A stretch of 64,000 nucleotides of DNA from Oscillatoria sp. CS-180 (GTDB lineage Bacteria > Cyanobacteriota > Cyanobacteriia > Phormidesmidales > Phormidesmidaceae), in the NCBI RefSeq assembly GCF_028330965.1, contig NZ_JAQMUB010000081.1, positions 62,001-126,000 of the forward strand, written 5' to 3'. The translations under genes and the position numbers were made by a program. Below the pieces are notes generated by a model. That model was given only the letters and a program-made list of their open reading frames with translations, was not told the DNA's origin and did not search any database. Each line of letters opens with the position of its first letter. Within the stretch, counting starts at the first letter, position 1. Shown here one piece after another: positions 1 to 64,000 of this stretch.

Positions 1-171
1 ACCCACCCCCAAACCGACTTGGGTAGCCGAAAGTCCTACCTGATTAACAAAGAAGATGGGGGCATAGAACAAGACAAAGCCGATGCCGACTTGGGACAGC
101 AGACGGCCAGCCGCCAGTATCCAAACGCAGCGATCAAGATTTGGCAGCCAGCCCCGAATCGGATTTCCCAC
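1..171 (-). CDS. MFS transporter, N-terminal fragment (runs off the window start)
   Basis: Reading the minus strand from a GTG at 169-171 gives 57 open codons that continue past base 1, with an in-frame TAA just upstream of the start. The product begins with a short basic segment, then a hydrophobic helix containing GRLLSQVGIGFVLFYAPIFF and the loop NQVGLSATQVGLGVG. That is how the first helix and first cytoplasmic loop of major facilitator superfamily permeases look. Only about an eighth of a typical 400-residue permease is visible, so the substrate cannot be guessed. The GTG start is inferred from the upstream stop and could be replaced by another start in the same short segment. Confidence 0.6.
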   Translation of the reverse strand, partial: MGNPIRGWLPNLDRCVWILAAGRLLSQVGIGFVLFYAPIFFVNQVGLSATQVGLGVG

Positions 172-310
172 AATACGCTGTCCCAGCGATTAACTGCACC
201 CTGACAGTGTATCGAGGTAGAGACTCTCCCAACCTATCCACAGCGGTGGACTATTGTCCTACCGGCAACGGGCATAGCAGTCCACCCCGCTGTCCCGCCG
301 ACATAGGGGC

Positions 311-1240
311 TCAAAGCGCCTCAACGACGGCCTTCATCGCCTGATCAACGGTGGGATACTGATAGGTGAAACCCGCTTCCGTCAGATGTCTGGGCACAAC
401 TTGCTGTCCTTCTAAAACAACCACTGCCCCATCGCCTAACAACGCCTCAATCACAAAATCGGGTACGGGTAGCCAAGACGGTCTGTTGAGTGCTTGTCCC
501 AAAGCTTCACAGGCCTCGCCCATGCGGACCGGATTCGGCGCTGTTGCGTTGTAGACCCCTGACATATGGGAATCAGTTAAAGCCTTGACCAGGAGAGCCA
601 CCAGGTCATCAATATGAATCCAAGAGAACCATTGCTGGCCGCTGCCGATGGGACCGCCTGCAAACAGTCGGAAGGGAGTCAACATTCGACCCAGTGCCCC
701 TCCTTCACCCAAAACAATGCCGATACGAGGAATGACTAGACGGACTCCCTCAATCTCTTTAACTTTAGAGGCTTCGGCTTCCCAGGCCTGACAAACCCGA
801 GACAAAAAATCGCTGTCGTCGGGTCTGCCGGACTCATCGAAAGTCCTAGTGGGACTGGTGCCGTAGTAACCGATCGCAGACGCACTGACCAGCACACTAG
901 GCTTTGATTCCGCCTGGGCGATCGCTTCGACAATTTTCTCAGTCCCAACTTTGCGACTGTCCATAATCGCTTTCTTATGGGCCGGAGTCCACCGCTCTGA
1001 AATGGGTGCACCCGCCAAATTCACGACTCCGTCGCAACCCGAAATCGCTGCCTGCCAAGGTCCAGAGGATTGCGGTGTGTAGGCGACAAGTGTCACTTTA
1101 GGAAACGCGGATTCTGGAAACACACGGCGAGCGCGAGCGGTGTCGCGGGTCAATACCACCAGTTCGTGACCCTGCGCTTGCAGCGCCTTCACCAGCTTAC
1201 TGCCAACAAACCCGGTGCCCCCGGTAATCGCAACTTTCAC
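311..1240 (-). CDS. TIGR01777-family NAD(P)-binding epimerase-like protein
   Basis: The 309-residue protein belongs to the extended short-chain dehydrogenase fold. The N-terminus MKVAITGGTGFVGSKL carries the glycine-rich dinucleotide motif (residues about 7-13). SASAIGYYG (about residue 120) is the active-site region typical of the TIGR01777/YfcH group, and the last 50 residues match the DUF1731 C-terminal cap. Length is normal for the family. The true substrate is unknown for most members; cell-division inhibitor (SulA-like) names in databases are historical. It is followed on the same strand, with its start about 40 bases away, by the psb28-2 gene upstream, so the two may be co-transcribed. 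Confidence 0.85.
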   Translation of the reverse strand: MKVAITGGTGFVGSKLVKALQAQGHELVVLTRDTARARRVFPESAFPKVTLVAYTPQSSGPWQAAISGCDGVVNLAGAPISERWTPAHKKAIMDSRKVGTEKIVEAIAQAESKPSVLVSASAIGYYGTSPTRTFDESGRPDDSDFLSRVCQAWEAEASKVKEIEGVRLVIPRIGIVLGEGGALGRMLTPFRLFAGGPIGSGQQWFSWIHIDDLVALLVKALTDSHMSGVYNATAPNPVRMGEACEALGQALNRPSWLPVPDFVIEALLGDGAVVVLEGQQVVPRHLTEAGFTYQYPTVDQAMKAVVEAL

Positions 1241-1281
1241 TAACCCTGACTCCTTTGCACTGATATCTTCACAACGGTTTT

Positions 1282-1656
1282 TTACTGACCTGGTTCACCG
1301 TAAGCCATGCCGTTCGCTTCAGCATAGCGATGCATAAACCGCATAAACCTGTCCCAATGGTCTTCTCGGTCGATCTCGAGGGTGCACTCAACATGCTTTA
1401 GATCATCGCCCTCAGGCCCTGTGAAGATAAACTTAACGCCGGATGGCTCAATCGTAATAATCCCTTCGCTATCAGTCAGCCTGAGTGCTCTAGAGAAACG
1501 ACTGCGGAAGCTTTTAAATTCTTCGATCGCTTGCAAACGCTCAAACAGCAGCAATACGATGCGATCGCCTGTTGCCTTATCTTGTCTGAGACTGACATTG
1601 CTAATTTCTTCGGAAATGCCATCGAAAAACTCAACTGTAGGGACCTCAGAAGCCAT
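1282..1656 (-). CDS. psb28-2: Photosystem II assembly factor Psb28, probably the Psb28-2 paralogue
   Basis: The 124-residue soluble protein starts with VEFFDGISEEISNVSLRQ and ends with HWDRFMRFMHRYAEANGM, closely following the Psb28 pattern (I-x-F-x-x-G-x-x-E near the N-terminus; E/HWDRFMRFMxRYAExNG near the C-terminus). In between lie a D-S-E-G turn and SGVKFIFTG, corresponding to DEEG and KFIxG. Psb28 proteins bind PSII assembly intermediates on the cytoplasmic face, near CP47 and the acceptor side. The second paralogue (Slr1739 in Synechocystis) is less similar to Psb28-1 in the middle, as this one is, so I call it Psb28-2 by inference. Family assignment is firmer than paralogue assignment. 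Confidence 0.8.
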   Translation of the reverse strand: MASEVPTVEFFDGISEEISNVSLRQDKATGDRIVLLLFERLQAIEEFKSFRSRFSRALRLTDSEGIITIEPSGVKFIFTGPEGDDLKHVECTLEIDREDHWDRFMRFMHRYAEANGMAYGEPGQ

Positions 1657-1700
1657 AGGAAAACTGACAAACTCAGGTCTTCAGTATAACGAGAAGCGGT

Positions 1701-2381
1701 TCACCGTCCGAGACGATATCCTTTGCCATACACAGTGTGAATGAGGGGCAATGTTCCTTTCGGCTCAATTTTTCGCCGCAGTAGTCGCATCTGAGCTGCA
1801 AGCACGTTACTGGCGGGTTCATCGGTATCTTTCCAAACGGCCTGATGAATCTGAGTATGTGTCAACACTTGGTTGGGATGACGCAGCAGGTAGCCCAGCA
1901 GTCGAGTCTCTTTTTCTGACAGTTCAATCATCTGTTCCTGTCGATAGGCTAATTGATTGGCTTCGTCGAGTTCCAAGTCTTCGTACTGGAGTCGGACGGG
2001 CCGCTGAGGGGCCTCTAGCGTAGGCGGTCGCCGTAACAAAGCCCGCACTCGTGCTAGCAACTCTCTTAATTCAAAAGGTTTGACAATGTAGTCATCGGCC
2101 CCGGCATCAAGCCCTTCAACCCGGTCGTCTAGAGTATCTTTGGCCGTCAGAAATAGAACGGGGGTAGCGTCGCCTCGCGATCGCACTTGCTGGCAAACCT
2201 CTAACCCACTGAAGTGCGGCAGCATCCAGTCTAGGATCAAGAGGTCATATCCCCCTTGGGCAGCTAACTGTCTTCCGGCTTGCCCATCAAAAGCCACATC
2301 CACCTGATACCCTTCCCGCGATAGCACACGGCTTAAGGGTTCCGCGAGTTCAGCTTCATCATCAACCAGCAAAATTCTCAT
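1701..2381 (-). CDS. OmpR/PhoB-type two-component response regulator
   Basis: The product has an N-terminal receiver domain (residues 1-115): acidic pair D7-D8, phospho-acceptor D51 in LLILDWMLP, and the conserved lysine in DDYIVKPFELRELLARVR. A C-terminal winged-helix DNA-binding domain follows (about 130-226), with KETRLLGYLLRHPNQVLT and the ending VYGKGYRLGR. I start at ATG 2379-2381 because the receiver fold begins immediately there; another in-frame ATG lies seven codons upstream. No histidine kinase is adjacent, so the cognate sensor is unknown. The sequence is RppA-like, but the target genes cannot be read from it. Confidence 0.85.
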   Translation of the reverse strand: MRILLVDDEAELAEPLSRVLSREGYQVDVAFDGQAGRQLAAQGGYDLLILDWMLPHFSGLEVCQQVRSRGDATPVLFLTAKDTLDDRVEGLDAGADDYIVKPFELRELLARVRALLRRPPTLEAPQRPVRLQYEDLELDEANQLAYRQEQMIELSEKETRLLGYLLRHPNQVLTHTQIHQAVWKDTDEPASNVLAAQMRLLRRKIEPKGTLPLIHTVYGKGYRLGR

Positions 2382-2563
2382 GAGAGAATCATACGTGAGC
2401 ATTCAAGCCACTGTAAACGTTGATCGGCGTGAGAGAACTAGTGCCGTATGCGGAATTCAAAATGCAAAATTTCAGAATACTCTGCGAGAAGAGTAAAGCT
2501 CTACAAAACTAAGCTGGATAAGCTTTCCCCATGTTTTGAAGGGTGAGCCTATTTCTACCTGTA

Positions 2564-3061
2564 CTAGCTTCTCAATTCATCAAAGCGGTAGATCACAACG
2601 CCCGTCTCGGGATGATTATCAACGCCGACATACCCTGACTTCGCCATGTCACTCAGTAAAACTTCAACCTCATCAAAATCAAGCCCAGTATCCAAAACGG
2701 CTTGAGTGACGGATAGGTAACCTGAATTATTTTTCGCCGCTTGCAGCAGCTTCATCCGTTTCTCTTGACGAGTCGGTTTCTGTACCGTCTGAGTGGCTAC
2801 AGCGGGTTGTCCCACCACATCATAGATGCCATCGCCATAGTGTGCTTTAAGTCGCCGCAGCTGATGGTCTCTAGCCATGCCGGGAACGAAGAAAACGTCT
2901 ACGAACTGGCCTATTCCGAACAGGCCAAACGTAAAGAGCCAAATGATGCCCGTCGCGATTTTGCCGTTGTAGAGTCGATGAAGACCCGAAACCCCAAAGA
3001 AACATCCGGCCCATAGCAAATACGACAGAGCGAGGCGATCGCTGCTTCCAGACGACGGCAT
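2564..3061 (-). CDS. TM2-domain membrane protein with a C-terminal winged-helix-like segment
   Basis: The N-terminal half (residues about 8-70) has two hydrophobic helices around GVSGLHRLYNGKIATGI, the signature of the TM2 domain: a short turn with G-x-H-R-x-Y-x-G. After a charged linker, the C-terminal 55 residues (LSVTQAVLDTGLDFDEVEVL) look like a small helix-turn-helix or winged-helix module, seen in other cyanobacterial TM2 proteins. The start is the ATG at 3061, which has a TGAGGAAA ribosome-binding site seven bases upstream; a TTG five codons earlier is less likely. Function is unknown. Confidence 0.7.
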   Translation of the reverse strand: MPSSGSSDRLALSYLLWAGCFFGVSGLHRLYNGKIATGIIWLFTFGLFGIGQFVDVFFVPGMARDHQLRRLKAHYGDGIYDVVGQPAVATQTVQKPTRQEKRMKLLQAAKNNSGYLSVTQAVLDTGLDFDEVEVLLSDMAKSGYVGVDNHPETGVVIYRFDELRS

Positions 3062-3535
3062 CGGTAATTTCCTCAATCAACCTAACTCGTCTATCTTAGT
3101 CAATCGGCAGTAAGTCAATGTCGGGCTATTCCGCTGCGGCAAGTAGGGATTTTGCCCTAAGGCGCTGTCCGTAAGCTCCTCTCTAGACAAAAAAATAGAC
3201 TCGAATCGTTAGCAATCTTAAAAGTGTTAAAACTTACCGGATTAGCTCTGATTTCAAAGCTCACAGAAGATTTCAATTACAGCTTGAGCCATCTATAGCG
3301 GCATGCATTTGAATCAAGCACACCCCACTCCCCGTTCCCTGCTCCCCAAGGAAAGAAGAGTCGAGTTATTGGAGGGTTGTGTCTCATTAGATGTGTCCAG
3401 AAGCGCAGCGATGCGGAAATAGCATCGTGATCATGAACCTATGGCATCACAAAACGCTTTCCGTAATCACCATTACTTTTTCTCTAAAAGTTACATCGCT
3501 ACCATGCGGAAACTTTGAGTCGTGAAAAAGGTTCT
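3062..3535. other. Intergenic gap holding a dispersed repeat
   Basis: This 474-base gap separates the divergent TM2 and CLC genes. It holds a member of dispersed repeat family B at about 3296-3351. No convincing small gene or RNA is visible. Promoters for both flanking genes must lie here, but I could not assign their -10 and -35 boxes with confidence. Confidence 0.5.
3296..3351 (+). repeat. Dispersed repeat family B, short copy
   Basis: The stretch begins GCGGCATGCATTTGAATCAA, continues with AGCACACC and then a C/T-rich run of the type TTCCCTGCTCCCC. Copies with the same order occur at 8309-8412 (inverted), 33579-33674, and more diverged at 35230-35300 and 58465-58535 (inverted). This copy lacks the right half shared by the 8.3 and 33.6 kb copies. 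Confidence 0.6.
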
Positions 3536-4939
3536 ATGACAATTGCTGCAGAAGAATTTGAGAGTATTGCCCACTCAGAGGAAAGTACCTCTGAGACCTC
3601 TCAGGAACTCAGTTATCTTCGGACATTACTGTATGCAGGAACGGTAGGCGTGGCTGGAGGAATTGTTGCCACCCTTTACTATTTTGTATTAGAAAATTTG
3701 CTGGAGTTTGTTTGGGAAACTGGGCGAGAAACGGCGTTAGGCTGGTTCCCGGCTTGGTTACCCCATTGGCATTACACCTGGATGGTTGCCACGATTGGCG
3801 GTCTGGGGGTAGGGCTGTGCCTGTACTTTTTGGGATTGCCGGGAGAAATGGCAATCGTGATTGATCGCGTCCATGATGCAGGCCGTTTAGACCCCAAGCA
3901 GACACCTGGCATGATTGCCACCTCCCTAGTTTCCATTACAGCTGGCGGTAGTTTGGGTCCAGAGGCACCCCTGGTTCAAATTAATGGCAGCTTGGGGAGC
4001 TGGTTGGCCGAAAAGCTTAACCTGTCGATCAAAAGTATGCGAACGATGACTTTCTGTGGCATGGGAGCAGCTCTAGCAGCCTTTTTCGGGGATCCCATTG
4101 GGGGACCTTTGTTCGCCTTAGAGATTCCTCATCGACGCGGCTTGGAATATTACGAGGCCGTTATTCCGGCGATGGTGGCAGGCATTTGCAGTTTCGGCAT
4201 TTTCCGTATGGGCACAGGATTGGCCGTAGGCGGAATTTACAACTTCGGACGCTTTGGCGATTTGCCCAGTCTGACGTGGCTGAACCTGTTGGAGGGGATT
4301 GCTTTGGGGGTTGCCGGTGCCTTAGCCGGAATTCTCTTTATTGGCATCTTCCGCGTCATGAAGTGGATGATTCAGAAGATTGAACATCGCCACATTTTAC
4401 TGGCGCTGTTGGGAGGATTAGGCATCGGCTGGATCGCAGTGCTCTATCCGCAAACGCTGTTCTTTAGTGAGCAGCAGATTGAGACTCGCTTATTGGCTGA
4501 ATCTGCTTCATTCACTGTCATTATGCTGCTGGGTATTTGCCTTGCCAAAATGCTGGCCATTTGTCTGACGATCCATGGAGGCTTCAGAGGTGGCTTTATT
4601 TTTCCGCTATTTTTCACAGGTGCGAGCTTGGGATTGGCGATCGCCTTTGGCATTCCTGCAATTCACCCCACTATCGCGGTCCTATGCTGCATGGCGGCGA
4701 TTAACGTCGCTATTACAAAAACACCCATCAGTACAACCATTATTCTGACAGTGTTGTCAGATACGACAATCTTGCCAGTGATTGCGATCGCGAGCTTTAC
4801 CAGCTTCCTCCTCACCAGCAATATTGGATTGCTGAAAACTCAACGCGCCAGAGCTACTCAAACAATTTCAGGTCTTGATGTCACGCCTTCTCCAGATCAC
4901 CCGAAAACAAAGCAGGAAGTAGAGCCAGCAACGGCCTAA
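3536..4939 (+). CDS. CLC-family chloride channel or H+/Cl- antiporter
   Basis: The 467-residue polytopic membrane protein has the CLC fold: many hydrophobic helices, the helix-F-type motif GGSLGPEAPLVQ (about residue 135), a GDPIGGPLFALEIP stretch, and the later GGFRGGFIFPLFFTGA motif. In classical CLCs the selectivity motif reads GREGP, with the gating glutamate third; here the corresponding position is leucine and a Glu follows two residues later. This resembles a divergent bacterial CLC branch. The start is the ATG at 3536, preceded by AAAAAGG; a TTG lies 21 bases upstream. There are no C-terminal CBS domains. Whether it is a channel or an exchanger cannot be told from sequence. Confidence 0.85.
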   Translation: MTIAAEEFESIAHSEESTSETSQELSYLRTLLYAGTVGVAGGIVATLYYFVLENLLEFVWETGRETALGWFPAWLPHWHYTWMVATIGGLGVGLCLYFLGLPGEMAIVIDRVHDAGRLDPKQTPGMIATSLVSITAGGSLGPEAPLVQINGSLGSWLAEKLNLSIKSMRTMTFCGMGAALAAFFGDPIGGPLFALEIPHRRGLEYYEAVIPAMVAGICSFGIFRMGTGLAVGGIYNFGRFGDLPSLTWLNLLEGIALGVAGALAGILFIGIFRVMKWMIQKIEHRHILLALLGGLGIGWIAVLYPQTLFFSEQQIETRLLAESASFTVIMLLGICLAKMLAICLTIHGGFRGGFIFPLFFTGASLGLAIAFGIPAIHPTIAVLCCMAAINVAITKTPISTTIILTVLSDTTILPVIAIASFTSFLLTSNIGLLKTQRARATQTISGLDVTPSPDHPKTKQEVEPATA

Positions 4940-4984
4940 CGTTTTGGACTGACGCAAACTGTCTATTACCTTGAAGGCGACTGA

Positions 4985-5009
4985 AGTCGGGTGGGATGTC
5001 CACCCGACT
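4985..5009 (+). terminator. Perfect 10-bp hairpin downstream of the CLC gene
   Basis: AGTCGGGTGG at 4985-4994 pairs perfectly with CCACCCGACT at 5000-5009 across a five-base loop. It lies 46 bases after the CLC stop and in the gap between two convergent genes. There is no run of T after it, as is common in cyanobacteria, so termination is inferred from position and stem strength. Confidence 0.5.
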
Positions 5010-5085
5010 ACGCTAGGTGTAGCAGTCAAACAGCCTATTTGCGTGAGTCGTAGAAATCTGTTTGGACTTCTTGGCAGCGATTGCT

Positions 5086-5613
5086 CTAGGGTGTGAACGG
5101 TGGCTCGTTAGCCATAGAGGTTGCCATGGCGATCGCCGCTTCCTCAGAGAAAATTGCTTGACTATAGCTCAAAATGTAAAGCGAATCGTCCTGAATCCAT
5201 TGAAACGAAGCCATTCCGCCTCGTTCCCAAAAATGAGCTTTAATGCCATCCGCTAAGTCAACTGATTTCATTGGATTGGCACCGATGAATGGCCAGAGCG
5301 GGGGCGGTTCTGACTGTGCGGCAACCACAAGCGCAGTACAGGCGATCTCCTCACAGTCGGGTTCTGTATTCAGGAAAACGACGCCTGCTTCAGGCATGAT
5401 TGATGGATACAACTCAATGTCAGATGAGATGGCAGTCGGGATGCGAAGCGGTGGAATAAGTGGGTTATCGGTTGGAATTTCATCCAGAATTGGCTCAAAA
5501 ATGGGCGCCGGAGCGGCTAGAGCAACAGTGGCAGCAAGTACGCTACCCATTGCTATTCCCAAACTCGCGGCTAGCCTGAAACCCAATTTTAAACCGGATT
5601 GAAGCGCAGACAT
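5086..5613 (-). CDS. Exported hypothetical protein
   Basis: The 175-residue product begins with a clear signal peptide: basic start, hydrophobic core LAASLGIAMGSVLAATVALA, and a predicted cut after ALA-APA near residue 34. The mature part begins with a proline-rich linker (IPTDNPLIPPLRIP). It includes a cysteine pair (DCEEIAC) and ends in a segment SLYILSYSQAIFSEEAAIAM reminiscent of membrane-facing beta-rich periplasmic domains. I do not recognise the family. It is convergent with the CLC gene. Confidence 0.6.
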   Translation of the reverse strand: MSALQSGLKLGFRLAASLGIAMGSVLAATVALAAPAPIFEPILDEIPTDNPLIPPLRIPTAISSDIELYPSIMPEAGVVFLNTEPDCEEIACTALVVAAQSEPPPLWPFIGANPMKSVDLADGIKAHFWERGGMASFQWIQDDSLYILSYSQAIFSEEAAIAMATSMANEPPFTP

Positions 5614-5809
5614 TCAGTCAAACCTCTTGAAATGTATGAGTTCAGTCTGGCTTGGGGCTATATCGCGCAACATCACCCAGTTGGCTACATGCAGAAGACC
5701 GACTTGGGTATACGACTGTAACCCGTGAAGGAGAATGACCTAATCCACTTGGCGTCTTCTTCTGGAGTATGGGCATTCAGTGTTGTGACAGCTTCGCGAT
5801 CGCTCAAAC

Positions 5810-6466
5810 CTAATTGTCCTCGGGCAAATAGTGTTGAAGATAACTTCGAATGAGCAGCTTGGTTTCTGCGATCAACTCTTGGCGAAAGGTGTGATCGCCA
5901 CGAAGCGACAGCCATAAAAGTTCAGCGGTTATCTTCGTAATCACCATTGCTATTCGCTCACAATGGGCTAGCGACAAACTGGGTTTGCGGGCATGGAAGA
6001 ATCGAGCGAGCTCATCAGTGACCCGATATTCAAAGTCGTCAATTTTTTCGATCGCAGACCAAGTAATGGTGTCTAATAGCTGTTCAAAAATGGCACGTGA
6101 ACCCGGATAGTCTGTGTAGAACTGATCAAACACGTCAATCATCTGATCAACATAGCTATCTAACGGCAAATGTATGGCCTCTGGCGTATGCAGATCAAGA
6201 AACTGGTGATATTGCATGTGCAGATAACGAATTGCCAGCGCTTTAAGAATCGCTTCTTTATCAGGAAAGAACTGATAGAGCGATCCGACCGAAACGTTTG
6301 CCTGGGCTGCGATCGCTCGGGTCGTAGTTGATTCATAGCCGACGTCCAAAAAGAGCTGTTCGGCAACGTCCAGAATCTGCTTGACTCGTTCCCGACTGCG
6401 AGCCTGTTTAGGCTGCCGCCGTATATTACTGAGGTTTGACGAGCTAGACGATTTCGGTGGGGTCAT
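5810..6466 (-). CDS. TetR-family transcriptional repressor
   Basis: The 218-residue protein has a basic, serine-rich leader, then the TetR helix-turn-helix at about residues 20-65 with TTTRAIAAQANVSVGSLYQF and FPDKEAIL, which is diagnostic. The remaining 150 residues are helical, as expected for the ligand-binding and dimer domain; its ligand is unknown. The start is the ATG at 6466. It is divergent from the membrane protein at 6679, and two copies of an 11-base palindrome lie in the shared upstream region, so it very likely represses itself, its neighbour, or both. Confidence 0.9.
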   Translation of the reverse strand: MTPPKSSSSSNLSNIRRQPKQARSRERVKQILDVAEQLFLDVGYESTTTRAIAAQANVSVGSLYQFFPDKEAILKALAIRYLHMQYHQFLDLHTPEAIHLPLDSYVDQMIDVFDQFYTDYPGSRAIFEQLLDTITWSAIEKIDDFEYRVTDELARFFHARKPSLSLAHCERIAMVITKITAELLWLSLRGDHTFRQELIAETKLLIRSYLQHYLPEDN

Positions 6467-6482
6467 CAATATGAGATTGAGG

Positions 6483-6533
6483 TTGACAAAACGTGAACAG
6501 TGTTCGTATTTTTGATGAATATGAACACTGTTC
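6483..6533 (+). promoter_or_regulatory. Promoter with twin TetR-type operators
   Basis: Two perfect odd palindromes, GAACAGTGTTC (6495-6505) and GAACACTGTTC (6523-6533), have centres 28 bases apart. They are also inverted copies of one another. A TTGACA at 6483-6488 and TATTTT at 6507-6512 (18-base spacing) form a plausible plus-strand sigma-70 promoter, with the first palindrome filling the spacer. The site is 17 bases upstream of the TetR start codon and about 145 bases before the membrane gene. The palindromes are read directly; binding by the adjacent repressor is inference. Confidence 0.75.
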
Positions 6534-6678
6534 AGATTTTAAAGTGTCTTGGCAGATGTTTCATTTCACGCGAACCCCAACGAAAGGCAAGGGTCCAGAA
6601 GAGGGTGGCTTGCTATCGTTCAGGCAGTAATCTGCCCTTTACACACAGAATCAACAGACGTAGAAGAGTTATTGAGTC

Positions 6679-7413
6679 ATGAATCGCCGAATCAAGTTAG
6701 TCCTCGACATTGTGATAGGAGCCGTCATTCCCATCCTCATTTTGAATAATCTGAGTGAGGAATTCGGGGCCGTTACAACCTACATTGTCGCTGCCCTTGT
6801 GCCAGTCGCTTGGGTTTTAATAGATTTGTTTTTGATTACTAAACGATTTAATTTCATCGCCAGCTATGTTGGAGCCTTTGCAATTATTCGTGGTCTGTTG
6901 GCATTTTGGTTTGTCGATGGTATTCAGTTTGCCTTCAAAGATAGTATGGGATCTATTTTTACAGCGATTGTATTTGGCATCTCAATTATCATTCGCAAAC
7001 CGATTATGTACTACTTTCTAGTGCAGGGTCTAAATCCAACTTCACTAGAACAAGAAAAATCCTTAAAATCATTACTTGCAGAGACAAAAGTCTATCGTTC
7101 ACTGGTTAATGGAACGATAATCGTGTTGATGGTTCATCTTTGGACAGGCATTGCCAACTTTTCCCTAAATCTCCGAATTGTACTCGCTAACTTTGGTACA
7201 CCTCTGTTCAATCAGCAGGTCGCACAGGTGAATACCATTACTCGCGTTGCCCTCGCAATACCTGAGTTTATTGGTATCGGAATTGCCGCTGTTATTATCC
7301 GTCGAGCTATGCTCTTCTATCTGCCAGAAGAGGATGATCAGGATGATAGTGAAAGCGATTTTTGGGATCTCTTGAAACTCCGCGAGGCTCAAAGGAAAAC
7401 TACTGGACTGTAG
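6679..7413 (+). CDS. Polytopic membrane protein, VC0807-like, under TetR control
   Basis: The 244-residue protein has about six hydrophobic helices (for example IVIGAVIPILIL, TTYIVAALVPVAWVLIDLFL and IFTAIVFGISIII) and an acidic tail EEDDQDDSESDFWD. The pattern, including RKPIMYYFLVQG after the third or fourth helix, resembles the VC0807 family of unknown function, though this match is from memory. It is transcribed away from the TetR gene across the operator pair, so it is the likely regulated target, perhaps an export or stress membrane protein. A leader of about 150 bases separates the promoter from the start. Confidence 0.65.
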   Translation: MNRRIKLVLDIVIGAVIPILILNNLSEEFGAVTTYIVAALVPVAWVLIDLFLITKRFNFIASYVGAFAIIRGLLAFWFVDGIQFAFKDSMGSIFTAIVFGISIIIRKPIMYYFLVQGLNPTSLEQEKSLKSLLAETKVYRSLVNGTIIVLMVHLWTGIANFSLNLRIVLANFGTPLFNQQVAQVNTITRVALAIPEFIGIGIAAVIIRRAMLFYLPEEDDQDDSESDFWDLLKLREAQRKTTGL

Positions 7414-7635
7414 GGCTTAAAGCATTGGTATTGAGAAGAAGTCTAGCGACGCAGAGCAGAAGTGCATTTGATGTGGAGTTGGATGCTGGCTAGAAAGTAT
7501 TGCATTGTTTGCAATCAATAGCTGTTCTGCCCAGATCACATTGGCATGAGTTCAAATGACGGCAACACTGTCCCGATTGATTACTTTTGTATCGCGATCG
7601 ATTTAAAAAAACGCTTTGAAGCAAGCTATGGGTGT

Positions 7636-8202
7636 TTAATAATCAAACCTATTGCGGATACGCCTTGAACTTTGATTCAGTCTTTCAATCATTGCGTGGA
7701 CATACGGTTCAGACTTGAATATACCTGCTGCTCTAGTATCATAGACACCCAATTCTGCTCTCAGACATTTGCCAATTGTGGCCTGTATGTTTCGCACTTC
7801 TATCCACTGCTTTTCTGATAAAGACTGTTCAGATGTTTGCCCTAAGATATCAATCAAATAGTTGTGATAACCCCAGACTAACTCAGCCGTAGTAGGCGTC
7901 AGAAGAAAGGCAGAGGTGGCAATCCAATGATCGTAATGATGCTGAAATTCGATCAGGTTTTGCCTATCAATCTCTCCTTGATTATGAACGTTGTATTCAA
8001 TTTCGTGATTTAAGGTATGCAATAACTGATAAAGCAAAGGATAGGCTTCAAGCCGTTTTTCAAAGAGTGATGTGGTGTATTTTTGCTCTAGCTGCTTAAG
8101 CATTTTTTGAAATTCGGTGCGTGCTTGATAGATAGCTACGAGAGAAGACGCCAATAGCGTAAGCAACCCTGATACGATAGCGATTAATAGTTCCGGCCTC
8201 AT
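7636..8202 (-). CDS. Hypothetical protein with one N-terminal membrane helix
   Basis: Starting at the internal Met (8202) places a membrane anchor right at the N-terminus (PELLIAIVSGLLTLLASSLV), followed by a predicted coiled segment (QARTEFQKMLKQLEQKYTTS) and an all-helical cytoplasmic domain with LFEKRLEAYPLLYQLLHTL. An upstream in-frame start would add 18 polar residues. The layout (anchor, coiled coil, helical domain with FEKRLEAY) recurs in small bacterial membrane proteins of unknown role. It has no operon partner. Confidence 0.55.
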   Translation of the reverse strand: MRPELLIAIVSGLLTLLASSLVAIYQARTEFQKMLKQLEQKYTTSLFEKRLEAYPLLYQLLHTLNHEIEYNVHNQGEIDRQNLIEFQHHYDHWIATSAFLLTPTTAELVWGYHNYLIDILGQTSEQSLSEKQWIEVRNIQATIGKCLRAELGVYDTRAAGIFKSEPYVHAMIERLNQSSRRIRNRFDY

Positions 8203-8586
8203 CGTTATAAATCCACAATCGTTTGGGTGGAAGTTGGCCCAATTATATGAGGTCAAGGGGTCTGTAGAGGAATTTCGCTATTGGGAATGTGGTTGAACTT
8301 TTTGATGTAACCCTGTGCAGCTTGGTCAAGTACACCTCAGTCAATCCACCTCAGTATCTTAAGGGAATAGGAAACAGGGAATAGGGTGTGCTTGACTCAA
8401 ATGTATGCCGCCCCATGTTCTTTAAGCGGGCGCTTTTGGGTTCAAACGGCAACAGTCTCTCTTAAAACAAGAAAATGATGCTTAAACACGGAATCGTGAC
8501 CTTTGATTCTGCAACAGTCTGCTTCAAAGTGATAGAAATGGTGGTTAAACAGGGATCACTGATACTCAATTGAGAAGTCGTCTGAC
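8203..8586. other. Intergenic gap holding a family B repeat
   Basis: The gap lies between two minus-strand genes and holds the inverted family B copy at 8309-8412. The rest is AT-rich, with a loosely repeated GATTCTGCAACAGTCT-type motif near 8445-8525 (AACAGTCT occurs twice, about 65 bases apart). I see no gene in it. Confidence 0.4.
8309..8412 (-). repeat. Dispersed repeat family B, long copy
   Basis: Read on the minus strand, it starts GGCATACATTTGAGTCAAGC, runs through ACACCCTATTCCCTG and a TTCCC-rich tract, then CTTAAGATACTGAGGTGGA, and ends ACCAAGCTGCACAGGGT. The copy at 33579-33674 matches along its whole length in the same order, so this is about a 100-base unit rather than simple sequence. 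Confidence 0.7.
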
Positions 8587-9840
8587 TTAGATCTGAAAGT
8601 TCTCGATTAGAGCCTCACAGGCTACACGGACACCATCTTCTGATTGAATAACCTGTCCGATTTCTGCGGCCTTGACCGCATAGCTGGGGGTCTCAATGAG
8701 GTTACTCAGTTCTCGGGCAACTCGTGATGCCGAATATGAGTCACGCGGAAGGGTGCGAGAGGTTCCCAGACGCTGCATCCGTGCCGCATTATCGGGCTGA
8801 TCGAAACTGTACGGCACGATCAGAGTAGGTCGCCCTGCCCTTAACGCCTGAGCAGTAGTGCCAACTCCACCTTGATGAACAATCGCACTAGCACGAGGAA
8901 AAATTTTTGAATAGGGTGCATATTCGCAAGCAAAGATATTAGATGGCAAATGCTGGGGTAGAGCATTCTTGCCCATCAGTAATACAGCGCGGCGTTTCAG
9001 CTGAATCGCTGCCTGTGCACTTTCAGTATAAAAATCCGCAGCCACTTTGACCGCCGCTGACCCCAACGTGAAGACTAAAGGCGGTTCACCAGAACTTAGA
9101 AAATCTTCCAGTTCTGGCGTCATGGGTTGTTCTCGATGCCCGTCGTAGAACGCGAACCCTGTCGTCACAACGTTAGGCGGCCAGTCGGGTTTAGGCGTTC
9201 CTAAAACAGATGAAAACAACGCTAAGACGAGGCGTGGAGAATATTTATCGTGTCCGACAATTGGATTCTGAATAGGAGGCAACCCTAATTCCTGACGAAG
9301 CGCATATAGGGGCTTTCCCCAGGATCGAGTTGCTAGTTTTGCTAATCTAACGGCCCAGCGATTGATACCCGGTCCAAAATCATGTAATTTGGCAAGGGCT
9401 GGATAGCTTGAAGTCACAATCGGTTCATAGGCCGAGAAGAAGGCAGCGGGGGCCAACGCACAACTCACCCAAGGCAGCTTGAGCGTTTCAGCCACGATAG
9501 GGGCTGCGTAAACAATCTCATGAGCGATCATCAGGTCAGCGTCTTGGGCGATCGCCCTCAAATCCTCATAGGTGTCCCGGATATTTCCTAAAACGAAGTC
9601 TTTCAAAACCACCTCGGGTCCCGTTTTCGGATCCATAGACTGTTCCACAATCTGAGGATCGTCTGGCAAGTCAGGGCGAATGGGATGAAACGCTAGCCCC
9701 AAAGACTCAACCGTCGTTTGATAGTCTGTGGTGGTGGCGATCGCGACGGTGTGGCGGGGATCGCGCAAGCCTAACCCCAAAGCCAGGATGGGATGCAGAT
9801 CGCCCAACGATCCCCAGGTGGTCAGAACAATTCGACTCAT
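8587..9840 (-). CDS. GT1/MGT-type glycosyltransferase (UDP-glycosyltransferase-like)
   Basis: The 417-residue protein starts MSRIVLTTWGSLGDLHPILA, the G-S-x-G-D-x-x-P opening of the GT-B glycosyltransferase family that acts on lipids, sterols and macrolides. The C-terminal nucleotide-sugar site contains FTLGSAAV and HQGGVGTTAQALRAGRP, followed by VPYSFDQPDNAAR, the expected H-x-G-G-x-G-T and D-Q-x-x-N-A motifs. It is likely a cytoplasmic or membrane-associated enzyme glycosylating a small hydrophobic acceptor. No neighbouring genes reveal the substrate. Confidence 0.85.
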   Translation of the reverse strand: MSRIVLTTWGSLGDLHPILALGLGLRDPRHTVAIATTTDYQTTVESLGLAFHPIRPDLPDDPQIVEQSMDPKTGPEVVLKDFVLGNIRDTYEDLRAIAQDADLMIAHEIVYAAPIVAETLKLPWVSCALAPAAFFSAYEPIVTSSYPALAKLHDFGPGINRWAVRLAKLATRSWGKPLYALRQELGLPPIQNPIVGHDKYSPRLVLALFSSVLGTPKPDWPPNVVTTGFAFYDGHREQPMTPELEDFLSSGEPPLVFTLGSAAVKVAADFYTESAQAAIQLKRRAVLLMGKNALPQHLPSNIFACEYAPYSKIFPRASAIVHQGGVGTTAQALRAGRPTLIVPYSFDQPDNAARMQRLGTSRTLPRDSYSASRVARELSNLIETPSYAVKAAEIGQVIQSEDGVRVACEALIENFQI

Positions 9841-10034
9841 AATTCATTCTGCATCTACGAGCACGAAGAAAATTACTACTATAGGTCAACGGTTGTCTGA
9901 AACTCAGAAGAAGTTGGAGGGTTCAGAACGCTTCCTTTGATGAATAACTACCCTAAAACACCAGTGAAATTCTGTTCCTGCTCAGAAAACAAGAGCTGGC
10001 TACGATGCTTGCGATGTCTATGTTCCAACCTTCT

Positions 10035-10619
10035 CTACCGCCTTATCGGAGAATTGATGTGGACAGGAATATAGTCTGGCAGATGCAAGTTTAGTGTTTT
10101 AGCGATCCAAATATCTGCGCTATCCAAATACAAGGGATGTTCACCTGGACCGGAGACAGCGTGATCACGTTCCCATTGATTAACAATGTCGCCCCACGCA
10201 GCATCGATATCTCCTTCCCATAAGACCATGAGATCCCTATAGCGACTATTCAAAAGCTGATCAGCAAGCGCTTGAGCTTGGGCTTGAGTTAGAACTTGGC
10301 AGCTAATATCGGTAACAAAAATCGTGCGTAGGCTATCGACTTGTCTCATGTCAATCGGCGTAGTCCTATTAATTGCCGGAAACGCCATGTAATAGCTTTG
10401 TCGATTGGCCTCAGAAGACAGCACGAAAACTTGAGGTTTCTCTAAATCCGCAATGCAGGATTGCAGCTCAAGTTTTGGAACAGGTTCTGCTGCTGCAGGA
10501 AGTGGAAGATTTACAGAATCAGAAAATTCAAAATCATTGGAGCTAGGAGAATTAAAACTCCAATCAGACCTCATTGAGGCAACCAGAACCAGAGGGATTA
10601 GGTAGGTTAAAGCTTTCAT
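10035..10619 (-). CDS. Exported hypothetical protein
   Basis: I start at the ATG encoding MKALTYLIPLVLVASMRSDW, which looks like a short signal peptide or lipid-free anchor; an in-frame TTG nine codons upstream is possible. The mature region has a pair of widely spaced cysteines (QSCIADLE and ISCQVLTQ) that could form a disulfide. It has an Ala/Gln-rich helix TQAQAQALADQLLNS and no domain I recognise. No operon context. Confidence 0.45.
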   Translation of the reverse strand: MKALTYLIPLVLVASMRSDWSFNSPSSNDFEFSDSVNLPLPAAAEPVPKLELQSCIADLEKPQVFVLSSEANRQSYYMAFPAINRTTPIDMRQVDSLRTIFVTDISCQVLTQAQAQALADQLLNSRYRDLMVLWEGDIDAAWGDIVNQWERDHAVSGPGEHPLYLDSADIWIAKTLNLHLPDYIPVHINSPIRR

Positions 10620-10729
10620 GACGGTGCGATCGCTCGAAATATTCAATCTACTTAATGTTTCTGGTCAGTGGTTGCTGAAAAATGTAGGAATTGACCAGCA
10701 GCTTTGATCAATTTGCGGCACAAGGTTGC

Positions 10730-10826
10730 CACAGCCGTCACCGGTCCCGTTAGGACAAAACAGCGAGCCATCTGGTTATGGGCTAAACACCTAGATGCTG
10801 TTGGGTGCACAAGCTTAGATGTCTAA
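10730..10826 (-). repeat. Dispersed repeat family A, copy 1 (inverted)
   Basis: Read on the minus strand this contains GTGCACCCAACAGCATCTAG, then GGTGTTTAGCCCATA, ACCAGATGGCTCGC and TTGTCCTAACGGGAC. It has two short dyads: AGCATCTAGGTGTT and AGCCATCTGGTT. The same order is found in four other copies in the window. The remainder of the 10620-11002 gap shows no gene. Confidence 0.75.
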
Positions 10827-11002
10827 GTTTCCAGCATCTGAAGGGGCTAGCTACATTAACGGGTAGAACATCTGGGTCGATGGTGGAATAGCGCGATCGA
10901 TGTAATGTACGGCCTAATGATGAAGCCTGACGGCAGCAGTAGCTTTGCATTCTGCTCAGCTCTGGTGTCGCAACCCAGTATTAATCGAGTGAATGTAGGT
11001 TG

Positions 11003-11392
11003 TTACCACCGCACGGTTTGCAAACCTTCCACATGCTGAAAATGTGCATCACGTGTAACTAAGATTAAGTCATACTGTAGAGCCAGTGCTGCAATCCAAA
11101 TGTCATTTTCGGGTAGTGGACGTCCTTGTGCTCTCAACAGATTCTTAATGTCACCATATTGTCGGGCCGTGGCAGCATCACAGCCAACAATAGTGACATC
11201 TGCAACAAGCGCTTCAATCCGTTCTAGATTTTGCTGAACTCGTCCAGACTTTCGCGCACCATAGTACAGCTCTCCAAGGGCAATGCTGGAAATAAAAATT
11301 TCATCAGAGCGCTGAAGAGGGTTAATAACTGATGTCTGTCCAGCAAATAGACCGATAATGATATTGGTATCAAGTAAATAGCTACCACTCAC
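11003..11392 (-). CDS. vapC: PIN-domain toxin, VapC family
   Basis: The 129-residue protein has the PIN fold with acidic residues expected to hold Mg2+: the opening YLLDTNIIIG (Asp 8), ALGELYYGARK (Glu about 41), and PENDIWIAALAL and LVTRDAHFQH near the C-terminus. Such proteins are endoribonucleases that block translation by cutting tRNA or rRNA. It follows the antitoxin gene with an 11-base overlap, the typical order for translational coupling and shared autoregulation. Confidence 0.85.
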   Translation of the reverse strand: MSGSYLLDTNIIIGLFAGQTSVINPLQRSDEIFISSIALGELYYGARKSGRVQQNLERIEALVADVTIVGCDAATARQYGDIKNLLRAQGRPLPENDIWIAALALQYDLILVTRDAHFQHVEGLQTVRW

Positions 11393-11609
11393 TCAAGTTG
11401 ACCTGTCCGCAACCTTCATCAATAGCATCCTGCATCAGAGCTAGATCATCTGATTGGATTGAACCCGCAAACTTAACCAACTTAGAGCCAGGTGTGCCTT
11501 GACTTTTAGCTTGATTCAACGTGTAAGCAAACTGGAGGACTTGCTGCTGCAAGGATTGTGGCATATTGCTCAGCTGCTTAATGACTTGATCAATGATAGA
11601 TAAACTCAT
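11382..11609 (-). CDS. Antitoxin of the PIN toxin, DUF2281-like
   Basis: This 75-residue protein starts at ATG 11609, preceded by AAGGTGGTG. It contains an N-terminal helical part with QLSNMPQSLQQQVLQFAYTL, a pattern of small DUF2281/VapB-type antitoxins, and a tail probably wrapping the toxin (QSDDLALMQDAIDEGC). It overlaps the PIN toxin gene by 11 bases. Antitoxin status is inferred from position and size; the exact DNA-binding class is not obvious. Confidence 0.75.
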   Translation of the reverse strand: MSLSIIDQVIKQLSNMPQSLQQQVLQFAYTLNQAKSQGTPGSKLVKFAGSIQSDDLALMQDAIDEGCGQVNLSEW

Positions 11610-11987
11610 TTTCACCACCTTAGGAATGAATGAATTTTAAGTTCTCAGTTTTGAGTTTTGAATGATTGAGTTCTCAGCGAATCCAAAGCTCAAAGTTGAT
11701 ACTTAAATAAGTTCCCGTTCCTTATCAACCCAATCCTACAACAACACTCCGGACAGTTTTTAATAGGCAAAAGTGAAATGCGGGCTTCAGCCCTCTTTCA
11801 CAATATCTAACCAACAAAAGAAGGAATTTAGTGCTTGTCTAAGAAAGTGTCCGACTATTGACAGAGATGACTACATCTATCAGATGTATCAAGATAGGTA
11901 TGATATGAGAAGTTTTTGAATGCTGTGGCCTGATGAGACAAACTGACCGTACCAGGGATCGCCCTAACCCTTCTCTATCCTCTTCAA

Positions 11988-12047
11988 CCCCTCGGTTTTT
12001 CATCAAGGCTCAAACTTAATGATGCATTTCCTAATGAAACCGAGGGG
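11988..12047 (-). terminator. Long-loop hairpin downstream of the small gene at 12058
   Basis: CCCCTCGGTT at 11988-11997 pairs with AACCGAGGGG at 12038-12047. The stem can extend through the TTTCAT/ATGAAA flank with a bulge. It starts 10 bases past the stop of the minus-strand gene at 12058 and is a plausible terminator. The rest of the 11610-12057 gap is AT-rich, with a short direct repeat of GTTCTCAG near 11640-11680, and shows no gene. Confidence 0.5.
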
Positions 12048-12057
12048 CTAATTCTCC

Positions 12058-12342
12058 CTACTCGAACAACCTATCGCGCTGCAAGTACCGCAACACATCG
12101 CCGGGGTCTTGGCGGATCAGCACGCCGTTTTCCGGCACGTCGATCTTCGGACTCCACTCGATGCGCTCGATGCAGTTCCGCAGGTGGAACAGATCAATGG
12201 CGCTTTGGGTATCGGCTTCGGTGCCAACGAGATACAGGCGCAGCCGCTTGTGTCGTCGCTGGGGATGAGCAGGATTGCTGGGCAGCGACGGTGGTGCCGC
12301 CTCAGTGTGATGAGACGGCAGAAAGTATTGAATGGTAATCAC
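12058..12342 (-). CDS. Small hypothetical protein
   Basis: I place the start at GTG 12342 because GGAGGA lies six to seven bases upstream. Longer readings begin at 12438, but their first 32 residues lack a ribosome-binding site. The 94-residue product opens MITIQYFLPSHHTE, has a proline-rich linker, a basic stretch RRHKRLRLYLVGTEADTQSA and a tail NGVLIRQDPGDVLRYLQRDR. The predicted beta-alpha pattern in the second half looks like a folded domain. I do not recognise the family. Confidence 0.55.
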   Translation of the reverse strand: MITIQYFLPSHHTEAAPPSLPSNPAHPQRRHKRLRLYLVGTEADTQSAIDLFHLRNCIERIEWSPKIDVPENGVLIRQDPGDVLRYLQRDRLFE

Positions 12343-12681
12343 TGGGGATTCCTCCAAAGAATCGGATTGGGTTGGAATCCCCGAAGATTCAGTCGCCCTT
12401 AGACGAAGCGCTTCGGTGGGGCGACCTAAAATAGGCAAAGCCCGTACGACAGCCTGGATCTGTCTATGGGTTAGGCGCTGGTTTGTGTTGCGATCACTTG
12501 CCAGTGCCGCCGACCAAATGTTCGGGGAGCAAGCTGCACGGATGCAGCTATGGTTGCCGATGATAATTCATTTGATCCCCTAGGGCAACCGTGTAGAAAA
12601 ACAGACAGGCAACGCCGCAGAATGAACTGATCTTTGGATGTTGCTGAATTTAGAGAATGCAAGGGGGTTTATGCGTCAGTG
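12343..12681. other. Intergenic gap with a 12-base palindrome
   Basis: The gap lies between two minus-strand genes. CGAAGCGCTTCG at 12404-12415 is a perfect palindrome. A 63-codon minus-strand frame occurs here but shows no protein-like composition. No RNA gene is recognisable. Confidence 0.35.
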
Positions 12682-14934
12682 CTATGGTTGCTGTTTCAGG
12701 GCATGGACTTGCTGCTTCAGACTTTCGGCGTCTTCTTTTTTGTTGCCATAGCGCCAGCGTAAGTAGGTCTGGATGATGTTCATGACCTGCTCAGCTTTGG
12801 TGAAGCGAGTCTGATGGTGGAGGGCGATCGCGTATTCCAGGGGCGTTTGAGTAGGCTGTTTGGGATAGCCCTGCTCGGCTAGCCAAGCCAGCATTTGCTG
12901 ATAGAGGCGTTCTATGGCGGGGAGCTTTTGCAATCGTGCGTGTCGTCGCCATCGCCGCCATCCTTGCCAAGCTAACCAAAGTAGAAAGGCCAATCCAGTG
13001 AGGGTGAGTAAGGCGGCGAGAAAACCGACGATGCCGTTGCTGAAGAAGTTGAGTAAGCGACCCGCAATGTTGACCAGCCATGCTAGCACTCCAGTAAGCC
13101 AGCTGGACACAGGGGATGGCAGCCAGCCAGCGACCCAATTCCAGAACTGCCGCAGCACGGTAAAAGTTTGGCTATCTTTAATGGACTGGGGGATCAGTTC
13201 GTGGCCAGGGATCGGGTCAAAGGTGAACCAACCATATCCCGGGAAGAATACTTCGGTGATGGCATAGGCATCGGTGTTGTTGACGACGTAATACCCCGTG
13301 AAGGGATTGAATCGCCCTGTGTCAAACCCAGTGACGAGACGGGCCGGAATGCCGATGCTCCGCAACATGATGGTGAGGGCAGTGGAAAAGTGATCGGGAT
13401 AGCCCCCTTCGTATTTGAAGAGAAATGCATCGACTAAATCTTCGCCCTCGGTGAAGAAGGGGAGATCTGCCTGCAATGTGTAGTTTTGCTTGAGGGTTTG
13501 AGCAAGATAGAGGCTCTGCTCGTAGGGATCTGTGATTGATTGGGGAGCGTCTGCTAGCAGTTCTTCGGTGAGTTGTTGCACCCGATCGCGGATGGCCTCG
13601 GGCACTTGCAGATACACCTCCTGAGTTTCGTCATCGTACTCGGTGCTAGCTGCTCGTAACTGCATGCGATCGCGATAGGGCACATCCGAAACAATAGAAT
13701 AGGTGAGCCCTTTGGCCAGAGACACGGGCGATCGCAGCGAGCCTTCCGTATCAATCGCCACTTCTTGAGTCGGAAAATAGATCTGTTCAACCTGATAAAG
13801 CGCGGGGATCAGGTTGGGTAGGTCATTGACGATAGTGTAGGTTTGCACCACTTCTCGTTCTCGGCCCAGGGTGTTGTGGTACCCAGTTTTGTAGGCAGCT
13901 GGAGGCACATAGTTGCGATAGCTTAGAGAGGAGCGCTGAATCACCTCAATGTCATCCCGCCGACCAATCTCCCAGCCCTGCCCTGTGTAGTGATCAAATG
14001 CTAAAACTCGCCAGAAGCCAGGTGCTTGCGATCGCACCCGCATCACCACCTGCGATTCCATCACTCCCCGCAAGTTTTGGTTCATGCGTTGGTTAAAGCC
14101 GTAGTAAACCAGGCTGTCCAGTTCTCCTGGACCGTCGGTGGGACTATTGCCTTGAATTTGGGTACTGTCACCGTCTTGACCACCTAAGCTCGTGCCATCT
14201 TGGGTGTTTGCAGAATAGCCAGAGTTGACGATGCGATCGCCAGAAAACTCCCCTTGAAAGTTGATCGTGTCGCTGACTGGAAAATTGCGAATTTGGTAAC
14301 CGGGTAGGCGAGGTAGGGCCGCAAAGATAGCCAACCCCAATCCTAAAACGACCAGAACGAGCACGGCCAAACGCTTTGGCCTGAATGCCGTTGTTGTGCC
14401 TTTTTGAAAGGACGCCACCTTAATTCCCAGCCGAGACTGATAGTCCAATGTGAGGACAGGCAGGGCGATCACTAGAAATAAGACGAGCAGAGGAGCGAAG
14501 GTGAGGGATTGGCTGACTGTTGCCGCAACGCCGAGCAGAATCAGGCCAATCACAATGGAATAGCCCAAGTCTTTTCGTCGAGGCATGTCAAAGCTGTGAA
14601 GAACTTGCAGGTGAATCAGCAACTCGGCCAAACGCACCCGCGTATCGCCACCCCCGATAATGCCACCAAGGAAAACTCCCAATGCCGTCAACATTCCAAA
14701 GGCGATGAAGAATTTGACCGCAATGTTACGACGATGCCGAGATTTCCAACTCCAGTACCCGCCGAAAGCACTCAGGGGAATGGCCAACAAATTGAAGTAA
14801 GACGCCTGGGTCACGCCAATAGCAGCAACCGACAAGGAGGCGATCCCGACGCTAACAAGAACCTGAATGAGGGTGCGCAGAAGGACGGAGTCTTCCGTTT
14901 CGCGGAGCGGTTGAGTGGTTGGAGTGGAGGTCAT
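12682..14934 (-). CDS. TgpA-like transglutaminase-fold membrane protein, apparently catalytically inactive
   Basis: The 750-residue protein has the DUF3488-transglutaminase-DUF4129 layout: about six N-terminal helices (residues 15-210), a large extracytoplasmic domain (about 230-590), one or two helices (about 615-665), and a cytoplasmic tail with the DUF4129 segment QTPLEYAIALHHQ. In active members the core contains G-Y-C-x-H-F and H-A-W; here the matching segments read GGYPDHFSTALTIML (Cys replaced by Pro) and TDAYAITEVFFPGYGW (His replaced by Tyr), while the Asp-containing TFDPIPG remains. It heads away from GDYXXLXY and DUF2157 genes in one minus-strand operon. A structural or peptide-binding role at the cell envelope is inferred. 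Confidence 0.85.
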   Translation of the reverse strand: MTSTPTTQPLRETEDSVLLRTLIQVLVSVGIASLSVAAIGVTQASYFNLLAIPLSAFGGYWSWKSRHRRNIAVKFFIAFGMLTALGVFLGGIIGGGDTRVRLAELLIHLQVLHSFDMPRRKDLGYSIVIGLILLGVAATVSQSLTFAPLLVLFLVIALPVLTLDYQSRLGIKVASFQKGTTTAFRPKRLAVLVLVVLGLGLAIFAALPRLPGYQIRNFPVSDTINFQGEFSGDRIVNSGYSANTQDGTSLGGQDGDSTQIQGNSPTDGPGELDSLVYYGFNQRMNQNLRGVMESQVVMRVRSQAPGFWRVLAFDHYTGQGWEIGRRDDIEVIQRSSLSYRNYVPPAAYKTGYHNTLGREREVVQTYTIVNDLPNLIPALYQVEQIYFPTQEVAIDTEGSLRSPVSLAKGLTYSIVSDVPYRDRMQLRAASTEYDDETQEVYLQVPEAIRDRVQQLTEELLADAPQSITDPYEQSLYLAQTLKQNYTLQADLPFFTEGEDLVDAFLFKYEGGYPDHFSTALTIMLRSIGIPARLVTGFDTGRFNPFTGYYVVNNTDAYAITEVFFPGYGWFTFDPIPGHELIPQSIKDSQTFTVLRQFWNWVAGWLPSPVSSWLTGVLAWLVNIAGRLLNFFSNGIVGFLAALLTLTGLAFLLWLAWQGWRRWRRHARLQKLPAIERLYQQMLAWLAEQGYPKQPTQTPLEYAIALHHQTRFTKAEQVMNIIQTYLRWRYGNKKEDAESLKQQVHALKQQP

Positions 14935-14973
14935 CGGCGGTTGAGAAGTAGGACGCAGGGTTTGGGATCAGGA

Positions 14974-15615
14974 TCAGAATTCAATCCGCTGCTCTTGTAG
15001 CCAGAGAGCAATGGGAACGGCTTTGCCCAAGGGACCAATGCGGATTTCGACCATCAAACGGGGTTGCTCTTCGCCAGTCTGGGCTTCGCGGATGCGGCGT
15101 TCCAAATCAATGCGTTCAGCTTCGGGCAGGTAATAGCGCTCAAGGCCATAAATAACGCGATCGCTGCGATAGGTCCCTTTAATAGCAATTTGATTGTCGG
15201 GCAGGTTTGTGGGTCGCTGTCTGGAGATGGCGATGGGCTGCCAGGGAGTGACAAGAGCTTCGGCAACCGGTGGATCAGGCTCGCTTTGAGCCAAGACGAC
15301 AAAGAAGGACTTGCCAGGCCGCAGTAGCTCCATAGCAGAGACGGGTTCCAAATTGGGTTGAACCTCATCCCAACCCTCTAGTGTGCTGAGGACACCACGC
15401 TGGGAAATATCGTATTGCAGGGTGGTGTAGTAGCCGCGTAGGGGATCGTAAGGATTGACGGGGACGGTGCGTAGGATGACGGTGGTTCCCAAGACGGTGG
15501 CGATCGCCGCCTGTAAAGGTAGGGCAATGATGATGGCGGTCTGAATGAGCAAGGGAATCGAGATCGCCCACAAACCGCGCTGCTGCCATTGAGATTGAGA
15601 GTCACGCTGGGTCAT
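14974..15615 (-). CDS. GDYXXLXY-domain membrane protein
   Basis: The 213-residue protein has one N-terminal membrane helix (about residues 14-45) and the motif PYDPLRGYYTTLQYDIS, the form taken by the GDYxxLxY signature of this uncharacterised family, here with Gly-Tyr-Tyr. The following extracytoplasmic domain ends GKAVPIALWLQEQRIEF. Its start overlaps the end of the DUF2157 gene by four bases (ATGA), and it is followed 39 bases later by the transglutaminase-like gene, so the three are surely one operon. Confidence 0.8.
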   Translation of the reverse strand: MTQRDSQSQWQQRGLWAISIPLLIQTAIIIALPLQAAIATVLGTTVILRTVPVNPYDPLRGYYTTLQYDISQRGVLSTLEGWDEVQPNLEPVSAMELLRPGKSFFVVLAQSEPDPPVAEALVTPWQPIAISRQRPTNLPDNQIAIKGTYRSDRVIYGLERYYLPEAERIDLERRIREAQTGEEQPRLMVEIRIGPLGKAVPIALWLQEQRIEF

Positions 15616-17054
15616 GCTGAATCGGTCCGTAACGTTCGTACATAGCGTTCAAACCAAAGGCCCACAAAAATTACCCCAATGCCGCAGACAACAAATACAA
15701 CGGATTTGATGAGTAGGTCCTGTTCATATTCCAGCACTCGGCTGAGAATCTGCACCGTCAACAAAACGAGTCCCCACCAAAAGGGGGTCCGCGCTCCTGA
15801 TCCTAACCCTTCTCTCATCATGCCAAGGGAAAGGAGCGCTAGCAAAATGTTGATCACGGTCGTCGCTAGTGTCGCGATCGGCCCAGCTACAAACGTCCAG
15901 AACAGGAGTGCCGCTGTAATGGATAGGAACAGCAGCATAGTGCCGCTAAGAGAGTCGAGCCGCCACGGTTTCGGTTCCTGACGCCAGCCAAGATATAGCC
16001 AGGAACCCACTGTCCAAATGGTGAACACAACCAGTGTCAGAACAACAAGGGCAGAGCTGCGCCACAGGAGTTGTGTATTCAACAGTCCTCGACTAGCCGG
16101 GGCTGACCACATGTCCAGAAACGAAAGCAGCCAGTACAGCAAGCTAAGACTAAATAGCATCAGGCCCCGGGCAATCGGTTGAAAGGGTTGAGTCATTTCA
16201 TCATCAGCCATGACAGGTTGGGGATCACCCTGTCGCTGTAGGACATTTTTGAGAAATAGCCACAGGCTATCGTCGTAAGCCCAAAGTAAAGCAAAGGGCA
16301 AGACCATCAGGATGGCTTCAAATAAAGCGGGGAGCGATCGCCCAATGTCTAAAATCAAAACCGATAGAGAGGAGGTAATGGCGATCGCGCTGAGCGCAAA
16401 CAGCAGTGGCGATTGACAGCGATAGGCCAGGGGCAAAAAGAGCGCTGTTAGCAACAACGGCATGGTCTGTAATGTCCACACGCCGAAGAGGGAATCTTGC
16501 AGCCACAGCATGTCCCACAGGGCACTCCAATAGCCAATGCCCAAAATCAGTAGCGCAAACATTCCCAAAAATGGCAAACGCACACCGTAAGCCATCACCA
16601 GCACACCCATAGCCCAAGCCGCACACAACTCGTAGCGGGTATCGCTCGTATGGACGATTTGTCCCATCAGAGCCAGGTTGGCCCCAAGCAGAATGGCTCC
16701 CAACAGTAGCAGGGCCTGTCCTAACCGCCGCCAGCGATCGCTGGGTGAAATGCGATTCGTGAGGATAAAGCCGCTCAGATTACAAATCACCATAGCGAAA
16801 AACATCATTCCAGCTTTGGCAGTTTGTGAGAGAGCCTGCCAATTCGCCGCCACAAAAGTGATGGCACCAATGCCAACCAGAATGCTGCCGAGACCTAACA
16901 AAATCATGATGAAGCGATCGCGGGCAGCCGTTTCAATATCGGCGAAGTCGTAGTCCTCTGCCAACTGCTGAAACTGCTTGTCGGTAATCAATCCTTCAGA
17001 GCGCCAACGCTGGGCTTCTTGCTGTAGCTCACGACGAAATGCATCCGAAGCCAC
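15612..17054 (-). CDS. DUF2157 polytopic membrane protein
   Basis: The N-terminus is a cytoplasmic DUF2157 region (LQQEAQRWRSEGLITDKQFQ), followed by about 12 to 14 hydrophobic helices and a basic end (WFERYVRTL). I start at GTG 17054, which has GGAAAGG six bases upstream; an ATG 20 codons earlier has no such site. Length after that is 480 residues. DUF2157 and GDYXXLXY proteins commonly occur as neighbours in bacteria, as here, and are thought to form a membrane complex of unknown function. Confidence 0.8.
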   Translation of the reverse strand: MASDAFRRELQQEAQRWRSEGLITDKQFQQLAEDYDFADIETAARDRFIMILLGLGSILVGIGAITFVAANWQALSQTAKAGMMFFAMVICNLSGFILTNRISPSDRWRRLGQALLLLGAILLGANLALMGQIVHTSDTRYELCAAWAMGVLVMAYGVRLPFLGMFALLILGIGYWSALWDMLWLQDSLFGVWTLQTMPLLLTALFLPLAYRCQSPLLFALSAIAITSSLSVLILDIGRSLPALFEAILMVLPFALLWAYDDSLWLFLKNVLQRQGDPQPVMADDEMTQPFQPIARGLMLFSLSLLYWLLSFLDMWSAPASRGLLNTQLLWRSSALVVLTLVVFTIWTVGSWLYLGWRQEPKPWRLDSLSGTMLLFLSITAALLFWTFVAGPIATLATTVINILLALLSLGMMREGLGSGARTPFWWGLVLLTVQILSRVLEYEQDLLIKSVVFVVCGIGVIFVGLWFERYVRTLRTDSA

Positions 17055-17175
17055 GACACACCTTTCCACCACCTCAATGGCTACCAGCTTGCCTTGAGTT
17101 TTCCAGAACCGCAAGTCAGAGGAAATCGCTCACCCATTTTCCACAGGATGTCCATAGGCACAACCGGAACAAGTC

Positions 17176-17221
17176 CACCCCACTCCCTCACTCCTTACTC
17201 CCTAGCCCCTTACTCCCCTAC
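17176..17221 (+). repeat. Degenerate CTCCCTA-type heptamer tandem repeat
   Basis: A C/T-only tract made of near-repeats of CTCCCTA, CTCCTTA and CCCCTTA units fills the gap between the P-loop kinase gene and the DUF2157 gene. It resembles the short tandemly repeated repetitive (STRR) heptamers known from cyanobacterial intergenic regions. Confidence 0.6.
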
Positions 17222-17263
17222 GCCCGCTTCACCCACCCCATACATACACAACAGCCCTATCGC

Positions 17264-17788
17264 TTAAAAGCAAAGCCTGTAAACCGCATCAAACCCCTCG
17301 TCACAGTGAGGTGGAGCACCAACAAGATGGCGATTCATACCATGAATAATATCGGGGGGCACCTGCCGCGATCGCTGCTGGTTTCTCACCAAACAGAGCG
17401 CCATAGGCACATCAAACCAAACGGCGACGACCCGAGTAAATCCAGCGGTGCGAGCTGTCTCTATCACCTTCCGTCGTCCCCGCCGTTGCGAATTTGTAGC
17501 GTCGTAGATGGCCCCAGCCCAAACCCCCTGCTGAACCTGCAACACCGAGTGGTGAAACTGCTGGACAACACAGTGCCAAACCTCCATCCAGGGACCTTGT
17601 ACAGCTTCACCGCCAAATAACTTGGCGCGGATTTGGTCAGTTGAGATGATCTGAAAGGGGCGCTCAAATTCGTTGAAGTGTTTGGCCCACGTGGATTTTC
17701 CACTGCCGGGTAAACCAATCAATAGCCAGAGAGGAAGGTTGGGCGACTGTGCTTGGGTAACGTTACGAGGTTTGAGCGGGTGAGCCAT
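17264..17788 (-). CDS. P-loop kinase or ATPase, zeta-toxin/polynucleotide-kinase-like
   Basis: The 174-residue protein contains a Walker A motif in LWLLIGLPGSGKSTWAKHF (about residue 25). DATNSQRRGRRKVI (about 98) is typical of the group that includes T4 polynucleotide kinase and small AAA_33 kinases, followed by VWFDVPMALCLVRNQQRSRQ, which acts as the lid arginine region. It likely phosphorylates a small molecule or nucleic acid end. It lies upstream of the DUF2157 operon on the same strand but is separated by a 209-base gap with the heptamer tract. Confidence 0.75.
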   Translation of the reverse strand: MAHPLKPRNVTQAQSPNLPLWLLIGLPGSGKSTWAKHFNEFERPFQIISTDQIRAKLFGGEAVQGPWMEVWHCVVQQFHHSVLQVQQGVWAGAIYDATNSQRRGRRKVIETARTAGFTRVVAVWFDVPMALCLVRNQQRSRQVPPDIIHGMNRHLVGAPPHCDEGFDAVYRLCF

Positions 17789-17937
17789 AGACTTGTCCCC
17801 TCATTGGTGAACAGCTTTGATGGATGTTCTATCAATTTTTGGTCAACTTCAGTCGTTTTTGCAGGACTTCGTGCGTCAAAAGAGTCTAAGCAAGCTATTT
17901 TGTTTAGTACGGAAATACGTCGCTTGAGGTGAGGGAG

Positions 17938-18501
17938 ATGGGTCGTTGGCAGATGGGCAAAGCTTGGAGATTGGTGTTCGCAACCGCAATTATTACCGTT
18001 GCAATATCACCGCGATCGCTCCATGCCCAAAATCGAAATTCCCCTCCCCCACTCTCCCAGGTCATTCATTCCTTTAATATCGAGCGCCCCGAAGCCACTG
18101 CTTATGCGGTTTGGAATGAGGGTCGTGTCCAACAGCACGAAGTTTGGTTCCGGGTTTTAGGTGGAGATGCCGACTATCAGCAGCGCCTCAGAGTCTTCAA
18201 GGAACAAGCGCCTCCCCGCTCGCCTGATACCTTGCCTCCGGTCTCAGAAATTGTCTATGAAATGGAGAACAATCGCACTTCCGACTGGTTCTACTTAGGC
18301 ACTGAGAACGAGTTTTTTACCTACTACTTCGATGGTGACAACCGACCCGATGGAGCACAAATTTGGGATCATTCTAAAGCGGTGCGAGTCAGAAAGACAG
18401 CCTACAACAACGGCGATTTGTATGAGATCAGTTTTGAAGATCTCAACACGCTCGACGACTACAACGATTTGGAAATCGAGGTTGTATTAATCCGCCGATA
18501 G
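17938..18501 (+). CDS. Exported hypothetical protein
   Basis: Start chosen at ATG 17938, preceded by GAGGTGAGGGAG. The 187-residue product has a signal peptide (LVFATAIITVAISPRSLHAQ, cut near HAQ-NRN) and a soluble extracytoplasmic domain with many aromatic and acidic residues, for example NNRTSDWFYLGTENEFFTYY and ALVRVRK-like basic turns near VRVRKTAYNNGDLYEISFED. I do not recognise the family. It is convergent with exbD and ends before a strong hairpin. Confidence 0.55.
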   Translation: MGRWQMGKAWRLVFATAIITVAISPRSLHAQNRNSPPPLSQVIHSFNIERPEATAYAVWNEGRVQQHEVWFRVLGGDADYQQRLRVFKEQAPPRSPDTLPPVSEIVYEMENNRTSDWFYLGTENEFFTYYFDGDNRPDGAQIWDHSKAVRVRKTAYNNGDLYEISFEDLNTLDDYNDLEIEVVLIRR

Positions 18502-18518
18502 CCTCGCACAACACGCCA

Positions 18519-18570
18519 GAAGAAGGCTCAATGCCTTTTATGTGAGTCAGACGGCATTGAGACCTTCTTC
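18519..18570. terminator. Bidirectional terminator hairpin
   Basis: GAAGAAGG-CT-CAATGCC (18519-18535) pairs with GGCATTG-AGA-CCTTCTTC (18553-18570) with one small internal loop. It sits between the convergent genes ending at 18501 and 18588, so it probably serves both. Confidence 0.7.
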
Positions 18571-18587
18571 GCCCGTAATCTCAAGCC

Positions 18588-19205
18588 CTACTCGCCCAAC
18601 TCCTCACCTTCCGAGGGTAGAGCAGGTAAGGGTTCGGAGGGAGCTGTTTGATCGAGACCCTCCAGCAGCGGATCGTTGTCTGATGGCAAGGGAGTGAGGT
18701 CAAGCAGGCTATCGTCAGCCCCTGGCTGTTGGAGACCTTCAAGCCCTGGAATTTGAGAATCTAAGGATTCTCCAGGAAGGGTGGCAAGGGCAACGCGATC
18801 GCCTCCCACTGACCTCAGCAAATCCAACACTCGAATCACGTCTTCGTAGCGGGCATCGCGCGAAGCATAAAGCACAATTAGTCCCTGAGGAGAAATTTGG
18901 CGATGCTGAAGCAGCACGTCGTAGAGCAAATCGGTGCTAACGGGCTGCTGATCGAGATAAATCTGGCCGATGGCATCGACGCTGACATACAACCGTTCTC
19001 GTTGAATAGCTTCTGCGCCTAGGCCTTGAGGGGGTAATGGACTGCCCGTGTCGGCATTCGGCAAATCAAGATCGATCGCTTGCTGACGGGTTAAACCCAC
19101 TGCCGCCAGAATAAAAAACGTCAGAATACAGAAAATAACGTCGATGAGCGGGATAATCTCAATTCTGACGTCTTCTGCTGGAGCATCCAGAATATCAACT
19201 TTCAT
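18588..19205 (-). CDS. exbD: ExbD/TolR-family biopolymer transport protein
   Basis: The 205-residue protein has the ExbD layout: a short cytoplasmic start, one membrane helix EIIPLIDVIFCILTFFILA carrying the conserved proton-relay Asp, and a periplasmic domain with LYVSVDAIGQIYLDQQPV and IVLYASRDARYEDVIRVLDL. After about residue 150 there is a long acidic, proline-rich tail not usual in ExbD. It overlaps exbB by 11 bases. With ExbB it would form a proton-driven motor energising outer membrane transport; no TonB is nearby. Confidence 0.85.
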   Translation of the reverse strand: MKVDILDAPAEDVRIEIIPLIDVIFCILTFFILAAVGLTRQQAIDLDLPNADTGSPLPPQGLGAEAIQRERLYVSVDAIGQIYLDQQPVSTDLLYDVLLQHRQISPQGLIVLYASRDARYEDVIRVLDLLRSVGGDRVALATLPGESLDSQIPGLEGLQQPGADDSLLDLTPLPSDNDPLLEGLDQTAPSEPLPALPSEGEELGE

Positions 19206-19881
19206 TGCTTGTAGGGACCTCTACTGGAGGCTTAGGAGGAACTTTAGCTCTGCGCCGACTGGCGGACCAAGCCTGACGATACAACAACTCTAGCTCACTG
19301 CCAGACTGCCGAAAAACTTTGGCTTGCCCAAAGATAAATCCTTGAAACAGACGATAAAAGGCTAAGCTCACAATTGCCAGCACCAGCCCAGCAGCAGTGC
19401 TAATCAGCGCCTCACCAATTCCCAGCACCGTGCCTGACGTGCTGTCACTTGCTAAATCAGACAGCCTGATAGACCCCAGTGAATTGATCAGACCCCAAAC
19501 GGTTCCTAACAGCCCTAACATGGGAGACAAGGCAATCACTGCTTCAAGGACTTTCTCTCCTTTCCGCATCACAGTGAGTTCTTCGTCAGCAGAGGTCTCC
19601 AGGGCTAGGCGAAATACCTCGGGATCAGGTCTGTCTAGGGACAGTGCGGAATATAAAAAACGGCCCATTGGCAACTTGTTAGAGCGCTGAGCAATCTCGC
19701 TAGCAGCTGACCATTCTCGACGGGCAGCCTCTAAGACGCGGCCTGAAACTTCTCGCTCTTTAGTCAAAATGCGAGACCAAAACCAGATACGGTCAATGAT
19801 GGTGCCCAATGCCAGAACTGACAAAAATAGCAGCGGCCACATAGCAATACCGCCACGGGCAAACAGTTCTGTGATATTCAC
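19195..19881 (-). CDS. exbB: ExbB/TolQ/MotA-family proton channel subunit
   Basis: The 228-residue membrane protein has three helices (about residues 12-30, 117-140 and 158-180) and the MotA/TolQ/ExbB signature ALSPMLGLLGTVWGLINS followed by GIGEALISTAAGLVLAI. It precedes exbD, overlapping it, which gives the standard motor pair. The C-terminus is basic and proline-rich. Regulation is not visible. Confidence 0.88.
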   Translation of the reverse strand: MNITELFARGGIAMWPLLFLSVLALGTIIDRIWFWSRILTKEREVSGRVLEAARREWSAASEIAQRSNKLPMGRFLYSALSLDRPDPEVFRLALETSADEELTVMRKGEKVLEAVIALSPMLGLLGTVWGLINSLGSIRLSDLASDSTSGTVLGIGEALISTAAGLVLAIVSLAFYRLFQGFIFGQAKVFRQSGSELELLYRQAWSASRRRAKVPPKPPVEVPTSNES

Positions 19882-20160
19882 AAGGCTCCTCCTGGGTCAT
19901 GACTACAGACAGTGATTTGGCAGTCCATAGTATTGCAGATTCCGGGTTGCGATCGCCCCTATCCGTAACAGCATTCACAAACAGGGCAATCCAATTTTAG
20001 AGAGTCTTGGGTCATTTGATGAGCGATTTCGTCCTTTTCCCAATATCGATTTCTTTCATAGATACAATCAGTCGCGTGCTTTGAACGCTTGAGATGTCGT
20101 CGCTAAGGTATGAACAACCACCACTTAAGAGCCGTCTAAAGCGGCCACAAGGAGGATTCG

Positions 20161-20445
20161 ATGGTTTGCCCAAACGATACTCAAGTCCGTCAGAATCTAG
20201 AAGCGCTTTATCAAAAGTCGCCTGCTGTTCCCATCCACAAGCAGTTCATCGGTTTCTTTAAGCAAATTGGTGCGGCTATTGTTTCTGAGTTGACCCGCGA
20301 TCGCAACGAACCCCGAATTTCCAAGTTCTACGATTTGGAAGGCCATGTCTTCTGGCACATATTTGACCCGCTTACTCAACAACGTTTCCTCTGCGTGTCT
20401 GAAACGGAAGTTCGTGAGTGGCTGGAACGTCGCTATCGCGAGTAA
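20161..20445 (+). CDS. Small conserved cyanobacterial protein, paralogue of the gene at 44527
   Basis: This 94-residue protein starts at an ATG with GGAGGA upstream. The second half (NEPRISKFYDLEGHVFW, then DPLTQQRF and SETEVREWLERRY) lines up with the C-terminal half of the protein at 44527 (QEPRI, DPVSRSRY, SEQELRVWLDQRY). The shared pattern is EPRI-x(10-14)-G-x(6)-DP-x(4)-R-x(4)-SE-x-E-x-R-x-WL-x-x-RY. The N-terminal halves differ. The family is unnamed to me; function unknown. Confidence 0.7.
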   Translation: MVCPNDTQVRQNLEALYQKSPAVPIHKQFIGFFKQIGAAIVSELTRDRNEPRISKFYDLEGHVFWHIFDPLTQQRFLCVSETEVREWLERRYRE

Positions 20446-20653
20446 GTCGTTACCGCTTTAGCCATCTTGCACGGTGTCCATCTCAAGGTTGTGAGTCACT
20501 CTAGATCTGGCAGCTGAGCCGAGGTTAACTACTTTGGCTCCCTGCCCTCTACCTCTCACACAGAGATTTAGCTCTCAAACTCTTCTGTTACTCCCTTTAC
20601 ATCCTTATCGCGAACTCAGGTCACTTTAGCGATATCCATCTATTGGGGCTGCC

Positions 20654-23005
20654 TTAATGCGGCTCTCCTGCGATGGGCAACGTCCCCAACACCTGCTTCA
20701 GGGTGTCAGTGGAAACCTCAGCAAAATACTGACGGCGAAAAGATTCCTCTTGGATAGCCGAGAGGAATGGCCGTGCAGCGAGTTCATAATTTTCCGGCGC
20801 GATGGTTGTTGACCTAAGGGTAAACCTAACCTGGTCGTTCTGTTGGTCAACATCGTAACCTAGCTGTTCAAGGACTCTGAGGCCGATTTGTAGCGTACGA
20901 TCGCTGATCTCCACTTTTTCCGCTATCACCCCTGTGGGACGGCTTTCACCTGTTCGCGCCAAATATTTGGCAATCCCTAACAGCTGTTGCCATTGGGTTT
21001 CTGGTGCCAGTGGTTGAGGAGAGGCATAGGCTAACGTCAATGTGTTTGCAGGTTGACGGTAAGGGGCGAAGTCAGACCAGTCCGTGGGACATGTCAGCAT
21101 GGCAGGCGGAGTGATCGCACCAGGTTCGGCATCACGCTGATCGATGAGTCGCCGTTCTACGCGCTCAGCTATGGGTAAAGCCATTGAGGATCCAGCCTCA
21201 ACCTTAATGGGTTGCAGGTCGATGAGGCGGGCTTCGTACCGCTTCTTGTAGGTGTTGACATCTAGTTCAATAACCAGGTTGTAGCGGCCCTCCGGCAAGT
21301 CAGAACGACGATGTCCCCACCAATGCCCTGGAAAAGTAACTTCAGTCCTGGGATCAACAATGTCGAAGGCCAGCTTGTAATAGCGCTGTTTGCCACCTCG
21401 CCGATCTTTCAAGGTCGTTTCCCAAAGGTTGGTGACTTGAATGTCGCTCAGCAACAGTCGAGGAACCGGATTTCCCATACCGTATGGTTCGAGAAACTTC
21501 AGCGCTCTAAACAGCTCTTTGCCCAGATCAGCAACAGAGACCTCTAAGTCAATGTTTAGTGGTGGAGCTGTTGTTAGATCTGCCATAGGGAACTGCGATC
21601 GCACAGCTCGATTCAAGCCCTCTGCAAACAGTGGCAGGTTTGTTACCGGTAAGCTCATTCCTGCGGCCAAGGGATGTCCGCCAAAGCTGGTCAGTAAATG
21701 AGCCTGCGTTTTGACCAATTCGTACAGATCGATCTGATTGACGGAACGAGCTGACCCTCTAGCCATGAGAGGTTGTCCATCCTTAGCCGTCGTCTCGGTT
21801 TGAAATAAAATAGTAGGCCGTCCGTGCTGCTGAGCGATTTGACTGGCAACAAGCCCCAAAACACCCGGCGACCACTGGGGATCGCTAAGAATAATGACCT
21901 GTGTCGTACTGAGGTCCAAAGCAGCTAGCTGAGCAGTGGCCTGTCGCATCACACTGGCCTGAAGGTCCTTACGACGGGTGTTGGCGAGTTCAGCCTCCAA
22001 AGCTAGCTTTTCGGCCTGGGGGCGATCGCGGCTCGTCAGCAATTCCACCCCAAAACTGGCATTGCCGTGAATACGACTGACTGCGTTAATCCGGGGACCA
22101 ATGCCAAAGGCGATATCGGAGGGGCGATCGCCCGTTCGCTTACAAAATTCCAGTAGCTTAGCAATACCGGGGCGCACGCCGAGCTTGGCCTGAGTCTCTA
22201 ACCGTTTCAGGCCAACTTGAGTCAGATATCGACAGTCTCCTCGTAGCGCCACCAGATCAGCAATCAGGCCAATCGCCACTAGGTCTAGTACGGTTTCTAA
22301 GGGCTGCTGAGGCACCTCCGGCAGTTGGTCATACAGGGCTTCCAAGAGCTTGTAGGCAACCGCAACGCCCGAAAGGTGAGCCAGGGGATGATCGGATGGC
22401 AGCTGACGGGGATTAATCAGCGCAATTAGGGGTGGGCGTGTTTCTGGCAGCGTATGGTGATCGGTGACGATGACGTCCATACCAAGGGTCTCAGCATAGA
22501 CCAGTTCCTCATGGGCCGTACTGCCGGTATCACAGGTGACGATCAGCGTGCAGCCCCAGTCCGCGAGTTCCTTGAGTCCACTCATAGAAAGGCCATGAGA
22601 TTCCGTGAATCGATTGGGGACGTAGTAGCGGAGATGTGTGTTGGGCGCAAAGAACTGCCCTAACCCCTCCCAAAGGACAGCGGTCGCAGTGAGACCATCG
22701 GCGTCAAAGTCTCCCCAAATCGCAACTTTCTCGGCGTTTTTGTAGGCTTGAGCAAGGCGAGCGATCGCCCATTTCATGTCATCACCCAACGCTAGTGGTG
22801 AAGCAGGCACATAGTGTGTGCTATCCAGAAACCCTTGAATCGCTTCAAGGTGACGCCATCCACGCTGCCAAAGTAAACGGCCAACAAGAGCCGCAAATGT
22901 ATTTCCCATGCCAATCTCATTGGCCCACTGCCCAAACCTGTGTAGCCATGCAGCAGGCGGAATATCATGGGGTGGAGAACACCATTGAAAATGCGGATAG
23001 GTCAT
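20654..23005 (-). CDS. recJ: Single-stranded-DNA exonuclease RecJ
   Basis: The 783-residue protein has the RecJ/DHH phosphoesterase core: IWGDFDADGLTATAVLWEG (motif I, about residue 97), TCDTGSTAHEEL (II), VTDHHTLPETRPP (the DHH motif) and DLVAIGLIADLVALRG, then the DHHA1 segment with FGGHPLAAGMSLPV. The metal ligands are intact. The C-terminal 200 residues form an extra OB-like and cyanobacterium-type extension, making the protein longer than the E. coli enzyme (577). It acts in recombination and mismatch repair, digesting ssDNA 5' to 3'. The gene is monocistronic. Confidence 0.92.
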   Translation of the reverse strand: MTYPHFQWCSPPHDIPPAAWLHRFGQWANEIGMGNTFAALVGRLLWQRGWRHLEAIQGFLDSTHYVPASPLALGDDMKWAIARLAQAYKNAEKVAIWGDFDADGLTATAVLWEGLGQFFAPNTHLRYYVPNRFTESHGLSMSGLKELADWGCTLIVTCDTGSTAHEELVYAETLGMDVIVTDHHTLPETRPPLIALINPRQLPSDHPLAHLSGVAVAYKLLEALYDQLPEVPQQPLETVLDLVAIGLIADLVALRGDCRYLTQVGLKRLETQAKLGVRPGIAKLLEFCKRTGDRPSDIAFGIGPRINAVSRIHGNASFGVELLTSRDRPQAEKLALEAELANTRRKDLQASVMRQATAQLAALDLSTTQVIILSDPQWSPGVLGLVASQIAQQHGRPTILFQTETTAKDGQPLMARGSARSVNQIDLYELVKTQAHLLTSFGGHPLAAGMSLPVTNLPLFAEGLNRAVRSQFPMADLTTAPPLNIDLEVSVADLGKELFRALKFLEPYGMGNPVPRLLLSDIQVTNLWETTLKDRRGGKQRYYKLAFDIVDPRTEVTFPGHWWGHRRSDLPEGRYNLVIELDVNTYKKRYEARLIDLQPIKVEAGSSMALPIAERVERRLIDQRDAEPGAITPPAMLTCPTDWSDFAPYRQPANTLTLAYASPQPLAPETQWQQLLGIAKYLARTGESRPTGVIAEKVEISDRTLQIGLRVLEQLGYDVDQQNDQVRFTLRSTTIAPENYELAARPFLSAIQEESFRRQYFAEVSTDTLKQVLGTLPIAGEPH

Positions 23006-23348
23006 ACCGGTCGGGCGATCGCTCTTCTCTATTGTGATGGACTATTTCGCGATCGTCTCACTGGCCTTGCGATCAACTCAGTTCACGAGGCTCCAGCCAA
23101 AACCGTCTTGATTACCAGATATCAGACGCTACATATTTATAAGGTTTTTACGCCACATTGTCGCTTCCGCTTATAGACTGGAGGGAGTCGTATACCGTGT
23201 GATGAAGCTCAACTATATAGAAGTCGCTTGCAAGATGAATGGGTAGCCTCAGAAGGTGGCATTCATTGAGAAGCCATTCTTGCTCAAGCCAATTCTGACA
23301 TGATTCAGAATTAGCTCGTTTAATATCACTATTGAGGAGTAGCGTTTC
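23006..23348. other. Divergent promoter region with no extra gene seen
   Basis: The gap separates recJ from the gene at 23349, with the two facing away from each other. It should hold both promoters. A GAGGAG ribosome-binding site precedes 23349. No repeat or RNA gene is evident. Confidence 0.4.
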
Positions 23349-23663
23349 ATGCTTCACCGCAAGATTTATCAACTTTGCTGTGAGGGTAAAGAAGTCTGGA
23401 TTTTCTTACGGGATCAACAGCGCTGGCTGGAGCGAGCCACAATTTTAGACATTGAGGGCGATCTGGTGACAGTCCGCTATGAGACCGACGAAGAGGATGA
23501 AATATGCTCCTGGGAAGAAATGATTCGTCTGGAGAGTATCGGTTCAGTGATGCAGCGCTTGGCTGCGGTGCCACGGGGAGAATTTGATTTTCCCCTTGCC
23601 GAAGATTGTCCCGATACTGAACAAGTTTCCGATCCGCATAGCCACGAATCCAATCCCGATTAG
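23349..23663 (+). CDS. Conserved cyanobacterial protein, DUF6679-like
   Basis: The 104-residue protein begins MLHRKIYQLCCEGKEVWIFL and continues RDQQRWLERATILDIEGDLV, then VRYETDEEDEICSWEEMIRL. I recall this opening as a cyanobacterium-specific family annotated DUF6679, with a short SH3-like beta barrel. The C-terminal 30 residues are acidic and probably disordered. The start has GAGGAG nine bases upstream. Function is unknown; it is single and terminated by a strong hairpin. Confidence 0.75.
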   Translation: MLHRKIYQLCCEGKEVWIFLRDQQRWLERATILDIEGDLVTVRYETDEEDEICSWEEMIRLESIGSVMQRLAAVPRGEFDFPLAEDCPDTEQVSDPHSHESNPD

Positions 23664-23679
23664 TATAGGCAACGTTTTC

Positions 23680-23727
23680 CAAGGTGAGTCCTCAATTCGT
23701 CATCGAACGCTTTGAGGACTCACCTTG
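23680..23727 (+). terminator. Perfect 16-bp hairpin after the DUF6679-like gene
   Basis: CAAGGTGAGTCCTCAA (23680-23695) pairs perfectly with TTGAGGACTCACCTTG (23712-23727) across a 16-base loop, starting 17 bases past the stop. No T-run follows. Position and strength support a terminator or RNA-stability element. Confidence 0.65.
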
Positions 23728-23780
23728 TCGCGATTCACCACAGACTCAGCTTCAAGTCATTCTTTTGACCACTGTTATAG

Positions 23781-23885
23781 CTTTAGCCGTCTAGCCTTAT
23801 GCACCCAATAACATCTAGGTGCTGAGCGCATAGCCAGATAGATTGACGCCTTGTCCTAACTGAGCTGGTAACAGCGATAGGTGGG
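23781..23885 (+). repeat. Dispersed repeat family A, copy 2
   Basis: Reads CTTTAGCCGTCTAGCCTTAT, GCACCCAATAACATCTAGGT, GCTGAGCGCATAGCCAGATA and CGCCTTGTCCTAACTGAG in order. It lies between the convergent DUF6679-like and MBL genes. Confidence 0.75.
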
Positions 23886-23945
23886 ATCAAGCGTTAATTC
23901 AGGACTCTGGAGCTTAGTTTATAGACTGTTTAGTTCCCTTCCCGA

Positions 23946-25625
23946 CTAGCTAGAGCTAGCTTGGGCGTCTTGTTTTGACAAAAATTCGGGGCAGTAACCC
24001 TCCGCTGCAACCGGAAAGCCATACATGGGCGAAATGGGATTGTTGCAGCGAGGCTGACGCCAATAAGAGCAATTGAAGCAACACTGAACATCAGTGTTCA
24101 TAATGGCTGGGGAGGTTGTTTGCCGCAGCAGTGATTGTTGAGTAATCCCTCGAATAATCAAATCGTTCCCCTGCCAGCGGATTTGAACAACACCTGTATC
24201 CGCCAGACGATTCCAGCGGGGATCTTCTTGGATTTCTGGGGGAAGCATGACCGCCATACCCTCATCGGTGTCGACAACCTCACCTTCGAAAATAGTATCG
24301 GGGGCAGCGGGTTGTAGGAAAGTTTTACCAATCGGAAACTCAAGCACTTGACGAGCAGACGGCAGGTGGAGCTTATAGCGGCTTTGCAAATCTTCTAAGC
24401 TAGCAAGGTCTGCTAAAAAGCCTGGTGAGCCGTGGACGAAGGCTACATGGTGAGGTCGCAAATTGTGAATTAATTGCGTGGTTCCTGCACCGTCGCTATG
24501 AGCACTCAGGAGATAAGTGTCCAGGTGAGCCTGCCCGTCTTCAAACTCCTGGCCTAGCCTTTGTAGCCATTCCAAAGTCGGTGAGGAATATTGAACGCTC
24601 TGATCCAGTCCCGCGTTGACAACTCTGTTAGCCAGGTCGTCGGGCAAGAAAATCCGCCAGGGAACATCCCCCCATTGCACCAATTCGCTGAGGTCAGCAT
24701 CTTGGTAACCCAAAACGATTGTGGGATGGCCCGGTGTTGAGGGCAGTTGTTCCGGGAGCCGCTTGATGCGAGGCAAAATGCGATCGTCCCAGAATAGAGG
24801 CTGATGACGAGCAAAATTCTGAACGTTACTCGGCAAATGGGGCAGGAGTTCCAGATAGATGTCACAAGCCTCGGCAACCCAAGGATCAACCCAAACCGTT
24901 AAATCCTGACCTGTGAAATGATGGTGACTACGCAACAGCATCAACAGTTCTTGCCCTAATCCCATCCGGGGAACAGGCAGCAAAATGTTGTGTCCGGCTG
25001 CGATCGCCTGCTTGATTTGGTCGGCCAGTCGATTTTCTTGTTGACGGCGGTGGGGATAGCGTGCTGTGCCATTACTGCCTTCCACGACTAGAACATCGGG
25101 TTTTAAGCCGCGCAGTTCATCCAGAGGGAGTCCCTCCACTAGCCGCGAGTTGGATAGGAAAAAGTCGCCGGTGTAGAAAAGACTGCTTTTTTGTTCCGGC
25201 TGGTCATAGGTCAACAAAATACAGGCGGCGCCCGGCAGATGACCAGCCGGCCAAAGCTTTGCCGTTAGCCCCTGGGCAAGCTCGATGGAATGTCGCCAGG
25301 GTAGTCGCTGACAAAAGTCTGCACCATTGGGTAAAGCTATCTGGGGCCAGTTAAGCGGCAGTAAATCAGCCGTTGCTTCGCTGCAATAGATCGGAAGATC
25401 GGGCCAGTTCTGATGAAGCGCTAGGAGCGATCGCGCATGGTCAGAATGGGCATGGGTACAAAAGACAAAATCGACGGGAGCATCCGCAGCATTCTCTTCC
25501 TGTAATGTATCCAAAGACGCCAGACCACAATCCAACATCACTCGATAAGGGCCAATCTGTGTCTGAAGGCAAATTCCTTCGTCAGAATGCCCGACCCCGT
25601 AGGGTAAACAAGATAGTTCGCTCAC
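23946..25625 (-). CDS. Beta-CASP metallo-beta-lactamase-fold hydrolase with a Cys-rich tail
   Basis: The 559-residue protein has the MBL signature HAHSDHAR (about residue 57), AGHLPGAACILL and YTGDFFLS for the metal site, and the beta-CASP region with SAHSDGAGTTQLIHNLRPHH, as in CPSF/RNase J-like nucleases. After about residue 515 comes CCFNCSYWRQPRCN ending with GYCPEF: five cysteines suited to hold zinc or an Fe-S cluster. The start is GTG with AGGAG upstream. RNA processing is the likely activity. It differs from cyanobacterial RNase J, which lacks this tail. Confidence 0.8.
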   Translation of the reverse strand: MSELSCLPYGVGHSDEGICLQTQIGPYRVMLDCGLASLDTLQEENAADAPVDFVFCTHAHSDHARSLLALHQNWPDLPIYCSEATADLLPLNWPQIALPNGADFCQRLPWRHSIELAQGLTAKLWPAGHLPGAACILLTYDQPEQKSSLFYTGDFFLSNSRLVEGLPLDELRGLKPDVLVVEGSNGTARYPHRRQQENRLADQIKQAIAAGHNILLPVPRMGLGQELLMLLRSHHHFTGQDLTVWVDPWVAEACDIYLELLPHLPSNVQNFARHQPLFWDDRILPRIKRLPEQLPSTPGHPTIVLGYQDADLSELVQWGDVPWRIFLPDDLANRVVNAGLDQSVQYSSPTLEWLQRLGQEFEDGQAHLDTYLLSAHSDGAGTTQLIHNLRPHHVAFVHGSPGFLADLASLEDLQSRYKLHLPSARQVLEFPIGKTFLQPAAPDTIFEGEVVDTDEGMAVMLPPEIQEDPRWNRLADTGVVQIRWQGNDLIIRGITQQSLLRQTTSPAIMNTDVQCCFNCSYWRQPRCNNPISPMYGFPVAAEGYCPEFLSKQDAQASSS

Positions 25626-25870
25626 CGGTCTCCTATCTGATGCCCAGATAATTCAAAGCAGCAAGCCATTTCAAACTTGCCGGGTAGATGATTTTAAATC
25701 AAAAAAGTCCGACACAAAAGTACGCTATGGGCTGTTCATAAAGCCCATTCATTCAATTGAAGGGATTAATGAAGAATGATATTAGTGTGGACGCTGAAAT
25801 AGGCCCCTGATCCCAGGTGGGCGATCGCGTTATACAATTCCACGCCTTTGAGTGTCGACTTGCGGGTTCG

Positions 25871-25993
25871 TTAGTGAGCCGAACCATTGCCGTGATAATT
25901 ATCCGTGTCGTAGAAACCGTTGCGAGTGCCAAAAAACAGAGTTGCCACGACAAAAACAGCTGTTAATACGAGTAAAACTGCTTTGATATCCAT
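25871..25993 (-). CDS. ndhP: 40-residue single-helix membrane protein, probably NDH-1 subunit NdhP
   Basis: A 40-codon minus-strand frame with ATG at 25993 and TAA at 25871-25873 encodes a protein opening MDIKAVLLVLTAVFVVATLF (one membrane helix), then FGTRNGFYDTDNYHGNGSAH. This size and tail match my memory of the small cyanobacterial NDH-1 subunit NdhP, which binds near NdhF1/NdhD1 and stabilises the large complex. The match is from memory, so the family is likely but not certain; that it is a real gene is more secure. AAGGATAAGG lies upstream at a somewhat long distance. It is too short for ordinary gene-finding cut-offs. Confidence 0.55.
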   Translation of the reverse strand: MDIKAVLLVLTAVFVVATLFFGTRNGFYDTDNYHGNGSAH

Positions 25994-26434
25994 TAGACGA
26001 ATGCCTTATCCTTAGAAACCATTTGATCAAGCGATCTAACTTTGAAAACGCCTATCACCACGTTTTCAGTTCAACTAACTACAACCTATCGCAAAGATCC
26101 TACCAAGGCACTTCCGCAAACTGGTGAACCTTAATATTGCATTTGCAAATACACCCGATTGCATCACTTGTGGGAAACCCATACATAAGACATCCTTTGT
26201 AACAGAGCTGTAGAGATTCGCTAAGGTAATAAGTCAGAGCTTCAGAGGTTCATTAGTCTTGACCACGATCCCTCGATACGTGACGTTGGTAATGTCCCCT
26301 CTGTGTCTCTCAGTCAAAAAGTTTGGGTGTTGTGCAGACTGTCTGCCATCAGGGTGCATATAGCCTATCCCACATCATCAACAGCGGTGGAAAGCTTTTT
26401 GGCAAAGGCCTTAGCAGTTGAGTTGTTGAAAGTC
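25994..26434. other. Divergent intergenic region
   Basis: The region lies between the small membrane protein gene (leftward) and the TPR gene (rightward). It must hold both promoters. A short palindromic stretch TTTGCAAA occurs near 26150. No gene is supported, although the TPR frame stays open upstream to 26303. Confidence 0.35.
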
Positions 26435-26962
26435 ATGACGTCGAAGCCTTCAGAGCGAACTGCCCAAGCAGAAGCTTTTTTTGCCGCCGGACAGCTTGCC
26501 TTTGAACGAGGGAACTATCGAGATGCTGTCATCGCCTTTGAAGAAGGAAATCGACTGGCCGGTGGAGCGACGCTGTTGGGGGGAAGCATCCAGCTCTGGC
26601 TAATGAACGCCTATTCTGCAGCAGGCAGACATCAGGATGCCGTTGTCCTTGGTGAGAAATTGGCTAAACATCCTGATCGAGATGTTCGTAAGCAGAGTCG
26701 GCGTGTCCTGGAAATCCTACAGGCTCCTCGGCTCAACCGTCGTGCTGATTGGCTTACCCCAATTCCTGATTTCAGCGAACTCGCTGAGAACGAAAGCGCT
26801 TTAGGTCAATATTCGACCTCTGTTACCAAACCGCGTCCCGCCCCCAAACCAGAAGCTCAACCTGAGAATCTAAGTCAGATGAATACCCGTGAGAATGGCT
26901 TTCTCTGGGTTGCGATCGCCCTTCTCGTGCTGATGCTGAGCGGAGCATGGTTGCTTCAGTGA
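26435..26962 (+). CDS. TPR-containing protein with a C-terminal membrane anchor
   Basis: Starting at ATG 26435 gives 175 residues; the frame opens upstream to 26303, but those 44 residues are not protein-like. Helical repeats resembling TPRs occupy residues about 10-110 (AFFAAGQLAFERGNYRDAVI and YSAAGRHQDAVVLGEKLAKH). A proline-rich linker and a single C-terminal helix LWVAIALLVLMLSGAWLLQ follow. This is a tail-anchored scaffold in the membrane; its partner is unknown. Confidence 0.65.
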   Translation: MTSKPSERTAQAEAFFAAGQLAFERGNYRDAVIAFEEGNRLAGGATLLGGSIQLWLMNAYSAAGRHQDAVVLGEKLAKHPDRDVRKQSRRVLEILQAPRLNRRADWLTPIPDFSELAENESALGQYSTSVTKPRPAPKPEAQPENLSQMNTRENGFLWVAIALLVLMLSGAWLLQ

Positions 26963-27024
26963 AGACGGTGCACTCTTGTCGGAATTTGCAACCCTTGGTG
27001 CGACATGATTCCAAGGTGCCATGT

Positions 27025-27471
27025 CTATTGCCGTTCGGCGACCTGTTTCAGGCGCTTGAGCTGGGCTTCCATATCTTGTTTTGTCCACGCTGCTGCAAAG
27101 GTATTAAACCCGAATGAGATCAGCGGGTTGGGGATCGTGAATTCAAAGCGGTTTAGCAGCAGTGTGCCGGATGGGTTGGGCTGACATTCCCAGCGATCGC
27201 GCCCTGAAAAAAATCCTTTGAACTCCCATACGATCAAGCCGGGCGCTCTTTCCACCACAGTGCTCATCAACGCGGGTGTCAGAACGGGAATTTGGACCAT
27301 AAACCGACTTTTGCCTCCCAGGTCTGTATTCCAAGTGTCATCTACGGGTTCACATTTGAGAGCTGGGTTGAGCCAACGGTGCATGAGGGTGCGATCAACG
27401 ATGCATTTTTCGACTGTCGTCGCGCTGGCCCTGATTTGGATAGATTGCTCAAACACTTTGGGACTGGACAT
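27025..27471 (-). CDS. SRPBCC/START-like superfamily protein
   Basis: The 148-residue protein has the helix-grip fold pattern: an opening FEQSIQIRASATTVEKCIVD, a first helix MHRWLNPALKCEPV and successive strands ending with the long C-terminal helix (FAAAWTKQDMEAQLKRLKQV). Length is typical. These proteins bind hydrophobic ligands; the ligand here is unknown. It is convergent with the TPR gene. Confidence 0.75.
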   Translation of the reverse strand: MSSPKVFEQSIQIRASATTVEKCIVDRTLMHRWLNPALKCEPVDDTWNTDLGGKSRFMVQIPVLTPALMSTVVERAPGLIVWEFKGFFSGRDRWECQPNPSGTLLLNRFEFTIPNPLISFGFNTFAAAWTKQDMEAQLKRLKQVAERQ

Positions 27472-27837
27472 CGTTTCGTTTCGCTAAGGTGGAGTGATCT
27501 AGAGAATTCATTATAAGAACAATAAAAAACTTTCGGTAGATCTTAAAAGCCATACGTTGAGGCACTTTCAGCCTTTTCAGATACCTCTACTTCGACATCG
27601 CAATGTGCGCTCCATCAAAATTTTCTATCCAATGAAAGCCTTCTGGGGTTGTGTTAAGGGTAATTTCACGTAACTATAGCTGCGTAAGCAAACCCGATAG
27701 TGTGGGTCAAACAGACTGTAAATCACGGTCGAATCTGCCAGAAATTATCGGGAAATCGTACCTTAGCAACCACGATGGTCAGTCTTCCTAACTCACCTGT
27801 GACTACATGGGTGTCTACCTCTTTGGAGGCACCTTCT
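27472..27837. other. Divergent promoter region
   Basis: The gap separates the SRPBCC gene from the MscS-like gene, facing apart. The rightward frame is open from 27700, but a GGAGG at 27825-27829 fixes its start at 27838, leaving this region non-coding. No other feature is evident. Confidence 0.4.
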
Positions 27838-29499
27838 ATGATGGCTCAAGTCAACACGGCTCCTTTAGAGAATTTTGTTGACGAGATGAGCCGCACCTTG
27901 GGTTCGTTTTTGCCTAGCCTCATATGGGCGATCATTATTTTGATCGTGGGATGGGTTGTGGCGACAGTTGCAGCGTCTCTCATCAAGAACCTGCTTAAAA
28001 GAACGAATTTAGATGACCGTCTCGCCAATATGATCATGGGGCGAGATACCAATCGCGATACGCCTGTTGAACAGTGGGTTGCCACCGCTGTCTACTGGAT
28101 TATCTTAGTTTTCACGCTGGTAGCTTTTTTGAATGCCCTCAATTTAGAGGTCGTTTCTGAGCCACTCAATGATTTTCTGCGAGAGATTTTCCAGTATTTG
28201 CCTCGCATTGGCGGAGCGCTCGTTTTGTTGGGAGTTGCCTGGGCGATCGCGACAATCGTCAAAGTCTTGGTTACTCAGGGATTAGCGCGATTCAACTTGG
28301 ATGATCGTCTATCACAGCAGATGGGGGGTGAGCGTAGCCCTGTCATGCTTAACGAAACAGTTGGAAATATCCTCTATTGGTTCATTTTCCTGCTGTTTGT
28401 TCCTCTTATTCTGAGCGCGTTGGACCTCCCTGGTCTACTCGCTCCAATTGAGTCTTTAATCGATCAGTTCCTCACTGCTATTCCTCGGATTCTGATGGCG
28501 GCGATCATTCTAGTGGTTGGCTGGTTCATCGCTCGGATTGTCCGTGACATTGTGACCAATCTCTTGCAGGCTACTCAGATTGACCAGCTTGGGGAACGCT
28601 TCGGGCTGTCCTCGACAAGTACTCGGCCAACGGCTCCGACGGGCACAACTAGCACAACTATTGGTGCAGCTGATGTCTCAACAACGCCTAGCACGGACAC
28701 CGATAGTGGATTGTCGCTATCCAAGCTAGTCGGCACCATCGTCTTTGTCTCAATTCTCATTTCTGCGGTTATAGCCGCTCTTAATGAGTTAGATATTGAC
28801 GCAATTTCTGGTCCGGCCATTTCAATGCTGGAGCAGATTCTGGCAACCATCCCGCAGATTATAATGGCGGGTGTCGTGTTGGCCGTGGCCTATGTTGTTG
28901 GTCAATTTGTGTCTGATTTAGTCACCAGCCTGCTTAGAGCCGCTGGATTCGACAACATCTTTAATGCTCTGGGATTACCAGAACTTTCTGCACAAACGTC
29001 TCAGACAGTGATTGATGCTGAGGGGCGTCCGACCACACGGGTTGCACCAGCAGGCCGTTCTCCATCAGAGATCGCAGGTTTGGTGGCTTTGGTTGGTATT
29101 GTCCTGTTTGGTGCCATCACGGCAACTGAAATTCTCGGGTTTGAAACGCTAACAGCAACGGTTCAAGCCATTCTCAGGATTTTTGCTCGTGTCTTGAGTG
29201 GCTTGGTTGTATTCGCTATTGGTTTGTACTTTGCTAACTTGGCTTTCCGCCTGATTAGCAATATGGGGGGCGGTCAGGCCAATTTCTTAGCTCAAGCGGC
29301 TCGCATTGCCATCATTACTCTGGTGGGAGCTATGGGGCTGCAACAGATGGGTGTCGCGACGGACATTGTGAATCTGGCGTTTGGTCTATTGCTGGGTGCC
29401 TTTGCCGTTGCGATCGCGATCGCCTTCGGTCTCGGTGGACGCGATATTGCTTCTGAGCAAGTTCGCGAATGGCTAAATGCCTTCAAACGGAAGCAGTAG
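27838..29499 (+). CDS. Multi-repeat mechanosensitive-channel-like membrane protein
   Basis: With start ATG 27838 (GGAGG eight bases upstream) the protein is 553 residues. It contains five similar units, each an amphipathic stretch plus paired helices, with motifs such as LPSLIWAIIILIVGWVVATV, LPRIGGALVLLGVAWAIATI, IPRILMAAIILVVGWFIARI and IPQIIMAGVVLAVAYVVGQF. This is the conserved TM-helix repeat (Pfam 05552) of the MscS superfamily. It ends in AFGLGGRDIASEQVREWL, the pore-helix end of MscS proteins, and lacks the cytoplasmic beta domain. It probably responds to osmotic or membrane stress; ion conduction is inferred. Confidence 0.8.
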   Translation: MMAQVNTAPLENFVDEMSRTLGSFLPSLIWAIIILIVGWVVATVAASLIKNLLKRTNLDDRLANMIMGRDTNRDTPVEQWVATAVYWIILVFTLVAFLNALNLEVVSEPLNDFLREIFQYLPRIGGALVLLGVAWAIATIVKVLVTQGLARFNLDDRLSQQMGGERSPVMLNETVGNILYWFIFLLFVPLILSALDLPGLLAPIESLIDQFLTAIPRILMAAIILVVGWFIARIVRDIVTNLLQATQIDQLGERFGLSSTSTRPTAPTGTTSTTIGAADVSTTPSTDTDSGLSLSKLVGTIVFVSILISAVIAALNELDIDAISGPAISMLEQILATIPQIIMAGVVLAVAYVVGQFVSDLVTSLLRAAGFDNIFNALGLPELSAQTSQTVIDAEGRPTTRVAPAGRSPSEIAGLVALVGIVLFGAITATEILGFETLTATVQAILRIFARVLSGLVVFAIGLYFANLAFRLISNMGGGQANFLAQAARIAIITLVGAMGLQQMGVATDIVNLAFGLLLGAFAVAIAIAFGLGGRDIASEQVREWLNAFKRKQ

Positions 29500-29628
29500 A
29501 CCTTTTATGGCGGTTTCCCTAAAGGCAGTTCCCTTTCTCGCTAAGGCGATAAAACTGACGAGAGAGTCTACCACTCGTTGTATTGAATCTGGGTTCACCA
29601 GGTTGCTGATGTCAATGAGGCAAGTTGT

Positions 29629-29735
29629 GGCTAAGTCATTCAGGCTCGTGCACCAATAGCATCTGGGTGCTGAGGGCATAGCCGATGGCTTGCCGTCTTG
29701 TCCTGACGGAACTGCCAAGGCTGCATCTCCCATTT
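29629..29735 (+). repeat. Dispersed repeat family A, copy 3
   Basis: Reads GGCTAAGTCATTCAGGCTCG, TGCACCAATAGCATCTGGGT, GCTGAGGGCATAGCCGATGG and CGTCTTGTCCTGACGGAA. It fills much of the 29500-29859 gap between co-oriented genes. I see no gene in the rest of that gap. Confidence 0.75.
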
Positions 29736-29859
29736 ATTGGCCTTTGGCGATATTGGGTCATCTCAATCACCTTCACTGTTGCGACAGCGGAGGTGATTTT
29801 GTGATTCAGGGGATAGGCAGCTATAGTAAACAACACCTCATTTCACAGGCATTCTGATC

Positions 29860-30078
29860 GTGGCAAATGACATGAACAGTGACGATATTGCTCGTTATGT
29901 TGAACAAACCGATAGTCTGTCCAAACCCTGGATTTTGATTCAATGGCGATTGCAGAAGCTGAAGGAACAGAAATCTGAAATGGATCCTGAGGTATATGTG
30001 CAAGAGCTAGCACGTCTGCATCAATCCCTCATGAATTTGGGAGAGTGGTGGGTGGGTAGAGAGGATGAGGTATTTTGA
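29860..30078 (+). CDS. Small conserved protein translationally linked to the PPK1-like gene
   Basis: This 72-residue protein begins at GTG 29860. It is hydrophilic and helical: DDIARYVEQTDSLSKPWILI and QWRLQKLKEQKSEMDPEVYV form a probable coiled helix pair. It ends nine bases before the PPK1-like start, so the two are co-translated. I do not recognise the family. The GTG lacks a strong ribosome-binding site, and an ATG four codons later is an alternative start. Confidence 0.6.
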   Translation: MANDMNSDDIARYVEQTDSLSKPWILIQWRLQKLKEQKSEMDPEVYVQELARLHQSLMNLGEWWVGREDEVF

Positions 30079-30087
30079 GGGGGCTAT

Positions 30088-32217
30088 ATGTTGCCACCAT
30101 CAGGCCATTTGGCGAGTGGGCACACACCACGACTGTTTGATCGAGAGTTGAGCTGGATTGCATTTAATCGCCGTTTGCTTTATGAGGTTGCAGATAGCGC
30201 ACAGCCCATCTTGGATCGCCTGCTCAAGCTCTCTCAGGCTTCTGCAGCTTTAGATGAATACTTCATGGTCAAGGTGCCGTTTCTCAAGGGGTTGCATGGA
30301 CCCTTGACAGGTGCTCCAGATGCCGCCCCTTTTCGGCATATTCACGCCTATCTCAAAGTATTAGTGGCGCGGCAACAAGCTCATTTTGTTTCCAACCTCA
30401 AACCTCATCTAGCTCAGCAAGATATCCACCTGCTGGACTACGGCGAGTTAAGCGATTTTCAAATTAAGCATTGTCAACATCGGTTTGAAGATGAAGTTGC
30501 GCCTATTTTGACGGCTTTGACAACATCGCCAGAAGAGGTAACACCTGATTTTTCGAACCTCAGCTTGAATTTGGCGGTGTGCCTAGAGTTGCATGGACAA
30601 AAGCAGCTGAGTTGGGTCAAGCTACCCCGCGTGCTATCGCGCTTCATGATCTTTCCCAAGGTATCAACAGAGGAGGGTTGGGTAGCCGTTCCTTTAGAAC
30701 AGGTTGTTGCTGCTTACTTGCCAAAAATCTTCCCGACTTACACCTTTCTGGGTTGCTTTCCGTTTCGAGTCACTCGCAGCGCTGACCTAGGAACCCTCGA
30801 CTCTGAAACAGCCAACCTGATGGAAATGATTCAGGAGAGTTTACAACAGCGGCAGCAACAACAGCAGGCCGTGAGGCTAGAGGTTTTACAGTCTATGCCG
30901 GCTTGGGTGCGATCGCATCTCATGGCACATCTCAATCTCATACCGGAGGATACCTACAGTCTCAGTGGCTGTCTTGGCCTCAGCGATTTGAAGGAATTGA
31001 CTCGTTTGCCGCGACCAGACTTGCGTTCTCCCAACTGGAAACCTGTCGTACCTATGGTGTTGACGTCCTCTGCCAGACCCTCACTACGGTCCTTCACGTC
31101 AGGGCTACCAAACGTTTCCGAAAACCTATTTGCGCAGATTGCTAAGCGCGATCTACTGCTGCATTTCCCATATCACTCCTTTGCTGCGACGGTCGAACAA
31201 TTTATTGCCCAAGCAGCTGTTGACCCCTCGGTCCTAGCGATCAAGATGACGCTGTATCGCACAGCGATTGATGCCCCCATTGTGCGATCACTCATTACGG
31301 CAGCGAAAGCAGAAAAGCAGGTTGTCGTCTTAGTTGAACTCACAGCGCCCTTGGATGAAGCGATTAATATTCATTGGGCCAAAAGCTTAGAAAAAGCAGG
31401 TGCCCATGTGGTCTATGGGGTTGTGGGTTTTAGAACGCATACAAACCTCGCGCTAATTGTCCGCCAAGAAGCTGAGCATATTCGTCAGTACGCTTACATC
31501 GGCACGGGAGATTATTTACCGGATCGGCCTGAGCCTTATGCAGACCTAGGACTCTTGACCAGCCGTTCTGAGGTGGGCATCGATCTCAACCATCTTTTTA
31601 ATTTCCTTACCGGATGCTCTCGCCATGTTGATTACACAACGCTGATGGTGGCACCTGAAAAGCTAAGAGCACAACTCAAGGATTTAATTGCACGGGAAGC
31701 TCAACACGCTCAGGCAGGCCGAGCCGCACGATTGATTGTGAAACTGAATTTGCTGGCTGACCCTGATTTGATCGAAGCTCTGTACGCTGCTTCGCAGGCT
31801 GGCGTAGAAATTGACTTGATTGTGCGCGGTATTTGCCGTCTCCGTCCTGGCGTGGAGGGAATGAGCGATCGCATTCAAGTGGTCAGCGTTTTAGGTCAGT
31901 ATGTTGAGCACAGTCGCACCCTCTATTGCTGCAATGGGAACAAACCTGAAGCGTGGATTGGCACGGCTGACTGGACCCCTCGTGGATTAGATGAACGCAT
32001 CGAAGTAATGGTCCCTCTCAAAGAGAGTGAACTGATTGTCAGCGTCTACCAACAGCTGGAATGCCTCCTGGCAGACAATCAAAACAGTTGGCGATTGAGC
32101 CCCACGGGTCAGTACATCAAACAGCATCCCCCTTTAGACGAACCCATGTTATCCGCACAAGCACAGTTTCAGCATCAAGCCCGCAGTCGAAAACAGATTT
32201 CACAGGTCCCTAACTAG
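30088..32217 (+). CDS. ppk1-like: Polyphosphate kinase 1 homologue, probably catalytically inactive
   Basis: The 709-residue protein has all four PPK1 domains in order: N-terminal helical (RELSWIAFNRRLLYEV), head domain, and the two phospholipase-D-like C-domains (KMTLYRTAIDAPIVRSLI, RQYAYIGTG, EHSRTLYCC and GTADWTPRGLDERIEV). Against E. coli PPK1, recalled from memory, the auto-phosphorylated His region KIHAK reads RTHTN (Lys lost); the ARFDE Arg (R405) reads APLDE; NLDEF Asn45 reads ALDEY; and GTGNF reads GTGDY with the following KTARLY segment replaced. The His corresponding to H435 and the EHSR His (H592) remain. A kinase is doubtful; a polyphosphate-binding or regulatory role is inferred. 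Confidence 0.85.
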   Translation: MLPPSGHLASGHTPRLFDRELSWIAFNRRLLYEVADSAQPILDRLLKLSQASAALDEYFMVKVPFLKGLHGPLTGAPDAAPFRHIHAYLKVLVARQQAHFVSNLKPHLAQQDIHLLDYGELSDFQIKHCQHRFEDEVAPILTALTTSPEEVTPDFSNLSLNLAVCLELHGQKQLSWVKLPRVLSRFMIFPKVSTEEGWVAVPLEQVVAAYLPKIFPTYTFLGCFPFRVTRSADLGTLDSETANLMEMIQESLQQRQQQQQAVRLEVLQSMPAWVRSHLMAHLNLIPEDTYSLSGCLGLSDLKELTRLPRPDLRSPNWKPVVPMVLTSSARPSLRSFTSGLPNVSENLFAQIAKRDLLLHFPYHSFAATVEQFIAQAAVDPSVLAIKMTLYRTAIDAPIVRSLITAAKAEKQVVVLVELTAPLDEAINIHWAKSLEKAGAHVVYGVVGFRTHTNLALIVRQEAEHIRQYAYIGTGDYLPDRPEPYADLGLLTSRSEVGIDLNHLFNFLTGCSRHVDYTTLMVAPEKLRAQLKDLIAREAQHAQAGRAARLIVKLNLLADPDLIEALYAASQAGVEIDLIVRGICRLRPGVEGMSDRIQVVSVLGQYVEHSRTLYCCNGNKPEAWIGTADWTPRGLDERIEVMVPLKESELIVSVYQQLECLLADNQNSWRLSPTGQYIKQHPPLDEPMLSAQAQFQHQARSRKQISQVPN

Positions 32218-32501
32218 CAGCAACTCCAATGTAATGCTTGTGTGCATTCACTATCGATTCCTATATTTTTTTGGGAAACTTATTGATAAGTAGGCTGCTG
32301 TGAGTATTTTTAGGAAGGGGTCTGAGGCGGTGCCCTTAAGTGGGAGTGCCTAACTCTCTAAACGTCCCAAACATGCTTGGTTAATTCATAGGAGTCTACT
32401 TAGTACTAAATACAGGTGTGTAGCAAAAGGCAGAAAACATAAATGCCGATTTTGCGTCTTGGAAAAACTTTTATTGATAGGTTTTCTGCAAACGCCACAT
32501 T

Positions 32502-33518
32502 ATGAACTCAGCTTATAATCCTTTCTTCATCGTTGGTTGCCCTCGTTCTGGAACAACCTTATTACAGGTTCTCCTAGACTCTCATCCCCATGTCTGTATC
32601 CCACCAGAGAGTTTTATCTTCACCCGCTTTTCAGATATTTTTCAAACCTATGGCGATCTTCAAGACAGCAAAAATCTCAAGATGCTCATTGAGGACTTGT
32701 TGACAGACGAACGTATCAAAGAATGGAAAATTCAAGCATCTCCTAGTGAGGTCCTGAATTCGGTTCCTGAATCGTCAGTCCAAGGTGCCATTACGGCACT
32801 ATTCGAGACCTATGCTCGACAGGAGAAAAAGTCCTTTTGGGGTGATAAGACTCCACAGCATACATTTAATTTGGACGAAATCAAAAAAGTTTTTCCTGAA
32901 GCAAAAATCATCCATTTGGTGCGCGACGGTAGAGACGTTGCTGAATCCCTGAACAGAGTTTACTTAGGTCCTAAAAGTATCTATAAAATTGCCAAATACT
33001 GGAATGCTTATATTTCAGCATTTCGAGAGTTCAAAAAGAACCATTGTGAAAAAGATTTTATAGAAATTCAATATGAGGATTTGACCATCGACCCTAATAC
33101 TCAAGTTCAACGTATTTTTAGCTTTCTAAACATTGACGCAACAGAAATCAATTTTCAGCAAGCCAAGAATACAGACAGGAAAGAACAGTATCACGGTATG
33201 GCAATTCACCATCAGGCAGTGACGGAGCCTGTTTCCAGAAAAAAGGTCGGTGTTTTTAAGACTACTTTTTCTGAGCGGCAAATAGCCATTTTTGAAACGA
33301 TCGCAGGTGATTCTCTGGAAGCCTATGGTTATCCTCTCGTGTCATCTAAGACAGTTGAAGTCGGTCCCTTCGAACGGATTAAATTCTTTTGGCAAGATTA
33401 TGTTGTCCGCTATGCTCGTAAGTTCTTAGGGGTGAAATCCTTTTTGCTGCTGCTCGAACAGCTTCGCCTAGCTATCCAGCTACAGATTCGAAAATTTCTA
33501 AGATCCTTTCGCTATTGA
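32502..33518 (+). CDS. PAPS-dependent sulfotransferase family protein
   Basis: The 338-residue protein begins MNSAYNPFFIVGCPRSGTTL: GCPRSGTTLLQ is the 5'-phosphosulfate-binding loop. IIHLVRDGRDVAESLNRVYL (about residue 140) is the 3'-phosphate-binding motif. FIEIQYEDLTIDP and the overall size fit the Sulfotransfer_3 family. The basic C-terminal 50 residues are extra. It lies just upstream of a Wzx-like flippase, so a sulfated surface glycan is the inferred acceptor. There is no obvious operon terminator between them. Confidence 0.85.
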   Translation: MNSAYNPFFIVGCPRSGTTLLQVLLDSHPHVCIPPESFIFTRFSDIFQTYGDLQDSKNLKMLIEDLLTDERIKEWKIQASPSEVLNSVPESSVQGAITALFETYARQEKKSFWGDKTPQHTFNLDEIKKVFPEAKIIHLVRDGRDVAESLNRVYLGPKSIYKIAKYWNAYISAFREFKKNHCEKDFIEIQYEDLTIDPNTQVQRIFSFLNIDATEINFQQAKNTDRKEQYHGMAIHHQAVTEPVSRKKVGVFKTTFSERQIAIFETIAGDSLEAYGYPLVSSKTVEVGPFERIKFFWQDYVVRYARKFLGVKSFLLLLEQLRLAIQLQIRKFLRSFRY

Positions 33519-33578
33519 TGGCAGTTACTCACGACAATACTTGTTGCCATCGCTGTAGACCTATGCTTAGAACAGTTG

Positions 33579-33674
33579 TAGCGGCCTACATTTGAGTCAA
33601 GCACACGCCATTCCTATTCTTATTCCCTACTCCCCTAAGACACTGAGATGGACTTAACCAAGCTGCACAGGGTG
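33579..33674 (+). repeat. Dispersed repeat family B, long copy
   Basis: It begins GCGGCCTACATTTGAGTCAA, passes through GCACACGCCATTCC and TTCCCTACTCCCC, and ends CTGAGATGGACTTAACCAAG CTGCACAGGGT. It is the plus-strand counterpart of the 8309-8412 copy with nearly full-length similarity. It lies between the sulfotransferase and flippase genes. Confidence 0.7.
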
Positions 33675-33773
33675 ATAAGAAGACTAAAGCGACTACTGTG
33701 TATGACATTGAGTCATCCTTCTGTGTTTGTCTTTTTACCTTTTGCTATCAATAAAGCCTGAAAAATTGTTGTC

Positions 33774-35177
33774 ATGAGATTATTATCACGCTTTGATTTA
33801 TCTTATGTTTACGCATTTCTAGGTGAAGCGACTCTCGCCCTCAATTTCGTTCTCTACATCTTCATTGCTCGCATCCTAGGGCCAGAACAGTTTGGGATCT
33901 TTGCCGCCGCGATCGCTCTTGCGGGCATCCTTTCACTCTTCATCCAGTTTGGACTACCCCGCTTTACGAACCGTGAGATTGCTGCTCAGCCTGAAACCGC
34001 AACTCGATCAATTGCTCTATTTCTGTTAGTCGAATGCTTGACATCGCTAGCGGTACTGATTGTATTTCTTCCCTTTGCGCTGGTATTTGGTTATCGAGAA
34101 AAGGTTTTAGCAGTCTACTATTTGGCATTGATAGCCGAAGTCGGACGAGCCGTCATTCTGACATTGCGCAATGCGATCAAAGGGCTAGGCTGGTTTCGTT
34201 CCGAGAGCATCGTCGTTTTTATTGAACGAACGGTTGTTTTTTTACTCGCTGCTCTGGTTCTGTTTAGAACTCAAAACTTAGTTCTAGTGATTAGCGCGAT
34301 GGCGATCGCTAGAGTCGCCTTTAGCCTTAGTCTCCTGTTTTATCTCAGCCGAAAAGTGAGAGTTTTCTCACCAATTCGTTGGGCAAAAATCATTACAACG
34401 ATCAAGGCAGCCTATCCCTTCGCTATCTCAGGTGTATTGTGGATTCTGTACTATCAGGTTGATATTGTGATGTTGGAGGCATTATCAACCAAGGCAGAAA
34501 CAGGGTTTTATAGTGCTTCTTATCGAGTTTTAGAAATATTTTCAGCTTTGCCAAGGGTTATTTTCTACGTTATTTTTACGCGCTTAGCTAAATATCAAGT
34601 CAGCGCGCCTGAACGACTTTCAGAGCAGCTGTATAAAGCCACTCGGCTATTATTACTTACAGTTATCCCCCTGGTTTTCTTGGCAGGCACTTTTCAAACC
34701 AACCTGATACAAGCTCTTTATAGTGACGAGTTCACGCGATCCATTCAGTCGCTTTCAATCTTGCTGCCTAGCTTAGCCGTCAAGGTATTCGGAACGATTT
34801 CGGAGCAGTTTTTACAGGCTACGGGTAAGGAGCGCAAAGTACCGAGGATTTTGATGGCTGCCGCACTTTCTAATGTTGTTGTAAATGCTGTTTTAATTCC
34901 TCGATTTGCATCCGTTGGGGCTGCGATCGCAACGCTACTCAGCGAATGCATTATGGCAACATTTGGCCTGAGAATTTTAGCTCAGACTGGCTATAGCCGA
35001 GCCAGCCTTAACATTGTCCTCATTGCTATACTCAGCTTTTTCATCACTACCATTCCCACCCTAATTCTCTATGGTTTATCTCCCCTCATTGGCGGGGTTT
35101 TGGCCCTTCCCTGTATCGCTTTGCTGCTCTATCGTATGAAGCCTAGCTACTTCAAAGAATCCAGTGCTGATGTTTAG
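33774..35177 (+). CDS. Polysaccharide/oligosaccharide flippase, Wzx-like (MOP superfamily)
   Basis: The 467-residue protein has about 14 hydrophobic helices with no large soluble domain. The opening YVYAFLGEATLALNFVLYIF and the following ARILGPEQFGIFAAAIAL match the polysaccharide biosynthesis/flippase fold. Motifs such as SGVLWILYYQVDIVMLEALS (about residue 220) and the C-terminal hydrophobic block fit. It probably flips lipid-linked glycan units across the inner membrane for the adjacent sulfotransferase/glycosyltransferase set. Confidence 0.85.
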   Translation: MRLLSRFDLSYVYAFLGEATLALNFVLYIFIARILGPEQFGIFAAAIALAGILSLFIQFGLPRFTNREIAAQPETATRSIALFLLVECLTSLAVLIVFLPFALVFGYREKVLAVYYLALIAEVGRAVILTLRNAIKGLGWFRSESIVVFIERTVVFLLAALVLFRTQNLVLVISAMAIARVAFSLSLLFYLSRKVRVFSPIRWAKIITTIKAAYPFAISGVLWILYYQVDIVMLEALSTKAETGFYSASYRVLEIFSALPRVIFYVIFTRLAKYQVSAPERLSEQLYKATRLLLLTVIPLVFLAGTFQTNLIQALYSDEFTRSIQSLSILLPSLAVKVFGTISEQFLQATGKERKVPRILMAAALSNVVVNAVLIPRFASVGAAIATLLSECIMATFGLRILAQTGYSRASLNIVLIAILSFFITTIPTLILYGLSPLIGGVLALPCIALLLYRMKPSYFKESSADV

Positions 35178-35229
35178 TCCTATAGCCATCCCAGATGATT
35201 TCTAGGGATAAGCAGGCGTGATCCAAATA

Positions 35230-35300
35230 CAGCGGTGTGCACGTGAAGCAAGTACACTCTGTTCCCCGTCACCGACTCCTTGTTCCCTTAAGAACTTGAC
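35230..35300 (+). repeat. Dispersed repeat family B, diverged copy
   Basis: Contains AGCGGTGTGCACGTGAAGCA, AGTACACTCTGTTCCCCG and CCTTGTTCCCTTAAGAA, the family B order of AAGCA-ACAC-pyrimidine tract-CTTAAGA but with more mismatches. It sits in the gap between the convergent flippase and TauE genes. Confidence 0.45.
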
Positions 35301-35349
35301 GGCCATAAGCAACATGAGTCAGGCCGTAGGATCACCACAATCCGCAATA

Positions 35350-36129
35350 TCAAGTTGCCTGATACTGAAAGGCTTTCCAGAGCGTGTAGAGAATTAAGAC
35401 AACAAGCAGCCCTCGAAATAATAGACTCACGAGCTGATCCGGCAGCTTCGGTAACGTTCGACTGCTGAGACGGGCGCTCAAAGCCCCTCCTGCACCCAAA
35501 ATGAGACCGGCTATCCAGATCACGTTTCCTTGTGTAGCGTGACCAATGGTAGAGGCGATGGCCGTCATCACCACCACTCCCAGACTGGTTTGAATGGCGC
35601 GTTTGATGGGGTCTCCTAGCAGTAGCATCTGCAAAGGCACCATGATGACGCCGCCGCCAACCCCCAGCAGTCCTGCCATGAAGCCGGCGATCGCCCCCGT
35701 CAAAACCCTTGCGAGTTTGGGGTTGACCTTTTGACTCTCGGCTGTCGGGGTTTCTTGGCTAGCTAATTGTTTGCGTAAACCAACCAGGAAAATATTCACT
35801 GCCAAGAGGATCGCGAAAGCAATCAGCAACAGCTGAGGAGACAAGCTGCTAGCGAGTAGAACCCCCAACTGAACCATGACGACTGCGGGCAGACCAAGCC
35901 AGAGAACTCGCTCCGGATCGAGGTACCCCATCCGCCAGTTTTGCCAACTTCCTGATAGTGAATTGATGATGATTGCCAGACTGCTGGTCGCAACGGCCTG
36001 AATCGGTTCATAACCGAGTGCTAATAAAATGGGCACCATGACGGTCCCGCCGCCAATGCCTAAAAGCCCTGCCAGTGCTCCAGCAAAAACGCCTGACAGG
36101 AGTAGGGCAATCCATTGAGCAACCGCCAC
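35350..36129 (-). CDS. TauE/SafE-family permease
   Basis: The 259-residue protein has eight predicted helices arranged as two similar halves: GVFAGALAGLLGIGGGTVMV (about residue 15) and GAIAGFMAGLLGVGGGVIMV (about 145), each followed by a helix. The repeated G-L-L-G-x-G-G-G signature is diagnostic for TauE/SafE anion exporters. Substrates in the family include sulfite, sulfonates and small organic anions. The start is GTG. It is adjacent to a short exported protein and to nagA; the substrate is unknown. Confidence 0.88.
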   Translation of the reverse strand: MAVAQWIALLLSGVFAGALAGLLGIGGGTVMVPILLALGYEPIQAVATSSLAIIINSLSGSWQNWRMGYLDPERVLWLGLPAVVMVQLGVLLASSLSPQLLLIAFAILLAVNIFLVGLRKQLASQETPTAESQKVNPKLARVLTGAIAGFMAGLLGVGGGVIMVPLQMLLLGDPIKRAIQTSLGVVVMTAIASTIGHATQGNVIWIAGLILGAGGALSARLSSRTLPKLPDQLVSLLFRGLLVVLILYTLWKAFQYQAT

Positions 36130-36147
36130 AGAGACCTCAGAATTCGC

Positions 36148-36474
36148 TTATCGGTAATTATCGGGCAAATCGAAGCACTGCATGGGCACACTGGCTAGAT
36201 TGTTGACCGCTTCATAGGCCCAATGAAACGGCAGAACATCTGAAAAAGCGGATGGAAATTGTCCTGGTGGGCAGTTCAGAGTTTGAGTGTTATCCGCAGA
36301 AGGTTCAAACTCTTCCTCTTCAACCTGAATGGGTAACGCCTCTGAGGGAGAGTCTGCTTCAGAGGTTGGCGGCGCGGTAACTCCCTCAGTAACTTGAGCC
36401 AGGGCTGTTGTCGGAGATAACAGGCCCACAAGGCCCACAATTCCAGCAGAAAAAGTCAGGTGGGATAAGCGCAT
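36148..36474 (-). CDS. Small exported protein with a partial SLH-like motif
   Basis: A signal peptide (FSAGIVGLVGLLSPTTALA, cut near ALA-QVT) leads a 108-residue protein with an acidic, proline-rich linker and a C-terminal fragment FSDVLPFHWAYEAVNNLASV. That fragment resembles the first helix of an S-layer homology domain (F-x-D-V-x-x-x-H-W-A-x-x-A-I). Two cysteines (LNCPPGQ and MQCFDL) may form a disulfide. It ends 18 bases before the permease gene. Confidence 0.6.
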   Translation of the reverse strand: MRLSHLTFSAGIVGLVGLLSPTTALAQVTEGVTAPPTSEADSPSEALPIQVEEEEFEPSADNTQTLNCPPGQFPSAFSDVLPFHWAYEAVNNLASVPMQCFDLPDNYR

Positions 36475-36502
36475 AACAGATTAACAGGATTACGTTCTGC
36501 CT

Positions 36503-37708
36503 TTACCTTAGCGCTGACCTGACAAAACTGAAGCCGGGGGTTAGAAGGATTTCGGTATCAGATGAAGGGTTGAAAGTGAAGAGCTGTCCTTGGTCCACGA
36601 CCCCAATAATCTCAAAATCGTCGCTGAAGATAGCTAGATTAGCGATATGGTGAGCAGCCAACTGTCCCAAATAGTGGTCTACTCTAATGGCTTTAGCTGG
36701 GTAGAGGGTTGCCATCCGCAAGGCTTCTTCCAAAGCAATGCCCACAAAACGCACGCAGTTGGCGATCGCCTCAATCATCGTCAAAGCCGATCCGCCCAGT
36801 GTGCCTTCGGCGGATAGACACTTGCCGTCCTGATAGTAGACGGTTTGGCCGCCAATCTCAAAGGATTCCATTTGGGTTCCGGCAGGAGGGGTGGCATCAG
36901 TTACCAAAAATAGGCGATCGCCTTTCAACTGTTGAGCAAGGGCAATGGACGCAAAATGAACATGGTGGCCGTCAGCGATAATGCCCGCATAGACATTAGG
37001 CTGTTGGAGAGCTGCGCCGACCATGCCGGGACTCCGGCTCTGCCAAGGCGACATGGCGTTAAACAAATGCGTCACCATGCCAACGCCCGCGTCAAACCCA
37101 GATAACGCTTGCTCATAATTAGCGTTGGTATGACCCGCCGAAACAACAATTCCCGCTGCCGTTAGAGTCTGAATCGCTTCATCAGAGACTCTTTCGGGAG
37201 CCAGAGTGATCAGTTTGACGGTATCTGAGCCAGCGTGAGCGATCGCCTCAATCATGGCGACATCAGGCGATCGCACGTAGTCACCGTTATGAATCCCCTT
37301 GCGCTTGGGATTGAGATAGGGGCCTTCTAGATGCAGCCCTAGAACCCGATTGGGATATTGCTGCCGATAGGCTTGAACGACCGACATCGCAGCCTGCATG
37401 TCTGCGTCAGGTGCCGTAATTAGGGTCGGGAGAAAGCTCGTCGTCCCACTTCTCAAGTTGGTTTGATGCAGTCTGTCCAATGTACTGGGTGCGATCGCGT
37501 CGTTGAACATCACGCCACCGCACCCGTTCAATTGCAGATCAACAAAGCCTGGAGCAACATTCAATCCTTGCAAGTCAATGCATGGACAATCCTGGGTTAC
37601 AGCCGCAGAGGGCAAAATGTCGTGAATATGGTCTCCCTGAATGACCAGCGCATGGTCCTGCAACACTTGTGTTCCGGTGTAAAGCTTGCCGTTTGTCAGA
37701 GCGAACAT
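36503..37708 (-). CDS. nagA: N-acetylglucosamine-6-phosphate deacetylase
   Basis: The 401-residue amidohydrolase contains metal-site motifs HLEGPYLNPKRKGIHN (about residue 124), SAGHTNANYEQAL (about 190), THLFNAMSPWQSRSPGMVGA and the Asp in LVTDATPPAGTQ. It removes acetate from GlcNAc-6-phosphate, feeding amino-sugar recycling and cell-wall or glycan supply. GGAGAC precedes the ATG. Length is normal. It sits beside glycan genes, but amino-sugar kinase or deaminase genes are not nearby. Confidence 0.92.
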   Translation of the reverse strand: MFALTNGKLYTGTQVLQDHALVIQGDHIHDILPSAAVTQDCPCIDLQGLNVAPGFVDLQLNGCGGVMFNDAIAPSTLDRLHQTNLRSGTTSFLPTLITAPDADMQAAMSVVQAYRQQYPNRVLGLHLEGPYLNPKRKGIHNGDYVRSPDVAMIEAIAHAGSDTVKLITLAPERVSDEAIQTLTAAGIVVSAGHTNANYEQALSGFDAGVGMVTHLFNAMSPWQSRSPGMVGAALQQPNVYAGIIADGHHVHFASIALAQQLKGDRLFLVTDATPPAGTQMESFEIGGQTVYYQDGKCLSAEGTLGGSALTMIEAIANCVRFVGIALEEALRMATLYPAKAIRVDHYLGQLAAHHIANLAIFSDDFEIIGVVDQGQLFTFNPSSDTEILLTPGFSFVRSALR

Positions 37709-37940
37709 TGAAGTCTCCTAGCCATGTCGAAAGCTGCGCACTCGCATCATGACAGGTTTTGGAATCAGTCCTCTTGTGTCATTGGCACAAGACGATAAAG
37801 CTTATCTGCCTTGGTTTTGAATTTTGAATTTCGCGTAGCGGTACTAGGTGGAGACGTACAATTCACAATTCACAAAGAGAGAAAATCCTTGCAGTTGTTA
37901 CGTCAATATCCGTTGTGGCAGCTATAAAAATTATGGTTCG

Positions 37941-39128
37941 CTAAAAAATCTCTGATAGCTTCTTGGATTCTTGGACAACGTTGAACTCGGCGACCACCTT
38001 GTCGTGTCCTGCTTTGCCAAACTGATTTCGCAGTGCTGCATCATTCACTAGCATTTTCAGGCCATCCGCTAGGGCGACGGTATCGCCAGGAGGAACGAGC
38101 CAGCCACTTTCATTGTGAGTGACCAGTTCAGGGACTCCGGCTATGCGGGTGGTGAGCACGGGGACACCCGCTGCCATTGCCTCCATGAGGACGACAGGAA
38201 CACCCTCCGCAAAACTGGGTAGGACGAAGATATCAGCGGTTTGCAGATACTCTCGCACTTCCGTCTGGGACTTGTAGCCAACGAAATCGATGCGATCGCT
38301 GAGGTCAAGTTCTTGAGCGATCGCCTCAATGTCAGAACGCTCTCCACCGTCACCGACAACGGTTAACTTGAGATCAGGCAGCTGATCTTTGAGTTTGTCC
38401 ATCGCTTCAAACAGAACGGGTAAGCCTTTCATTGCGGCCAAGCGACCGACATATAGAAGATGGTTTCCTTGACCTTCATGCTGTTTGGGTTGGAACAGAT
38501 CGGGTTCAACACCACAGTGGATAATGCGCAGCTTCGACCAGTGGTCTGGAGAAACAAACAGCATTCCCTGACTGCGACAAAAGTGGCTAATACAGGAAAC
38601 AAAAGACGCCTGCCGAATTTTTTCATCTAGCCGCCAGCGATGAGGCTCAAAGAAAATATGAGGTCCATGCATCGTGAAGCTGAAGGTGCCACCACCGATT
38701 TTCGCCGCCAACATCGCAACCGTGCAGCTAGAGTTCGCGATGTGGTTATGGAGATGAGAGATGTCCTGCTGCCGGAGTTTGTGTGCTAGAACAACGGCTT
38801 CCAGGAAATAGAAAAGCTGGAATAGCCCGCCTTTAAAGCCTGGCTGAGAGGTTTGCCAGGCTAACTTGATTCCCTGCCAGTAATTCCGGGGGCTTCGCAG
38901 TGCACAAATTAGATGACACCAGATCAAAAACAACGGATTTAGGGGCAGCAGGTAATGAGTTCTAGCCCGTTCTGCTTTTTGCTCCGCACCGACCAAATGC
39001 TCCTCACTAGGCTTGCGAATAGAAAAGGTCTCTACCGCCATTCCGTGTTTTCGAAGATTGGAAACCTCTCGTTGAATAAACGTATCGGTCGCACGAGGAT
39101 ACTCACCAGTCAGATAAGCAATTTTCAT
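37941..39128 (-). CDS. GT4-family glycosyltransferase (colanic-acid WcaL-like)
   Basis: The 395-residue GT-B enzyme begins MKIAYLTGEYPRATDTFIQR. The donor-binding half includes LLYVGRLAAMKGLPVLFEAM and LPSFAEGVPVVLMEAMAAGV, the E-x(7)-E motif that binds the nucleotide-sugar, and GVPELV. It likely adds a hexose to a lipid-linked extracellular polysaccharide unit. It belongs to the run of glycan genes on the minus strand up to 42.5 kb but is separated from the epimerase by about 190 bases with a hairpin. Confidence 0.85.
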   Translation of the reverse strand: MKIAYLTGEYPRATDTFIQREVSNLRKHGMAVETFSIRKPSEEHLVGAEQKAERARTHYLLPLNPLFLIWCHLICALRSPRNYWQGIKLAWQTSQPGFKGGLFQLFYFLEAVVLAHKLRQQDISHLHNHIANSSCTVAMLAAKIGGGTFSFTMHGPHIFFEPHRWRLDEKIRQASFVSCISHFCRSQGMLFVSPDHWSKLRIIHCGVEPDLFQPKQHEGQGNHLLYVGRLAAMKGLPVLFEAMDKLKDQLPDLKLTVVGDGGERSDIEAIAQELDLSDRIDFVGYKSQTEVREYLQTADIFVLPSFAEGVPVVLMEAMAAGVPVLTTRIAGVPELVTHNESGWLVPPGDTVALADGLKMLVNDAALRNQFGKAGHDKVVAEFNVVQESKKLSEIF

Positions 39129-39255
39129 AGCGAATATGTTTAGAGGGAGTTTGGAAATGGGAGATGGTCACAGGCGTGCACACTACATACCCTACGGTCG
39201 AAGTTCGAAAACACCATCAAGGTATAGGAACAAGCTGATGCTCAAATCCTTTGAA

Positions 39256-39274
39256 GGCGTACGGGCTGTACGCC
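39256..39274 (-). terminator. Short hairpin after the epimerase gene
   Basis: GGCGTAC (39256-39262) pairs with GTACGCC (39268-39274) across a five-base loop, 44 bases past the epimerase stop. A second G/C-rich dyad (GCAGCC and GGCTGC) lies between it and the stop. These could end the three-gene transcript from above. Confidence 0.45.
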
Positions 39275-39317
39275 CCCTCAACCTTAATAGCAGCCAACTG
39301 ACCGGGGGCTGCCAGCA

Positions 39318-40358
39318 TTACGCTGAAGTGGCAGGCACTGCTTCAGGTTCAACCGTAAGCAAATCCTCAGATCCATAAGAGCGTCTAAGGGCTTCCTCAA
39401 AGGAATAGCGTGGCGACCAGTCCAAAAGTTCCTTCGCCAAACGATTGGAATACTGTAGCGGTCGGAACCGAGCTTGCAGTTGGGCAGGCACTAAGATTCC
39501 CGGCAAACGCGCCTGTCCTCCTAAAAGTCCCTTGTTGACGAACCAGGCTAAATTGCCGATCGCCTGCATCAGACTCCAGTTCACAGGAATCATTTTGGGC
39601 GGCTCGGTCTCATGTTTCAATAGACCGTCTACATACGTCTGCTGAGTTGGCAGGTTGTCGTCCACAATATTGATCGTTTTTCCAAAAGCTTTCTCTGCGG
39701 TCAGTGCTTTGACGATCGCCTCAGAGCAATTCTCCACATACGTCATTGGCAACGTGCTTTTGCTGCCAATCTTGAGCCAGCGACTTTCTCCCAAACTACC
39801 GCCAATGAGAGCATGCCAGAGTGCTTCCCGACCATAGATCATGCCCGGACGGATGAAGGTCACCGTGGCGTCAGTTTTCTGCTGCCACTCGCGAATCATC
39901 TCCTCTTGGATGAGCTTCGTTTGGGCATAGGCATCACGTTCAAGGGGATCCTCAATGAGAGGAGAATCCTCATCAAGCACTGTTCTACGGGGAATACGCT
40001 TGTAGTCATAGAGCGAGAATGTACTCGTCACGACTAGATGGTTGATAGAGGCTTCCTCCATAGCAAGCAACAGGTTTTCGGTACCAATGACCGTGCCTGC
40101 GAAGCGATCATAGAAATCGCCGCCTTTCGTCGCCGCCAGGTGAATGACCGCATCCACCCCAGGCAAAATGTCTGCTAGCCCGCGACGCTGGCGCAGGTCA
40201 AATCGGGCAAACTCAACATTCGGGTGAGTATGCCAGGGAAGTCGAGTCTCGTTTGATTTTGGACGAATGACAGCTCGTACCTGATGGCCTGCCTGCAGAG
40301 CAGCTGCCACCACGTATTGACCAACAAAGCCAGAGGCGCCAGTGATTAAAACTTTCAT
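39318..40358 (-). CDS. NAD(P)-dependent epimerase/dehydratase
   Basis: The 346-residue extended SDR begins MKVLITGASGFVGQYVVAAA (dinucleotide motif). It includes VDAVIHLAAT and the Y-x-x-x-K catalytic pair in ERDAYAQTKLIQEE (about residue 143), and VTFIRPGMIYG. It overlaps the dehydrogenase gene by four bases (ATGA). Substrate is probably an activated sugar for the neighbouring transferases; precise reaction is not readable. Confidence 0.85.
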   Translation of the reverse strand: MKVLITGASGFVGQYVVAAALQAGHQVRAVIRPKSNETRLPWHTHPNVEFARFDLRQRRGLADILPGVDAVIHLAATKGGDFYDRFAGTVIGTENLLLAMEEASINHLVVTSTFSLYDYKRIPRRTVLDEDSPLIEDPLERDAYAQTKLIQEEMIREWQQKTDATVTFIRPGMIYGREALWHALIGGSLGESRWLKIGSKSTLPMTYVENCSEAIVKALTAEKAFGKTINIVDDNLPTQQTYVDGLLKHETEPPKMIPVNWSLMQAIGNLAWFVNKGLLGGQARLPGILVPAQLQARFRPLQYSNRLAKELLDWSPRYSFEEALRRSYGSEDLLTVEPEAVPATSA

Positions 40359-41410
40359 ACTCGATTCTCTTCTGCTAGGAGGGCTTCAATCAAACTCAGG
40401 GTGCGTTCCATTTGGTGATAGCCGATTGGGAGATCCTGACCATTGGCCAGAGCATAGTAGGTTTTGTCCATCAGCTTGTACAAACCCTCGTAGGGAGTGA
40501 TTTGCATAATCTTGCGGTAAAAGTTGCGGAAGCTAGCGCCCATCAACGTTTTACCATTTGCAAAATGGTTCACCAGAGGCGATAGCTGTTGTCCGCCAGA
40601 CCGAGGGACCACTGTTCTCAAGTAGGGTTGGAACAAATCTGTTTCGGCATAGCCGCGATCGCCCCGCACATACACCATGAAGCACTGGGGTTGGGTATAA
40701 ACGCTGAAGCGGAAGCGAACGTGTGTCTGCCCACCAATCACAGTTGCATCTAAGTCATCATACTTAAAGAGATCGCCGCCCCCGTGATTACTCCAGGCTG
40801 CACTGACTCGATCAATGCTGGGCAAATAGGGCAAAGCCAGATAGACCATGTGGGTGATGATGTCGTGGATCACGCCCGCCGGCATCTTGTGAATGGGATT
40901 AGGTAGGTTCTCGTCAGCGAACCGCCCTTCTTCTCGGATATCCAGAGCCACGCGAATCTCGACATCTTGAATCGCTCCAAGTTCCCCCTCATTCACCATC
41001 TTTTGAATCGCGAGAATGGGACTGTTATAGAGGTAGTTTTGGTCCTCCATGAGGTGGCGATTGCAGGATTTTGCGACCTTCCACAACTCCTGAAATTCCT
41101 CTAGAGTCGGCGTGATGGGTTTTTCACAGAGGACGTGTGCGCCTGCTTGCAAACAGTCAGTTGCAATCATTTTGTGAGTGTTGGGTGGCGTCAGAACGTG
41201 GACCACGTCAGGGGAAGCCTTTTCCAACATCTCCTTATAGTCTGTATAAGCACCTTTTGCGTCGTAGCGCTCTTTAGCGTACTTAGCTGCAGCAGCAGAC
41301 AAGTCACAGACGCCGACTAAATCTGCCAAAGAGGTTTCTGAAAGAAACGACAGATGTTCTTTTGAGATAGCACCTGTACCAATAACAGCGGCTTTTAGCC
41401 TAGTCTTCAT
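40355..41410 (-). CDS. Gfo/Idh/MocA-family oxidoreductase
   Basis: The 351-residue protein starts KAAVIGTGAISKEHLSFL, a Rossmann motif, and contains LCEKPITPTLEE (about residue 93), the catalytic E-K-P of the family. The C-terminal domain spans about residues 125-350. Members oxidise or reduce sugars, often nucleotide-linked, to make rare sugars. The four-base overlap with the epimerase suggests that the two enzymes act in sequence. Confidence 0.88.
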   Translation of the reverse strand: MKTRLKAAVIGTGAISKEHLSFLSETSLADLVGVCDLSAAAAKYAKERYDAKGAYTDYKEMLEKASPDVVHVLTPPNTHKMIATDCLQAGAHVLCEKPITPTLEEFQELWKVAKSCNRHLMEDQNYLYNSPILAIQKMVNEGELGAIQDVEIRVALDIREEGRFADENLPNPIHKMPAGVIHDIITHMVYLALPYLPSIDRVSAAWSNHGGGDLFKYDDLDATVIGGQTHVRFRFSVYTQPQCFMVYVRGDRGYAETDLFQPYLRTVVPRSGGQQLSPLVNHFANGKTLMGASFRNFYRKIMQITPYEGLYKLMDKTYYALANGQDLPIGYHQMERTLSLIEALLAEENRV

Positions 41411-41455
41411 AAACAGTTACCCTTATTGCTTTAAGTGATTGTTGGAAAAAATGCG

Positions 41456-42481
41456 TTAAGTGCCCGAGGGAGATGCTGGCGATTCCTTATATTCAATCAG
41501 GGTGGCGGGCTTATTACGGAGCCGATTCAGCCAGTATTTAGCTTGCCCAATCATTTGAGGGAATTTAGACAAATTACAGTAGAAAGCGTAAAGACGAGCG
41601 TCTGAAGGGGTGTCGTCGTATGTATTCGTACGGTAGCGATAGATTTTAAATCCGAGTAGCCCATAAAAGAAAAGTAGCAATAAGCTAATTCCGTGCGTAG
41701 GCCAGATGCACCCTAGCGTAAGCAATGGAATTCCTAAACCCCAAAGCCAACCGCTTTTGTGCTCTCTTTGCATGTATTGTTCGTCTGCTTGGCCGTATCT
41801 ATCAAAGCCTTCTGCCACAGCCCATCCACCTCGAATGGAGCGCTTCCACCATTGCCCAAACCGCAACATGGCGGCATCGTGAAGGGTCATATCTGCATCT
41901 AATCGCCAAATGCGCCATCCTTGTCGACGCAGACGAATACACATTTCAGGCTCTTCGCCACAAATTAGCGATGGATCATAGCCACCAACGTCTTGAATGG
42001 CAGCTACCCGCATGAGGGCATCTCCACCACAGGCAGTGGTTTCACCCACGAGCGTATTCCATTCCAACTCAGCCATGCGGTTGTAGGGGGAGGCCTCAGG
42101 AAATCGTTCTTTGCGACGTCCACACACGATCGCTATCTGGGGGTCTTTTTGAATGAATTCCAGTGCCGTATCCAACCAGCCCGGTAACAATTCACAATCC
42201 CCATCAATGAATTGAACGAACTCCAGGTCAGGATGGTGAGTAAGCATGTACTGAAACCCAGCATTCCGTCCACGTGCCATAGTGAAGGGTTGCGTCATAT
42301 CTAAATTAACGACCTCTATACCCATCTCCTGAGCTTTTTCCACGCTGCCGTCAGTCGATCCGGAATCCACATAGACAATAGGCATATCAGGGGCAAGCTG
42401 CTGCTTTAATGACTCGAAGCAGCGAATGAGGCGATCGCCTTCATTGCGCCCAATCGTGACAATTCCAATGTTTTCATTCAC
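41456..42481 (-). CDS. GT2-family glycosyltransferase
   Basis: The 341-residue protein has the GT-A core: GIVTIGRNEGDRLIRC, VYVDSGSTDGSVEKA (about residue 37) and VQFIDGDCELLPGWLDTA (DxD motif, about 87). GEEPEMCIRLRRQGW follows and then two membrane helices (GLGIPLLTLGCIWP and ISLLLLFFYGLLGF). The start is GTG with GGAGAGG upstream. It probably acts on the cytoplasmic face of the membrane. Together with the dehydrogenase, epimerase and GT4 it forms a glycan pathway. Confidence 0.85.
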   Translation of the reverse strand: MNENIGIVTIGRNEGDRLIRCFESLKQQLAPDMPIVYVDSGSTDGSVEKAQEMGIEVVNLDMTQPFTMARGRNAGFQYMLTHHPDLEFVQFIDGDCELLPGWLDTALEFIQKDPQIAIVCGRRKERFPEASPYNRMAELEWNTLVGETTACGGDALMRVAAIQDVGGYDPSLICGEEPEMCIRLRRQGWRIWRLDADMTLHDAAMLRFGQWWKRSIRGGWAVAEGFDRYGQADEQYMQREHKSGWLWGLGIPLLTLGCIWPTHGISLLLLFFYGLLGFKIYRYRTNTYDDTPSDARLYAFYCNLSKFPQMIGQAKYWLNRLRNKPATLIEYKESPASPSGT

Positions 42482-42812
42482 TCAGACACCTCTCCACTGG
42501 AATACTTTCTTTATAACTAACATCCGCGAGTTCAGGGATTTCGCCCAACCTATTTTTCCCAAAGATGAACTCAGAAGAAATGCTTAAGCAAGTTTTGTGA
42601 GGTCTCTTGATAGAAACCTAATATCTTGATGGAAAACTCATAAACAGGTCTGGAAATCTTGCTTGGCAGGTTTTAGAAATCTTTGCCCAAGCGAAATGCC
42701 ATTGTTCAAAACCTACGAGATTAATACGTAGGTAGCTATAGGTATTTTTTAGCGATCCCCTATCTTCGGTTTATTCCCAGTTGTCTACTGATAGGTCGAC
42801 CAGAGAAAACCA
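42482..42812. other. Intergenic gap with a short dyad
   Basis: The gap is AT-rich and sits between two minus-strand genes. ACCTACG (42711-42717) and CGTAGGT (42727-42733) form a dyad about 100 bases beyond the end of the MocR gene, possibly its terminator or an operator for the GT2 operon. No gene is seen. Confidence 0.35.
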
Positions 42813-44294
42813 TTACAAATGCCTATCTGCAGCGTCGAGTAATTGCTCAGCTAGCTGCTTTTTTGCTAGATATCCAAGCGTTTCCACAGCCTTGTCAATC
42901 GTTTCTGACCAAGGCACAGCAGTATTAATGCGAAAGCAATTGCCATAGCATTTGCCTGAAGCTGAAAACATCACCCCCGGAGCAATGCTGATGCGGTATT
43001 GAGAAGCATCGCGATAGAGCTTCAGCACATCGAAGCCGTCAGGCATTTCGATCCAAAGAACATGCCCGCCACTGGGTCGAGTTATCCGAGTCTCTGCCGG
43101 AAAATAATCGCTGATCGCTTGCTGCATACGTGCCATTTGAGACTGATAGGCCCGTCTGAGCTGCCTGAGGTGACGATCAAAGCCACCATTAGACAGAAAT
43201 GTGGATACTGTGAGCTGGGGCGCGATCGCAGTTCCCAAGTTGATGACGGATTTCAATTTGGAAATTGCAGGTTGATAGGGACCACCTGCACACCAACCGA
43301 TGCGGAGTCCTGGCGATAGGGTTTTGCTGAGAGAGGAATAGTAGATGACGCGATCGCCAGTATCAAAGGCCTTGATAGCTTTTGGGCGCGTACCTTCAAA
43401 ATAAAGCTCGCCGTAAACGTCATCCTCAATCAAGACTGCATCGTATTGGTTCAGCAGTTCCACCAACTTTTTCTTCTTCACATCGTCCATACAGCAGCCA
43501 ACGGGATTGCTGAAATTAGAAACAAGTAGAACGGCTTTAACCCGACCTGTTTTGAGTGCCTCCTCTAGGTGAGGCAAGCTAACCCCCTCTCGGGGATGAG
43601 TTGGCAATGTCAAAGCTTTGAGTTGCAACGTTTTCATCGCCTCTAGAAACGTGAAATAGGTAGGCGATTCAACAGCAACTACGTCTCCCGGTTTCGTCAG
43701 TGCCTGCAAAGCAAGATACATGGCTTCGTTAGCGCCGTTGGTAATCATGAGCTGATCCGGCGTGATGGAACATCCACAATTCAACATGCGCTTAGCCAAC
43801 TCAACCCGCAATTCTTCACAGCCTATAGGACCGCCGTAGGCATGAGCTTTCTCAGGATTTTCGCGCAATACTTTGCCCATCAGTCGGTTGAGCTGAGCTA
43901 AGGGCAACAGTTCCATAACGGGGAAGGCAGCTCCTAAAGGGATTCTGTCTTCGTCTTGCAGCGTACTCGTCACTTGAAAGTCGAAAATGATATCAACGTC
44001 ATGAACATGCAGGGGCGGGGCGGTAGGAGACGGTTCCTTGAGAAGGGTAGATACTGTCTGCCGCACGTAGTATCCCGATTGAGGACGAACCGTAATCAAG
44101 CCCCGATCTTCCAAGACGCGATAGGCTTCCAAAACAGTGGACGTACTGACAGAAAGCTGTTCTCGTAGTTTGCGAACGGATGGCAGACGATGACCTGGCT
44201 GCAAAGTACCTTCCGTAATGAGGGCTTGCAGTCGTTCTGCAACCTGCTCATACAAAACCTGATCTTTCTCAAGCTCAATTGGAGAAATATTCAT
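42813..44294 (-). CDS. MocR-family regulator: GntR winged helix fused to a PLP aminotransferase-like domain
   Basis: The 493-residue protein has a GntR DNA-binding domain (residues about 8-80, GTLQPGHRLPSVRKLREQLS and STSTVLEAYRVLEDRGL) fused to a fold-type I aminotransferase domain. The PLP lysine is in YYSSLSKTLSPGLRIGW (about residue 305), and VSNFSNPVGCCMDD and VLIEDDVYGELYF bind cofactor. Such proteins sense PLP or an amino acid derivative. It is divergent from the small gene at 44527, with a dyad between. Confidence 0.9.
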   Translation of the reverse strand: MNISPIELEKDQVLYEQVAERLQALITEGTLQPGHRLPSVRKLREQLSVSTSTVLEAYRVLEDRGLITVRPQSGYYVRQTVSTLLKEPSPTAPPLHVHDVDIIFDFQVTSTLQDEDRIPLGAAFPVMELLPLAQLNRLMGKVLRENPEKAHAYGGPIGCEELRVELAKRMLNCGCSITPDQLMITNGANEAMYLALQALTKPGDVVAVESPTYFTFLEAMKTLQLKALTLPTHPREGVSLPHLEEALKTGRVKAVLLVSNFSNPVGCCMDDVKKKKLVELLNQYDAVLIEDDVYGELYFEGTRPKAIKAFDTGDRVIYYSSLSKTLSPGLRIGWCAGGPYQPAISKLKSVINLGTAIAPQLTVSTFLSNGGFDRHLRQLRRAYQSQMARMQQAISDYFPAETRITRPSGGHVLWIEMPDGFDVLKLYRDASQYRISIAPGVMFSASGKCYGNCFRINTAVPWSETIDKAVETLGYLAKKQLAEQLLDAADRHL

Positions 44295-44395
44295 AGGTCA
44301 GCCTTGGGTGTAGTCGGCGACAGACTGTGCGGTCAAAGCGCCTTTTGTTTTAATGAAGCAAATTAAGCAATACAGTTGATTGGCATTTCCAGCAG

Positions 44396-44420
44396 AACAG
44401 TTCAGATTTTGTGAACTGTT
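44396..44420. promoter_or_regulatory. Candidate operator of the MocR regulator
   Basis: A perfect inverted repeat, AACAGTTCA (44396-44404) and TGAACTGTT (44412-44420), with a seven-base centre lies in the divergent space, 102 bases from the MocR start and 107 from the small gene. Binding by the adjacent MocR is inferred from location only. Confidence 0.6.
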
Positions 44421-44526
44421 ACCAAAACAATTTATCGTGATTGTCTCTGTTCGGATAGTGATTTATTGAAGAGAATTTATCTATGCCGAATCGATTCGAG
44501 CTGACCTTATTTTGGAGGACAGTCTC

Positions 44527-44832
44527 GTGCAGCAGAAAAATCTATATGCTCGACTGGAGCTACTCACTCCCGAGCTAGAGCAAACCCTGAAAAACCGCCG
44601 TTTTCGACCATTGAGGAAACGGGTTGATGTCAGACATCTTCTAGGTCAACTGGGTCAGGCACTCCTGAATTTTTTCGTAGGATCTCAAGAGCCAAGAATT
44701 ATTGCTAAACGCGATCGCAATGGCTATTTCTTGAACTACGAGGTGTACGACCCCGTGAGTCGAAGCCGCTATGTCTTTGACTCTGAACAAGAACTCAGGG
44801 TTTGGTTAGACCAGCGCTATTACATTCACTAA
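44527..44832 (+). CDS. Small conserved cyanobacterial protein, paralogue of the gene at 20161
   Basis: Start chosen at GTG 44527, with GGAGGA seven bases upstream; a TTG five codons earlier overlaps that site. The 101-residue product has a helical, basic N-terminal half (LYARLELLTPELEQTLKNRR) and a C-terminal half with QEPRIIAKRD, YEVYDPVSRSRYVF and SEQELRVWLDQRY, sharing the pattern of the 20161 protein. Function is unknown. It is divergent from the MocR gene and may be its target. Confidence 0.7.
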   Translation: MQQKNLYARLELLTPELEQTLKNRRFRPLRKRVDVRHLLGQLGQALLNFFVGSQEPRIIAKRDRNGYFLNYEVYDPVSRSRYVFDSEQELRVWLDQRYYIH

Positions 44833-44924
44833 GTTTGGAAGCAGCACAGTTTTGTGGATGCTGACAATAGTGGCTAGCAGATGCAGTGGCGACGTGACCT
44901 ATCACGTCGCCACATTAGCTGAGT

Positions 44925-45028
44925 GAAGGATCGCCGTCGCCCGTTTTGTTAGGGCAAGACGGCGAGCCATCTGGCTATTTGCTAAGCAGCTAGATGCTAT
45001 CCGGTGCACAAGCCTGGATGGCTAAAGC
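44925..45028 (-). repeat. Dispersed repeat family A, copy 4 (inverted)
   Basis: On the minus strand it reads TTTAGCCATCCAGGCTTGTG, CACCGGATAGCATCTAGCTG, CTTAGCAAATAGCCAGATGG and CTCGCCGTCTTGCCCTAA. It occupies the gap just upstream of folP. Confidence 0.75.
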
Positions 45029-45096
45029 TATATTTCTCTGCCTTGAGCCACAACCTATGGCAAGCTAGCCTTTAGTGTTTCCCTTTCAAACTTGCC

Positions 45097-45996
45097 ATGG
45101 TAATTGCATCACCATCGGACTGGAATTTGCGCGATCGCACGTTCAATTGGGGCGATCGCACCTATGTCATGGGAGTTCTAAACGTGACTCCCGACAGTTT
45201 CAGTGATGGGGGGCAATTCAACACACTAGAAACGGCGATCGTTCAAGCGCAGCACCTGATTACCGCAGGTGTCGATATGCTCGACATTGGAGGACAATCC
45301 ACCCGACCTGGAGCTAGACAGATTCCCATAGAGGAAGAACTGCGGCGGGTTGTGCCCGTCGTGGAAGCCATTCGCCATAGTCAGGACATAGGTCTTGCGC
45401 AGGCAGTCATTTCGGTGGATACAACCCAATCTGAAGTAGCTCGACTGGCAGTCAAAGCAGGAGCAGATTTGATCAATGACATTTCAGGAGGCACTTATGA
45501 CGCGGCCATGTTTGCAACCGTGGCTGATTTGGGTGTGCCCATCATCTTGATGCACATTCGGGGCACTCCTGACATGATGCAAAAGGACACGAATTACAGC
45601 GATTTAATCGGCGAAATTTATGATTTTCTGGAACGTCAGACCAAGACCGCACAGGCTGCCGGACTTAGGTCCAGTCAAATCGCTATTGATCCAGGGATTG
45701 GATTTGGCAAAAGCTATACACAAAATTTAGAGATTTTGCGGCAAGTCTCGACCTTTCGTCAGCTGAACTATCCCATCTTAATTGGCCCCTCTCGCAAGAG
45801 CTTTTTGGGCTGGCTGTTACAGCAACCCGATCCTCAAGAACGGGCGTGGGGAACGGCAGCGGCTTGTTGTGCGGCGATCGCAGGTGGAGCCGACATTTTA
45901 CGGGTGCACGATAGCAAAGAAATCATTGAAGTCTGCAAAGTGGCTGATGCTATTTGGCGTCAACGACTGCCTGACTATTGCCGCAATTCTGATTAG
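45097..45996 (+). CDS. folP: Dihydropteroate synthase
   Basis: The 299-residue TIM-barrel enzyme joins p-aminobenzoate to 6-hydroxymethyl-dihydropterin diphosphate in folate synthesis. Signatures are intact: MGVLNVTPDSFSDGGQF (about residue 25), DIGGQSTRPGA, INDISGG, DPGIGFGKSYTQNLEIL and GPSRKSFLG. The N-terminal 15 residues are extra to the barrel. Length is normal. No other folate gene is adjacent. Confidence 0.94.
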   Translation: MVIASPSDWNLRDRTFNWGDRTYVMGVLNVTPDSFSDGGQFNTLETAIVQAQHLITAGVDMLDIGGQSTRPGARQIPIEEELRRVVPVVEAIRHSQDIGLAQAVISVDTTQSEVARLAVKAGADLINDISGGTYDAAMFATVADLGVPIILMHIRGTPDMMQKDTNYSDLIGEIYDFLERQTKTAQAAGLRSSQIAIDPGIGFGKSYTQNLEILRQVSTFRQLNYPILIGPSRKSFLGWLLQQPDPQERAWGTAAACCAAIAGGADILRVHDSKEIIEVCKVADAIWRQRLPDYCRNSD

Positions 45997-46086
45997 AGAT
46001 TCCTGAAAATAGAAATACCTGGCCGTGGTGCATTACGCTGCGCTGATGACACCCTACCAGCGGTCAATTCTTTTCTGGAGATCCCC

Positions 46087-47187
46087 TTAGCGATATCGAA
46101 CGTCCCGAAAAACAAGTCGAGCATCAAAGCCCCGGCTCCTCAGTTCAAGCACTCGAACCTCAGCCGAATTCTGATTTTGGAAAGCTCCGGCATTGATAAA
46201 TCTTCCTTGACGAGCATCTTCCAGAAAAGCCTCAGGGTAGAGCTGTTGCACTTGAGCCAGCGTGTTCTCATCACCAAAGACTGCCGCTACAAAAGCGTCA
46301 TCCACTCGTCCAATTTCACCAACGCCTTCGGGCAAATCTGAACTCGGAATGTTGATCACCACTTCGCCAATGCCGGGTTCTTCAAAGAGACGCTGACCAT
46401 TGATGTTAAAGATCTCCAGCGTAGTACCACCAGTACCATCAATTCGAGAAATGTATTCAACAGATTGTCCATTACGAGTCCCGGAAGCGACATAGCTGAC
46501 AGTGTTTTCGTAAGGAGTGACCGCCGGAACCAGACTCGCGGGTTTGCCGTTGACTTCACTTTCAGCCGTGAACTTGTTATACACGTTCATGAATTTAAAG
46601 CCATCTCTTTCAAATACTCGAACAGCATAGCTGGCCGTGTTGAAGCTTAAGATTGTGTCCTGCCGGACCCGTTGCAACGTATTTTCAGGAACTGCAAAAA
46701 CTGAAACGCTTGTGGACGGTTGATTGACGATAACAACATCGGAGCCATCCTGAATCAGCAATCTGGCCGTTCCATCAGGCGTCACAAATGATGAGTAGCG
46801 GGCTTGACGACCACTGTAATCACCTGTGCTGACATAGGCGCCTTGTCCCCCCTGCACTGTGAATTCAGCAGGTTGAGCATTTAGGCGCAAAAGATCCTCA
46901 ACCTGGTCATATACATTCATGACCGTGCGTCCGTTCTGCAGAAATACACGGACAGAATAACCGCTTGTTCTATAGCTGAGGATCGTCCCATCAGCAGCAG
47001 CTTGAGCAATTAGCTCTGAATGGTTTGAACTGTTTGAGATACCAATTTCCCTCAGTTCAGGCTGCTCACTGGCGGCAAAAGCACCAGCTCCGATGACAGA
47101 ACTGGTTAAAAAGACAGATGACAGGGTGAGTCTAGAAGCAACCCTCCACACCAAAGTCGCCAAGAACTGCGTTTTTTTGCTCTTCAT
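46087..47187 (-). CDS. Exported protein with two repeated domains and a SPOR-like C-terminus
   Basis: The start is ATG 47187 (a TTG is two codons upstream). After a signal peptide (TLSSVFLTSSVIGAGAFA) come two similar units of about 100 residues: one starting GTILSYRTSGYSVRVFLQNG with VMNVYDQVEDLL, the other starting DTILSFNTASYAVRVFERDG with FMNVYNKFTAES. The C-terminal 75 residues (DARQGRFINAGAFQNQNSAE and VRVLELRSRGFDARLVF) fit the SPOR fold that binds denuded peptidoglycan. A periplasmic cell-wall role is inferred. The gene is convergent with folP. Confidence 0.7.
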   Translation of the reverse strand: MKSKKTQFLATLVWRVASRLTLSSVFLTSSVIGAGAFAASEQPELREIGISNSSNHSELIAQAAADGTILSYRTSGYSVRVFLQNGRTVMNVYDQVEDLLRLNAQPAEFTVQGGQGAYVSTGDYSGRQARYSSFVTPDGTARLLIQDGSDVVIVNQPSTSVSVFAVPENTLQRVRQDTILSFNTASYAVRVFERDGFKFMNVYNKFTAESEVNGKPASLVPAVTPYENTVSYVASGTRNGQSVEYISRIDGTGGTTLEIFNINGQRLFEEPGIGEVVINIPSSDLPEGVGEIGRVDDAFVAAVFGDENTLAQVQQLYPEAFLEDARQGRFINAGAFQNQNSAEVRVLELRSRGFDARLVFRDVRYR

Positions 47188-47452
47188 CTTCAACTGCCTA
47201 CTGAACTAGCGAAAATTCTGAACAGCTAAACACGGACAGTGACTACCGCTACTCAGAAAACTTACCTACCTGACCGTAATTTTAGGGCAGTTTTTCAAAA
47301 CAGAGCGATTTTTCTGGAATTTCACTGATTCTGAAACCCTATGGTGAGCAAGCTTGACTAAATTCATTGCGAGTCAAAACCAACCAATTTTGACCGATCG
47401 CACCCTCGCCAACTCGATCTATCGTCTCAAAAGTCACAACAGAGCTAGAGAC

Positions 47453-48166
47453 CTAAAGCACGACCTCCCGAGAACGCTTGACCTCGTAATATCGGCTAGC
47501 TAAGAAGCCAACACTGTAGACGATGGCTGCATCAGAAGTAATACCGATCGCAGTCCCTATACCAGGAAGCACTTCTAAGAAGCTGAGACCTGATTTCAGC
47601 GTTCCAGAACTGCCTGTGAAAACAGCCCAGATCGCCAAAACCTCTCCTCGGCGTTCAGGAGTGCTAATTGAAAAACCATGGATGGCGGCGATTTTATAAA
47701 TCATTTCTGCTTGCAAAGCGGCGATCGCACCGATGTCCAGCGCAAATAGAAAAACGGCCATTGGGGGGACCAAGTTTGTTAGCAAACCGACTTGGGCAGC
47801 TTGAAACGCTGTTTCTGCCATAACTCGCTGTATGAGTTGGGTGTCAGTCTCTAAAGGATATTTCTCGCGGAGTTCAACAACAGACTTCTCAACTTTCTCC
47901 GCATTCACTTGACCTAGAGCCGCCAGCAGCCAACTGACTCCCGGAATTGCAGTCGCGAACTTGATGAAGGGGATGTCTGCAATGGGAGCCACGGTGTGTC
48001 CGATCAACCGAGTAGCTTGCTCAATCATCGGATAAACCAAATTGATGAATGCATCTCCGGCAACATTTGCGCTGCTTTGCAAAGTCTCAGCGATCGCCTG
48101 CATCATACGAGCCGCGTCGTTCACAGTGGAGCTTGAATCATTGGATGAGGGCGGTTTGGCAGTCAT
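47453..48166 (-). CDS. EcsC-like hydrophobic protein
   Basis: The 237-residue protein is rich in hydrophobic helices and starts with a polar serine-rich segment. Segments VEKSVVELREKYPLETDTQL and ALDIGAIAALQAEMIYKIAA, then the glycine-rich GLSFLEVLPGIGTAIGITSD, resemble the EcsC family of membrane-associated proteins. That family's role is unclear. Family membership is tentative; it could be an unnamed relative. Confidence 0.5.
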   Translation of the reverse strand: MTAKPPSSNDSSSTVNDAARMMQAIAETLQSSANVAGDAFINLVYPMIEQATRLIGHTVAPIADIPFIKFATAIPGVSWLLAALGQVNAEKVEKSVVELREKYPLETDTQLIQRVMAETAFQAAQVGLLTNLVPPMAVFLFALDIGAIAALQAEMIYKIAAIHGFSISTPERRGEVLAIWAVFTGSSGTLKSGLSFLEVLPGIGTAIGITSDAAIVYSVGFLASRYYEVKRSREVVL

Positions 48167-48259
48167 GAATCAATGAAATTAAATTTTGCTACAGCAAATT
48201 ACACTGTCAGTCTAGAACTTCACCAGAGATAATTCGTCTGGCGACAGACATAAGTTCGA

Positions 48260-48294
48260 CCTTGACACGTCCACCCTTGCAGGGTGTGTCAAGG
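48260..48294 (-). terminator. Stem-loop after the Ycf46-like gene
   Basis: CCTTGACAC (48260-48268) pairs with GTGTCAAGG (48286-48294), and the interior CACCCT/AGGGTG can extend the stem. It lies 54 bases past the stop of the minus-strand ATPase gene, ending the large block from rpmH. Confidence 0.6.
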
Positions 48295-48348
48295 TTCAAG
48301 TTCCCGACTGGAGACAACGCCATGGGACTGGAAATATAAACAGCTGCT

Positions 48349-49848
48349 TTATCGGAGGCGATCGCCAAGGGAAGTGCGGGAGGCTAGCCGCGCTTTGCCG
48401 GAGGCGGCCCAAGTTTGCAAAGCCTCTACCTGTTCTTGGGCAGTACGGGCAAGGGGGACGATTTGACTAGCCGCTTCAAGAATATCGTCTGTCGTAAAAT
48501 CACGATCCTGACTAAAGCCAATATGCATGGCCTCAACGATGGCTTGCTCAATTTCAGCGCCTGAAAAGCTAGGCGTTTCGTAAGCTAAACGCTCAATATC
48601 GTAGCTCTGAAGATTGTGAGCGCGAAGTCGATTGAGGTGAACTTCGTAAATTGACTTACGTTCATCTTGGGACGGTAAACCAACAAAGAAAAGCTCATCA
48701 AAGCGCCCGCGTCGCAAAAGTTCCGGCGGTAACGATTGAATGTTGTTCGCAGTTGCCACAACGAAGACAGGAGAAGTCTTCTCTGCCATCCAGGTGATAA
48801 AAGTCCCGAAAACACGACTGCTGGTTCCCGAGTCACCTCGTCCATCAACTCCAGCAAAAGCTTTATCAATTTCATCAATCCAGAGGATACAGGGAGCTAG
48901 TGCTTCTGCAATTTGGATCATCTGTCGAGTCCGCGATTCGGATTCGCCGATCAATCCGGCAAATAATCGTCCTACGTCTAACCGCAACAAAGGCAGATGC
49001 CAATGATGGGCGATCGCCTTGGCTGTAAGAGACTTTCCAGTGCCTTGGATGCCGACTAATAAAAGTCCGCGAGGATGAGGCAACCCATATGATCGAGCCT
49101 TTTCTGAAAACGCATTACCTCGGCGCAAGAGCCAATCTTTGAGATTATCCAGCCCACCGATATCCGAGATTTGCTCTTTGGCCGGGTAGAAATCTAGAAT
49201 TTGAGTTTGTCGAATGGTTTGCCGTTTCTCTTCCAAAACCAAGTCGATGTCGTCAGGCTGAAACGTGCCTTTGGCAGCGATTCCCCGCGCTAACACTCGA
49301 CGAATTCGCTCTATGGATAACCCCTGACAGGACTGGACCAAAGTATCCAAGTCTTTGGGAGACAAGTACACATTCAAGCTGCTCAACAGACGAGACACTT
49401 CTGCTTTGATTTCATCAACGCCAGGTAAGGCAAACTCAACAATCGTGACGGTTTCGGCTAAATCGTCAGGAACGTCTATCTGGGGCGCTACTAATAGAAT
49501 ATTTTTTGGTTGAGATTTAAGCCGACGGGCCAAGTTTCTCAATTTGCGAGAGATCGCCACATCGTCTAAGAAACGGTGATAGTCTCTCAGGATGAATAGC
49601 GCCGCAACAGACTGCGGCAACTTTTCGATATGTTCCAGGGCCTGCAAAGGATTTCGCCGGGCAATCCCCTGGTCGTTAGGATTTCCTTGGTATCCATCGA
49701 CAAAATCCCAAATGTAGAGACTGCGATTCCCCAGCTCTTGAACAGTCGCTGCAATAACCTGCTCAACCCGTTCCTCTTCTAAAGTTGAAACGTAGATAAC
49801 GGGATACCTGGCTCGTAGTAGCAGTAGCAGTTCGTCCTTAAAGCTCAT
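48349..49848 (-). CDS. Ycf46-like AAA+ ATPase
   Basis: The 499-residue protein has an N-terminal domain of Ycf46 type (LLLLRARYPVIYVSTLEEER and YIWDFVDGYQGNP) and a C-terminal AAA+ module: Walker A in LLVGIQGTGKSLTAKAIA (about residue 265), Walker B in CILWIDEIDKAF, and the arginine-finger segment LPPELLRRGRFDELFFVGLP. Ycf46 is linked to inorganic carbon use in Synechocystis and is encoded in red algal plastids. It is 55 bases from the yceD gene and probably belongs to the same transcript. Confidence 0.85.
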   Translation of the reverse strand: MSFKDELLLLLRARYPVIYVSTLEEERVEQVIAATVQELGNRSLYIWDFVDGYQGNPNDQGIARRNPLQALEHIEKLPQSVAALFILRDYHRFLDDVAISRKLRNLARRLKSQPKNILLVAPQIDVPDDLAETVTIVEFALPGVDEIKAEVSRLLSSLNVYLSPKDLDTLVQSCQGLSIERIRRVLARGIAAKGTFQPDDIDLVLEEKRQTIRQTQILDFYPAKEQISDIGGLDNLKDWLLRRGNAFSEKARSYGLPHPRGLLLVGIQGTGKSLTAKAIAHHWHLPLLRLDVGRLFAGLIGESESRTRQMIQIAEALAPCILWIDEIDKAFAGVDGRGDSGTSSRVFGTFITWMAEKTSPVFVVATANNIQSLPPELLRRGRFDELFFVGLPSQDERKSIYEVHLNRLRAHNLQSYDIERLAYETPSFSGAEIEQAIVEAMHIGFSQDRDFTTDDILEAASQIVPLARTAQEQVEALQTWAASGKARLASRTSLGDRLR

Positions 49849-49903
49849 TATCTTTTTGTTGAAACGAGTTTAGAACTAAGCTACCACCTCACGTAGAAGG
49901 TCG

Positions 49904-50434
49904 TTAATTTCGGTGGGATTCATCTTTGGCGAGCTGTTGCTTCAGAACCTCTAAAGCCGACCAGCGATCGTCCACTTTAGGTGGACTGCTATTAGCGGCT
50001 TTGCTCTCAACGATGAGTCCTGGACAACTGGCATTACAAATTTGTCGCTGCGGCAGCTCCAGACAGACTTGCTCATAGATCCAGGTTTCGGGATCAAAAT
50101 AGCCATAGGGCGATAAGCTCTCAACCAGCTCTTCAGGATTGACCTCTTGCTCTAGAGGAATATCCTGTTGGGAAGCCACAGACTCATCTAACCAAATAAT
50201 TTCCTTGGCATCAAAAGCGACCCGGTGATTGTACTGACACAGACAGCGATCGCAGGTCAGCGTCACGATTGTCTGTGCAGATCCCTGAACATCCAAAAAG
50301 GTCGTACCATGCCGTACAGAAACTTCGGCTCGGACGGGTGTTAGCGTTGCTAGATTTCGAAAAGTAGTCTCAAAGATGAGGGATCGGGTCCGGTCAACAG
50401 CGTTCAGCAGGTGTGGAATATAAATGGCCTGCAT
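49904..50434 (-). CDS. yceD: YceD-family (DUF177) protein
   Basis: The 176-residue protein contains VTLTCDRCLCQYNHRVAFDA (C-x-x-C, about residue 80) and QRQICNASCPGL near residue 140, the four-cysteine set typical of DUF177/YceD. LDESVASQQDIPLE precedes the conserved acidic stretch. The family is tied to 23S rRNA maturation and, in plants, to RNA accumulation. Here it sits with the rpmH-rnpA-yidC block. Confidence 0.85.
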   Translation of the reverse strand: MQAIYIPHLLNAVDRTRSLIFETTFRNLATLTPVRAEVSVRHGTTFLDVQGSAQTIVTLTCDRCLCQYNHRVAFDAKEIIWLDESVASQQDIPLEQEVNPEELVESLSPYGYFDPETWIYEQVCLELPQRQICNASCPGLIVESKAANSSPPKVDDRWSALEVLKQQLAKDESHRN

Positions 50435-50489
50435 ATGATCACTCCCCTGTCGCGTGTTATTGCTGATTGCAGCTCGAACCCTGAATAGC

Positions 50490-50975
50490 CTACTGTAGCT
50501 GTCGAACCACCAGTCTACGATCAGGCTCTCGTCCTCGGCTGAAGGTCTCTAAGCCATCGTGAGACTTAAGGTAATGATGCACCTGCCGCCGCTCTGCCGA
50601 GGATAGGGCGACCATTTCAAATTCTTCACCCGTTTCCTTCGCTGTCTCAGCCGCTTCGGCGGCTAAAGCAATCAGCTCAGCCTTACGCTTAGCCCGATGG
50701 CCTGCCAATTCAATGGTGTAGGGCTGCTGCTCTTCCGGCGATCGCCCCAGGTTCAAGACTGTGTTAGCTAAGTACTGAACGGCATCTAGAGAATGCCCCT
50801 TTTCGCCAATCAGTGACTCCACTTGCTCAGGAGGTATCTCGGAGTCGTCGATGGTAAGCCAGCAGCTTGCACCAAACTCATCCTCCACCATGGAGGCGCT
50901 AACAGAGGTTTCAACACCTTGACACTTCAGCAGAGATAATAGCCACTCGATACCGGTCTGTTCAGAATTTTCCAT
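50490..50975 (-). CDS. khpB: KH-R3H RNA-binding protein KhpB/Jag-like
   Basis: The 161-residue protein has a KH domain (residues about 10-85; IGEKGHSLDAVQYLANTVLN matches the KH GxxG region as E-K-G-H) and an R3H domain (about 90-160; LSSAERRQVHHYLKSHDGLE). It lacks the extra N-terminal Jag_N domain of Bacillus. It begins six bases after the end of yidC. KhpB proteins affect cell division and RNA stability. Confidence 0.85.
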   Translation of the reverse strand: MENSEQTGIEWLLSLLKCQGVETSVSASMVEDEFGASCWLTIDDSEIPPEQVESLIGEKGHSLDAVQYLANTVLNLGRSPEEQQPYTIELAGHRAKRKAELIALAAEAAETAKETGEEFEMVALSSAERRQVHHYLKSHDGLETFSRGREPDRRLVVRQLQ

Positions 50976-50981
50976 AGCCGC

Positions 50982-52142
50982 TTACGTTGCCTTCTTTTTC
51001 TTCTTTGAACGACTAGGTTCAAAGGGTAGAGTCTGGCGATTATCATCACTGCCTGCTGCTGCCGCCTCAGCATCCACAATCTTCTGTAGATTCTCAGGCA
51101 GAGGCTCCTTGGACAGGATAAAACTCTGCAGAGTCTGAAAGATGTTGGCAATCACCATATACATTAGCACTCCGGCAGGCAACGGGAAAAACAGAAACAT
51201 ACCAGAGAAGATAATGGGTGTGAACTTATTAATGGCTGCCTGCTGCGGATTGTCGCTATTCGCCGACCCACCTTGACCAGAAAGCAACTGGTTTACGTAA
51301 AGACTCACCCCAAAAGTCAGCACCATCAGCAAGATATCCCAGTGGATCTCGCCATTATCTCCCATCACGCCAACCCTACCGAGCGCTTCGATGAAGAGAA
51401 ATCCTTTATTAGAGGCTAAGCCTGGGACCTTAACTTGCAGAGTGACATCGCCTGGTGCGATCGCTTCAATGTTGCCATTTTCGTCAATGTTGACAAGCTC
51501 TTTACCCTTAGTGACCTCAACATAAGGCTCCAATGGAAGAGCTTCGTCATATTCATTAACAATTTGGTTCAGCGTCTCACCATTCTCCGTCTGCAAGCGG
51601 AAGTCGGTCTTTTCCCCAACAGCTAACCGATTCCCCCCAGGAACCACAACAGACATAGGAAAGTGCACACCGTCTGTCACATAAATGCTCTTGGGAGATG
51701 TCGAGAACGCCTGAGGCTGAATTTGTTCGATCTTTTCAGTAGGAAGAACCTGCAAATTGACCGGATAAGCCACATCTGCAAATGGCGATCCCCGTAAGGT
51801 CGCAAACAAGGCAAACAGAATAGGCATCTGCAAGAGCACTGGGAAACAGCCGGCCAAAGGATTACCAAACTCTTTGTAGACCTTGCTCATTTCCTCCTGA
51901 AGCTTAGACGGCTCGTCTTTATAGCGCTCCTGGATCTCTTTAACACGCTTCTGCATCGCAGGCTGAGCCACTTTCATGCGACGCATGTTACGGATCGAGC
52001 CAGCATTTAGAGGATAGAGCGCGAATCGAATGACCAACGTTAATGCCACGATCGCCAGACCGTAACTGGGCACAACCCCGTAGAAAAAATCCAGGATTGG
52101 CAACATTATGTTGTTTGAAAGAAAACCGATACCAAAATCCAT
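50982..52142 (-). CDS. yidC: YidC/Oxa1/Alb3 membrane protein insertase
   Basis: The 386-residue protein has the insertase core helices: [20 protein letters not shown] (first, with conserved Arg), [20 protein letters not shown], and later QLLSGQGG with [20 protein letters not shown]. Between them lies a lumenal loop of about 150 residues (residues about 110-260), a feature of cyanobacterial YidC. The C-terminus ends in a basic tail (RSKKKKKAT). It inserts proteins into plasma and thylakoid membranes. The rpmH-rnpA-PH-yidC-khpB order is conserved. Confidence 0.93.
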
Positions 52143-52313
52143 TCGCGCTTTACCTCGATGGGCTTGCAGTAACTATCTGTTCAGGATTCGAATCCATCTT
52201 TAATAAGCGTAGCGCTCTACGGAGCATCTTCGAAACCCCATACGCACCTTAGCACCCAGCCAACGCCCGCTTAGACGGGCTGACTTACGGATACCTACCG
52301 AGTCGAGGTGAGG

Positions 52314-52706
52314 TTAACTCCCTACGGCACCACTAACAGCTTTTGCCTTAGAAGATAGCTTTTCACTGATGTAATCATAGACATCCCTAAAGTTAGGGAC
52401 GGCTCGTAACTCCAGCTTGCTGCCATCCTTTAGCGTTACGACCATATCTCCCCAAAGCCCCAAGCCACGAGGTACGGTCACAACCTTACTAATTTCCGAG
52501 TAGATAATATCCGAACGAGTGCGTCCCATCCAGCCTCCTGTGATGGAAATGCGGCGACTCGTGATTCGGTAGCGCAACCACAGGGCACGGACGATCGCCC
52601 CTACGGTGAGGGGAATACAAACCAACGTAAAGGCTAACAGCACGTTGATGATGAGATCACCAACGTGGGGTCCACCTTCGTAATAAACCTCCTCTTTAAT
52701 GCCCAT
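52314..52706 (-). CDS. PH-domain membrane protein (bPH2-like)
   Basis: Start at ATG 52706 (MGIKEEVYYEGGPHVGDLII); a start four codons upstream is possible. The 130-residue protein has two closely spaced helices (about 15-40), then a bacterial PH-like domain with YRITSRRISITGGWMGRTRS and LGLWGDMVVTLKDGSKLELR. Its start overlaps rnpA by 11 bases. Its place between rnpA and yidC is conserved in cyanobacteria. Confidence 0.8.
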   Translation of the reverse strand: MGIKEEVYYEGGPHVGDLIINVLLAFTLVCIPLTVGAIVRALWLRYRITSRRISITGGWMGRTRSDIIYSEISKVVTVPRGLGLWGDMVVTLKDGSKLELRAVPNFRDVYDYISEKLSSKAKAVSGAVGS

Positions 52707-53058
52707 CGAATACCTCAAGCTCTAAAAATAACTTTTCTAATTCTTGCAGAAATTGCCAGTAGTCGCACTGAACAGAGGAGGTTCTCAGTACAACCACTAT
52801 CCATAACCCGGCCCTGAAATTCGGAAGGAGTTCTTGTAAAGCAGCTCTAACCTGCCGCTTCAGCCGATTACGCACAACTGCACGCTTGCTAACCTTCTGG
52901 CTAATCGTGATGCCAAAACGGGAGCAGCCGTCAGCTGACTGCTCCGAGACTCTCAATGCTTTAACGACTAAGCAACATCCTGAAGCTTGCCGACCCTTCT
53001 GATACACCTTAGAAAACTCTCTAGAGCGTGTCAGACGGTAGCGCTTAGGTAATGCCAC
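52696..53058 (-). CDS. rnpA: Ribonuclease P protein component
   Basis: The 120-residue basic protein starts MALPKRYRLTRSREFSKVYQ and has the signature RAVVRNRLKRQVRAAL (RNR motif, about residue 62). It binds RNase P RNA to mature the 5' ends of tRNA. Length is normal. It is 127 bases after rpmH and overlaps the PH gene. Confidence 0.93.
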   Translation of the reverse strand: MALPKRYRLTRSREFSKVYQKGRQASGCCLVVKALRVSEQSADGCSRFGITISQKVSKRAVVRNRLKRQVRAALQELLPNFRAGLWIVVVLRTSSVQCDYWQFLQELEKLFLELEVFDGH

Positions 53059-53185
53059 TTACTTTCTATCCATTTATCGCTGGCATACGCAGCTACGGCT
53101 AAGCTGTCGAACGATGGCGGCGCGTAATACACGCCCTTCAAAGACAGGCCGTACAGGTGTGAGCAAGCTGCAAAAGCACCTCAGA

Positions 53186-53323
53186 CTACACGGCCAAGCG
53201 AGTACGCCCTCTTTTGCGGCGCGCACGAATAACGCGACGACCTGTCGCAGTTCTCATACGAGCGCGGAATCCAGAAGTTCTTTTTTGCTTGCGATTCGTA
53301 CCGCCTAAAGTTCGCTTTGTCAT
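53186..53323 (-). CDS. rpmH: 50S ribosomal protein L34
   Basis: A 45-codon minus-strand frame with ATG at 53323 and TAG at 53186 encodes [20 protein letters not shown], then [20 protein letters not shown] and RTRLAV, unmistakably L34. It is too short for many gene finders. It heads the conserved rpmH-rnpA-PH-yidC-khpB block. Confidence 0.96.
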
Positions 53324-53441
53324 GATTGCTCAGTTCCCTTCAACATGTGCGCAACAGCAAGTCCGCACCAAATTTAAAGACGCAGTTTTTAATAGTAACA
53401 CCAAATGAGAAAGGGTTGCCGAGACCTAACCGTCACAGCGT

Positions 53442-53993
53442 CTACTCAGCGGCAACTTCTAAAGGCCATACACCCACGAATTCTCGTAAAGGCCCGCCTT
53501 GATATAAGGCATCAAGGGTGAAGAAGTAGTTCCCGTAACGATTGGGGTTACGAACGTCGTGTAGCACGACGATGAAACTTGTATTTGCTGGAATTGGCTC
53601 ACTAGGGTAAATCTCGAAGACATTAGCTTCGGGATCAACAATAATCTCGTCGGCCTCAATGGTCGCGCCACCTCGACCAGTTCCTTCACGAAGTTCAATG
53701 CGAGCTGATGTGAAGTAGCCGCCTTGTTCTTCAAATTTTTCAGGGTAGCTAATTTGCAGCTCCAGAATGTCTTGCGGAATCTTACCGCCGGCCACTCGCA
53801 GGTAGTAGCGGGCATCGTTGCTGCGCCGCTCGTTGTTATCGATGTAGTAGCCCAGACGAAACTCAGAATCTACGCCCCCAAAGATCGTTAGCCCTTCTGT
53901 TGTCTGAGCGATCGCAGTACTGCCAGCGATCGCCAGCCCCGAAGCAGCCAGGACGCCTAACAAGCTTCGATGTAACCACTGCTTTAGTTTCAT
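53442..53993 (-). CDS. DUF2808 exported protein
   Basis: Start at ATG 53993, with GAGAGG six bases upstream. The 183-residue product begins with a signal peptide (LLGVLAASGLAIAGSTAIAQ). The mature part includes YYLRVAGGKIPQDILELQIS, SYPEKFEE and VEIYPSEPIPA-like segments (FEIYPSEPIPANTSFIVVLH, then NPNRYGNYFFTLDA), which is the DUF2808 pattern common in cyanobacterial periplasmic proteins. Function unknown. It precedes rpmH on the same strand but has its own promoter region upstream. Confidence 0.8.
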   Translation of the reverse strand: MKLKQWLHRSLLGVLAASGLAIAGSTAIAQTTEGLTIFGGVDSEFRLGYYIDNNERRSNDARYYLRVAGGKIPQDILELQISYPEKFEEQGGYFTSARIELREGTGRGGATIEADEIIVDPEANVFEIYPSEPIPANTSFIVVLHDVRNPNRYGNYFFTLDALYQGGPLREFVGVWPLEVAAE

Positions 53994-54837
53994 TGATAAC
54001 CTCTCTAAAATCGCGTTTTTACCAGATTCACGTACTTTTAAGGTATTGTGCACGCCCCTTCAGCTTTTTGCCTCCGACGACAGGCATCTCAGAAAAGTGT
54101 CCACTTTTAACATGAGGGCGAACGAGCCTGTGAGAGTTCCTCATAGTAAACTCGTCTCCAGCGCTTTTGGCTAGCCCATAGCATGCAATATTACCATTAA
54201 CGACTACTTCTCAAATAGTCTTAATGCCTATGCTGAGCCTGGATAAGAGATGCTTGTGACGTGTTGTTCTCAATCAATTCTTCTTCCCTACTAGGTCGTT
54301 CTCAGGCAGAACTCAAACAGCGGGGCTATATATCCATATATCCATGCCGTTGATCTATGCTCTACATCACACTCATTGAAGTATTGAAGAAAAATCTCCC
54401 TGCCAACAAAATATAAGTTGATTTGAACCAGTGGCTAAATGGAAGCTTTTTGCTAATAGCTGAAATCTCTCAAGGGGAACAGCGGGGCTGATGGACCTCT
54501 ACAAAAAATTGACGGTCCACAAGTGATGCATCTCTATCCGAAATTAATAATTGTGATTTTCCGTTTATACCGGCTGAGATGAGCAACGACAGGTTGATGA
54601 AAAATTCGAGAAAAACTTTTGTTTCGCAAAATAGAAAAGCTTATTTGCAGTAACCTATCAATGTCTTGAACACGACGTTTCATTGGTTATAAATGTTAAG
54701 GGACTGCGAAGATGAATGATTTAGCATCATGATGTTAAGTTTCGTATCTCCGTTTTGGGATGTATGTCATCAAACAGTTGAACAATGTAAAAAAAGGCTG
54801 ATCAACCTTTCGATTTTGAGAGGTTCGAGTTAAAAAC

Positions 54838-54867
54838 GAGGCATTGGAGCAGTGATTTTGATGCCTC
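54838..54867. terminator. Short stem-loop with T-rich flanks inside the long gap
   Basis: GAGGCAT (54838-54844) pairs with ATGCCTC (54861-54867), followed by TTTAT on the plus strand; the minus strand reads TTTTTAAC after the stem. It could end an unannotated short transcript from either direction. Confidence 0.45.
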
Positions 54868-54912
54868 TTTATCTCTAAATATGAAGCGTGTGAAGCATTA
54901 GTAAGGGTTGCG

Positions 54913-54946
54913 GTCGTTCACGAAGCAAAGTCGTTCACGAAGCAAG
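54913..54946 (+). repeat. Tandem 17-base repeat upstream of pntA
   Basis: GTCGTTCACGAAGCAAA (54913-54929) is followed directly by GTCGTTCACGAAGCAAG (54930-54946); one base differs. Each unit holds the dyad TTCACGAA. It is about 330 bases before the pntA start and may be a pair of regulator sites. Confidence 0.55.
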
Positions 54947-55273
54947 TAGGTGTCGAAAGCGTTTTGCTAGCCTGTTTCAACTGGCTGAACAGCGTGAAGT
55001 GTTGCAAGTTCAGGCTTGTAAGTTTTGATGAATCCGCGATGAACTGTTTGACCTCTGGTGAGCATTTGCCAATTTTTGTCCGACAGGTCTGAGCGTCAAT
55101 ATTCCGGGATGAGGTTTTTCGCCCTGTTTCTGCTTAGCACGACTTTTAGCAGGGCGATTTCACATCTAGAGTTTGACAAGCTTTTTCTAAAGATCGAATG
55201 ATCTTCAGTTGAAAAAGCATCAATTTGGCCTATGAACACCTGACAGTACAAATTAACTTAGGAGAAATGGTCT

Positions 55274-56878
55274 ATGACAGCTGCGATCGCGCCAGATACG
55301 ACAGCGTCCCCAGAATCACGTCCATCGATGCGTCTGGGGATTCCAAAAGAAATTGCACAGGGGGAGCGCCGGGTAGCGGTCACGCCAGATACCGCTCAAA
55401 AGCTACAGAAGTTGGGGTTTGAAGTTTGGGTTGAAGCGGGCGCAGGAGAATCGGCCAGTTTTCTAGACAGTGCCTATCAAGCCGCAGGGTGTCACGTTGT
55501 CGAAGACGTTCCTACTCTATGGGCTGAATCAGACATCGTCTTGAAGGTGCGATCGCCCCAGTGGCACCCTGATCTGAACCGTGATGAAACAGAACTGCTA
55601 CGTCCTGGCGGCAAGCTGATCAGCTTCATTTGGCCGGCCCAAAATCCTGAGCTTTTAGAAAAACTCGCTCAGAAAAACGCAACGGTGATGGCGATGGATG
55701 CTGTGCCTCGCATCACCCGTGCTCAGAAGCTGGATGCGCTGAGTTCAATGGCTAATCTAGCCGGATATCGAGCCGTCATTGAGGCGGCGAATCAGTTTGG
55801 TCGAGGTTTTACAGGACAGATTACCGCTGCGGGTAAAATTCCGCCTTGCAAAGTATTGGTGATTGGTGCTGGGGTAGCAGGGTTAGCAGCCATTGGCACT
55901 GCACGGGGACTAGGCGCGATCGTTCGTGCCTTTGACACTCGCCCTGCGGTGAAGGAACAGGTCCAAAGCCTAGGTGCTGAGTTCTTAGAGCTTCATTTTG
56001 AAGAGGATAGTGAGGGATCGGGGGGCTATGCCAAAGTCATGAGTCCAGCCTTCATCGCCGCAGAGATGGCCCTATTCGCTGAGCAGGCCAAAGAAGTAGA
56101 CGTTATTATCACAACGGCTCTTATTCCCGGCAAGGCTGCACCGCGTTTGGTGACTCAAGAGATGGTCGAGGCCATGAAGCCAGGATCAGTGGTCGTTGAC
56201 ATGGCAGCTGAGCAGGGCGGCAACTGTGAAGTCACTCGACCCGATGAGATTTACACGTATCACGGAATTACCATTGTTGGTTTGACTGATTTAGCAAGTC
56301 GCATGGCAAATCAGGCGAGTCAGCTGTATGGCACTAATCTGTTCCACCTCTTAAGCGATCTTGGCGGAGCTGCCAACCACACCATTGATATGGAAGACGT
56401 TGTTGTTCGCCAATCGACGGTCGTGCTTGAGGGTGAGGTTACGTGGCCTGCGCCCCCTCTCGAAAGACCTGCACCTTCGAAGCCCACTCCTCAGTCTGTT
56501 CAAACAGAGCAGACACCCGCTCAAACTAAGCCGAATCCACTGAAGCAGCTGATTTGGCCGCTGATAATTGGGGCAGCACTGTTTGGTGTTGGAGTAGCTG
56601 CACCTGAATCCTTCATTTCTCACTTTACGGTGTTTGTGCTGGCGATTTTCTTAGGTTGGAAAGTGATTTGGGATGTGACTCCAGCCTTGCATACGCCTCT
56701 CATGAGTGTGACAAACGCGATTAGCGGCATCATCATCATTGGTGGCATGTTGCAAATTTCTGGGCCGCTAACCTCTACGGTGACCGTACTGGGTGCGATC
56801 GCAATCTTTGTCAGCACTTTAAACATCTCCGGCGGCTTCTTCGTTACTCAGCGCATGCTGAACATGTTTCACAAGTAG
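55274..56878 (+). CDS. pntA: NAD(P) transhydrogenase subunit alpha
   Basis: The 534-residue protein couples hydride transfer between NADH and NADP+ to proton movement. Residues 1-400 are NAD-binding domain I (IPKEIAQGERRVAVTPDTAQ, then VLVIGAGVAGLAAIGTARGL and the loop segment). A proline-rich linker follows (about 405-435), then four membrane helices (about 440-530) as in the E. coli single-chain alpha. GGAGAA precedes the ATG. It is 44 bases upstream of pntB, forming one operon. Confidence 0.93.
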   Translation: MTAAIAPDTTASPESRPSMRLGIPKEIAQGERRVAVTPDTAQKLQKLGFEVWVEAGAGESASFLDSAYQAAGCHVVEDVPTLWAESDIVLKVRSPQWHPDLNRDETELLRPGGKLISFIWPAQNPELLEKLAQKNATVMAMDAVPRITRAQKLDALSSMANLAGYRAVIEAANQFGRGFTGQITAAGKIPPCKVLVIGAGVAGLAAIGTARGLGAIVRAFDTRPAVKEQVQSLGAEFLELHFEEDSEGSGGYAKVMSPAFIAAEMALFAEQAKEVDVIITTALIPGKAAPRLVTQEMVEAMKPGSVVVDMAAEQGGNCEVTRPDEIYTYHGITIVGLTDLASRMANQASQLYGTNLFHLLSDLGGAANHTIDMEDVVVRQSTVVLEGEVTWPAPPLERPAPSKPTPQSVQTEQTPAQTKPNPLKQLIWPLIIGAALFGVGVAAPESFISHFTVFVLAIFLGWKVIWDVTPALHTPLMSVTNAISGIIIIGGMLQISGPLTSTVTVLGAIAIFVSTLNISGGFFVTQRMLNMFHK

Positions 56879-56922
56879 TTGGCGAACTGTATTGCACCTG
56901 AACACAGCACACAGGATTTGGT

Positions 56923-58359
56923 ATGTCTAATAATCTGTTGACGGTTGCATATATTGCAGCCAGCATTCTCTTCATTCTCAGCCTGGGGGGTCTCTCAAAC
57001 CCAGAGACGGCAAGACGCGGTAATTTGTATGGGATCGCCGGCATGGTGGTGGCACTGGGCGCAACGGCACTCAGCCCGCAGGTCACCGGATACGGTGTTT
57101 TGGCGGTTTCGGTTATTCCAGCCATTTGGATTGGCGGCCTTATTGCTACCCGCGCGGCGATGACCTCTATGCCTCAACTGGTTGGCTTGCTCAATGGATT
57201 TGGTGGCTTGGCGGCTGTTCTCGTGGGGTATGCCAGCTATCTCAATCCAGATGCGTCCCTGGTGGGTATTGATTTCACGATCCACAAAGTAGAGGTCTTT
57301 GTCGGTGTTTTCATCGGCAGTATCACCTTTATCGGTTCGCTTATTGCTTGTGGCAAGCTGCAGGGCATTGTCTCCAGCAAGGCGGTGCTGTTACCGGGCC
57401 GCCATCTCTTAAACATTGGCATGCTAGCAGCGGTGATTGGCCTGGGCTACTACTACATGACAGTCGGTGAAGCAGCAGGGTTATTGCCGCTGGGGATCAT
57501 GACTGCGATCGCCTCTATGCTAGGCATTACTCTAGTGATTGCGATCGGTGGAGCAGACATGCCAGTCGTTATCTCCATTCTCAACAGCTATTCGGGCTGG
57601 GGGGCAGCGGCAGCGGGCTTCATGCTGAACAACGACCTGTTGATTATCACAGGTGCGTTGGTGGGTAGCAGCGGTTTGATCCTGAGCTATATCATGTGTC
57701 AGGCCATGAACCGCTCTTTCGCTAATGTGCTGCTGGGTGGCTTTGGCAACACCAATTATCAGGGCAGTACCACGACTGAAGGGGAAGCAACGCCTGTCTC
57801 TGTGGAAGAAACGGTTGACCTCCTGAAAGATGCCGCTAGCGTTGTCATCGTGCCCGGATATGGCATGGCAGTGGCTCAGGCTCAGCATGCAGTTGCTGAG
57901 ATCACACAGCTTTTGCGCGATCGCGGCACTCAAGTTCGCTTTGGCATTCACCCGGTTGCTGGACGACTACCAGGGCATATGAATGTGCTCTTAGCAGAAG
58001 CAAACGTGCCCTATGACATCGTGCTGGAAATGGACGAAATTAATGACGATTTTCCGTCAACCGACGTTGTTCTCGTGATTGGCGCTAACGATACTGTTAA
58101 TCCCAGTGCATTGGAAGATCCCAACAGTCCTATGGCAGGAATGCCTGTTTTGGAAGTGTGGAAATCTCAAGCAGTGGTTGTCTTAAAACGTAGCCTTTCC
58201 GCAGGCTATGCCGGTGTCGCAAACCCTCTTTTTTACAAAGAAAATACGTCTATGCTATTCGGCGATGCCCGTGCTAACGTCACTGCAATTTTGAGCCAGT
58301 TGACTCAATCATCCACAGCGAGTAAATCGCAGGAAGCAGTGCTGGCAACTTCGAGATAA
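56923..58359 (+). CDS. pntB: NAD(P) transhydrogenase subunit beta
   Basis: The 478-residue protein has about nine N-terminal membrane helices and a C-terminal NADP-binding domain III with [20 protein letters not shown] (about residue 305), [20 protein letters not shown] and [19 protein letters not shown]. All signatures of the beta subunit are present. It follows pntA and ends in a classical terminator. Confidence 0.94.
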
Positions 58360-58381
58360 GAAAACGTTTCTGCTGATTTGA

Positions 58382-58421
58382 CAACCCTGTGAAGCGTTAT
58401 TCTTCACAGGGTTGTTTTTTT
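58382..58421 (+). terminator. Rho-independent terminator of pntAB
   Basis: CAACCCTGTGAAG (58382-58394) pairs perfectly over 13 bases with CTTCACAGGGTTG (58402-58414), with a seven-base loop and seven T residues after it, 22 bases past the pntB stop. The surrounding 58360-58903 gap also holds one repeat of each dispersed family and no gene. Confidence 0.92.
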
Positions 58422-58464
58422 GGGCTAATTTCTCTTTATGTTTGCTATAGAGTCTCAATCGTGT

Positions 58465-58535
58465 CGCTTGAGTCCTCTTGGAAGGGAATAGGTGACAGGG
58501 AACAGAGTGGTCTTGTTTGACTTGCCCGCTGCTAC
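58465..58535 (-). repeat. Dispersed repeat family B, diverged copy (inverted)
   Basis: On the minus strand it reads CAGCGGGCAAGTCAAACAAG, ACCACTCTGTTCCCTGTCAC and CTATTCCCTTCCAAGAGGA. It shares the ACTCTGTTCCC-TCACC pattern with the 35230 copy. It directly precedes the family A copy. Confidence 0.45.
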
Positions 58536-58545
58536 CAGATATCGA

Positions 58546-58650
58546 TTTAACCATCTAGGGTTGTGCACCCAATAGCATTCAGGTCCTTGCGCATCGCCAG
58601 ATGGCCCAACGTCCTTGTCCTGATGGAACTGGCAAAGACTACATTGACAC
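58546..58650 (+). repeat. Dispersed repeat family A, copy 5
   Basis: Reads TTTAACCATCTAGGGTTGTG, CACCCAATAGCATTCAGG, GCGCATCGCCAGATGGCC and CGTCCTTGTCCTGATGGAAC in the family order. Confidence 0.75.
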
Positions 58651-58903
58651 TGCAAAGGTGCCACCCCATAGTTTCTCATCTAAATTTCTAATCCAAAATT
58701 GAAAATCTGCACCCGTGAATTCGTCTTAGCCTTGCAATGCTTCAGGAAGAATTCGATACACTAATAACAAATCGAAAAAATCGGGACTTACGCGAACGGA
58801 GTTCCTGACTCTTAGAGCTGGCTTAATGTAGGCTGCACGTCTAGTCTATTGGCATCCTGCGTAAATCCTAAAAGTATATTTCACCCCACTCAACAGTATT
58901 GCA

Positions 58904-59230
58904 ATGACAGTCTCTACTTTAGTGATGCCGATGTCGGCGACTGCGTCCCCAACTGTGGCTCCAGAAAAGACTCGTCAGGTCACGAGAAAACCTTATCCAA
59001 ACTACAAAATCATTGTGCTGAATGATGACGTGAATACTTTTCAGCACGTCGCAGATTGTTTAACAAAGTATATTCCTGGTATGGGTAATGACCGTGCTTG
59101 GAAGCTAACTCATCAGATCCATAACGATGGGCAGGCGATTGTATGGGTTGGTCCGCTAGAACAGGCTGAACTTTATCACAGTCAGCTCAGCCGTGCTGGC
59201 TTGACGATGGCCCCTCTGGAGCAGGCTTAG
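58904..59230 (+). CDS. clpS: ATP-dependent Clp protease adaptor ClpS
   Basis: The 108-residue protein has a flexible N-terminal 35 residues and the ClpS fold: YPNYKIIVLNDDVNTFQHVA (residues about 40-60, with the N-D-D and F loop of the N-degron pocket), then DCLTKYIPGMGNDRAWKLTH and HNDGQAIVWVGPLEQAELYH. It delivers N-end-rule substrates to ClpAP-type proteases; in cyanobacteria to ClpC. Cyanobacteria often have two paralogues; I cannot tell which this is. Confidence 0.92.
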   Translation: MTVSTLVMPMSATASPTVAPEKTRQVTRKPYPNYKIIVLNDDVNTFQHVADCLTKYIPGMGNDRAWKLTHQIHNDGQAIVWVGPLEQAELYHSQLSRAGLTMAPLEQA

Positions 59231-59307
59231 CTGGGGAGGTTAAGCTTGTGTGAGCGATCGCTACAGTTAGGTCATATCAATAGATTGCAGGTGAGGAAGT
59301 CAATGTT

Positions 59308-59610
59308 ATGGGTAAGCCGACGCCAGGACGTCTAGTTTGGAACCATTCCACTCACATTCCTGGATTGATCCCCGTGTTGGAAGCCCTCCTAAGCCTTGCA
59401 AGCCAAGTTCAGACGATTACACCTGGACGACTATCAACCGTTCGTAGCCATTCACCTCATCTCAGGCTGAAAGTTTCCGTTCCGATTCGAGGTGGCTTCA
59501 AATTAATTGCCCGTAAGGGAAAAACAGCCCAAGAAGTGTTTGTGTTAACTGACCTGGAAAAGGGAGCGCTAGAAGCTGCGATTGAGCAGGCAATCAAGGC
59601 TCGCCGATAG
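59308..59610 (+). CDS. DUF2103 protein
   Basis: The 100-residue protein begins GRLVWNHSTHIPGLIPVLEA and contains TITPGRLSTVRSHSPHLRLK, with conserved histidines, then VSVPIRGGFKLIARKGKTAQ. These match DUF2103, a small metal-binding family of archaea and cyanobacteria. It ends 11 bases before the Trm1 gene, so the two are co-transcribed; a link to tRNA modification is inferred. Confidence 0.75.
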   Translation: MGKPTPGRLVWNHSTHIPGLIPVLEALLSLASQVQTITPGRLSTVRSHSPHLRLKVSVPIRGGFKLIARKGKTAQEVFVLTDLEKGALEAAIEQAIKARR

Positions 59611-59621
59611 GGTGCTCTTGA

Positions 59622-60749
59622 ATGTCTGAGTGGTGCCAAGAAGGGCAGGCAAAGTTTCGTATTGAGGGATCCTTCTACCGTCGGGAAAGCCAGACTGGTC
59701 GGGACCTCGCTGTATTAGCAGCAGCAGTCTATCGCCAGCAGCGACAGGAACTTCGGGTATTGGATGCCATGACAGGCTGTGGTGTGCGGCCCTTGAGATA
59801 TCAGCTGGAGGCCGGAGCTGATTGGGTCTGGGCTAATGAAGGCAACCCTGAACTGCACGACCTTTTGCAGCAAAACTTAGAAGCGGGTATGCGATCGCAG
59901 TCTTACCGCATTACCCACGAGGATGCGAATCATGTCTTTTTTACCTGCTACCAGCAGCGGGACTTCTACGATCTTGTGGATATTGATAGTTTTGGGGGCG
60001 GAGCACCTTATCTTGCAACAGGACTGTGGGCCACTCGTCTAGACGGTTTTTTGTATCTCACCAGCACCGATACTCGCACCACTGGAGGCCATAATCCCGA
60101 CCATAGCGTGCGACTATATGGGGCCTATGCCCGTCCTCATCCTGCTAGTCACGAGCAAGGAGCCCGGCTACTCATCGGTAGTGCTTTACAGCAAGCAGCT
60201 TCTCGCGGAATGGTCGTTCAACCTATTTTTTCGCTATATAACGGGCATGTTCACCGCGTTATGGTGCGCTTGAGTACGGGGCAGAGTAAGCCATTGAAGC
60301 AGTACGGTTTTCTAGGCTATTGCCATCACTGCGGACACTACCAAACCCTCTCATGGCGACAGTTGGGAAAAGCGGTGTGTCATCACAGTTCGCCGCTGTC
60401 CTCACCGTCTTCTACACCATTGACAATTAATGGCCCTCTATGGTTAGGAGCACTGCACGATTGCGCATTCCTAGCTGAGATGAGCGATTTGGCTCAACAG
60501 TGGGGCTGGCATAAGCAGGTCCAACTCTTGCAGATCATGCAAGACGAAGCTGAGATGCCACCGTACTACTTCACGCTGCCCGAAATTGGTCGCCGTGGTC
60601 AAATGGATATTCCTAAGCGAGAACACCTGATGACTGTGTTGCGCGATCGCGGTTTCCGGGTCAGCCGGACTCACTTGGACGCTCAAGCGATTAAGTCTGA
60701 TGCCAATATTTTTGACTGCATCAAAGCGGCCAAATCCTCTAAAGCTTAA
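59622..60749 (+). CDS. trm1: tRNA (guanine26-N2)-dimethyltransferase, Trm1 family
   Basis: The 375-residue protein has the class I methyltransferase core: LDAMTGCGVRPLRYQLEAGA (SAM motif I, about residue 50), followed by acidic ANEGNPEL, and YDLVDIDSFGGGAPYLA (motif IV, with DSFG where the family usually has DPFG). The C-terminal domain carries a zinc-like YCHHCGHYQTLS. Trm1 methylates G26 in tRNA; it is common in archaea and eukaryotes and known in Aquifex and cyanobacteria. Length fits. Confidence 0.88.
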   Translation: MSEWCQEGQAKFRIEGSFYRRESQTGRDLAVLAAAVYRQQRQELRVLDAMTGCGVRPLRYQLEAGADWVWANEGNPELHDLLQQNLEAGMRSQSYRITHEDANHVFFTCYQQRDFYDLVDIDSFGGGAPYLATGLWATRLDGFLYLTSTDTRTTGGHNPDHSVRLYGAYARPHPASHEQGARLLIGSALQQAASRGMVVQPIFSLYNGHVHRVMVRLSTGQSKPLKQYGFLGYCHHCGHYQTLSWRQLGKAVCHHSSPLSSPSSTPLTINGPLWLGALHDCAFLAEMSDLAQQWGWHKQVQLLQIMQDEAEMPPYYFTLPEIGRRGQMDIPKREHLMTVLRDRGFRVSRTHLDAQAIKSDANIFDCIKAAKSSKA

Positions 60750-60872
60750 GGAAGACGACAGAACTTCATCTTAGCTTCACAAAATAACTCTATGATTTCA
60801 TGCAAATTTCACCCAATAGCAAAATCGTGACTTTATGCTGGGCACGTATGAGGAAAGAATTATATGAATGCG

Positions 60873-60898
60873 CCTCCAAGGGTCACTGCCTTTGGAGG
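60873..60898 (+). terminator. Stem-loop downstream of trm1
   Basis: CCTCCAA (60873-60879) pairs with TTGGAGG (60892-60898) and is followed by TTATTGTTTT. It lies 124 bases past the trm1 stop, so it may end the trm1 transcript or a separate small RNA. Confidence 0.55.
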
Positions 60899-61056
60899 TT
60901 ATTGTTTTGAATGCTTACATAATTGGACTTCGATTATCCTGCCATTGGATTTTTTCTCATCTTCACAAAAGCTGTCTCTGAATTTACTTCAGGTTTACCT
61001 ATCTCTAAATTTGCCGGGCTAATTTAGGGTCATATACGAAAAGACATATATGAACT

Positions 61057-61081
61057 AACCCCCACCGTCAGGATGGGGGTT
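61057..61081 (+). terminator. Second stem-loop in the gap
   Basis: AACCCCCA (61057-61064) pairs perfectly with TGGGGGTT (61074-61081) across a nine-base loop, followed by ACTTATTCTTT. Its upstream flank resembles that of the stem-loop about 180 bases earlier. Confidence 0.55.
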
Positions 61082-61408
61082 ACTTATTCTTTAAAGGGCT
61101 TGTTCTATAGACCAAACAGTATGAGTTGCAAAATGTCTTATCCCAGTTTGCACAGACTGGCCGGAATTTCGGTTTGCTAGTCGATGGAAAATACTAGAGA
61201 CTGTCATCGTTAAGCGCTCAAATACCTTATCAAAGTAGGTTTCAGCCCCTAGTCGATAAATTTTGAGAAACAGGCACAGTAATGCTTGCTTGTGCCACCA
61301 AGCTTCTAGGATTAATTGATGGTGTGCCCTAGACGGCAACCTTCTGTTGAATTCGCGGTCTATAAGTAGGCGGTAGTTTGCTAGAGCCGAGAGTGCAAAG
61401 GAGGCATT

Positions 61409-62659
61409 TTGTTAAGGCGATTTAGGCGTTGGTGGCGCTACTTCTTTAGACGAACCAGTACCGTCAACAGCGAGCCTATCAACAAGGTCAGCTTAATCGT
61501 CATCGTCCTAGTCGATTTATTTATTCTGGGAATGGTTTTTTCGGGCCTTAGCGATGTTGGGCATTGGCCCATTAGCCCGGCTCAGCAACACCCCTGTTAT
61601 GCCAACTGGTCTAACTATCGAACAAATACAGATACCGAGAAAGATATCGAGCTGATTCGAAACGCGGTTCCTCTGGATGACCGTGAAACTTCGCTTCAGT
61701 CAACCTATCGCTCCGAGGCAGAAGATCATCTGGGGCAGGTGTCGGACCTGTGTCTACAGTACGCCAGCTATTGGGATCAACTGAATACTTCGGCCAATCG
61801 AGAGGTCGTCGCAGACATCAACCAGCGTCGAACAACGATCAGTGATTTAGAAGCAGCTAATCGGCAGATTCGAGATCAATATGACTCCACGCTGTTAGAG
61901 GACATTGCTGGTCAGCCGCGCGATCGCTCCATCAATGAAGTGGAAGCTGCTGAAGCAAAACGGACATTTAATGCTAACACTGCTCAGATTGAAACCTTGA
62001 GAGAGGAAATCTCAATCCTTGAAGTACGACTTATACAAAGTACTGAGAGTCAGCAGCTCGTGGAGCTGCTGAAGAGTGAAGCACAGTTCGCGAGTTTAGA
62101 AAACCCATACAACCGCGCGACTTTCTGGCATCCAACCGTTGAAATTATCTTTCAAGGCCTTTTTCTCCTGCCACTGATCACGATTAGCTGGTTGGTGCAT
62201 CGCTCAGCTCAACGGAACAACCATGGCTTAGTTGCACTTCTCAGTTGGCACCTGCTGGTGATCTTTTTGGTACCTCTGATCATCAGACTGTTCCAAATTT
62301 TTCAGATTGGTGCCCTGTTTAGTGCTCTCACTGCGATCGCCAACATCATTTTCGGCAGTCTGCTGTTTTTAATAAGCTACGTCTACATTCTTTTGATTCC
62401 GCTGGTCGGTTTTGGCCTGATCAAGTTTCTTCAGAAAATTGTCTTCAATCCTAAAGTTCAAGCTTCAGGACGGGTACAAAAGAGCCGCTGCATCCGTTGC
62501 GCGAGGAAGTTGACACAGCAGGATCATTATTGCCCCCATTGCGGCTACAACCAACTTCAAGAGTGTGGAGTTTGTCATCAGCAGACTTACCGTCTGTTAC
62601 CATACTGCCGAGAGTGTGGCGCTCCACAAACTCCACAAACGGATAGGACTGCTAGCTAA
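61409..62659 (+). CDS. Membrane protein with C-terminal double zinc ribbon
   Basis: It starts at TTG 61409, supported by AAAGGAGG a few bases upstream. The 416-residue protein has one N-terminal helix (LIVIVLVDLFILGMVF), a long extracytoplasmic helical domain (about 50-240) with coiled-coil character (TISDLEAANRQIRDQYDST), three more helices (about 245-350), and a cytoplasmic tail with eight cysteines: CIRCARKL, YCPHCGYNQ, CGVCHQQT and YCRECGAPQ. Cyanobacterial zinc-ribbon membrane proteins of this layout are uncharacterised. Its end overlaps convergent ctaB by eight bases. Confidence 0.7.
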   Translation: MLRRFRRWWRYFFRRTSTVNSEPINKVSLIVIVLVDLFILGMVFSGLSDVGHWPISPAQQHPCYANWSNYRTNTDTEKDIELIRNAVPLDDRETSLQSTYRSEAEDHLGQVSDLCLQYASYWDQLNTSANREVVADINQRRTTISDLEAANRQIRDQYDSTLLEDIAGQPRDRSINEVEAAEAKRTFNANTAQIETLREEISILEVRLIQSTESQQLVELLKSEAQFASLENPYNRATFWHPTVEIIFQGLFLLPLITISWLVHRSAQRNNHGLVALLSWHLLVIFLVPLIIRLFQIFQIGALFSALTAIANIIFGSLLFLISYVYILLIPLVGFGLIKFLQKIVFNPKVQASGRVQKSRCIRCARKLTQQDHYCPHCGYNQLQECGVCHQQTYRLLPYCRECGAPQTPQTDRTAS

Positions 62660-63644
62660 CCATCAAAGGCATCAACGTTGCAGCAAACTCATAAACCTCA
62701 TGGGATAGAGCTGATACTAGCGAGCGAGTAATCGGCAGGCTGTCCACGACCATACCAGCGGACAGCGCCATCATGTAAAGAATGGAAAACTTGAACAGTG
62801 ATTTCGCCTGATCGCGATCGCTCGGGGCCTGCAATAGCAGCCAAGCCTTTTTGATAAATATCCAGCCCAGGTAGGCTGCGATCGCGCCATAGACCCAACC
62901 CGTTGCGTTTAGAGGCACGGTCATCATCAAAGTAATGGGCACCAGGGCTAGCGTATAAGCCCAGATCTGTTTCGCCGTCGCTTCGTCACCAGCAATAACA
63001 GGCAGCATTGGCACACCCACTTTGGCGTAGTCGTCTTGAATGACCAACGCCAAGGCCCAGAAGTGGGGAGGAGTCCAAATAAACACAATGGCAAAGAACA
63101 GCCAGGCAGCCCAGCTCAGTTCACCTGTGACGGCAGTCCAACCCACTAAGGGTGGAATCGCGCCAGCAGCACCGCCGATAACAATATTTTGAGTCGATGA
63201 TCGCTTCAGCCAGTGAGTGTAAACGCCGACGTAAACAGCAATTCCGGCCATTTCTAAAACGGCACTCAGCAAATTACCAACAAGCGTCTGTAATGAGAAC
63301 GCGATAGCAGCAAGTACAACTGCGAAAATCAAAGCGTCTCGCAGCTGAATTCGCCCTGAGGGAATTGGACGGTGACGAGTCCGCTCCATATCGAAGTCGA
63401 TGTCGCGATCATAAATGCAGTTAATCGATTGAGCTGAAGCAGCTGCCAATGCACCCGTTAGCAGAGTCACAATCAGCAGCACAGGATCAACGGTGCCGTG
63501 AGCCGCTACCAACATACTGGCAGCAGTTTCAATGAGTAAAAGCGGAATAATCCGAGGCTTTGTCAGTTGCCAATAACTTTGGCACACCTGCCAGAAGGTT
63601 TCATGATGAGGTGTTTGACTTTGCCAGGTGGGAGTTGTCTGCAT
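62652..63644 (-). CDS. ctaB: Protoheme IX farnesyltransferase (heme O synthase)
   Basis: The 330-residue UbiA-family protein has about nine helices. The prenyl-diphosphate site is in NCIYDRDIDFDMERTRHRPI (about residue 80) and GGAAGAIPPLVGW (about 157), with a second acidic motif QDDYAKVGVPMLP (about 207). It adds a farnesyl chain to heme b for terminal oxidases. Length is normal. It follows ctaA on the minus strand with a 54-base gap. Confidence 0.93.
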   Translation of the reverse strand: MQTTPTWQSQTPHHETFWQVCQSYWQLTKPRIIPLLLIETAASMLVAAHGTVDPVLLIVTLLTGALAAASAQSINCIYDRDIDFDMERTRHRPIPSGRIQLRDALIFAVVLAAIAFSLQTLVGNLLSAVLEMAGIAVYVGVYTHWLKRSSTQNIVIGGAAGAIPPLVGWTAVTGELSWAAWLFFAIVFIWTPPHFWALALVIQDDYAKVGVPMLPVIAGDEATAKQIWAYTLALVPITLMMTVPLNATGWVYGAIAAYLGWIFIKKAWLLLQAPSDRDQAKSLFKFSILYMMALSAGMVVDSLPITRSLVSALSHEVYEFAATLMPLMVS

Positions 63645-63698
63645 GTGCAGGGAAGTCCTTATTGAGAAAGCAAGATAAAGGAAAGTTGTAGGCAGCCG

Positions 63699-64000
63699 TT
63701 AGGCTAAATCACGACTTGAAAAGTCTTCGTTGAAATCGGTTGGCATAGCAGGCTGCGTGCGATCGCGCCAAGCCAAAACCGTAAACGCTACTAATGCAGC
63801 TGTCAGCGCGGCTCCTACTGTGTGATGAGTAACCGTCAGCGGTTCGACTTGTAGATGCATCTGTAGCGTTGCAATACCAAGCACGATTTGGAGAGACAAG
63901 AGAGTACCAATCAAAACCGTCAAGCGGCGCAGCGAGGTATGCAGTGCAGGTGTTCGCCAAGCGACCAAAAGCAAAGAGAGAATCGCGATCGTCGGAGGGA
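63699..64000 (-). CDS. ctaA: Heme A synthase, C-terminal part (runs off the window end)
   Basis: The frame is open from 64000 to its stop at 63699 and shows the last three helices of COX15/CtaA: LLSLLLVAW, LIGTLLSLQIVLGIATLQMH and THHTVGAALTAALVAFTVLA. The T-H-H-x-x-G-A is the heme-binding histidine region. The tail after it is acidic and not conserved. With ctaB it makes heme A for cytochrome c oxidase. Confidence 0.85.
   Translation of the reverse strand, partial: PPTIAILSLLLVAWRTPALHTSLRRLTVLIGTLLSLQIVLGIATLQMHLQVEPLTVTHHTVGAALTAALVAFTVLAWRDRTQPAMPTDFNEDFSSRDLA

Follow-up and report, generated by a model that had tools for sequence, protein, structure and literature searches.

A clade of cyanobacterial PPK1 homologues with a remodelled active site, encoded beside a conserved 68-aa protein

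The question raised by this locus is whether a protein with the complete domain order of polyphosphate kinase 1 (PPK1) and a changed active site is still an ordinary polyphosphate kinase, and what it might do if it is not. The window, which is the whole 64,000-nucleotide stretch analysed (on contig G000:C21 of a 6.5 Mb genome), contains an open frame of 709 aa at 30088-32217. E. coli numbering is used for conserved positions, and residues of the window protein are written in one-letter code. The relevant features, with clade counts referring to the 12 species described below, are as follows.

27700-29499, forward strand: membrane protein resembling an MscS-type channel, with four stretches matching PF05552; it precedes the pair formed by the next two genes
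29872-30078, forward strand: 68-aa predicted all-helical protein of a conserved cyanobacterial family, its stop 9 nt before the PPK1 ATG
30088-32217, forward strand: PPK1 homologue with a remodelled active site, 709 aa (from ORF, domains, alignment and predicted fold)
30247-30249, forward strand: codon of A54, at E. coli Asn45; Asn lost (from alignment)
31342-31353, forward strand: codons of T419-A-P421-L422, at E. coli Gln403 (Lys in cyanobacteria)-Ala-Arg405-Phe406 (from alignment)
31438-31446, forward strand: codons of H451-T-N453, at E. coli His435-x-Lys437 (HxK); His kept and Lys replaced by Asn in 12/12
31495-31497, forward strand: codon of Y470, at E. coli His454; Tyr in 12/12
31510-31539, forward strand: rebuilt loop D475-Y-L-P-D-R-P-E-P-Y484, in place of the canonical NYNPKTARLY (from alignment)
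31909-31911, forward strand: codon of H608, at E. coli His592; kept in 12/12

Membership of the PPK1 family is clear. All four Pfam PP_kinase domains are present in PPK1 order and the frame scores above the cut-offs of two NCBIfam PPK1 models (TIGR03705, 630 bits against 465.85; NF003921, 729.7 against 701), which bears out the PPK1 domain order and length recognized in the first-pass annotation. The AlphaFold model (pLDDT 81.4) has E. coli PPK1 (1xdo, TMq 0.83) as its top PDB match by E-value, and proteins of the phospholipase D superfamily are the next structural neighbours. A promoter and terminator scan at the locus gave no signal above shuffles. Because the curated cut-offs are passed, automatic annotation will name this gene polyphosphate kinase, a name that may be wrong.

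An alignment was made of the window protein, the ppk product of E. coli MG1655 (L032) and 51 cyanobacterial rows. In this alignment Asn45 corresponds to A54, Arg405 to P421 and Lys437 to N453, and the phospho-acceptor His435 and His592 are kept as H451 and H608. Further losses are His454 to Tyr (Y470), Asn459 to Asp, Asn461 to Leu and Thr464 to Arg, and the cyanobacterial Lys403 (Gln403 in E. coli) is replaced by Thr. The sequence HIGTGNYNPKTARLYTD of the relatives reads YIGTGDYLPDRPEPYAD in the window protein. The motif blocks are free of gaps and hold no shifted Arg, Asn or Lys, which rules out chance mis-mapping. The first-pass annotation had placed Ala, Pro and Asn at positions 45, 405 and 437 and had described most of the K-T-A-R-L-Y loop as changed; the mapping was right, and the canonical NYNPKTARLY is DYLPDRPEPY here. 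Its statement that both active-site histidines are retained applies to His435 and His592 but not to His454. Asn45 and Arg405 are taken here to be ATP/Mg ligands, and Lys437 of the HxK motif is presumably important, as in the PLD superfamily.

The altered site is common to 12 species of one family (12/63 family genomes, that of the window included), with identities to the window protein of 63-68% in its genus and in G058, and of 52-57% in g4 and g8. A tree with all 12 members recovers them as monophyletic (support 100/100) at the end of a long branch. A profile search of 388 class genomes at E 1e-264, a threshold below which a more diverged member could be missed, gave 13 matches and no clade member outside the family; the thirteenth match (L070 in G067) has canonical residues, in a genome with no 68-aa match, and is not a member. 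An order-level search, which covered the same 63 genomes as the family search, gave the same 12/63 and no further members. The comparison set was 158 other cyanobacterial PPK1s, namely 41 rows from the family and 117 from the rest of the class. The row for E. coli and six loci that were duplicates (L034, L101-L104, L106) are excluded, and its loci are a subset of the PPK1 matches, with G115 (two fragments) left out. G142 and G149 gave no match in one of the PPK1 searches.

Asn45, Arg405, Lys437 and Lys403 are lost in all 12 clade members and are kept in 157, 158, 158 and 157 of the 158 other PPK1s, respectively, the one gap at Asn45 being L146, which is without its N-terminus, probably through a frame change. 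Loss of the same positions in 12/12 and their retention in nearly all of the 158 means that this was not chance. Two patterns of replacement are seen. Position 45 varies within the clade (A/S/Q/Y), as does position 405 (P/S/A/T), and the positions of T419 and L422 on either side of the latter are fixed in 12/12. His435 and His592, present in 158/158 of the others, are invariant in the clade together with Asp470, Glu623, Tyr468, Arg375, Arg564 and Arg594, and the Ser610 position is Ser or Thr. Of the features expected of a catalytic PPK1, His435 and His592 with Glu623 and Asp470 are thus found in 12/12 members and Asn45 with Arg405 in 0/12, and the Lys of HxK is Asn in every one.

When the whole protein was considered, 156 columns were conserved in at least 97% of the 158 PPK1s, and 21 of these are lost in all 12 clade members. 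Ten of the 21 carry one same new residue throughout the clade: Arg171>Trp, Lys403>Thr, Phe406>Leu, Lys437>Asn, His454>Tyr, Asn459>Asp, Asn461>Leu, Thr464>Arg, Leu590>Val and Asn617>Gly (the first-named residue at 171 and 403 is the cyanobacterial one). Newly fixed residues are concentrated at positions 400-470 (10/25 in 71 columns, hypergeometric p 6.8e-5), a tendency that is weaker for lost columns (8/21, p 0.074); a further group of lost columns (6/21) is in the head domain. Clade members deviate at 28-36 of the 156 columns, other PPK1s at a median of 0 and a maximum of 8, and E. coli at 53, a comparison that is descriptive as the columns were chosen on the 158 PPK1s themselves. Special retention of catalytic residues was considered and rejected, since 8/13 residues that we chose for a published or otherwise expected role are retained compared with 95/156 conserved columns in general.

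The altered paralogue is maintained under purifying selection. The four clade pairs with a computable synonymous distance gave dN/dS of 0.059, 0.079, 0.139 and 0.089, three pairs involving the window protein being saturated, and 0.045 and 0.047 in two pairs of the second PPK1 described below (PPK1-A), for which three more pairs were saturated. The altered PPK1 thus evolves faster than PPK1-A, yet as a constrained protein.

An intact second PPK1 does exist in the window genome (L002, G000:C19:13760-15817) with canonical key residues, which rules out the absence of a true PPK1. A second PPK1 match was found in 11/12 clade genomes, and the 10 of these that were read all have the key residues; the draft clade genome G005 gave no second match. 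This PPK1-A forms its own branch in the tree and is unlinked to the locus of the altered gene, and no match to the 68-aa gene was found in the roughly 0.4 to 1.5 kb retrieved on either side of it. Homologues of PPK2 and Ppx-GppA are also encoded in the window genome, so that parts of a polyphosphate economy exist without the altered PPK1.

Gene order suggests where the altered gene came from. The window was compared with 15 loci of the family, ten from the clade (L053-L058, L225-L227, L231) and five with an intact PPK1, termed PPK1-B (L228, L229, L230, L232, L233). The 68-aa gene is directly before PPK1 on the same strand at 15/15 loci (10/10 clade, 5/5 intact), and the MscS-like gene is upstream of the pair at 13/15 (8/10 clade, 5/5 intact), whereas at L057 and L058 no such gene was found in the 1.2 and 1.9 kb that precede the 68-aa gene. 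The clade therefore occupies the locus of the PPK1-B of its relatives. Intact PPK1-B of the same GTDB family shares the order MscS-like gene, 68-aa gene, PPK1 at all five loci but differs in having canonical key active-site residues. Free trees (one of them with 9/12 members) put the clade on its long branch and not beside PPK1-B, and an AU test did not reject placement with the family's PPK1-B (p 0.218), which does not show orthology. Since the long branch makes the tree alone unusable as proof, orthology to PPK1-B rests on gene order, and on that basis the simplest history is that PPK1-B was converted at its own locus in a genome that already had PPK1-A. Downstream, at 32502-36129 of the window, are genes for a sulfotransferase, a flippase-like membrane protein and a TauE-like protein (the latter two by our own reading), with no match in the 15 related loci.

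Published work on PPK1 bears on what these losses mean. In E. coli, mutagenesis found His435 and the buried His454 to be important in autophosphorylation, and Glu623 and Asp470 orient His435 and His592 (PMC3163519). In M. tuberculosis PPK1 the His435 equivalent is essential, the mutants R431A, R461A, N515A, R624A and R654A had lost ATP formation, the reverse reaction, and nothing else, and Y524A, S668A and E681A were affected in both directions; H510A was also impaired in both directions, and H510Q was near wild type for polyphosphate synthesis (PMC3215733). By our alignment R461, N515 and H510 are the equivalents of Arg405, Asn459 and His454. Because such mutants keep polyphosphate synthesis, single residue losses do not prove a dead enzyme. 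No PPK1 pseudoenzyme was named among the matches listed in the open-licence literature. The first-pass annotation had proposed a pseudoenzyme. The loss of conserved residues behind that proposal is real, clade-wide and under purifying selection, with an intact PPK1 elsewhere in the genome, but catalytic death does not follow, as the histidine core is kept in 12/12 and alanine substitution of the Arg405 and Asn459 equivalents left M. tuberculosis PPK1 able to make polyphosphate.

The data presented here suggest that the altered protein is probably no longer an ordinary polyphosphate maker and has a regulatory or otherwise different job; ordinary PPK1 function appears unlikely given the joint loss, which includes Lys437 and Asn45. 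Compared with E. coli PPK1 (TIGR03705; 1XDO/1XDP), the likeness covers the whole length, the four domains and the predicted fold (TM 0.83), and His435, His592, Asp470, Glu623, Tyr468, Arg375 and Arg564 are kept; the differences are the clade's loss of Asn45, Arg405, Lys437, His454, Asn459, Asn461 and Thr464, and a new loop motif, GTGDYLPxRPxPY, in place of the canonical loop. The protein would thus be a member of a known family in which the remodelled site is the new part. Re-fixation of ten lost positions to one residue in 12/12 fits re-specialisation better than simple loss, and from drift at Asn45 and Arg405 combined with re-fixation around the histidine we infer re-specialisation. Judged from sequence, this is probably a compromised and re-specialised PPK1 paralogue, and probably a regulator.

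The fullest account of the observations, which we consider evenly poised between right and wrong, is that PPK1-B was freed by PPK1-A and re-specialised as its regulatory companion. The locus-linked PPK1-B would have been altered in the ancestor of Halomicronema (placed in Nodosilineaceae by NCBI taxonomy) and related Leptolyngbya-like genera, being released from ordinary polyphosphate synthesis because, as we propose, the unlinked PPK1-A does that work, and then re-specialised. Handling of ATP phosphate and Mg by Asn45 and Arg405, both now variable, would no longer be needed in its old form, and the His435 pocket would have been rebuilt (Lys403>Thr, Lys437>Asn, His454>Tyr, Asn459>Asp, Asn461>Leu, Thr464>Arg, Asn617>Gly). 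The resulting protein may bind polyphosphate or nucleotide without normal turnover and act as a regulatory companion of PPK1-A, possibly forming a hetero-oligomer with it, and the 68-aa helical protein would be its conserved partner. The PPK1 head domain takes part in dimers (PMC11322815), and with 6/21 lost columns there, the way in which the protein pairs with PPK1-A may be altered.

That the altered protein may regulate the true PPK1 is a plausible proposal. It would work like Vtc2/Vtc3 beside the catalytic Vtc4 of the yeast polyphosphate polymerase, where a polymerase-like subunit regulates its catalytic paralogue (PMC9911596, PMC10167327); this is an analogy only, and VTC differs in having TTM and SPX domains and in forming a membrane complex, the altered PPK1 having been modelled as a single chain. 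Ralstonia eutropha, with two ppk1 genes, is similar in having more than one PPK1 per cell, but the account consulted gives no residue data and mentions no inactive copy (PMC8776046). Several points count against the regulatory reading: residues kept in 12/12 include ones that a mere scaffold could perhaps do without, M. tuberculosis PPK1 still makes polyphosphate when its Arg405 or Asn459 equivalent is mutated (PMC3215733), the MscS-like gene is unmatched at 2/10 clade loci, and G005 is without a second PPK1.

One alternative, unlikely in our judgement though the histidine core speaks for it, is a re-specialised enzyme in which phospho-histidine chemistry is preserved, with His435 attacked and His592 acting as the acid, and the donor or acceptor has changed; it might, for example, hydrolyse polyphosphate, phosphorylate a different acceptor or draw on a different phosphoryl donor. 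Retention of His435, Glu623, His592 and Asp470 in 12/12, the ten positions re-fixed to single residues and an intact predicted fold with phospholipase D superfamily proteins as next neighbours are all consistent with this; however, the HxK Lys is gone, as are the Asn45, Arg405 and Asn459 residues, and the neighbouring genes suggest no substrate. Less probable again is that the protein is still a polyphosphate kinase, slower or one-directional, which makes polyphosphate and cannot form ATP from it. It draws on M. tuberculosis mutants that lost only ATP synthesis (Arg405 and Asn459 equivalents) or stayed near wild type in polyphosphate synthesis (H510Q, at His454), and on the retention, by our alignment, of Tyr468 and Glu623, equivalents of residues whose mutation affected both directions, with Ser610 as Ser or Thr (PMC3215733). 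Against it, eight or more conserved positions, at the site or close to it, have changed jointly, Lys437 (present in 158/158 others) among them, H510A was impaired in both directions in the same study, and the gene persists beside a full PPK1. Regulation of the MscS-like channel or of an osmotic response, instead of polyphosphate synthesis, is very improbable: the channel-like gene adjoins the pair at 13/15 related loci but is missing at L057 and L058, and it was found at 0/18 of the 68-aa loci outside the family within 1.5 kb flanks. Pseudogene decay or misassembly, suggested by the long branch and by a single internal TGA in L011 (G049, a 61% complete draft), is largely contradicted by the other 11 frames, which have no internal stop, by dN/dS of 0.06-0.14 in four pairs and by derived residues common to 12 species, and hardly merits belief.

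To our knowledge little is known of the control of PPK1 in bacteria. With contacts lost and the histidine core kept in 12 species, the altered PPK1 is a natural tool for separating polyphosphate binding, histidine phosphorylation and chain synthesis. Somewhat tentatively, the locus may represent either a polyphosphate synthase system with a dedicated, non-synthesising PPK1-like companion and a 68-aa helical partner, a convergent bacterial counterpart of the pairing of catalytic and non-catalytic subunits in VTC, or a PPK1 fold with a novel phospho-histidine activity.

The small protein encoded upstream is brought forward here as a candidate PPK1 partner, named by no family model searched. The first-pass annotation had listed it as a coupled protein of 72 residues; it does adjoin PPK1 at 15/15 loci, but the length of 72 aa counts from a GTG at 29860, homologues align from the ATG at 29872 to give 68 aa, and the family is widespread, being present in 123/194 cyanobacterial genomes (profile of 17 members) with one copy in the window genome. 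Where both genes were mapped, 38/74 matches had a same-strand PPK1 match 26-484 nt downstream and the remaining 36/74, some of them on short contigs, did not, which indicates that linkage is common but not universal. The model is helical (pLDDT 89), with no known structural relative (best PDB match E 1.2), no Pfam match above cut-off and no NCBIfam match; the name EAD11 was rejected, as that Pfam model scores below its cut-off (17 vs 26 bits) and matches 3/17 members only. The 68-aa gene by PPK1-B looks degraded or is unmatched in several g7 genomes (L016, L019, L031 and others, not L018 or L025), and in G033, G042, G044 and G045 the 68-aa match is on a different contig from PPK1-B.

Among the other cyanobacterial PPK1s, the PPK1-B-type copies L145 (G164), L140, L143 and L144 of family f24 deviate at 8, 7, 4 and 4 of the 156 columns and are four of the five most deviating, L212 (5) being the fifth. 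L145 carries Arg564>Gln and Asn459>Asp, and the f24 genomes with these copies also contain PPK1-A. A second, independent relaxation in f24 is a possible reading of these sequences.
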